Shown here: piece by piece, positions 1 through 29,683 of the stretch
Position numbering within the stretch: the stretch's first letter is position 1
Layout of the letters: the number at the start of each line of letters is the position of its first letter
IMG/VR virus record: IMGVR_UViG_3300032322_001667
Coordinates: 1-29,683 of that record
Source: a virus
Direction: 5' to 3' (one strand)
Length of the DNA stretch: 29,683 bases
Program-made: the position numbers and the translations under genes
The notes under the pieces: model-generated
The model's database searches: none
Told to the model about the DNA's origin: nothing
Seen by the model: only the letters and a program-made list of their open reading frames with translations

Positions 1-53
1 CCGAGCTTCTGGGCCGCCTCGATCAGCGGCACCACGGGGTCCTTGTCATCCAT
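1..53 (-). CDS. Partial CDS, N-terminus of an unidentified protein
   Basis: An ATG at 53-51 opens a frame that runs off the left edge of the window. The 17 complete codons encode MDDKDPVVPLIEAAQKL. An AGGAGAG Shine-Dalgarno sequence sits about 6 bases upstream of the ATG, which supports a real start. It follows the metallophosphoesterase gene by about 38 bases in the same direction, so it should belong to the replication/nucleotide block. The fragment is too short to assign a family. Confidence 0.55.
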   Translation of the reverse strand, partial: MDDKDPVVPLIEAAQKL

Positions 54-91
54 ATGGCTCTCCTGCCTGGGTTGTAGTAAACGCCTACTTC

Positions 92-1171
92 TCACGGATA
101 GTAGGCATTGTCAACCCACTTCTGCCCGCCGGGGCGGCGCGTCGGCGGCTCCGCGAACACCTGCCAGTGGGAGGTGAGGCCCTGCTCGGGGTGGACGTAG
201 AACAAAGCCTGCGACGGCCGGCTCGGCGGTGCGCGCAGGAACTTCGCGGCGTATTCATCGAAACCCTTGAGGGTGTTGTTCACGACGAGGCCGGGCAGCG
301 TGATGTATTGATGCCAGTGACCCATGAGCAGGGTGTCGAAGTCCTGACCAATACTGGCCTTCTGCCCCGCCGTCTTGAGCCGGCCGCGCATGATCGGCCC
401 GAGCGCGCCGATGATCCCATCGCCCCCACGCACGCCCAGGTCGTGCCCGTGCAGCGCGAGGAATCGGTGCCCGTGGATGGCGAAGGACACCTCGTTCTCC
501 TCCGGCGCGGCAATCCGGATGCGCGTCTCCCCGCGGTCGGCCAACCGGCGCTCGACCAACTGGTAGATGAGCCAGTCGAAGTTGCGCGCGCTGAAGGTCT
601 TGGCGGGCATCTTCTTGTCGGTGCGGCCGTGGTTGCCTGAAACACAGGGCGCGAACACGCGACCGAAGGTGTCGGCCAGGCGCACGAGGGCCTGCACCAG
701 CAGATCCACCGTCAGCAACAGCACCGGCATCGGATCCACGTCGTTCGTGCGCGCCAGTTCGTCGTGAATCTCGCCCGTCACCATGTCACCCAGCAGGCCA
801 ACCACGATGCCGGGATAGTCCGGGTTCACCATGTAGTCGCGGGCCAGGACGATTGTGGCCTCCACAACACGATGCACCCGGCGGATGCTGATCTCGCGGC
901 TGTAGGCGTTCAGGCCGCCGGTCTCGGCCGCGCGCACCCGCTCGCCCATATGCCAGTCAGACAACAACAGAACAGGTGTGCCGGGACTGGAGCCCTTGGC
1001 GATCGGGGTATTCAGCCACTTCGGTTGCCGGGCGGCGGACGCCTCGCGAAGATCGAGGATCTCCCGACGCACCTCCTCGAAGGAGATGTGCTGCTCCTCA
1101 GCCCGGCGCAGCGCGCGCTCTAGCACCCGGATGCGTGTCTTGAGCCGCCGAATCGAAGCGTCATCGGTCAT
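92..1171 (-). CDS. Calcineurin-like metallophosphoesterase
   Basis: A 359-residue protein with the full set of calcineurin-type metallophosphoesterase motifs in order: SDWH at about 71-74, GD at 128-129, GNH at 179-181, a histidine pair in LHGHD at 240-244, and GHWH at 284-287. These residues normally hold two metal ions that hydrolyse phosphodiesters. Residues 1-45 are charged and probably a coiled coil, which is extra to the core fold. It lies last in the replication block, after the resolvase-like nuclease, so a DNA end-processing or 3'-phosphatase/nuclease role is plausible but not shown. Two ATGs compete: 1177 overlaps the upstream stop as ATGA but has no spacing from the AAGGA ribosome site, while 1171 lies about 6 bases from it and is preferred. 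An open frame extends further upstream to 1306 but only inside the upstream nuclease gene. Confidence 0.85.
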   Translation of the reverse strand: MTDDASIRRLKTRIRVLERALRRAEEQHISFEEVRREILDLREASAARQPKWLNTPIAKGSSPGTPVLLLSDWHMGERVRAAETGGLNAYSREISIRRVHRVVEATIVLARDYMVNPDYPGIVVGLLGDMVTGEIHDELARTNDVDPMPVLLLTVDLLVQALVRLADTFGRVFAPCVSGNHGRTDKKMPAKTFSARNFDWLIYQLVERRLADRGETRIRIAAPEENEVSFAIHGHRFLALHGHDLGVRGGDGIIGALGPIMRGRLKTAGQKASIGQDFDTLLMGHWHQYITLPGLVVNNTLKGFDEYAAKFLRAPPSRPSQALFYVHPEQGLTSHWQVFAEPPTRRPGGQKWVDNAYYP

Positions 1172-1173
1172 GG

Positions 1174-1545
1174 TCATTCCTTCTGCGCTGCCCACCAGAT
1201 GAGAGGCAACAACGCCTCCAGGGGCAGGACTGCATACCACCGATCGCGTTCCCGTTTCCAGAGGATCAACGGCCTGTCGGTGCTTTCGCGCGTTTTGTCG
1301 AGCCATGGCCCGAGCGTCGGGCGAGCGGTGTTCTTGACCTCGACCCCGAATCCAAGGCGTTCGAGGGCCTCGCAGTTGAGGTCGAAGGCCCCGGCTGCAC
1401 CCTTGAACTGTTGCGCGCGGGCCGCCGGCAACCCCGCCTCGGTCAGCAACCTGGCGACCTCGCGCTCGCCACGCTTCCCCTTCTGCCGACTGGCCCGGCC
1501 GCGCTTGGAAGCGCCTTCGTCCGCCTCCCCGGGGTCATTTCCCAT
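1174..1545 (-). CDS. PD-(D/E)XK nuclease, Holliday-junction-resolvase-like
   Basis: A 123-residue protein with a short basic N-terminus, then a compact PD-(D/E)XK pattern: acidic residues in GEREV at about 26-30, D55 in FDL, and E69-V-K71. The final segment is tryptophan-rich (WY near 103, WW near 117). Length and motif spacing fit small phage VRR-NUC/Hjc-type resolvases, which cut branched DNA during replication or before packaging. The start was chosen at 1545 because a GTGAGGAGGGGGAG ribosome site lies just upstream; an open frame extends to 1728 but only within the polymerase gene. The gene overlaps the polymerase 3' end by 11 bases and ends inside the metallophosphoesterase start, so the three are probably translated from one message. 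Exact substrate is inferred. Confidence 0.78.
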   Translation of the reverse strand: MGNDPGEADEGASKRGRASRQKGKRGEREVARLLTEAGLPAARAQQFKGAAGAFDLNCEALERLGFGVEVKNTARPTLGPWLDKTRESTDRPLILWKRERDRWYAVLPLEALLPLIWWAAQKE

Positions 1546-3412
1546 ATCGCTCCCCCTCCTCACCTTCAGCGGCCAGCGGCAGGTCCGGCGCCCATTTCGG
1601 CGGCACGACCAACAGCGTCTCCAGGTCCCGCGGCGACCCTCGACCCGCGAGAGGCTCCGTGACCACCTCATCATGCACTGTGAGCACCACCGGCATGTCC
1701 TCCTCCTCGGCGCGGAACATGCCATCAATCATGATGTCCCGGCAAGATGCCTGTGTCACTCGTTCCACGATCAACCCGCCATAGAGCGGCACGCGGCCCT
1801 TTTTCGGGTGGACCACGGTCAGGCTCGGGTGTTCGCTCCATTCATCGTGCTCGAACCGCGGCGCCGGCCAGAGAAGCTCCCGACCGCTATGCAGACGGCA
1901 GACTAGATACCCATCCCGCGTGAAGAACTGGATGCCGCGGACTTCATGCACGCCGCCGTCCACCACGGCCTTCGTCGCCGCCTTGTCGCAGTCCCACCAG
2001 AGCCGCGGAACCCGCCACCAGCGGGTCCGGTAGGTCTGCACCAGCCGCTCCGCGAAGTCGGGGCTGTAGCGCAGGCCATACTGGACACGCGCCTGCTCCG
2101 CCAGGGTCGCCGGGCCGCACTGATAGCCGCAACCCAGCAGGGCCACCTTGCCGTTCTGCCGCTCGTCCTTGTGGACGCCCTTGATCACCCGGTAGCCGTA
2201 GATTGTGGTGGCGAGATCGCAGTAGAGGCACTCGCCCCGGCGGTAGAAGTCAAGCGCGTCGTCGTGCCCCGCCCACCAGAACAGGAAGCGTGGCTCGATC
2301 GCGTTCAGGTCCGCCCGCCGCAGCACGCGCCCTGGCGCGGCGATCAGCAGCGGGCGGAGGGCGTCGGAGGCGGCGGTGAACACCGAGCCATAGACCGCCT
2401 CGATGAAGGCGCGATTGCCCGCCCGGAAGGCGGTCGGGTCCACCTTCTGCGTCGGGCGCGGGAAGTTCTGCGGTTGCACGAGCCGACCGGCCCAGCGACC
2501 AGTGTTGGCCCCGTGATATTGAAGTAGACCCCGCACGCGCCCGTCGCTCATCACGCAACCGAGCATCTTCTCCAGCTTTTTCACCGCGGCGCCGGCGGCG
2601 TCCGCGCGGATCTCCAGCACCTCCCGCACCGTCGGGTCCAGGTCGCGCCGCAGCAGCGTCTCCTCGACCGTCGCGGCCTGGAGGTTCGGCAGGACCAGGC
2701 CCCGCGTCGCGGCCCAGGTGATGATGCGGGCGGCTTGGGTCTGCTTCTCGACCGCACCGCCGGTCAGCGCCGGCAGCCGCGCATGAACCTCGGCGTTGGC
2801 CTCAGCCAGCATCGCCTTGATCGCCCGCGTGCTCTGCACGTCAAGGCCGACCCCGCGCTGGTTGATCCTCGCGTCGAACAGGTAGATCTGCCGCTCGCGC
2901 GAGGGCAGCGGCGGCAGCCGGGCGAGCGCCTGCGCCTCGGCGCGAACGTCCTGGAGGCAGTAGGAGTGCGTCAGCGCCAGGCGCCCGGGGTCGATTGGCC
3001 GGGCCGCCTTGGCGCACTCTCTCATCGCCCGGTAGCCCGTCATGTCCTTCTGCGCGGCGAGGCCCATTGCCTCCGCCAGCTTCTCCAAGGACAGAGGCCA
3101 GCCGGCCGCGGCGGCGCGCGCCATCGTGCAATCGAACGCCTCCGGCGGCAGTTCGGGCAGGTCCGGCACCATCCGGCGCAGCGGCCCGTTCCAGATGGCG
3201 CGCTCAAAGGCGGCGTTGTGGGCGTGCAGCGGCCAGGGTGCGTTCCGCACCACGTCGGGGAACGGCTCGCCGGGTGCCCAGAGATCGGGCGCGTCCATAC
3301 CTTCGCCCTGATAGGCGAGGCAGAGCACCGTCGTAGAGGGATCTTCCGCGTAGCGGTGCGCGCCCACCTCGGTCACATCAAGGCGGCTGCGCGTCTCGAA
3401 ATCGAGGAGCAT
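1535..3412 (-). CDS. Family A DNA polymerase with 3'-5' exonuclease
   Basis: A 625-residue replicative polymerase. The exonuclease domain comes first: DFETRS at 4-9 (Exo I), a central segment around HNAAFE at 65-70 (Exo II), and YCLQDVRAE near 151-159 (Exo III). The polymerase domain carries TGRWAGR at 304-310, motif A DLNAIEPR at 368-375, motif B with K422 and LGCGYQCG to 433, and motif C VHDEVV with HDE near 580-582. No 5'-3' nuclease domain is present, as usual for phage enzymes. The start is ambiguous between tandem ATGs at 3415 and 3412: the GGAGGA ribosome site abuts 3415 and is four bases from 3412, so 3412 was taken. Either choice overlaps the stop of the PAPS-reductase-like gene. It sits beside SSB and RecB-like genes, a conserved phage replication grouping. 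Confidence 0.95.
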   Translation of the reverse strand: MLLDFETRSRLDVTEVGAHRYAEDPSTTVLCLAYQGEGMDAPDLWAPGEPFPDVVRNAPWPLHAHNAAFERAIWNGPLRRMVPDLPELPPEAFDCTMARAAAAGWPLSLEKLAEAMGLAAQKDMTGYRAMRECAKAARPIDPGRLALTHSYCLQDVRAEAQALARLPPLPSRERQIYLFDARINQRGVGLDVQSTRAIKAMLAEANAEVHARLPALTGGAVEKQTQAARIITWAATRGLVLPNLQAATVEETLLRRDLDPTVREVLEIRADAAGAAVKKLEKMLGCVMSDGRVRGLLQYHGANTGRWAGRLVQPQNFPRPTQKVDPTAFRAGNRAFIEAVYGSVFTAASDALRPLLIAAPGRVLRRADLNAIEPRFLFWWAGHDDALDFYRRGECLYCDLATTIYGYRVIKGVHKDERQNGKVALLGCGYQCGPATLAEQARVQYGLRYSPDFAERLVQTYRTRWWRVPRLWWDCDKAATKAVVDGGVHEVRGIQFFTRDGYLVCRLHSGRELLWPAPRFEHDEWSEHPSLTVVHPKKGRVPLYGGLIVERVTQASCRDIMIDGMFRAEEEDMPVVLTVHDEVVTEPLAGRGSPRDLETLLVVPPKWAPDLPLAAEGEEGERYGK

Positions 3413-4323
3413 CATTCCTCCGGGGTGGTGTCGGTGAAGTCCACCTCGCAACTCTCAGAGCGGGTCCCCCCCGTCTGGTCAAGATCCGGCACGAACACCT
3501 GGGCGTCATCGTCTGCCGGCCGGAAGGTGCCCTCCGCGAGCCGCGTCGCCAGATCCCCCCGGATCGTTTGCACGTCGGCGTTCCCCCGAAAAAACGTGCG
3601 CCTGTAGCCCTCTGGCAGCGTCCCCGGCGGCTTGGCGAACTCCGGCCCGACGTGGCCGTAGAGGCGCTCCATCCGCCCCGGGAACTCGAACACCTGTGGG
3701 CTCTCATGCATCAGCGTCAAGTGCTTCCGCCGGGACTTTTTCCAGCACCACTTGCAGTTGCCTTGGTATCCCTTGAGTCGCAGCCGGAAGGGCTGGGCCG
3801 CCCACCAGGAGTTGACCATCGGCTTCGTCACGCCCCAATGCACCAGGGGGTAGAACAAGTTCCGGGTTGTGCTTTCCGCCACCCGGTCCACCTCGTCCGC
3901 CCGAATGCCGACCGCCGTCTCGAAGTCCTTCTCCTGCCACCCAAGCGATCGGGTGAAACTCTGGATCGGCCGGAGTTTCAAGGACCGCGTGCAGTCGGGA
4001 TACTTCGAGTTCGGGATACCGTATTTCTTGATGACTTCCTCGAAAGGCTGCCCTTGCCGCGAGGCCGTCGCGTAGTCCACGACGCGGTGCGTCGGGCTCC
4101 GACGCGCTCCATGATGCACTTCGGCCTCGATCCACCACACATCCCAGCCGAAATGCTGTTCGCATTGCCAGATGAACTCCAGCGTCTCCTCATTCTCCTG
4201 GCCTGTGTTGGCGAACACGAGGCGGATACTATCCCAGGAGCGGCCGGGGAAGCCTTCCGTGAGCAGCCGATGCGTCATGTAGGCGGAAGTCTCGCCGCCA
4301 CTGAATGAGAGGAGCAGGTGCAT
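3412..4323 (-). CDS. PAPS-reductase/DndC-like N-type ATP pyrophosphatase
   Basis: A 303-residue protein. The N-terminal SFSGGETS at 6-13 is the PP-loop of N-type ATP pyrophosphatases, the fold shared by PAPS reductase, ATP sulfurylase CysD and the DNA phosphorothioation enzyme DndC. Further family features are CTRSLKLRP at 111-119, GIRADE at 139-144 and a CKWC pair at 190-193; together with C111 these cysteines could hold an Fe-S cluster or zinc. The acidic C-terminus (from about 270) is probably disordered. The substrate cannot be read from sequence: sulfate reduction, thiolation of DNA or RNA, or another adenylation are all possible. The gene lies between SSB and DNA polymerase and overlaps the latter, which favours a nucleic-acid role. 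The start is fixed by the PP-loop being only five residues in; no ribosome site lies directly before it (see the hairpin entry). Confidence 0.85.
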   Translation of the reverse strand: MHLLLSFSGGETSAYMTHRLLTEGFPGRSWDSIRLVFANTGQENEETLEFIWQCEQHFGWDVWWIEAEVHHGARRSPTHRVVDYATASRQGQPFEEVIKKYGIPNSKYPDCTRSLKLRPIQSFTRSLGWQEKDFETAVGIRADEVDRVAESTTRNLFYPLVHWGVTKPMVNSWWAAQPFRLRLKGYQGNCKWCWKKSRRKHLTLMHESPQVFEFPGRMERLYGHVGPEFAKPPGTLPEGYRRTFFRGNADVQTIRGDLATRLAEGTFRPADDDAQVFVPDLDQTGGTRSESCEVDFTDTTPEE

Positions 4324-4358
4324 GGGGGTTGGGCGGGCCTTGCGACCCGCCCGCTCCT
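4324..4358 (-). promoter_or_regulatory. Hairpin-spaced Shine-Dalgarno for the PAPS-reductase-like gene
   Basis: The message reads AGGAG (4358-4354), one base, a 7-bp perfect hairpin (GGGCGGG at 4352-4346, an 8-base loop, CCCGCCC at 4337-4331), then AACCCCC and the ATG. Linear spacing from AGGAG to ATG is 30 bases, far too long, but folding removes 22 of them and leaves 8, which is optimal. Nothing resembling a Shine-Dalgarno lies between the hairpin and the ATG. The hairpin lacks a U-run, so it is a poor terminator. Phage T4 gene 38 is a known precedent for an SD brought near its start by a hairpin. Confidence 0.6.
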
Positions 4359-4360
4359 AG

Positions 4361-4960
4361 TCAGAAAGGCACTTCGTCGTTGCCGCCGAACGGGTCCACG
4401 TCCGTCGTCTGCGTCACCAGGCCGGAGAACACCGCCTTTGCATCCGGCCGCCCGCCACCCAAGCGTGCGTCCGCCTTGTCGAGCAGCACCGTCGCCAGGC
4501 GCAGCGACACGCGCGGCTGCCCCGTGCGCTCGTCATCGTAGGCGAAGGGCGACACATAGGCGATCGCCCAGACGCCGGGGAAGAACTGCGCCTCCGCAAC
4601 CGCGCGGGCCTGGCGGTCGATGCACTCGACCGGACCGAACTGCGTGCTCGCGGTCAAGCGGCGCCACCCGGCAGGGATGGCCTCGGGCGTGTTCTTGCAC
4701 TCGGTCGCCAGCGGGAAGGAGGCGAGGATCGCCGCGTTCACCTGGTCCTGCTTCACGCCGGCGGCCGTCAGCGCGGCGACGCACGCATCCAGCATCACCC
4801 TTGTCGCGGCGTCCTTCGGGTCGAAGAACCCCCGCAGCTTGAACTTGTCGTTGCCCACGACCTTGCCGTTCGGCAGCTTCTTCCTGGCGTCCGTCTTGTG
4901 CAGGAAGGCCATGGTCACCCGGATCGGGGGCGTGAAGCAGTATGTGTTCGTCTCGGTCAC
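4361..4960 (-). CDS. Single-stranded DNA-binding protein, DUF2815-like
   Basis: A 199-residue protein ending in an acidic, aromatic-capped tail (VDPFGGNDEVPF, 188-199), the hallmark of phage and bacterial SSBs whose last residues recruit replication partners. The body is a mixed beta/helical domain with no enzyme motif. Size, tail and neighbours fit the DUF2815 group of phage ssDNA-binding proteins, functionally like T7 gp2.5. The start is a GTG at 4960 overlapping the upstream nuclease stop as GTGA, with an AAAGGA ribosome site about 9 bases away; an ATG at 4912 would remove 16 residues and is less likely. The family assignment is by recall of overall pattern, so moderately sure; the acidic tail is directly visible. 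Confidence 0.72.
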   Translation of the reverse strand: MTETNTYCFTPPIRVTMAFLHKTDARKKLPNGKVVGNDKFKLRGFFDPKDAATRVMLDACVAALTAAGVKQDQVNAAILASFPLATECKNTPEAIPAGWRRLTASTQFGPVECIDRQARAVAEAQFFPGVWAIAYVSPFAYDDERTGQPRVSLRLATVLLDKADARLGGGRPDAKAVFSGLVTQTTDVDPFGGNDEVPF

Positions 4961-6084
4961 TGTTCAGTTCCTTTCGGCCAGTTGATCGGTTCAGGCTTGG
5001 CGGCGCCCTTCTTGAGCGTGGGCGCCCCCGCCTTGCGGAAGGCCCACTCCTTGAAGATCTCGTCGCCATCCGGGGCATTATCCCGGATCTGCGCGGGCGT
5101 CAAGAGGCGCTTCTCATACGCCTCCTCGCCCAATCTCTCGGCCAGGGCCTTCTCGGCCCCGAGCCGCCAGTCGTAGGATCCGCGCCCCTCCGCCACGGTC
5201 CAGCCCGGCAGCGATCGGCCACCCTGGATGCGGCCGATCGCGGCGTGCTTCAAGTCACGGAAGAACGACGTGACGCGGGCCTCCATCCCCAGCAGCCCGG
5301 CCATCGCTTCGTCGGAGAGATCGGCTACCTGGTGCTCGATCGCCTCGTCCGCCGCGAAGATCTCGGCGTGCCGCGCGGGACAGGCCAGAGCACCAGGGCA
5401 GAACTTGCAATGATCGCCGGCGCGCAAGGCGCTGGACTTCTGCGCCTCCCGGTGGGCTTCGGCCATCCGGCGCACCTCGCCCGCGGTCGTCTCCCAGGTG
5501 CAGTTGTTCGGACTCCAGGCGATATGGCGGGGCTGGACAATCAGGCAGTCGATCCTCGCGCCGTCCAGCAGCTTGAGGTAGTCCACCACGCCGCAGGCGT
5601 AGAGGGCCAACTGCCAGTTACCCTGCGGGTCCACATGGACCCCGGCCCCGTGCTTGTAGTCGATCACGGTCAGGCGCTCCAGGTGCCCGCCGTAGGCCCA
5701 GAAGTCACAAGTTCCCTCGGACCCGGCGCGCTCGATGTCCAAGCGGTGCTCGACACCCCACGTCCGCGACTGCGTGCGGGGCTGGACGAAGAACGGCAGC
5801 GCGCGCTCCAGGGTCGCCAGCATCTCGCCGGAGATCTCGAAGGGCTCAGGTTCGCATGGATGCTGGAGGACCGCGTGGAATGCGGCCTGCTCCAGCGTCA
5901 TCGGCTCCTCCGCCCGGAGGTAGGTTTCGAGCACGGCCATGGCGACCGTGCCCTCCCGGGCGGCGGGGCCGGCCGTGTCCGGTTCGGCCAGGCCCGAAGC
6001 ATAGGCCGCGTCGGCCACCGCCACCCACCCCGGGCAGACGACGGTGCGCGCGGCCGACGAAGGCGGGTAGCGGTGGTGCGACAT
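4957..6084 (-). CDS. DUF2800 RecB/Cas4-like Fe-S exonuclease
   Basis: A 375-residue protein. It starts with the typical DUF2800 opening, a serine-rich stretch leading into C17-P. The RecB-type PD-(D/E)XK core shows GTCD at 124-127, IDYK at 141-144 and Q158 in a QLALYA segment. A C-x2-C-x5-C cluster follows at 226, 229 and 235. One early cysteine plus three late ones is the arrangement that binds a 4Fe-4S cluster in AddB and Cas4 nucleases. It probably resects or processes dsDNA ends for recombination or replication, working with the SSB encoded directly downstream. The start at 6084 was chosen because its ATG overlaps the upstream stop (TGATG); an open frame extends eight codons further. The C-terminus is lysine/proline-rich. 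Confidence 0.83.
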   Translation of the reverse strand: MSHHRYPPSSAARTVVCPGWVAVADAAYASGLAEPDTAGPAAREGTVAMAVLETYLRAEEPMTLEQAAFHAVLQHPCEPEPFEISGEMLATLERALPFFVQPRTQSRTWGVEHRLDIERAGSEGTCDFWAYGGHLERLTVIDYKHGAGVHVDPQGNWQLALYACGVVDYLKLLDGARIDCLIVQPRHIAWSPNNCTWETTAGEVRRMAEAHREAQKSSALRAGDHCKFCPGALACPARHAEIFAADEAIEHQVADLSDEAMAGLLGMEARVTSFFRDLKHAAIGRIQGGRSLPGWTVAEGRGSYDWRLGAEKALAERLGEEAYEKRLLTPAQIRDNAPDGDEIFKEWAFRKAGAPTLKKGAAKPEPINWPKGTEQ

Positions 6085-6644
6085 CAGCCGAGCACCGCCT
6101 GGACGCACGCCTGGAGGCGATCGGGCGTCAGGTCACGGATGCGCTGCTTGCCCTCCTCCCGCAGCCAGGCCAGGAGGGCCTTCTGCTTGCTGTCGTCCCC
6201 CGCGCAGGCAGCGACGAGGCGCTTCGTGGCCGCAGCCGGGTCGAAGGGCTCCGGAGCCGGCGCGGCCTCCTCGAACGGATCGACGACCGGCTCGGGCGCC
6301 GGGGCAGGCTGCGGCTCGGCTGCCGGGGCAGGCCCCCCGAACGGATCGGCGCTCGGCTGCGGATCGGCTGCCGGTTCCTTGGCCTTCGGCGGGCGCCCGC
6401 GGCGCGGGGGCTGAACCGTCTCGGCCGCGCCCGGCGTGGCGTTGATCTCCGCACGCACCGGCGCGGTCGTGATCTGCACGGCGCGGGGCGTGGTGAGGTT
6501 CTCCAGGGACATGATCGCGGCGAGGTGGCCGAACGCCGCTCGCTCGTCGCCCTCCGCGACCACGATCTCGACGGAACCCTCGACATGCTCGAAGTTGCCA
6601 AGGTTGAAGCGGCGGGTGAGCCGCACGGTGCTGGTGAACGACAC
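6084..6644 (-). CDS. Proline-rich protein with AT-hook and SSB-tail-like motifs
   Basis: A 186-residue protein with three parts. Residues 1-60 form a predicted beta/helix domain that I recognise only as a recurrent phage N-terminal domain of unknown role. Residues 78-140 are Pro/Ala/Asp/Glu-rich and likely disordered; they begin with an AT-hook-like RRGRPPK (81-87), which binds minor-groove DNA in other proteins, and contain DPFGG (100-104) and DPFEE (122-126), similar to the DPFGG tail of the SSB encoded two genes downstream. Residues 140-186 are helical. It starts at a GTG with a GGAGA ribosome site about 6 bases away, and overlaps the DUF2800 gene. A DNA-binding or scaffold role in the replication machinery is inferred, not shown. 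Confidence 0.75.
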   Translation of the reverse strand: MSFTSTVRLTRRFNLGNFEHVEGSVEIVVAEGDERAAFGHLAAIMSLENLTTPRAVQITTAPVRAEINATPGAAETVQPPRRGRPPKAKEPAADPQPSADPFGGPAPAAEPQPAPAPEPVVDPFEEAAPAPEPFDPAAATKRLVAACAGDDSKQKALLAWLREEGKQRIRDLTPDRLQACVQAVLG

Positions 6645-6675
6645 TAGGTTCTCCTCTGGTTGAAGATAATAGCCG

Positions 6676-6702
6676 TTTATACCGCGGCCAGCCGGTTGTC
6701 AA
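6676..6702 (-). promoter_or_regulatory. Candidate sigma70-type promoter
   Basis: A perfect TTGACA (6702-6697) and TATAAA (6681-6676) are separated by 15 bases, shorter than the usual 17. The -10 overlaps the helicase stop codon, and the site precedes the AT-hook/DUF2800/SSB genes. The region is AT-rich compared with its surroundings. Short spacing lowers confidence. Confidence 0.35.
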
Positions 6703-8332
6703 GCGCAACGTGCGCTACCCGGAGCTTCTCGATCGCACGCGCGATGATCCGCTCATCAAGGCTGTCGGGCGCCACGAGGAAATCCGCTTGCACGGGCCTT
6801 CCCTGCCCCATGCGGTGCAGGCGGTCCACGCATTGCTCATTCTCCCCGGGCACCCAGGAGGGCTCCGCGAATATCGCGCGGCAGGACCGCTTCTGGAGCC
6901 CGTCAACGCCGGTGCCGGCGGACTGCAACTGCCCGATGAACAGACGGCAGCGGGGGTCCTCCGCGAATGTCTGGCACGCCTGGAGCCGCTGGCGCGGCGA
7001 GGTGCTGCCCGTCACCACGACGGGATGGAGGCCGGCCAGCTTCTCGGTCAACTGCGCGATCACCTCGCGGTGGAAGGCGAACAGAACCACGGGTTCGTCG
7101 TCGCCCTCGGTCAGGGTCCGCACATAGTCCACGATCAGTGGGATCTTGGCCAAGCCCATCTCCCGGCGGAGCGCGGCGATGTGGCCCTGCATATCCATCG
7201 GCACCGCGTCGAGGCTGTCCGGGTTGATATCGAGCAGCCGTTCCGCCTTCACCACCTTCTCCGTCTCCCGGTTTCCGACCGGGACGAGCGCGTAGGACTT
7301 CTCCGGCATCCCTGGGGCGGCGTCGGCCTTCAGCCGGCGCACCATGAAGTTGCAGCGCAGTCGGGCGTTGAGTTCCGGCAGCCTTCCCGTTTTTTCGAGG
7401 ATGACCCGCCGGTTCGGGTTCTCTGGCGTCGGCATCATGAAGGTTGCGGAAGGATTGAACCTGTCCTGGAACGCCTCCTCGCTCATGAAGTCGAGGGCCT
7501 CGAAGTTCAACGCCCGCGCCAGAGTGTAGCACTCACGCGGGCGGTTCGGCAACGGCGTGCCGGTCAGCGCGACAATCCGCGCCGCGTTCCGTATCACGCC
7601 CGGCCGGGCGTTGCGGCGCTTCTGGTCCCGGGAGCCGACGATCGCTTCTGTCCGCGCCGCGGTGTAGTTCCTCAGGTAGTGCGCCTCGTCCAACACCATG
7701 AGATCCCAGGGCTCCGCCGCCAGCGCATCCCCGATGGGGCCGCGGCATCGGTCATAGGATACCAGCACGACCCGCACGCCGGGGTGAACCCCATGCTTCG
7801 CGTCATTTATCAAGAAGGTCGTCGTCGGCGGCAGCAGGAACCGGCGGCAGGCCGCGCGCCATTGAAGCAGCACGGCGGCTGGGCAGATCACGAGGATGCG
7901 CCTCGCCCCGACCAGGTTCGCCAGCGCGAGGGCCTGCACGGTCTTGCCAAGCCCCATCTCATCCCCGATGAGCGTATGATCCCGCTGGCTCGCATAGAGC
8001 ACGCCCGACCGCTGAAAGGGGCGGAGATCCTCCCCGGCGGGCAACACGCCGTCCAGGGATGCTTCGAGGGCGAACGATGCCTCGTAGTCTCGCAGCAGGG
8101 GGTCCAGGCGCTCAAGCGCCGGGCCTTCAGCCCAGCGGCCGAAAGGGACCGCCGCGTAGGGGTTGTGAACTGGCTGCCCGCCTAAGTCGGCGGTGTAGTA
8201 GCGAACCTGCCCAGGCGGGGCTACCGTCGTCCGGGTCCACCCGGCCAGGTCGTGCTTTGCGGCGTCTGCTTCGGCGTGCGTGCCGGTCCAGACGAAGGAA
8301 CCATTGGCGGGCGACAAGGACAACAGGGGCAT
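6677..8332 (-). CDS. SNF2-family DNA helicase/translocase
   Basis: A 551-residue superfamily 2 ATPase. Walker A is GDEMGLGKT at 123-131, motif II is DEAH at 215-218, motif III is LTGTP at 256-260, and motif VI is CVDRLHRMGQ at 501-510; the last is characteristic of SNF2/SMARCAL1-like enzymes. Such proteins move along dsDNA and can anneal, remodel or help unwind forks; phage versions commonly sit with DUF2800, DUF2815 and family A polymerase genes, as here. Residues 1-100 precede the helicase core and include no recognised domain. The ATG at 8332 has no Shine-Dalgarno sequence in front of it. A possible promoter lies so close upstream that a leaderless message is plausible. The stop at 6677 leaves 32 bases before the next gene. 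Confidence 0.9.
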   Translation of the reverse strand: MPLLSLSPANGSFVWTGTHAEADAAKHDLAGWTRTTVAPPGQVRYYTADLGGQPVHNPYAAVPFGRWAEGPALERLDPLLRDYEASFALEASLDGVLPAGEDLRPFQRSGVLYASQRDHTLIGDEMGLGKTVQALALANLVGARRILVICPAAVLLQWRAACRRFLLPPTTTFLINDAKHGVHPGVRVVLVSYDRCRGPIGDALAAEPWDLMVLDEAHYLRNYTAARTEAIVGSRDQKRRNARPGVIRNAARIVALTGTPLPNRPRECYTLARALNFEALDFMSEEAFQDRFNPSATFMMPTPENPNRRVILEKTGRLPELNARLRCNFMVRRLKADAAPGMPEKSYALVPVGNRETEKVVKAERLLDINPDSLDAVPMDMQGHIAALRREMGLAKIPLIVDYVRTLTEGDDEPVVLFAFHREVIAQLTEKLAGLHPVVVTGSTSPRQRLQACQTFAEDPRCRLFIGQLQSAGTGVDGLQKRSCRAIFAEPSWVPGENEQCVDRLHRMGQGRPVQADFLVAPDSLDERIIARAIEKLRVAHVALDNRLAAV

Positions 8333-8340
8333 GGCGTGGG

Positions 8341-8367
8341 AATATCAACGCCCGCGTCGCTTGTCAA
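8341..8367 (-). promoter_or_regulatory. Candidate promoter for the replication block
   Basis: TTGACA (8367-8362) is followed after 15 bases by GATATT (8346-8341), the same unusual spacing as the site at 6676-6702. It lies in the 44-base gap between the adhesin stop and the helicase ATG, where late-type genes give way to replication genes. The -10 ends 8 bases before the ATG, so the transcript would begin at or next to the start codon. Confidence 0.35.
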
Positions 8368-8376
8368 CCACGGTCC

Positions 8377-9564
8377 TTAGAACAGTGTCATGACCAAGGC
8401 GGCCCCATTTCCGCCGTCACCACCCTTGCCGGAGTTGAAGCCCGTCGAGGAGGCCCCACTGCCGCCCCCGCCCCCGCCGGGGAATCCCCCGTTTCCGCCG
8501 TTCCCGCCGTTGGCCGTGCCGGAACTCGCGCCCCCGCCTCCCCCACCGCCGCCCGTGAAGCCGTTTGAGAATCCTACCGCCTGGCTGCCCCCGGCGCCCC
8601 CAGCGCCCCCCGCGGTCCCCACGGTCCCCGCGGTGCCAGCCGCCGCCCCGCTGGCGTTGAGATACAGCCCCCCGGCGGCTCCGGCCGCGCCATTACTCGC
8701 CACATTAGTCGAGGTGCAACCCCCGCCGCCCCCGCCCCCGCCCGTCAAGATGTTGCCGCCGGCGTTGCTGGTCGCGTTCACCGGGGCTATTCCCGCTGCC
8801 CCATTGGTGCCGCTCGTCCCACCAACACCCCCAGGTATGACCCCGATGGGGACCGCGGGCGCGGCGGCCGAGGTAGTGGCCGCCGGGCCTCCAAAACCCC
8901 CCCGGCCCAACAGAAAGGAGCCGAAAGTCGTATCACCACCCGCGCCGCCGGCCGCGGACGCGCCACCAGCGGCGGCGGCGCCGGTTCCCCCCGCGCCACA
9001 CGTCACTGTAACGGTGCCCCCCACAAGCACTGCCGGGATCACGGTCTCCGAATAGGCCCCGCCGCTGCCGCCCGCGCCGCCGCCACGGTTAACACTCGCG
9101 CCGACCAACCCTCGGGAGCCCCCGCCCCCGCCCCCGATCAACTGCACCGCCACCGCCCGCGCCAGCGGGGGCCTGGTCCAAGTGTGGGTGCCGGCCGTCG
9201 TGAAGGTCTCCACAAGCGGGGCGATACCCCGCGACGGCACGAGCCATCCCGCGCCGTCACTCTGCACGACAACTTGATCGCCTTGCGCCGACAGCCACGC
9301 TACGTCCGCGGCCCCGTCATACACGATGACCCGACCCGCGCCCGCGTCCACCTTCTCGATGATGGCCGCCTCGCCACTGTAGGTGGCTGCGGACGGCAGC
9401 GTGATGGTCACATTGCCCGCGCCCGTCGTCACTCTCTGGCGGGTCTGCATGTCGCCGGCCGCGAGCGTCTTGTTTGCGCTGACCGCGGTCAACGGCGGCG
9501 CGATCACGCTGTTGATGATGGCCCGAGCCGTCGAGCCGGTGTCACCATTGCTGAGCTTCGCCAT
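8377..9564 (-). CDS. Polyglycine-rich tail adhesin
   Basis: A 395-residue protein. Residues 1-115 are a normal mixed-composition domain (probable attachment part). From about 117 it runs through a threonine/tryptophan segment (FTTAGTHTWTRP) often found just before glycine-rich phage fibres, then into roughly 245 residues dominated by Gly, Ala, Ser and Thr with several runs of six to eight glycines. This is the composition of polyglycine type II helix bundles seen in T4-like gp38 adhesins, where loops between glycine strands contact the receptor. A GAGGAGG ribosome site lies 5 bases before the ATG. It is separated from the other fibre genes by the lysis cassette. Receptor binding is inferred from composition. 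Confidence 0.75.
   Translation of the reverse strand: MAKLSNGDTGSTARAIINSVIAPPLTAVSANKTLAAGDMQTRQRVTTGAGNVTITLPSAATYSGEAAIIEKVDAGAGRVIVYDGAADVAWLSAQGDQVVVQSDGAGWLVPSRGIAPLVETFTTAGTHTWTRPPLARAVAVQLIGGGGGGSRGLVGASVNRGGGAGGSGGAYSETVIPAVLVGGTVTVTCGAGGTGAAAAGGASAAGGAGGDTTFGSFLLGRGGFGGPAATTSAAAPAVPIGVIPGGVGGTSGTNGAAGIAPVNATSNAGGNILTGGGGGGGGCTSTNVASNGAAGAAGGLYLNASGAAAGTAGTVGTAGGAGGAGGSQAVGFSNGFTGGGGGGGGASSGTANGGNGGNGGFPGGGGGGSGASSTGFNSGKGGDGGNGAALVMTLF
8395..9132 (-). repeat. Glycine-rich coding repeat tract
   Basis: DNA encoding residues 145-390 of the adhesin is a degenerate tract of GGN codons interrupted by short Ala/Ser/Thr/Asn loops. It is highly G-rich on the coding strand and a likely site of slippage or recombination. 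Confidence 0.7.
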
Positions 9565-9574
9565 GAGGTCCTCC

Positions 9575-9727
9575 TCAATCTATCCAGGTCGCCGCGTCAT
9601 CCCACACGCCAGCATCCACCCAGAACCCTGTCGCCAGGATCCACACCGGCGGGCCGGAGCTACCAGGCGCGCGGGCGAAGGGGCCAGCGAAGTTCCCGAG
9701 GATGAAAGGGGCGACGAAGTTCAGCAT
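9575..9727 (-). CDS. Small protein of unknown function (50 aa)
   Basis: A 50-residue frame starts at the ATG 9727-9725, which overlaps the TGA of the upstream gene as TGATG, and stops at 9575, ten bases before the adhesin ATG. The same stop-start overlap is used throughout this genome, so translational coupling is likely. The N-terminus is hydrophobic (LNFVAPFILGNFAGPF) and the C-terminus is aromatic and acidic (GFWVDAGVWDDAATWID), a style common in small phage tail-associated proteins. It fills a gap that would otherwise be the longest unexplained stretch between 8.4 and 26 kb. No family is recognised and no function is claimed. Confidence 0.6.
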   Translation of the reverse strand: MLNFVAPFILGNFAGPFARAPGSSGPPVWILATGFWVDAGVWDDAATWID

Positions 9728-10038
9728 CAGAAGAAGGGCTGCCAGTCCTTCGTGGCGCGAACCGTCAGCGTGCCGCCGGTGATGGCGGTCACGTTGATGC
9801 GGTATTCCACGTCACGCTCCACCTCCTCCAGCGTCTCGGTCTGCCCCGCCTCGTAGGTCACGGGCTGGCCGAGGGCGACGATCGTGAACCAGTTCGTGTC
9901 GCCCACGCGCCGGCGCTGCACGCTCGCCTCGACGCCGGTGCCGCCGTCGAACCAGATGTTGAAACGGCCGCGGATCACCCCGAGGGCGATCGTCCCCACG
10001 GTGCTTCGGCTGCCGGACAGGACGTAGTTAACGGACAT
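9727..10038 (-). CDS. Small beta-rich phage protein, unknown role
   Basis: A 103-residue protein with alternating hydrophobic and polar residues throughout, predicting a beta sandwich. The pattern of an RR-containing strand, an NWF turn, then an EEVE..VEYRINV segment near the C-terminus resembles small beta proteins that often follow tail-fibre genes in alphaproteobacterial phages (recalled, not verified). There is no signal peptide or membrane span. The start at 10038 was chosen for its GGAGG ribosome site about 10 bases upstream; an open frame extends 31 codons further but would cover most of the lipoprotein C-terminal coding region. It overlaps the lipoprotein gene by 11 bases. It is probably structural. 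Confidence 0.65.
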   Translation of the reverse strand: MSVNYVLSGSRSTVGTIALGVIRGRFNIWFDGGTGVEASVQRRRVGDTNWFTIVALGQPVTYEAGQTETLEEVERDVEYRINVTAITGGTLTVRATKDWQPFF

Positions 10039-10315
10039 CGCAACGAACCTCCAGAAACGTGCGGGCGACCGCCGCAGCGATGCGCTCATCTTTGCTCGGG
10101 AGCCGCTCCCCGGCTGCGTTCGCCGCGTCATAGACCGCCACGGCCAGGCGGGCGTTCTCGCAGGAATCCTCCGGCGGCGAGGCGCAGGCGGTCAGCAGCA
10201 GCGCCACCACGACCAGGATCGCCACCGCGGTCAGCGGCCCGCGCGGGGCGCCCAGAGAAGGGCCATCCTTCCAGCCGGAGCCGGATGTCGGGCGGGGCCA
10301 GATCCAGGGGTTCAC
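10028..10315 (-). CDS. Small lipoprotein in the lysis region
   Basis: A 95-residue protein with a hydrophobic segment (about 29-43) ending in a lipobox, LTAC, with the lipidated cysteine at 44. The mature part is about 50 residues, charged and helical, with two more cysteines (52 and 92). The n-region before the hydrophobic core is unusually long (28 residues, two basic). It starts at a GTG that overlaps the holin stop (GTGA). Position next to the holin suggests an outer-membrane component of lysis, such as an o-spanin, but the mature part is not proline-rich as o-spanins usually are, and no matching i-spanin was found. A superinfection-exclusion lipoprotein is an alternative. Confidence 0.65.
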   Translation of the reverse strand: MNPWIWPRPTSGSGWKDGPSLGAPRGPLTAVAILVVVALLLTACASPPEDSCENARLAVAVYDAANAAGERLPSKDERIAAAVARTFLEVRCDVR

Positions 10316-10527
10316 GGCTTGAGTCCCCCGCGCGCGGCCTTGGCCTTTTCGACCCAGGACCAGACGAGCACCCCGAGGGCACCCAGCGCGCCGAGGCCCG
10401 TGCTCAGCAGGTCCACCGCCTCCGTGGCCTGCTCGGGCGCAATCAGGCCCGCGCTGGCGAGGCCGCCCGCTGCAAAGGCGAGCAGCGTCCGCGCGACGCC
10501 GGCGATCTGGCTGGAGATCAAAGTCAT
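10312..10527 (-). CDS. Holin candidate, two membrane segments
   Basis: A 71-residue protein with two hydrophobic stretches, roughly 7-29 (gly/ala-rich) and 43-58, joined by a short acidic turn (PEQATEAVD), and a basic C-terminus (EKAKAARGGLKP). Size, topology and basic tail fit class II holins, which make holes in the inner membrane at the end of infection. A GGAGG ribosome site lies 6-7 bases before the ATG, and the ATG overlaps the preceding stop as ATGA. A longer open frame upstream is ignored because it lies inside the neighbouring coiled-coil gene. The next gene encodes a lipoprotein. Confidence 0.72.
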   Translation of the reverse strand: MTLISSQIAGVARTLLAFAAGGLASAGLIAPEQATEAVDLLSTGLGALGALGVLVWSWVEKAKAARGGLKP

Positions 10528-10739
10528 GGTGCGCCTCCGGTGAGGACCTTGTAGGCCCAGGTCAGGATTCCGCCGAGCACTCCCGCGGCGGACAGGGCAA
10601 ACGCGCCGACTCTCCAGCCTCCGCGAGCCTGCGAAAGCAGATCCCGGAACTCGCGAAGCTCCGTTCGTAGCTCCTGCACTTCCTGGCGCAGTTGCCGAAC
10701 CTGCTCTCGGGTTTCCCCGAACGCCTGGGGGTCGATCAT
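10524..10739 (-). CDS. Coiled-coil, single-TM protein (XhlA/holin-like)
   Basis: A 71-residue protein. Residues 9-42 are Gln/Glu/Arg/Leu-rich with heptad spacing (coiled coil), and about 46-66 form one membrane span near the C-terminus. A cytoplasmic coil followed by a C-terminal anchor is the layout of XhlA-like haemolysin/holin accessory proteins, and is the reverse of an i-spanin, which has its span first. It has a GGAGG ribosome site 7 bases from the ATG and overlaps the holin gene, so both are likely made together and may form the membrane lesion jointly. Function is inferred from topology and neighbours. Confidence 0.65.
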   Translation of the reverse strand: MIDPQAFGETREQVRQLRQEVQELRTELREFRDLLSQARGGWRVGAFALSAAGVLGGILTWAYKVLTGGAP

Positions 10740-10763
10740 TCGCGCCTCCGCTTCCCCTCCGCC

Positions 10764-11318
10764 CTACCACGACGAGGCGCTGCCGTCAACCTTCATGATG
10801 TCGTCCATCACCGCCAACAGCGCCGCGAACGTCGCTCGGGCGTAGGGCGCTAGGTGCTCCGCGTCACGCAGCGCCTTGACGAACGCCTCCGCCGCCGCCG
10901 GCATCGGGTAGATGACGTGCGCCGAGGCGTAACCAATCCCGCCCATCATGCGGGCCAATACCTGACCGCCGCGCCGATGCGCGCCGTGCAACACATAGGC
11001 CGCGCCCAGCACCGCGGGCGGAGTGAACTCTCCCTCCCCCGCAGCGTCCGAGATCCCTTGCGCGAATCGCTCTGCCGGCGCGGGCAGCCGCGCAGCCACC
11101 CCGAACATCGCGCGCATCGTGGCCATATCCACGTCCAGTAGCGCGACGCGCGCGAGGAGCGCCGGCAGGTGCGGGTCGATGGCCTCGTGGATGGTGCGGA
11201 ACGCCATCAGCCAGTCCGCCCATTCCTGGGCGCTGATGGTGCCCGCGCTCATCCGTTGACCAAGCGGGTGCTGCTCGCAAGCGTGATGCAGTTCCCGTGT
11301 GGCTAGGTAAAGGCTCAT
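10764..11318 (-). CDS. Heme oxygenase-like protein
   Basis: A 184-residue, mainly helical protein. The N-terminus has ATRELHHACE at 6-15, which matches the conserved ATKEVH-type segment of heme oxygenases; H11 would be the proximal heme ligand. In the second half, GAAYVL at 105-110 and RRGGQVLAR at 115-123 match the distal helix, whose glycine pair lets oxygen reach the heme. Canonical bacterial enzymes read YVLEGSxLGG; here one extra residue lies between YVL and GG, and the Glu and Ser are replaced (His111, Ala113), so activity is uncertain. The size is normal for bacterial heme oxygenases (about 180-200). It lies between the fibre genes and the membrane lysis genes, overlapping the former by ATGA. 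No bilin reductase or phytochrome gene is nearby. TenA/PqqC-type relatives of the same fold are a less likely alternative. Confidence 0.68.
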   Translation of the reverse strand: MSLYLATRELHHACEQHPLGQRMSAGTISAQEWADWLMAFRTIHEAIDPHLPALLARVALLDVDMATMRAMFGVAARLPAPAERFAQGISDAAGEGEFTPPAVLGAAYVLHGAHRRGGQVLARMMGGIGYASAHVIYPMPAAAEAFVKALRDAEHLAPYARATFAALLAVMDDIMKVDGSASSW

Positions 11319-12505
11319 ACCGTGGCCACCACCTCGGTCAGAAGCAGCGTGCCGACCCAACGCAGCGTCTTATCGGCCTCACCCGTGGCGTTCACCGCGA
11401 GATACCCGTTCGTCGCGTTGGCGCTGACGCCGAGGGTGGCGCCGGTGCTGTTGTTGGCCCCCAGCCCGGCGTCCGCCCCGATCACGGTGATCGTCGGAGT
11501 GCCGAGCAGCGCGACCGATGCGGCGTTGGCCCCCCGCTTGATGGCCCCCGAGATCTCCCACGCCTTGCTGTCGCCCACCGTGCCCGCCGAGCCCCCGACC
11601 TGGCGGCAGACGACCTGCCCCCGGAAGGCATACACGCTGTTGTTCGGCATCACCGGCATGTTATCCGCGGTGAGCCCGCCGTTGTTCGTGGTGATTGTCT
11701 GCCCGGCGGCGCCAGTGGTGGTCTCGCGGCGGATCACAACGAGGCTGGCTTGGGCGGTCCCGAGATTGGAGGAGCCCGTGTCGCCAACAAAGCCGCCATG
11801 CCCCGAGAACACGATGCGCCCGGTGGTGCCACGGGTCGTGCCGCGCGAGCCGCCCACCACCACCGAGCGGGCGCCATCCGCCACGTTGCTGCCCCCGCCG
11901 CAAACGACTGCGAGGGTGCCCGAGGCCGTGTTGCCGTTCCCGCCGCCGACAGTCGTTTGGGCGGCGGACGCGACGTTCGTGGTGCCGCCGGCAATGGTGG
12001 CCGAGGCCCCGCCCGAAAGGAGATTGTCCTGGCCCCCACCGATGGTGCCGGTCACGGCGGATGTGTCGATCTTGTTCCGCCGACCGCCGCTGATGACCGA
12101 GCGATTGGCCGCGGCCACCTGGTCGGCGTTCGTGCGCTCGTTCTGGAAGTCGATCGCCGCCTCGCCGCGCTTGTTGCCGCCGGCGATCGTGTTGTCCGGC
12201 ACGTCGATTGAGAGCGCCCCGATGCCCCGCAGCGCGATCGCCACGTCCACGTTCGTCTCCGGCGCCAGTTGTGCGTCCTGCCCGAGCACGAGCACCGGCC
12301 GGCCGGGCGAGGCGTTCGGCCCCGTGCGATCGAAAAACTGCGGGGTGTTCAGCAACCAGGAGGTGCCGTTGCTGAAATACATCTGGCCGTCCTGGCCATA
12401 GACGAAGGCGCCGGCATACGCCGCCGCGGAAAGCGTGATGGGCACCGGCTGAGCCACGCCGAAGCCGAGGAGAGGGGCGCTGCGCCCGGAGGCGAAAGTG
12501 GTCAT
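11315..12505 (-). CDS. Tail fibre with YadA-head-like repeats
   Basis: A 396-residue protein. Residues 30-60 contain a short MYFSNGTSW segment common in phage fibres. Residues 137-220 carry about five 15-16-residue repeats of the pattern [V/I]xGGGxxNxAxGxxAx, the left-handed beta-roll of trimeric autotransporter heads such as YadA. The C-terminal part from about 300 (AWEISG, ATLGVSANA, LRWVGTLLLTEV) is a beta-rich tip type found at the ends of many phage fibres. It is likely a trimeric receptor-binding or side-fibre protein. The ATG overlaps the stop of the 156-residue protein (ATGA), and its own stop overlaps the heme-oxygenase-like start. Confidence 0.78.
   Translation of the reverse strand: MTTFASGRSAPLLGFGVAQPVPITLSAAAYAGAFVYGQDGQMYFSNGTSWLLNTPQFFDRTGPNASPGRPVLVLGQDAQLAPETNVDVAIALRGIGALSIDVPDNTIAGGNKRGEAAIDFQNERTNADQVAAANRSVISGGRRNKIDTSAVTGTIGGGQDNLLSGGASATIAGGTTNVASAAQTTVGGGNGNTASGTLAVVCGGGSNVADGARSVVVGGSRGTTRGTTGRIVFSGHGGFVGDTGSSNLGTAQASLVVIRRETTTGAAGQTITTNNGGLTADNMPVMPNNSVYAFRGQVVCRQVGGSAGTVGDSKAWEISGAIKRGANAASVALLGTPTITVIGADAGLGANNSTGATLGVSANATNGYLAVNATGEADKTLRWVGTLLLTEVVATV
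11846..12097 (-). repeat. Coding repeats for a YadA-type beta-roll
   Basis: About five degenerate units of 45-48 bases encode residues 137-220 of the fibre. Each unit carries a GG or GGG box followed by an N-x-A/S-x-G turn. The units are diverged at DNA level. Confidence 0.65.
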
Positions 12506-12972
12506 GGAACAACCCCTATGTGTTCGGCGGACAGGCGTTCTTCCCCCGCCCCCCAGAGATCAAAGACACTCGCGGCCTCAGCCCGCACCTGGAGGCGATC
12601 CCCGTGCGTTCCGGATGCCGTGCGCTTGGTCAGGCTCCGGCCTTGGACAGGAATGAAAGCGGTGTCCCCGGCCGGCACGGTCACCCGCCCAGGGGACAGG
12701 ATGTGGGTCCCGTCCTCCAGCGTCAGCCGAACCTCGATCCACCGGGCCGTTGCGGTCTTATTATGCACCGCGAGGGGCGTCAGCAGAAAGATCTCGCCTG
12801 GCCGGATAGCGCGCGAGGCGTCCAACGGGTCCCGGACAAGGAACCGCTCCGAGGGATCCGGGACTGAGAAATCCGGCGCGTCGGCTATCGCAGTCCAGGT
12901 GTCTGGGACATTGACTTGCGTGAGAGTCAGAGGCCGGCCGCCCGAAGGCGTCTGACAGGTGATGCGTGCCAT
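12502..12972 (-). CDS. Tail-fibre-associated protein of unknown function
   Basis: A 156-residue, beta-rich soluble protein lying between two fibre genes and overlapping both (TGATG before, ATGA after). There is no signal peptide, membrane segment or enzymatic motif. The arrangement of short strands around IFLLTPLAVHNKT, RWIEVRLTLEDG and the glycine/proline turns suggests a small immunoglobulin-like or sandwich fold, suitable for a fibre adaptor, fibre tip or assembly factor. The neighbouring genes are the only guide to its role, so a receptor-binding accessory or chaperone is an inference. Confidence 0.7.
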   Translation of the reverse strand: MARITCQTPSGGRPLTLTQVNVPDTWTAIADAPDFSVPDPSERFLVRDPLDASRAIRPGEIFLLTPLAVHNKTATARWIEVRLTLEDGTHILSPGRVTVPAGDTAFIPVQGRSLTKRTASGTHGDRLQVRAEAASVFDLWGAGEERLSAEHIGVVP

Positions 12973-15188
12973 CAGAAACTCCCCGAGAGCGCAGCCTTGA
13001 AGGCCGCGCGACGAACTGCCCCATCAAACGGCGGGCCGCCCAACTCCCCCGTGTCCGCACTGATCTCCAGCCCGCCCACGAAGATCGCGTTGCCCACGTC
13101 ATCCTGACCGGAAGCGACGACCACGCCCTCGTCCTCCTCCAAGATGCTGTCCCGGATCGTCGCACGGTTGTTGGCGGGCGGGATCTTCGCCAGCGCCACG
13201 CCGGCCATGACCGCGGTCCAGGTATGGCCGATCGCCGTGATGCGGCTCGGTTCCGACAAGAACACGGGGGCGGTCAACGTCGTGTTCAGCGCCGTCTCCA
13301 GCGCCGTCACGATGGCCTGCGCGTCCCCGGAAACCGGCAGCGTGATGATGTCGTCCTTCAGCACCTCGAAGGCCCGCAGATAGGCGGGCTCCTTCCCTGC
13401 GTCATAGACCGTTGCGCCGGAGGTGTCGAACAACACCCGCGCGAAGTTGAGCATCGGCTCCTCATCCGCGTATTCGAGCACCCAGCGCAACGCGCGCAGG
13501 AACAGCGCCGCCTTCGCGCGGAGGGTGGCCTCATCGCCAGCCGACCACCCGGTAGTGAGGCTCTCAGAGACGAGCGTGGCCCACATGTCGTCGATCAGAT
13601 CGTCCGAGTTGGCTTCGATCAACGCCTCGTCCGCGGTCTCGACGGTGAACGTGGCGCCGCTCTGCTCCGGAACCACGATGTCGCGCGCCCCCTTGGCGTG
13701 CATCGAGAAGTCCCCGAACTGCGTCGAGCACGCGGACAGGATGATCTGGCCCCCATCGAGCGCATAGAAATGCTTGTGCGCCCACATACTCACCGCGTTC
13801 ACCGCGTTGATCAACCCGCCGTTCTTGGCGCAGTAGCCGATGCCGTTGTGGCTGACCGGCGTCGCACCCCAGGTCATGATGTTGGGGAAGGCGCTATACT
13901 CGCTGCACACCGCGCCGTCCGCCAGCACAACCCCCGCGCCGCGCCCCACCGCCGGGTTCTGGTTGTCCCGATCCAAGGGCGGCGGGACCAACGTCCAGGT
14001 GCGGTCGCTGCGGATGGCGCACTTGTGCGCGTATGGCACGCGGTTGATGACCGCGCCGGGGCGGAAGCTGAAGGCGAATCCCTCGGTCGGATTGTCCAGG
14101 TCGTCCAGCCGAAAGCCCTCGATCATCAGGCCCTCGACGTAGCAGCCCGAACCCATCCTGAAAACATTGCGTTCTTCGTAGCCGGCAGCCGGCCGGATGA
14201 CCACGACCCGGTGGGGCGCGGTGATCGCCACATCATCGGGTAGGTCGAGATGCCCCTCGGTCTCATAGGTGCCCGGCATGATCTGAATCAGGCAGGGCTT
14301 CACCGCTGCGGCGGCCAGCACAAGCGCCCGCTCGATCGTCAGCACCGCGCTGCCCAGCGAGGTTCCCGCGTTCGCGTCATCCCCGAACTTCTGAACGTAG
14401 ATCGTCTGCGCCACGGGAGCCCCCGTGGTGGAAGCGATGGGGCCGGCATCGAACCATTGGCCGCCTGACCAGATGTAGATCCGGATGGACCCATTGGCAA
14501 CAAGACCCCAAGCCTCGCCGTTGTTGGCGGAACCCGGGCGGCTGGCAAGGGTCGTGCCGGTCCCGATAAGCTCAATGCCGACGAAGTTCCCCGGGTCCCC
14601 CTTCTGCCCCGTCAAGCCCTGCGGGCCTTGGGCGCCTTGCACCCCCTGCACCCCCTGGAGGCCCCGCGGTCCCTGAGCGCCGGCCGGCCCTTGCGGACCG
14701 GGCAACGGGGTGAAATAGGCCAACTGGCCCGCGGCGCCGAACCCGAGGTATTTGTTGGCCCGCGCCGTGGCGCCGAGTAAGTCCGGAACGCCCGCCGTCT
14801 CGGGCACCCGAAGGGCGCGGAGCCGGATGTCCGCCATGAGCGCCTGGAGGTCCTGGATCTCCAGGTCAAGCTGCTGCAACGCCATCACCGCTTCATCGAA
14901 GCGGCGCTCCACACGATCGGCCGCCAGCGGCGCCCCCGGACGGAACTGGTCCGGCTGCGCCAGCGGCACCTCACGGGTGATGGCGACCTTCGCGCCGTTT
15001 GCCGGTGGGGTGGAGAAGGTGACCCCCGCGGGGGATACGGTATATTGCGTGTTGAGGGTCTGCAAGACCCCGTTCACGGTGACCCGCAGGTGGGCCGGAT
15101 CCCGGTAGTCGATCGCGCCCGTCGAGAACAGAGTTGTGGCCCCATTCCCGACGTGCTCGACCCGGACAAGATCCGAGGTGATGGTCAT
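12972..15188 (-). CDS. Tail fibre, T7 gp17-type N-terminus with collagen-like linker
   Basis: A 738-residue fibre. Residues 1-100 match the T7 gp17 N-terminal attachment domain pattern (NGATTLFS, LRVTVNGV near 34-41, VTFSTPPANGAKVAI near 56-70), which docks fibres on the tail. A helical segment at 95-125 leads into about 12 collagen-like Gly-X-Y triplets at 163-200. From about 254, after YVQKFGDD, there is a right-handed beta-helix/pectin-lyase-like region (PGTYETEGHLDLPDD and following), as in many depolymerase or adhesin fibres; no catalytic residues can be named by eye. The last 90 residues (SRITAIGHTWTAV onward) form a terminal domain that I associate with phage fibre ends. It overlaps the gp16-like gene by ATGA. 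Confidence 0.85.
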   Translation of the reverse strand: MTITSDLVRVEHVGNGATTLFSTGAIDYRDPAHLRVTVNGVLQTLNTQYTVSPAGVTFSTPPANGAKVAITREVPLAQPDQFRPGAPLAADRVERRFDEAVMALQQLDLEIQDLQALMADIRLRALRVPETAGVPDLLGATARANKYLGFGAAGQLAYFTPLPGPQGPAGAQGPRGLQGVQGVQGAQGPQGLTGQKGDPGNFVGIELIGTGTTLASRPGSANNGEAWGLVANGSIRIYIWSGGQWFDAGPIASTTGAPVAQTIYVQKFGDDANAGTSLGSAVLTIERALVLAAAAVKPCLIQIMPGTYETEGHLDLPDDVAITAPHRVVVIRPAAGYEERNVFRMGSGCYVEGLMIEGFRLDDLDNPTEGFAFSFRPGAVINRVPYAHKCAIRSDRTWTLVPPPLDRDNQNPAVGRGAGVVLADGAVCSEYSAFPNIMTWGATPVSHNGIGYCAKNGGLINAVNAVSMWAHKHFYALDGGQIILSACSTQFGDFSMHAKGARDIVVPEQSGATFTVETADEALIEANSDDLIDDMWATLVSESLTTGWSAGDEATLRAKAALFLRALRWVLEYADEEPMLNFARVLFDTSGATVYDAGKEPAYLRAFEVLKDDIITLPVSGDAQAIVTALETALNTTLTAPVFLSEPSRITAIGHTWTAVMAGVALAKIPPANNRATIRDSILEEDEGVVVASGQDDVGNAIFVGGLEISADTGELGGPPFDGAVRRAAFKAALSGSF
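14589..14702 (-). repeat. Collagen-like Gly-X-Y coding repeat
   Basis: The DNA encodes about 12 consecutive Gly-X-Y triplets, with GPQ, GPR, GLQ, GVQ and GAQ units, within the fibre. The tract has short near-identical 9-base units, which makes it prone to length change. Confidence 0.8.
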
Positions 15189-18100
15189 CGTGCCCCCAGC
15201 GCGTCCATGAACACCGACCGCTTCCTCCCCCCGCTCGCTTCCTCTATTGCATCAAACGCATGGACCATGAGGAAGTGATTCTGGAATGGGATCAGCGCCC
15301 GGAGCCGCCCGATCTCATAGGGCCTGGGGGTGCGCTTGTCAAGCGGCCATTGGGCCACGGCTGCGGCACCCCGGATGGCGTCGAATCCCTTCGAGATGCC
15401 CGGCCCCGCGAGGTAACTCATCAACGACCGATCGCTGTAGCGCCTCCGGTCCTCGCCCCCGATGGTCGTCTGGAGGTTCGGCAGCCCGGCCGCCCCGAGG
15501 CCGCTATCGAAATGGTAGAGCAACCCGATCAGGCCCGAGCGGTCCACCGCGATGTTCGCCCATTGGGCCGCGGTGCGCTCCTCGACCTTGCCCTGCTTCG
15601 CGATGTCCCGCAACGCCGTCGCCGCGGCAGCCAGGCCCAGGGCCACGATGACCGTCTCCATTTGGCGCCGTGCGCCTGCCTGCATCACCGCGCCCGTCAG
15701 CTTGGCGACCGCGATCAAGGTGAAGGTGAGGAACTGCGTCATCAGGGCGCCCACGGTCGTCTGGAGCAGCAACGGCTTGTCGGCCACCGTGGGTGCCAAC
15801 AGCGCCTCGCGCGCCGTCTGGTTGACCGCCGTGCGCCACTTCTCCATCAACCCGAGGGCGTCGATGCTGGCGTCCTTGAGGGCGGGAGAAGTCAGCCACC
15901 GTTCGTAGCCGGGGTCCATCAGGTCAGGCCGGTCGGCGCGCGGCCGGGCCTCCGCCTGCATAAGCCGGCCCATCTGCTCCATGTCCCGCCGGGTCAACCC
16001 CGCGCGGGCCGCGGCACGCAGCATGTCCTCGTCTGCCGGCACGCGGCCGGCTGCGATGTCTATGAATAGCCGGGTCATTCCGTCCGTGGCGATGTTCTGC
16101 CCGAGGCCGCGCAGCGCGTCGTTCCATTGAGGCCCGAGAGTGAGCTTCGAGAACGCATTGGTGACCCGCGTGAGCCCGGCTGTGAAGCGATCGTCACCGG
16201 CCTGCACCCGTGGGCTGGCGTTCCAGACCGCCGCCTGAATGTCCCCCAGCATCAGGTCCGCCGCCGCGCCATATTGCAGATTGCCTTTCAGCTTCTCCGC
16301 GCCGCGTAGAGACTTGAGCCCCGCGGAAACCTCCCGAAACGCCTCTCCGAAGAACCGCGCGGCCCCATAGGAAAGCGTGGCCTTCGCCGCATCCGGAAGC
16401 TGCGAGAAGATCATCGGCCCCATTGTGTTCGTGTAGGTCAGGGACATCACGTTCCGGGCAGCCAGAGCCGCGCCCCGGCCGAGAGAGGAGATCTGAACGC
16501 CCCGCTGGCCGCGTGCGAGTTCGACCAACCCCCGGATCAGATCCTCATCGCCCCGCAGCTTGTCCTGGATCTCACGGGTCTGCTTCTGGCGCTGGGCCTC
16601 TGTCAAGTCCTGCCGGCGGGCGAGTTCCTCGATCGCCTGGGTTGCTTCATCGCGCAGTTCCTTGACGATCCCCATTTTCTCGTGGTTCAGCGCGCCGAAG
16701 GTGCGGAATACCTCCACGTCACGAGTGACCGTGGTGAGATACATTTCATCCAGAAAGAAGGTGTTGCGAAGCAGGAAGCCCTCGAACTCCGCCGGATCCA
16801 CATCAAGCTCCCGCCCCTTGAGCGAGATGCGCCGCCCCGCCATGACTGTCGGGCGCTCGATCGGCCCGAAGGCAATCTCCTGCGCCATCGCCGTAGCCTC
16901 CGCCCGGATGCGCTCGGGCGAGATCACGAAGTCGAGGTCGCTCGTTTCCGTATGGAACTTCTCGATCGTGGCCTGGTCCTTGGCCCTCATCGGGTAGGAC
17001 GAGGGGCGGTTCATGGGCGGTTGCGGCAGTTCCGGGAGGGCCACGCGTTGCGACAAGAGGGCATGGGCGCGCACCACCTCCTCATGGGCGTTCCGCACCT
17101 TCTGGATGGCGTTCATCAGGCGTTCAAAATCAGGTTGGGCTGAAGGAAGCCCCCGCGCCAGTTCCCGCATCTCCCCCACAGTATCGACGCCGTAGCCCCC
17201 GGTTCGCTTGTTCACCTTCGGGTCGAAAGGACCCTCCTTCAACTCCTTGCGGAGGGCGGCCAGGTCCCGAACGCGCGCGTTTTCCGCCCCGAGGGCATCC
17301 CGCAACTGCCGCGCCTCCGCGCGCGCCGGAGCGGGCAGGCTGGTGTCCTTCGTGAGTTGGTTGATGCTTTCCGCGTAAGCGCGGCGTTCCTCCAAGCGGC
17401 CCTCCCAATCATCCACCCGTTGCGTGTATTCGTCCAGCCGCGCTTCCGCATCCCGGACCATCCGGGTCAACTGCGCCTCCAGCCGGTCAATGAACGCGGG
17501 GAGCCCCCGTTCCACCGCGCCACGGTCGAAGATCTTCGCGCCGGTATAATCTCCCGCTGAAGCGGGCCGGTAGTCTATCTCATCCCACACACCCGAGCGC
17601 GTGATGTAGTCGTGCAGTTCCCGGTAGTGCGCCTTACGCGCGTCGGAGTGCTCACGGGCCACCGGCAGCCAAGCAGGTTCCGCGGTCGCCGGCGCTCCCG
17701 GTGCAAACTCCTCAAGTTCATTGTCGAGGCGATAGATCGTCTCGTCCCAATCATGGATCGTCCCAGTGAAACCCTGCCCCTGCGCCTCGCGAAACTTTAC
17801 GTTGCGAGTGTTCATCACCCGCACGAGCGCGGTATTCTTCGCCATCTCGATGCGGGTGAGCGTCGGGGCCTGTTCTGCGACCGACAGGCCGAACTGGCTC
17901 TGGTAGGCCGCAAGTTCCTCGAACTCCTCCCGGGAGACCGCGACGCCCCGCTGCTGAAGCTCCTTGAAGGCCGCGTCGAGTTCCTGCTTCGTCATCGGCC
18001 GGGCGACCGTCGCCTCGATCTGCATCCCGGTGTCCGCGAACTGCGAGATGAACCGGCGGGAAGTCTGGAACCGCGAGGTCAGAAGCGACACGCCTGGGAA

Positions 18101-19255
18101 CTCAAGGATGCCGGTGGCGCGAAGCGCCTGAAATACCGGGCGGAACAATCCCTCATGCACCAGGCGAAGCCTCTGGTTGCGGAGCACCTCCCGCACCTGC
18201 CGATCCAGCACCTCATCCCGCAAAGCCGCGCCGACCGATCCCCCGACAAGATCCCGCGCGGGCGGCTGCGTCGCCGCGATTACCTCGTCCAGGGCGATAG
18301 TGGGCTCGTCCGCGCCTCGCGCAGGCATGGGCACCGGCTCGCCGGCCGCGCGGGGCGCCCCCTCCGCAGCCAGGATGTCCTCCAGCAACCGGGCTTGGCC
18401 CGGCGCCTGCTGCACCTCCTCCGCGCGGGCGATCAGGGATTCCAGCAACTCCCGTTCGGCACGCGCATCCAAGGGCTCGGCGCGCATTACCCGGGCGGCG
18501 TATTCCGCTGCCGCGTCGAAGGCCGCCTCACTGTCACGCAGCACGTCCGCGAGGTCCCTCCGCACGTCCGGCGTCGCGTCCTCGATCACGCCTGGCCGCA
18601 CCCAGCGCCGCACGGCCGCCCCGCCCGCGATAGCGCCCCCGACGCCCGCCAGGAGCGCGGCGCCCGTCGCGCCGCCCATCAGGATATTGGCGAAACTCTC
18701 CGATCCCTCGCGCGTCGGCTGGAGGGGCGAGATGACGGCTTCCACCAACGCGCTGCCCGCCACGCCGCCGTAGGCCCCCGCCGCCGCCAGTCGGCCCACG
18801 GTTGGCGCACGGCCGGCAACGCGTGCCATGCCGAGGATCGGGATCAGGTTCACCGGGTCCGCAATGCTGACCCCCATCACCGCCAGCCAAGGCGGCAAGG
18901 GGCCGGAGCCGATCGTCTGCTCCAAGGCGTCGCGGCGCTGGTATTGCTCTCGGAGGTTCTCGACCTCCTGCGGGCTGCGTGCCTGCGCCAGTCGGTGTCC
19001 GAACCGCTCGATCTCCGCCAGCGTCGCCCCGGCCAGGGGATCGAATCCCTCGACCGGATCCGAGGTGGGGGCGGTCGGCTGAGTGGAAGCTTCGAACAGC
19101 GCGCCCGCCGTGTTCTCCAGGAGCGCCGCCGCGCCAAGCTGCTCGACCAGCGTCGCGGATGCCGTGCTTGGCTGGAGTGCGCGGCGCGCGACCTCCAGCC
19201 CGGCCGGGTCGAACGCCAGGCCCATAGGGGTCGGCGTCCTTTGATCAATGTCCAT
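15185..19255 (-). CDS. Internal virion protein D (T7 gp16-like ejection protein)
   Basis: A 1356-residue protein, close in size to T7 gp16 (1318). Position, length and the segment LPPWLAVMGVSIADPVNLIP (about 120-139) fit the podoviral ejection protein that crosses the cell envelope with the DNA. Hydrophobic glycine/alanine-rich stretches lie at about 150-215 and again at roughly 1170-1220, and the middle is charged and helical. T7 gp16 begins with a lytic transglycosylase domain; no such domain is visible in the roughly 120 residues before the DPVNLIP-like region, so the peptidoglycan-cutting activity may be absent or supplied by another virion protein. The start overlaps the upstream stop as TAATG; the stop overlaps the fibre start. 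Confidence 0.8.
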   Translation of the reverse strand: MDIDQRTPTPMGLAFDPAGLEVARRALQPSTASATLVEQLGAAALLENTAGALFEASTQPTAPTSDPVEGFDPLAGATLAEIERFGHRLAQARSPQEVENLREQYQRRDALEQTIGSGPLPPWLAVMGVSIADPVNLIPILGMARVAGRAPTVGRLAAAGAYGGVAGSALVEAVISPLQPTREGSESFANILMGGATGAALLAGVGGAIAGGAAVRRWVRPGVIEDATPDVRRDLADVLRDSEAAFDAAAEYAARVMRAEPLDARAERELLESLIARAEEVQQAPGQARLLEDILAAEGAPRAAGEPVPMPARGADEPTIALDEVIAATQPPARDLVGGSVGAALRDEVLDRQVREVLRNQRLRLVHEGLFRPVFQALRATGILEFPGVSLLTSRFQTSRRFISQFADTGMQIEATVARPMTKQELDAAFKELQQRGVAVSREEFEELAAYQSQFGLSVAEQAPTLTRIEMAKNTALVRVMNTRNVKFREAQGQGFTGTIHDWDETIYRLDNELEEFAPGAPATAEPAWLPVAREHSDARKAHYRELHDYITRSGVWDEIDYRPASAGDYTGAKIFDRGAVERGLPAFIDRLEAQLTRMVRDAEARLDEYTQRVDDWEGRLEERRAYAESINQLTKDTSLPAPARAEARQLRDALGAENARVRDLAALRKELKEGPFDPKVNKRTGGYGVDTVGEMRELARGLPSAQPDFERLMNAIQKVRNAHEEVVRAHALLSQRVALPELPQPPMNRPSSYPMRAKDQATIEKFHTETSDLDFVISPERIRAEATAMAQEIAFGPIERPTVMAGRRISLKGRELDVDPAEFEGFLLRNTFFLDEMYLTTVTRDVEVFRTFGALNHEKMGIVKELRDEATQAIEELARRQDLTEAQRQKQTREIQDKLRGDEDLIRGLVELARGQRGVQISSLGRGAALAARNVMSLTYTNTMGPMIFSQLPDAAKATLSYGAARFFGEAFREVSAGLKSLRGAEKLKGNLQYGAAADLMLGDIQAAVWNASPRVQAGDDRFTAGLTRVTNAFSKLTLGPQWNDALRGLGQNIATDGMTRLFIDIAAGRVPADEDMLRAAARAGLTRRDMEQMGRLMQAEARPRADRPDLMDPGYERWLTSPALKDASIDALGLMEKWRTAVNQTAREALLAPTVADKPLLLQTTVGALMTQFLTFTLIAVAKLTGAVMQAGARRQMETVIVALGLAAAATALRDIAKQGKVEERTAAQWANIAVDRSGLIGLLYHFDSGLGAAGLPNLQTTIGGEDRRRYSDRSLMSYLAGPGISKGFDAIRGAAAVAQWPLDKRTPRPYEIGRLRALIPFQNHFLMVHAFDAIEEASGGRKRSVFMDALGAR

Positions 19256-21678
19256 TATTGGGTCGGCCTCGGCAGACGCGGCCCGCGGGGTAGCGGATCC
19301 GTGATGTTGCGCCGCAGTTGTTCATCCATCTCTCGCCGGCGACGGTCGCTGTCGCGTATGGCGGGGTTCACACCCGGTCGTTCAACCGCCTCCTGGCGGC
19401 GGCGCGTAAGGGCTCCCCCCAACATCTCGTCCGCCTCCGCCACCGTGCGGGGCGCATAGAACGGCCGATTGTCCCGGGCGGTCAGGAACCCAGGGAGTCC
19501 CGCGGGGGTCTCATACCGGACGACAAACGGCACGCGGCCCTCGGCGTCCGGCTGCCCGCCGCGCATTGGCGTGAGGAAGAACCGGACATCGCGCAATCCG
19601 TTCTCCTCAAACAAGCGGCGGAGCCTCTCAGTCATGAGTTCCGCGAACGCCTCGTCCCCGCCAACGTAGGCCCGCACTTCAGGCGAAGTGGCCTGCTCGA
19701 AAGAGACGCCGATCGGGCGGTGTTCGCTCGTGCCCACGCGACTTAGCGGAGCGGATTGACGCACGGCTTCTTGCGCGCGCTGCTGTGCGAATCCGCGATC
19801 TGGGGTCAGCATGAACGCCGTCTGATAAGCCCGGCGATACGCTTCTTCCAGCACCGGCTCCGGGCGCCCGATTACGCGCTGCACCTCCGCGCGTGGGTTG
19901 ATCTGCCCGTCCCGGGTTCCGAGATCCTCCAGCGCCGCGCGGCTGCGTGTGGCCACCACATCCGCCCCGAGGGTCAAGGTCATCTGCGCGACGTTCAGTA
20001 GCGCCTGCGGGGTCGGGCGCGCGCCCTCGACCGCGGTCGCTGTCAATATCGCATCTGTGCCTGGCAGTTGCCGGCGGAGCCGCGTCGCCGCGGTGGGGTT
20101 CACCTCATGAATGGAGTGCCATACCTGCGCGGCCATCGCGCGCGTGTTCGGGTCCTGAGACTGCTCCATCTGCGCCAGTTGGAGCATCGTCTGGCGGGGC
20201 ACCTCCGCCGCCCCCCGGCTGGTGATATAAACCCCCGCTTGCAGTTCGGCATCCCGTCGTTCCTCGGGAGTGATAGAAGCCGCCTCCCGGCCTTGTTCCT
20301 GCAACATCTGGCGAAGGTTGGCATCCGCCAGCGCCGGCAGCGCGCGGCCGGCCACGGTGGGGGTTATGTTGCCCCCCTCGAACACCGTCCGCACCGCAGC
20401 GACCCGCTGCTGGCTTTCGCGTTCAGCGCCGGCCAGCATCCCCCGCACCGTGCGGGCCATCTCGGCTCCTGGCGCCCCCTGGTCGAGGTCCCGGCGGAGA
20501 CGATCACGCAACTCGCGGGCGTCACGCAACCCGGCCGTCGTGGTGAACGTGCCGCCCTCGATGTCCGCCTCCAGCGCGGAAAGCACCCCGCGCTGGCCCT
20601 CGGGGGTGTCCCCCTCCGTCAATGACCGGCGCAGCAACCCGGCGAACGCCTCCTGCTCCGCGGAACGGGTCTCGCGCGCTTCCGCCCTACCGGCCTGGCG
20701 CTCCTGGGCGGCATCCCGGCGCAGGTATCCCTCGATCGTGCTGCGGAGGCGCTGGCCGGCCGCGATCGTCCCGGTCGTCCGGGAAAACCGGCCGTCCTCG
20801 ATCAGCGCCTCGACGTTCTGGAGCAGCCCTACCAACGCCTCCGGGTCATCCTGCGAACGTACAGCGGCGTCGAGCAACTGCCGCTCCATCTCTGCTTCGT
20901 CTGCCGTTGAGCGGACTTCCCGTTGGTTTGCCGCGGCCTGGACACCGGCGCGGAGCGCGCGGGCGGTGGCCTGGTTCACCCCGCCCTCCGTAAGCGCCCG
21001 GTCCACCAACCTCCTCGCGCTGCCAATGTCCCCTTGGCGGATGAGCCCTGTTACCTCCGCCTGGAGCACCTCCCTCGCAAACCCCCGGGCCATTCGGTCC
21101 AGGGACGCCTGTGGGAACACTCCCCGCAACCCCTGGATCTCCTCCCGCACCCGGCCAAGCACGAGCGCGGCGTTGCGGGGGTTCAACTCGATCTCGGCGC
21201 GGGCAGTGTCCATGCTTTCGCGCACCGCGGCCTCGGCTTCCTGCCGCACCGCGCGGACGCGGGTTTCCGCCGCCCCGATCTGCGTGTTGGCCGCGAGATC
21301 CGCCATCCGGGCCTCGAAGGATTGCCGGGAGTCCCGGCGGGCAAAAGTCGTGCCAAACAGCGCGGTGCCCGTCGTTTCGTCGGTGACACGCTGAACCTGG
21401 TCGGCGTAATCCGCAGCGAGCGGATCAAGCTGGGATACCCGCTGGGTAAGGAGGGTGCGCGTTTCCCCGAGCGCGCGGGTAGCCAACAGCGCGTCGGCTG
21501 CCGTGTCCGCGCGCATCCGCGCGTCAGATACCGCGTCCGCAATCTGGCCGACGCCACTAGCGATCTGCCCAAGGCCCTGCCCGATATTCTCCGCGCCCGA
21601 CCCGAAGCGCGTAACCGCGCGAAGCGCGTCGCCGCTTTCCCCTAGGTTTGTCGGAACACCGCGAACTGGACGTGCCAT
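19255..21678 (-). CDS. Internal virion protein C (T7 gp15-like)
   Basis: An 807-residue, Arg/Ala/Glu/Gln-rich helical protein with little beta structure, a normal make-up for the T7 gp15-type ejection-tube protein (747 residues in T7). The N-terminus has a glycine-spaced amphipathic segment (IGQGLGQIASGVGQIADAV) typical of these proteins. It lies between the gp14-like and gp16-like genes, the same order as in T7. The ATG at 21678 overlaps the upstream stop as TGATG and was preferred over an in-frame GTG four codons earlier; neither has a strong Shine-Dalgarno sequence. The assignment rests mainly on position, size and composition. Confidence 0.72.
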   Translation of the reverse strand: MARPVRGVPTNLGESGDALRAVTRFGSGAENIGQGLGQIASGVGQIADAVSDARMRADTAADALLATRALGETRTLLTQRVSQLDPLAADYADQVQRVTDETTGTALFGTTFARRDSRQSFEARMADLAANTQIGAAETRVRAVRQEAEAAVRESMDTARAEIELNPRNAALVLGRVREEIQGLRGVFPQASLDRMARGFAREVLQAEVTGLIRQGDIGSARRLVDRALTEGGVNQATARALRAGVQAAANQREVRSTADEAEMERQLLDAAVRSQDDPEALVGLLQNVEALIEDGRFSRTTGTIAAGQRLRSTIEGYLRRDAAQERQAGRAEARETRSAEQEAFAGLLRRSLTEGDTPEGQRGVLSALEADIEGGTFTTTAGLRDARELRDRLRRDLDQGAPGAEMARTVRGMLAGAERESQQRVAAVRTVFEGGNITPTVAGRALPALADANLRQMLQEQGREAASITPEERRDAELQAGVYITSRGAAEVPRQTMLQLAQMEQSQDPNTRAMAAQVWHSIHEVNPTAATRLRRQLPGTDAILTATAVEGARPTPQALLNVAQMTLTLGADVVATRSRAALEDLGTRDGQINPRAEVQRVIGRPEPVLEEAYRRAYQTAFMLTPDRGFAQQRAQEAVRQSAPLSRVGTSEHRPIGVSFEQATSPEVRAYVGGDEAFAELMTERLRRLFEENGLRDVRFFLTPMRGGQPDAEGRVPFVVRYETPAGLPGFLTARDNRPFYAPRTVAEADEMLGGALTRRRQEAVERPGVNPAIRDSDRRRREMDEQLRRNITDPLPRGPRLPRPTQ

Positions 21679-22088
21679 CAGCCGAACCACTCATTCACTC
21701 GGCCGATACGCGCCCCACCTTGGGCGAGAGACCCGACCGCCTGGAGCCCCGCGCCGACCGTGGCCGAGGTGGCCCGGCGGCTGAGTTGGCCTTGCTGGAG
21801 TCTCAAATCGCTACCCGACCGTTCGCGCGCAAGCGCGCCTTCGTAGAGCACCTCATTGATAAGTTCCGAGCCGGCGCCCACGTCAAGGCCCCCCGAGATT
21901 GCCAAAAGCGCGGTGCGCGAGGCCGTCTGCTGCTGCGTCTGCCGCGCGAGATCCCGGTCGCGCCGCTGGCGATCGACCTCCGCCGCTTGGGCAGCCGCGC
22001 GCGCTTCCGAAGCCTGGGAAACCCCGGTGTAAACCGCGCCCGCTGTCGAGGCCAGAGCCGAGATCGCTAGGAGCGTCGTCGCCGCCAC
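21678..22088 (-). CDS. Internal virion protein B (T7 gp14-like)
   Basis: A 136-residue protein. The first 25 residues are small and hydrophobic (AATTLLAISALASTAGAVYTG), followed by a long Ala/Gln/Arg-rich helix (about 27-60) and a glycine-rich C-terminus. This matches podoviral gp14-type ejection proteins, which insert into the outer membrane on infection. The GTG start at 22088 has a GGGGAG ribosome site about 9 bases upstream and overlaps the previous gene by 22 bases. T7 gp14 is longer (196), so this is a short version. The role rests on context and composition. Confidence 0.7.
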   Translation of the reverse strand: MAATTLLAISALASTAGAVYTGVSQASEARAAAQAAEVDRQRRDRDLARQTQQQTASRTALLAISGGLDVGAGSELINEVLYEGALARERSGSDLRLQQGQLSRRATSATVGAGLQAVGSLAQGGARIGRVNEWFG

Positions 22089-22492
22089 TCGTTCAACTCC
22101 CCGTCAAACGTAAAGCCCAACAACCGAAGCGGCCGGGTGAACCGGAGACCCTCGTGTTCGACTGTCGCTATCATGTCGCGGGGGTGCGCGTCAAGGGCAC
22201 GTTTCAGCATCTTCAAGGCGGGTGCGACGAGGGGATACTCCTCCGGGCCTGTCGGCTGCTGCACCCAGGCCCCGAGTTCGTCCACCGCGCGCCCCTCCAC
22301 TGGATGCAGCCAGAACACCAGAAGCGGCTCCCCCGACGGCGCGCGGATCGCCTGCGCGCCGCCGACGCGGAGGGCATAGTCCCGTGCTGCCAGTGGTAAG
22401 CGCGCCCAGGCGAAATGGTCCGCCCAGAACTGCGGGGCCACAAACAGGCCCGCCGTCTCCTCCGCGTCCGCCGGTCCAATCGTCAGGGTCAT
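22067..22492 (-). CDS. GNAT-fold-like protein in the T7 gp13 position
   Basis: A 141-residue protein with an N-terminal helix, a central strand pair (EPLLVFWLHPV), a long amphipathic helix (about 85-105) and a C-terminal RLLGFTFDGEL, where GF followed by a strand is typical of the last part of GNAT acyltransferase domains. Phage proteins with this look lie between tail tubular B and gp14, in the place of T7 gp13, an internal-virion assembly protein. No clear acetyl-CoA pyrophosphate loop was found, so catalysis is doubtful. The ATG at 22492 overlaps the upstream stop as ATGA; an open frame extends further into that gene but is ignored. Confidence 0.65.
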   Translation of the reverse strand: MTLTIGPADAEETAGLFVAPQFWADHFAWARLPLAARDYALRVGGAQAIRAPSGEPLLVFWLHPVEGRAVDELGAWVQQPTGPEEYPLVAPALKMLKRALDAHPRDMIATVEHEGLRFTRPLRLLGFTFDGELNEWRRRRS

Positions 22493-25461
22493 AGCGGGTT
22501 CGCCTCGGCCACCGCGGTCATCGACAACACCTCGAAGGGATAGGCCCTGTTGGAGCGGATGGTCACTGTCGCGTCGTCGGTCCACGCGCCGTCGGTCGTA
22601 ACCCAGGCGTCGCCACTGAGCAGCCGCGGGGGCCGCGTCAGCGGCTCGGCGGGATCGAGGGTCAACACTGGCTGCCAGGCGCCGTCCTTCCCCGCCCGGA
22701 CCTCCCCTCCCACGCCGGCGAGCACCCGGAGGGCCACCCGATGCACGCGTGTCGGCGCAGCCTCGGTCGAACCCGCCCGGGATTGCACTTCGACCTCCCG
22801 GCTCTCAAGCAGGGAGGTATAGGCCAGGCCGGCCTGCACAACCGCCGCTTTTCGCGGCAGGTCGATTGCGCCTTCGATCACCTGAAGGGGGCCTATCTCC
22901 ACCCCGTCGAGCAACAGCAGCACTTGCTCGCCCTCCAGGTGGTCAAGGCCAGACACCCGATCGACGCACCGATGCAGGTAGGCGTCGCGCCAAAGCAGTT
23001 CGACGCCGGGCGGCAGCCCGAGGTAGGCCAGGTCGAACGGGTCCCCGTCGCTCGTGAGCAGCGTCAGGCGGTCGGGGGCCGTCACCGCATCGACCTCCAG
23101 CAACTCGTAGGTGCCGGCGGCGCGGATCTCCCCGTCGGGAAGTCGCCAACGAACGCCGCGCAACGACACGACATTCCCGGCCTGGAAACCGTGCGGCCCC
23201 GCGGTGCGGATGTCTGGCTGGGTGCCGACGAACCCCGAGGGGGCCAACGCCCGCCGGTCGCGGAAAAGCAAATGACTGTCGAGATAGGAGGCCAGTTCGA
23301 CGCGCCGGTATACCTCCTCGTCCAGGGTGCGCTCCTCGGGCGGCAAGATCGGCGGGCTCACGAACTCGACGTGGGTGACCGGGTTGCCATTGACCTCACG
23401 GCGAACCGCCAGCATCAGCCGATCTTCCCCGAGCCCCCGCGGTTGCGAGTCCACCAGGTCGATCTGCTCGACGCTGAGCCGCACGTCATCCCATAGGATC
23501 AAAGGATCCGCTCCGCTTGTCGTCGCGGCCCGTAGGTCCACCCGCAGGGAGGTGGTATCCGCTGGCACCAGCACCCACCCCGTATCGAGGGTCGTCCACT
23601 CCGGCCCGGCGGTGATCTGCGCGTAGAAAGCCTGCCCCGCCACGTCCAGGCCGTTCGGAGTCGAACCATCCAGTGATACCAAGCGCGCGATCGCTTCCCC
23701 CGTCGCGCTCGTCGCGCCGCGCGCGACGCGCACGGTCAGCCGGGCTCGGGTTCGGTTGAGCCCGAGGAGGGCAGGGTTCCACCCGGCAAGGGTGCTGATA
23801 GACGCCGTGCGGACGAGCGTCCGAAAGGTGGTGGCTGGGTCCGCGGGGAACTCCGCGCAATACCCGCCACGAGTGGGGTAAGAGAGGTCAGAGGGCCGAC
23901 GAACGACAGCCGCAGCGTTGGTCGTGTCCCAGGTGTCCGAGATTGGGTCATTCTCGAAACTCCAACTCGCATCCGCCGCATGAAAATCGAAACCCCCACC
24001 GAGACCCCGCACCTCGACAAGATCCGTGCAGCCGCAACGGCCGGGCAGCATTTCTGCCGCCACCACGCGCGCCGCCCCGTCGTTCAGCCTTCCCGCCACC
24101 TCCTGCCGGTGTGCGCCGAGGATCTGCTGCTGCTGCTCCAGCGTCCACCCCACGAGCGCGCCGTCGTCCATCACGGCCCATAGGACGCTGTAGGGCTCCT
24201 GCTGGTAGAGCATCTTGCGGATGCCCCCTTGGGCCAGATGGGAGGAGAAGATGGTCGCCTCGGTCGTCTGAAACCCGTCGCTCTCCAGCGCGTAGGCGAA
24301 CCGGCGGATGTTGCGCCGCCGGCGCTGCACGAAGTAGAGGCTCTGGTCGAGCACCACGGGGTCCACATCAGAGGAGCCCCGGCGGGTGGTCTGCCGGACG
24401 ACCGCTTCGAGGGGCGTCAGGTAACCCGTCACCCCGGGACGCAGAATGAACTCCGCACCGGGGGTGCCGAGAATGAGCACCTCGGTCGTGCTGGCAATCC
24501 ACACGATCTCATTGATCTCCCCGCTGGTCGTGCGGCGGGTGATCGCCTTGTCCGCGTTCGCGCTGTCGTTCACCGTCGGATCCGGGGAAACGGCCTCGAA
24601 GTTCTCGAAGGAGCCCGAGACGCTGCCCGCGACCACATCGGGGGCGCGCCGGAATCCCCCATACCACAGCCGCCCCTCATGGAAGGCGATGGCGTTGCAT
24701 CCGAACCCGTCGGAAAACAGGCCCAGCGCCCACTCCGTCGATACCGCGGGCGCCGTGTTGGTGATCCGGAATCCCCCCGAGCACACGACATTCTGGGCGT
24801 CCGTGACCGCGGTGATCGTGAGGTATGCCGCGCGCTTGTTTCCTGTATCCCGGACGAAGATCGCCCGGCCCACGTCGTCCGTCGTGAACACATTCGCGCT
24901 GGCCGCCACATTGACCGTCGTCGGCCAAGAGGTGTAGGAAACCGTCAGCGTGGTGGCCGAGAAGTTCAAAGGTCCCAACGGCGCCCGGCCGTCCAGCCAT
25001 GCCACCGCGTTCAACGAAAACGCGGTTGGGGAGGTGCGGACGAGCTTCCGGGGCGCGTGGTTGGGATGCACGATGTAGGCCGCGAATCCGTCCTGCGCGA
25101 ACCGCAGCGCCTCGATCTGCGCGAAGGTGTAGGGCGTTACGACCTCAACCGGGAGCCCGCCACTGTCCCGCAGCAACCCGTCGAGGGTCCAGAACCTAAA
25201 GTAAAGATCGCCGGCCTCGATTACATAGCCGATCTGCGGGCTTATCTGGAAGGGAAAGAACGCCACCGACTGGTCCCGGAACTTCGTCTCCCCGAGGAAC
25301 TCCGTGCCCGGCCGGCGGAAAGCCGAACCTTCGACCCCGACGATGAAGTTCGTGATCTCGCGCGCCGAGCGCGCCTGCTGGTCGATGTCGCTGCGCCCGC
25401 GCAGGCGGGGTGTCAGTTCCCCCGAGACGAACCCGGGCTGCGTCACGGATTGGCGGGGCAT
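22489..25461 (-). CDS. Tail tubular protein B (T7 gp12-like nozzle)
   Basis: A 990-residue, beta-rich protein. The N-terminal pattern PGFVSGELTPRLRGRSDI, then NF (38-39), then RRPGTEF (49-55), is a signature of podoviral tail tubular/nozzle proteins; T7 gp12 is 794 residues. Beta-propeller-like repeats with aromatic and aspartate turns continue through the middle, for example YGGFRRAPD and WIASTTEVLILGTPGAEF. It should form the distal tail tube through which the DNA leaves. It starts at 25461 with a TGATG overlap with tail tubular A, as expected for partners made together. The C-terminal 200 residues are more variable. Confident on family, less on domain borders. Confidence 0.85.
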   Translation of the reverse strand: MPRQSVTQPGFVSGELTPRLRGRSDIDQQARSAREITNFIVGVEGSAFRRPGTEFLGETKFRDQSVAFFPFQISPQIGYVIEAGDLYFRFWTLDGLLRDSGGLPVEVVTPYTFAQIEALRFAQDGFAAYIVHPNHAPRKLVRTSPTAFSLNAVAWLDGRAPLGPLNFSATTLTVSYTSWPTTVNVAASANVFTTDDVGRAIFVRDTGNKRAAYLTITAVTDAQNVVCSGGFRITNTAPAVSTEWALGLFSDGFGCNAIAFHEGRLWYGGFRRAPDVVAGSVSGSFENFEAVSPDPTVNDSANADKAITRRTTSGEINEIVWIASTTEVLILGTPGAEFILRPGVTGYLTPLEAVVRQTTRRGSSDVDPVVLDQSLYFVQRRRRNIRRFAYALESDGFQTTEATIFSSHLAQGGIRKMLYQQEPYSVLWAVMDDGALVGWTLEQQQQILGAHRQEVAGRLNDGAARVVAAEMLPGRCGCTDLVEVRGLGGGFDFHAADASWSFENDPISDTWDTTNAAAVVRRPSDLSYPTRGGYCAEFPADPATTFRTLVRTASISTLAGWNPALLGLNRTRARLTVRVARGATSATGEAIARLVSLDGSTPNGLDVAGQAFYAQITAGPEWTTLDTGWVLVPADTTSLRVDLRAATTSGADPLILWDDVRLSVEQIDLVDSQPRGLGEDRLMLAVRREVNGNPVTHVEFVSPPILPPEERTLDEEVYRRVELASYLDSHLLFRDRRALAPSGFVGTQPDIRTAGPHGFQAGNVVSLRGVRWRLPDGEIRAAGTYELLEVDAVTAPDRLTLLTSDGDPFDLAYLGLPPGVELLWRDAYLHRCVDRVSGLDHLEGEQVLLLLDGVEIGPLQVIEGAIDLPRKAAVVQAGLAYTSLLESREVEVQSRAGSTEAAPTRVHRVALRVLAGVGGEVRAGKDGAWQPVLTLDPAEPLTRPPRLLSGDAWVTTDGAWTDDATVTIRSNRAYPFEVLSMTAVAEANPL

Positions 25462-26090
25462 CAGATCCTCGCAGGGTTGCGGCCAGTGAACCCGTATCCT
25501 ACCATCCCGTCAACCCCGAAGCGGTTGTCCGTCGTGATGACCTCGCCGGGCTGCTCGATCGAGCCCGTCTGCCGGGCCTTGCGAAGCCTCCGCTCGTAGA
25601 GTTCCCACATGTTCTGGAAACCTGACTTATCGGCTGCCAGAGACAAGGAGAACTCCGCGGCCAGGCGCCACGTCAGCACGTCCACAAACATCGGGTCCAT
25701 GTCGGCCACGTTCGTCACGTCTGCAACGTAGAGCATCAGCAAGGGGTTCTTGTCGGCCAGCACCCGGTTGCCCTCGAAACGGAAGGCAAAGGTGCGGGGC
25801 GTCATCGTCACCCGACTGTCCTCGGGGTCCTCGAACGCGCCGATGAAGCGCAGGCAGTCGGTGGGCTTCAGGTAGGAGAACTGGAACCCGAACTCCGGCG
25901 GGTTCACCTCCGGCGCAAGTGAAGCGCGCCGGAGGCTGAACTGCCAGTTGAACTCCCGCAGCAAGGCGGTGCGGAGTAGATCATACGCCGCACCCGCCAC
26001 CGCCGCTTCCTTGCGGTTCTCCGTCAGGGACGTGAGCGTGGTCGAGTTGACCCGCGCCAGCGCCAGGTTGACGACCGCAAGCGGGCTCAC
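25461..26090 (-). CDS. Tail tubular protein A (T7 gp11-like adaptor)
   Basis: A 209-residue protein. The N-terminal helix pattern (AVVNLALARVNSTTLTSL, then AAVAGAAYD), LLREFNWQFSLRRASLA (about 43-59) and FSYLKPTDCLRF (about 71-82) are the standard segments of T7 gp11-type proteins, which form the ring joining portal to nozzle. The GTG at 26090 lies one base after the stop of the 149-residue gene; a weak GGCGG site precedes it and no better start was found. The size is close to T7 gp11 (196). The next gene is the gp12-like nozzle, matching the T7 order. Confidence 0.85.
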   Translation of the reverse strand: MSPLAVVNLALARVNSTTLTSLTENRKEAAVAGAAYDLLRTALLREFNWQFSLRRASLAPEVNPPEFGFQFSYLKPTDCLRFIGAFEDPEDSRVTMTPRTFAFRFEGNRVLADKNPLLMLYVADVTNVADMDPMFVDVLTWRLAAEFSLSLAADKSGFQNMWELYERRLRKARQTGSIEQPGEVITTDNRFGVDGMVGYGFTGRNPARI

Positions 26091-26091
26091 G

Positions 26092-26541
26092 TCACGCCGC
26101 CAGCGTGTAGAGGATCGCGCCCCGGATCGTGCCGGACGCGGGATTCCCGCCGGACAGGATCACATAGACCCGCTCGCGCGCCCCCTTGCGGCGGCCCGTG
26201 GTTGGGGCGCCGGCGACGTAACCGACGCCACGCGCGGCTCGGTCGAAAACGAACTGCGTGGCCGCCGAGACATCGGTGGCGGCCGGGAGGATCGCGGCGG
26301 CCGTCGTCTCGGTGCGAACCTCGGCCGTGACCGAAGCGCCCAGCGCCGTGAACTCGATGCTGCCGCCGACCACCCGCGCGCCTCGCGGGAGTTCGGTCAG
26401 GAACACCTGGTCATTTTGCGCCGCGTCGCCGGTCCAGTTGAAGTAGGCCGCCTTGACCGTGCCGCCGAGATCGCGCGCTTCGACCGCCTGCATGGGCACC
26501 GCGTCGATCGCGGTGAGTTGGGTGGAGAAAAAGTCAGCCAT
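26092..26541 (-). CDS. Capsid cement/decoration protein candidate (Bbp16-like position)
   Basis: A 149-residue, beta-rich protein with a short N-terminal extension and alternating strands (VKAAYFNW, DQVFLTELPRGARVVGGSIEF, VYVILSGG), consistent with a jelly-roll. It lies immediately after the major capsid gene. In Bordetella phage BPP-1 the equivalent gene (bbp16) encodes the jelly-roll cement protein that binds the capsid surface. Sequence similarity could not be tested, so this is a positional and fold-level inference; a head-tail connector is the alternative. A TAGGAGGG ribosome site precedes the ATG and lies within a small hairpin; a terminator-like hairpin separates the gene from the capsid gene. 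Confidence 0.65.
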   Translation of the reverse strand: MADFFSTQLTAIDAVPMQAVEARDLGGTVKAAYFNWTGDAAQNDQVFLTELPRGARVVGGSIEFTALGASVTAEVRTETTAAAILPAATDVSAATQFVFDRAARGVGYVAGAPTTGRRKGARERVYVILSGGNPASGTIRGAILYTLAA

Positions 26542-26544
26542 TGC

Positions 26545-26557
26545 GCCCTCCTAGGGC
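26545..26557 (-). promoter_or_regulatory. Small hairpin over a Shine-Dalgarno site
   Basis: A 5-bp inverted repeat (GCCCU/AGGGC) with a 3-base loop includes the AGGAGG of the cement-like gene. It could partly hide the ribosome site. It is short, so an effect on translation is only possible. Confidence 0.3.
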
Positions 26558-26573
26558 TGGGGATGAGGGGGAA

Positions 26574-26595
26574 GGAGGGGGCCGAAGCCCCCTCC
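26574..26595 (-). terminator. UUCG hairpin after the capsid gene, probable leaky terminator
   Basis: In the message, GGAGGGGGC (26595-26587) pairs perfectly with GCCCCCUCC (26582-26574) around a UUCG tetraloop, giving a 9-bp GC-rich stem. It begins 7 bases past the capsid stop. It is followed by UU and then C residues, so the U-run is poor and termination would be partial. T7 has its main terminator, T-phi, in exactly this place after gene 10. It could instead protect the capsid mRNA 3' end from exonucleases. Confidence 0.6.
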
Positions 26596-26602
26596 CGGAT
26601 CA

Positions 26603-27511
26603 TCAGGTAACCGCGAGCGTGCGGATGGCGTGGACCGGGGTCTGGGCGTTGGAGAAGATCTTCACCACCCGGTTGTCCTCCACGCGGACGGCACCCCACG
26701 CGCCCCAGGCATACGCCTGCCACGGCTGGGTCCGCAGGTCGATGCGCCGGTCGATCGTGACCGACATCTCCTGGGCCACCCCGAACTCGATCGCGTCCGT
26801 TCGGTAGATGAACGAGACGAGCCGCGAGTTGTCGGTCGGGATGAGGTTGGACCAGATGATGTTCATCCCGAGGAAGGTGTTCACCTCACCGGCAACCAGC
26901 GCCTTGAGGTTCTGGAAGTCCGCCGAGGTGGCCTGGAAATCCGCCATCAGGTTGCGGATGTCCTCCGGCCGGCACACCCAGGTCAGCCCGCCCATTTCCT
27001 GGTCGGCCTGGTCGAACTTCAGCTTCGCATCGAGCAACCGCGCGACGGAGATCGGATTCGTCTCGCTGCTGGTCCCGAGGATCTGCGCGGACGGAAGCTG
27101 CTGCGTGCTCTCCGCGTTCTTGCCCGTCCGCACCGTGGCGTCAAGCGCGCCGATGATCGTCACATCCATCGCGCGACCCATGGCGTTCGACACCCGTTGC
27201 GTGTAGGGGCTCTCGAACGAGAGGAGAGTCTTGACCCGATCGTAGTTGTCGATGAGCACTGCCCGATCGTAGGCGTTGGTATAGCCCCAGCGGCGGGAGT
27301 GATCGAGGACCGTCGGTTCGATCGGCGCGTGCCGGTTCGTGATCTCCCCGGCCTCGGTGCCGCCGAGGCGCTCCGTGGTCCACGCCTCGCCCGTGACGGG
27401 CGCGCGCTGCACGGTGGACAGGAGCTTGGAGCCGCGCTGCTCGGCCAGCATGAGGACCGAACGGCCCCATTGCGTCACGAACGCGCGGTCAATGGTGTTC
27501 GGGGCGGCCAT
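26603..27511 (-). CDS. Major capsid protein (HK97 fold, BPP-1/Phage_capsid_2 type)
   Basis: A 302-residue protein. The N-terminal helix (FVTQWGRSVLMLAEQRGSKL), an early conserved GGTEAGEITNRH-type loop (about 50-61), and the later DVTIIGALDATVRTG segment (about 115-129) are features of the podoviral capsid group that includes BPP-1 Bbp17; scaffold gene before and cement-like gene after support this. A GGAAGGAG ribosome site lies about 7 bases from the ATG, the strongest in the window, as expected for the most abundant virion protein. It is preceded by a 152-base structured leader and followed by a terminator-like hairpin, so its expression seems to be set apart from its neighbours. Confidence 0.85.
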   Translation of the reverse strand: MAAPNTIDRAFVTQWGRSVLMLAEQRGSKLLSTVQRAPVTGEAWTTERLGGTEAGEITNRHAPIEPTVLDHSRRWGYTNAYDRAVLIDNYDRVKTLLSFESPYTQRVSNAMGRAMDVTIIGALDATVRTGKNAESTQQLPSAQILGTSSETNPISVARLLDAKLKFDQADQEMGGLTWVCRPEDIRNLMADFQATSADFQNLKALVAGEVNTFLGMNIIWSNLIPTDNSRLVSFIYRTDAIEFGVAQEMSVTIDRRIDLRTQPWQAYAWGAWGAVRVEDNRVVKIFSNAQTPVHAIRTLAVT

Positions 27512-27663
27512 GGCCGTCTCCTTCCTTTGACTGGTTGATCCTGCGCTCGTTTAGGTCTGAGGGTGTCGGGCGCCCTACGTCCTGCGTGGGCAGACCCCGG
27601 CCGCATCACTTCACTAGCGGTTCACGCCTAGCAGAGATCTACGGCCGGGGTCAAGAAGAAAGA
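27512..27663 (-). promoter_or_regulatory. Structured leader between scaffold and capsid genes
   Basis: This is the longest non-coding stretch in the window. It holds an 11-bp perfect inverted repeat (27593-27603 with 27642-27652); inside its loop is a second hairpin with a single-base bulge (27614-27631); next to it is a third hairpin with 7 bp, one bulge and a 5-base loop (27572-27591). None has a U-run. A TTGACC at the head of the outer arm (minus strand) might be a -35 but no good -10 follows. The ribosome site GGAAGGAG lies at the capsid end. No credible small gene was found. Confidence 0.55.
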
Positions 27664-28575
27664 TCAGGCCCCGAGCATCCGGAAATAGCGGTTCGCTTCG
27701 GCGGTCAGTTCGTCGGCCCGACGGCGATCGGTCTTGGAAATCTGCATCGCCTCGCGCAGCAGCCCGTTCGCCTTGGCATCCGCCTCGGCTGGCGTCAACC
27801 CGCCCGATCGGTTCCCCTCGCGCACGGCCGGCACCGCCCCGCCCAAGCCTTCCCCGACGCGCGCGAGTGCCTTGATGACTTCGGGATGACTCCCCAGCCC
27901 AGCCTTGATCAAGGCGTCCTTGATGCCAAGCTCCGTCGCCGCGTGGTTCGCCGCATCCAGCTTGGCATCGAACGCCTGGCCGAACTCCCGTTGCAGGGCC
28001 TCCTCCTGGCCCCTCATCATCGAGATGCTGCTCTCGACCCCCGCCTGGGAAGCCTTGAGCGCCGCGTCGAACAAAGCCTGGGCCTGCTTGGGCAGCAGCC
28101 CGGCCTCGACGGCAGCCTGCTTGAACCAGGAAAGGTCGCTCGACGCTTGCTGGACCAGATCGGCGCGCACCCCCTCCGGGGCCTTCAGGTCGTAGGCGTC
28201 CGGCTTGTCCGGGGCGCCGAGCCGGCGCAGCACCGCCAAGGGATCGGCCTCCGCCGCCTTGAGGTCCACCAGGGACCCGGGGTCCTTGCCGATGAGCTTT
28301 TGCGCGTTGAGGTAGGCGCGCGCCACTTCGTCAGGCGTCTTGCCCGCGAACTTGGCGAAACCCGGATCGCCGCGGATGTCCTCGGGGAGCGAACCGAACC
28401 AGTCTGAGTCCGCCGGCTGCCCGGGTTGGGCGGTCGGCGGACTCTCGGCGGAAGCCGGGGCGCCGGAGGGCTGGCGATCCAGAAGCGCCCCCGCAGGATC
28501 GCCGGCGCCCGCTGAGGAGGAGGACCCAGCGGCGCCGCCCTCCGGCGAGCGCACCATGCCGTAGCGGATGAACAT
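27664..28575 (-). CDS. Capsid scaffolding protein
   Basis: A 303-residue, acidic and helical protein. Residues 10-60 are Ala/Gly/Pro/Ser-rich and disordered; residues 58-100 (DWFGSLPEDIRGDP, then KFAGKTPDEVARAYLNAQKLIG) form the conserved segment of podoviral scaffolds, and the C-terminus is rich in Ala, Glu and Arg helices. It directs capsid assembly and is lost or degraded before packaging. The ATG at 28575 was taken because GAAGGGGG lies about 8 bases upstream; a TTG two codons earlier would overlap the preceding stop and is less likely. The gene lies directly before the capsid gene, as in T7 (gp9-gp10). Confidence 0.85.
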   Translation of the reverse strand: MFIRYGMVRSPEGGAAGSSSSAGAGDPAGALLDRQPSGAPASAESPPTAQPGQPADSDWFGSLPEDIRGDPGFAKFAGKTPDEVARAYLNAQKLIGKDPGSLVDLKAAEADPLAVLRRLGAPDKPDAYDLKAPEGVRADLVQQASSDLSWFKQAAVEAGLLPKQAQALFDAALKASQAGVESSISMMRGQEEALQREFGQAFDAKLDAANHAATELGIKDALIKAGLGSHPEVIKALARVGEGLGGAVPAVREGNRSGGLTPAEADAKANGLLREAMQISKTDRRRADELTAEANRYFRMLGA

Positions 28576-28577
28576 TG

Positions 28578-28808
28578 TCAAGCCCCCTTCGTTTGGACTT
28601 CGGCCGGGCGCTCGGCCCTGCCGGTGCGGATCACCCGCATGAGGTAAACGATGACCGTCCGCTGCCCCTCATGGAACGCGGAGGTGATCGGGTCGTTGGG
28701 AACGCAGGTCGTGCGCGTCTCGAAACCGAACATCTGGCGCAGATGCTCCAGCGCGGCCTGGGCCTGGGCGTCCGTGAGGAACACCTCGAAAGGATTTGCT
28801 TCGTCCAC
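28578..28808 (-). CDS. Small Bbp19-like head-module protein
   Basis: A 76-residue soluble protein with two helices; the pattern AALEHLRQMFGF, then C-V-P, then FHEGQRTVIVYLMRVI matches my recollection of Bordetella phage Bbp19-type proteins, small proteins encoded between portal and scaffold whose function is unknown. The GTG start at 28808 has a GAGGGG ribosome site about 9 bases upstream and lies 4 bases after the portal stop; it ends 2 bases before the scaffold start. The C-terminus is basic and probably flexible. Confidence 0.72.
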   Translation of the reverse strand: MDEANPFEVFLTDAQAQAALEHLRQMFGFETRTTCVPNDPITSAFHEGQRTVIVYLMRVIRTGRAERPAEVQTKGA

Positions 28809-28812
28809 TTGC

Positions 28813-29683
28813 TCAGCCCCTCGGCCTGTTCGCCGCGGTCAGTTTCGCCACGGCCTCCGCCCCTTGGATCAACCGCTCGGACTGAACCTGGCCCGCGACG
28901 GCCTGCTGGCGGGCGCTGCGCTTCCGGGTCACCACGTCCGGCGACTCGTGCGCCTTCGTGGGGGCGCCCGCGCCTTCCAGCAACAGCTTGCCCACCGCGT
29001 CGAGGTTCACCAAGTCCATCACGTCGGGGCTGACCTGCGCCCACGCCGCGAGGCCCTCAAACGCGCGCATGATGGCCATGCTGTCCATCTGCTTCTGGCT
29101 CGCCACGATCGGGGAGTTGTAAGTCAGCTTCAGCCTTCGTCCCTCGTCCAAGAACGGCGAGGGGTCGTCGATCACCCCCCGGCGGAGAAGGATGCCCGCG
29201 GTGCGCCAGATCAGGCCGTCCATCAGTTCCGCTTGCATCCGCAAGACCATGGGCGCGACCGCTCGGTTGCGCTCGTCCACGTCTTGCGCGACCTCGTAGG
29301 CCGTGCGGGGGTTGCCCGACTTCTCTGGGGTCTGGAACAGATGGACGAAAAACGCTTCCCTCACCGCCTGCTGGCGGGTCCGGAGCAGCGCATCCCCGAG
29401 TTCGATCCGGCTCGCCCCCGGTGGGAGAAGGGGCACGGGCACCAGATCCCCGTCCGTGTAGGACAGCCCGCCCGGGTAGGCGCGGAGGGGGCTCAATAGC
29501 GCCCCGTCCCGAATCAACCACGGCGGGTCCACCAGCTTCTCGATGCCCCGCGCCACGGTGTCGGATATGTTGTTCGTCAGAGCCGCATCCCCCAGGGCCG
29601 TCATGCCTGGGGACCGGCCGAACACCGAGTTGTCGTCGGCCACCAACCAACGCGGCAGGAACACCGGCTGCTCCTGGTGGTAG
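28813..29683 (-). CDS. Portal (head-tail connector) protein, partial
   Basis: The frame enters from the right edge of the window, so the N-terminal part of the protein is missing; about 290 residues to the C-terminus are present, with no true start here. The segment NPRTAYEVAQDVDERNR followed by PMVLRMQAELMDGLI and a downstream ILLRRGVIDDPSP is the conserved core of podoviral head-tail connector proteins (T7 gp8 type). It forms the dodecameric ring through which DNA is packaged and ejected. The C-terminal 50 residues are Ala/Gln/Arg-rich. Terminase genes are expected further right, outside the window. Confidence 0.88.
   Translation of the reverse strand, partial: YHQEQPVFLPRWLVADDNSVFGRSPGMTALGDAALTNNISDTVARGIEKLVDPPWLIRDGALLSPLRAYPGGLSYTDGDLVPVPLLPPGASRIELGDALLRTRQQAVREAFFVHLFQTPEKSGNPRTAYEVAQDVDERNRAVAPMVLRMQAELMDGLIWRTAGILLRRGVIDDPSPFLDEGRRLKLTYNSPIVASQKQMDSMAIMRAFEGLAAWAQVSPDVMDLVNLDAVGKLLLEGAGAPTKAHESPDVVTRKRSARQQAVAGQVQSERLIQGAEAVAKLTAANRPRG

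Follow-up and report, generated by a model that had tools for sequence, protein, structure and literature searches.

The heme oxygenase-like gene and its neighbours

The window, that is the whole stretch of 29,683 nucleotides of viral DNA that was analysed, carries between its fibre and lysis genes a gene for a protein of the heme oxygenase superfamily, designated P0001 (Table 1). P0001 is the uninterrupted translation of a minus-strand open reading frame and contains ATRELHHACEQHP (with H11) and YVLHGAHRRGGQVLAR. The ATG of the gene overlaps the stop codon of the upstream gene (at 11315) as ATGA, and the start is therefore well supported. A sequence-only reading of the DNA had pointed to the segments ATRELHH (H11) and YVL...RRGGQVLAR and had placed the gene beside lysis genes; both segments are present in the translation, and the genes downstream encode a coiled-coil/membrane protein, a holin (PF23987) and a putative lipoprotein. 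The genes follow one another in the order of Table 1, and for the 396-residue fibre-like protein directly upstream neither Pfam nor PHROGs gave a match. The holin open reading frame as listed (10312-10770) begins too early; taken from an internal ATG, the holin gene has the extent given in Table 1 and overlaps the preceding gene as ATGA. Elsewhere in the window, a gene with a PAPS-reductase-type domain (3412-4323) adjoins the gene for a family A DNA polymerase.

Table 1. Genes surrounding the heme oxygenase-like gene in the window
Feature	Position	Strand	Length (aa)	Remarks
Internal virion protein	15185..19255	-	1356	phrog_342, E 8e-31
Tail fibre	12972..15188	-	738	T7-like N-terminal region (weak match) and collagen repeats
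Protein between the two fibre genes	12502..12972	-	156	No known family; relatives near the heme oxygenase-like gene in about 18 loci
Repetitive Gly-rich fibre-like protein	11315..12505	-	396	In tail-fibre cluster; stop overlaps start of the heme oxygenase-like gene (ATGA)
Heme oxygenase-superfamily protein (P0001)	10764..11318	-	184	H11 and E15 proximal; Y108-VLHGAH114-RRGG118 distal helix; R151 at HO-1 Arg183 site
Coiled-coil and membrane-segment protein	10524..10739	-	71	Directly downstream of P0001; topology read from sequence
Holin, Pam3 gp28 family	10312..10527	-	71	PF23987, E 6e-8
Putative lipoprotein, possibly a spanin component	10028..10315	-		LLLTAC lipobox, read from sequence

A phage clade of the heme oxygenase superfamily

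Relatives of P0001 were collected by scanning IMG/VR, which gave 22 confirmed relatives and then, in a second scan, 130, the best 80 of them being retained. Patterns around HHACE and GAHxxG served as seeds for this second scan, one of the two sufficing for entry, so that relatives with neither could escape it; although one motif was enough for retrieval, both are found in every family member. After removal of duplicates the family comprises about 70 distinct sequences, nearly all of them from IMG/VR. Only three relatives were found in GTDB genomes, all in Rhodobacterales. Those of Roseovarius sp. TE539 and Aliiroseovarius sp. S1123 sit in GTA-like tail modules that are probably prophages, and for the family these two bacteria are the closest sources that can be cultured. 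A tblastn search of 50,697 phage records with P0001 and three other members revealed no relative, and the protein of locus L072 gave against phage records one insignificant partial match, located in a gene for ribonucleotide reductase (E 0.6). Plasmid collections contained no relative, and a search of open-access papers for heme oxygenase with phage and tail fibre gave nothing on the family.

Taken alone, P0001 matched the Pfam family Heme_oxygenase (PF01126) with an E-value of 0.0059 and 16.9 bits, which is below the gathering cut-off of 23 bits; the claim made here is therefore for a new clade of the superfamily and not for a member of the Pfam family. NCBIfam gave no meaningful match to P0001. 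A match of P0001 to a 'DNA binding protein' family of PHROGs (E 6.7e-4) was rejected; it was partial, no single stretch of it was significant, and the other 17 members were without it.

The profiles of the family pointed in one direction only. All 19 matches of an 18-member profile in the PDB (E up to 10) were heme oxygenases, as were all 23 matches of a broader family profile (E up to 1), the best with an E-value of 4.9e-4, while hhalign of the phage family with nine cellular heme oxygenases gave 97.7% and an E-value of 1.7e-12 over 159 columns. The heme-free AlphaFold2 model of P0001 (pLDDT 93.3, pTM 0.89) had its best matches among heme oxygenase crystal structures (Z 18.7, rmsd 3.1, 176 aligned residues), with no unrelated helical family on top, and the model of the L072 protein, which is 34% identical to P0001 (pLDDT 96.1), gave a similar result (Z 18.4, rmsd 2.7, 165 aligned). 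For each of the two models all 50 listed structural matches were heme oxygenases, with neither diiron-oxygenase nor thiaminase folds among them. It is thus the heme oxygenase-only profile matches, the heme oxygenase fold in models from two distant subclades and the strong hhalign result that place P0001 in the superfamily.

In a tree with 40 cellular heme oxygenases a long stem (2.37) leads to a single group (100/99) that unites the phage proteins and is positioned beside the HO-1 type (97/89), with a warning of long-branch attraction, because of which no claim is made on the ancestral cellular enzyme. Within the heme oxygenase superfamily, P0001 and its relatives form a clade of their own that is specific to phages.

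Residues of the heme pocket

Pairwise identity in the 70-member alignment has a median of 43% and a minimum of 28%. Invariant in all 70 sequences are L3, T7, H11, H12, C14, E15, H17, G20, W36, H44, D48 and D64 as well as Y108, V109, L110, A113, H114, G117, G118, H134, R151, F164, L168 and M171; among them H44, D48, D64, H134, R151 and F164 lie outside the retrieval seeds and yet do not vary. Mapping to human HO-1, taken from HMMER alignments, equates the proximal residues His25, Glu29, Ala28 and Lys22 with H11 (70/70), E15, C14 and R8 of P0001, the distal residues Tyr134, Gly139, Asp140 and Gly143-Gly144 with Y108, A113, H114 and G117-G118, and Tyr58, Glu62 and Arg183 with H44, D48 and R151. 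By our own reading, F164 corresponds to Phe207. In HO-1, Glu29, Tyr134 and Arg183 have roles in the heme pocket.

The most telling substitution, missing from the sequence-only reading, is the invariant H114 (70/70) at the site of the distal acid Asp140; the Tyr58 site is occupied, likewise in 70 of 70, by H44. Because these two sites hold histidines, the family was not filed as HO-1 class. In HO-1, heme is ligated by His25, and a hydrogen bond from Tyr58 to Asp140 is part of a network thought to activate oxygen; the D140A mutant of the human enzyme is a peroxidase (PMC5623701).

The distal motif of the phage family is YVL[HTI]GAHxxGG. The corresponding motifs of cellular heme oxygenases (42 loci, with no such motif picked out for eight of them) are YxRYxGDxxGG in the HO-1 class or YVxEGSxLG[GA]-like in the BphO/HemO class, and a distal histidine is absent from every motif that was picked out. 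The BphO/HemO motif is not matched by the phage family, whose motif is one residue longer. The extra residue and the loss of Glu/Ser, to which the sequence-only reading had drawn attention, hold good therefore against the BphO class (YVxEGSxLGG) but not against the HO-1 class, from which the Tyr-to-GlyGly spacing does not differ. The broader claim of that reading, a heme oxygenase-like protein with H11 as the proximal histidine and an altered distal helix, is backed by the profiles, the fold and the conservation in the family.

Gene context across the family

As a rule the heme oxygenase-like gene closes a tail-fibre operon, preceded by fibre genes and by genes for a tail assembly chaperone or a DUF4376 protein. 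A member of the tail-fibre cluster, which is a single-linkage group, lies at most three genes upstream in 54 of the 66 loci with enough upstream sequence. Of ten cluster members checked, six have matches to PHROGs for tails or tail fibres, in two cases weak ones, and the remaining four match unknown families or gave nothing clear. Independently of this cluster, the gene directly upstream often encodes a tail assembly chaperone (PF16778) or DUF4376, and the start of the heme oxygenase-like gene overlaps the upstream stop by four bases (ATGA) or one base at 41 of 64 loci. The linkage to tail genes is seen both in the T7-like phage of the window and in GTA-like tail modules, in which the cassette with the heme oxygenase-like gene lies between DUF2460 and baseplate-hub (PF09931/PF09356) genes. 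The earlier emphasis on lysis thus holds for the window, where alone lysis genes were annotated, but not family-wide, the constant neighbours being the upstream tail-fibre and chaperone/DUF4376 genes. A glycosyltransferase-like/TPR protein of 353-354 residues (L042:6182-7243 and its relatives; cluster 11, 10 loci) is encoded, in a single group of phages, two to three genes upstream of the heme oxygenase-like gene.

Eleven loci are without tail-fibre linkage, and eight of these (L072, L073, L079, L080, L082, L085, L086 and L068) represent one lineage, with heme oxygenase-like proteins 77-98% identical. In this lineage the gene is found near RNase H-like and L,D-transpeptidase (YkuD) genes, with no tail genes there, and in six of its contigs near a Dps-like ferritin gene, a neighbourhood that is essentially that of a single lineage. 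Ferritin matches occur also on the contig of one tail-linked phage (L020). Some contigs of the lineage without tail linkage have a DPBB lytic-transglycolase-like gene upstream of the heme oxygenase-like gene. No bilin pathway gene had been noticed previously in the window, in agreement with which the bilin reductase Fe_bilin_red (FDBR, PF05996) was found in none of the 40 contigs searched, some of which may be fragments; nor was a 2Fe-2S ferredoxin (Fer2) found in the 40 contigs, likewise possibly fragments, that were searched for it.

Proposed function

Binding of heme through H11 is likely, in view of the heme oxygenase fold, the homology and the strongly conserved pocket. For P0001, heme binding is considered quite probable, and heme cleavage, with slightly less than an even chance, is suggested only tentatively. 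Most likely, though this is proposed with similar reserve, the protein would be expressed late, bind heme and probably also degrade it, its distal chemistry being altered. Host heme would be held between the proximal helix and the distal helix (Y108...GAH114xxGG118), with H11 as the axial ligand, hydrogen-bonded by E15, and with R151, Y108 and R8 near the heme propionates. H44 and H114 may stand in for Tyr58 and Asp140, the two residues by which HO-1 steers O2 activation, and oxidative cleavage would give iron, CO and a bilin, with reductants supplied by the host. The position in the tail operon points to late expression, and the protein would be translated together with the tail fibres; this position suggests when the protein is made, not what it does. 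A role in the timing of lysis by heme has no direct support.

Cleavage is favoured by the retained Glu, Arg and GlyGly together with the Dps neighbourhood, and release of iron would fit the Dps-like ferritin genes of the six contigs and the ferritin matches on the L020 contig. Enzymes of the BphO and HemO classes are active; since they also lack Asp140, activity is still possible without this residue. The usual chemistry is nevertheless disfavoured by the replacement of Asp140 with histidine in every member, given the peroxidase behaviour of HO-1 D140A. The cleavage reading is weakened by the absence of a bilin reductase and a 2Fe-2S ferredoxin from the contigs searched, and also by the tail-operon position, which is odd for a metabolic enzyme.

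Human HO-1 D140H reportedly has a bis-histidine heme and forms only traces of biliverdin. P0001 could instead be a non-catalytic heme binder with both H11 and H114 ligating a six-coordinate iron, which would carry, buffer or sense heme or perhaps act as a peroxidase or redox protein. This appears rather unlikely, even though such a protein would be suited by the invariant histidine at the Asp140 site, which none of the cellular distal motifs picked out contains, and the contigs searched yielded neither a bilin gene nor a reductase dedicated to the protein. That GlyGly in the distal helix, the Glu in the proximal one and the counterpart of Arg183 are all conserved suggests selection for an oxygenase pocket, and the side chain of H114 may miss the iron in a kinked helix.

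The tail linkage allows for a virion component or a factor in tail-fibre assembly or modification, with or without heme, one form of which would be a heme- or iron-bearing tail exploiting TonB-dependent receptors. The fibre cluster upstream in 54 of 66 loci, the chaperone or DUF4376 gene often directly before the gene, the short overlaps at 41 of 64 loci and the recurrence of the linkage in GTA-like modules and in the T7-like phage of the window all agree with such a role, which is nonetheless improbable: eleven loci are without the linkage, the invariant residues are mostly in the pocket, and the region between fibre and lysis genes is a common site of cargo genes in phages. Moreover, the fibre and tail genes of the window contain one HxH iron motif in all, and its fibres consequently give no Ferrojan support. 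A combined possibility, that a heme-handling protein is a functional part of the tail, whether by being packaged or joined to the fibres, with heme participating in receptor recognition or entry, or by acting as a fibre-modifying enzyme derived from a heme oxygenase, with a bis-histidine or peroxidase-like site evolved from that of the oxygenase, is doubtful to a comparable degree. It is very improbable that P0001 is a non-heme diiron oxygenase of the same fold (HDO-like, a relative of CADD/UndA/SznF) using invariant His, Asp and Glu residues, since, despite unusually many invariant potential ligands (H11, H12, C14, E15, H17, H44, D48, D64, H114 and H134), the 50 listed structural matches and the sequence profiles point to heme oxygenases alone, and the proximal His-Glu pair and GlyGly of the heme oxygenase type are kept.

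Relation to known heme oxygenases

With the HO-1 class (human HO-1 and Corynebacterium HmuO; PF01126) the phage family shares the fold, the proximal His and Glu, the equivalents of Tyr134, GlyGly and Arg183 and the Tyr-to-GlyGly spacing, but it differs by Asp140 to His114, Tyr58 to His44, Gly139 to Ala113 and Ala28 to Cys14, by an identity of about 18%, and by the lack of linkage to bilin genes in the contigs searched. With the BphO/HemO class it has in common YVL..G in the distal helix, the RxxxLxxDL region and a detectable homology, whereas its distal helix has one residue more, no EGS and an extra invariant His. The best viral fold matches to P0001 are two 'heme oxygenase' proteins of uncultured Caudovirales (A0A6J5RJ96 and A0A6J5KN38), with 18-19% identity.

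Phage heme oxygenases are already known as metabolic genes of bilin cassettes, at least one of them being active (PMC11480375), and the P0001 clade is a variant. The cassette enzyme vHemO converts heme to biliverdin IX-alpha, and the cassettes are hemO-pcyX and alaS-hemO-pcyA (PMC11480375). P0001, like cassette HemO, is a phage-encoded heme oxygenase protein; it is set apart by gene context, in that no FDBR was found in the contigs searched and that its gene is positioned in a tail operon. The family differs from the bilin-cassette heme oxygenases in its invariant Asp-to-His replacement at the very residue that decides between oxygenase and peroxidase in HO-1, and in its location in tail-fibre operons of T7-like and GTA-like phages. 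Its members offer naturally occurring variants with which the control of heme chemistry by the distal pocket can be tested, and they provide a concrete candidate for a link of phage tails to heme or iron.
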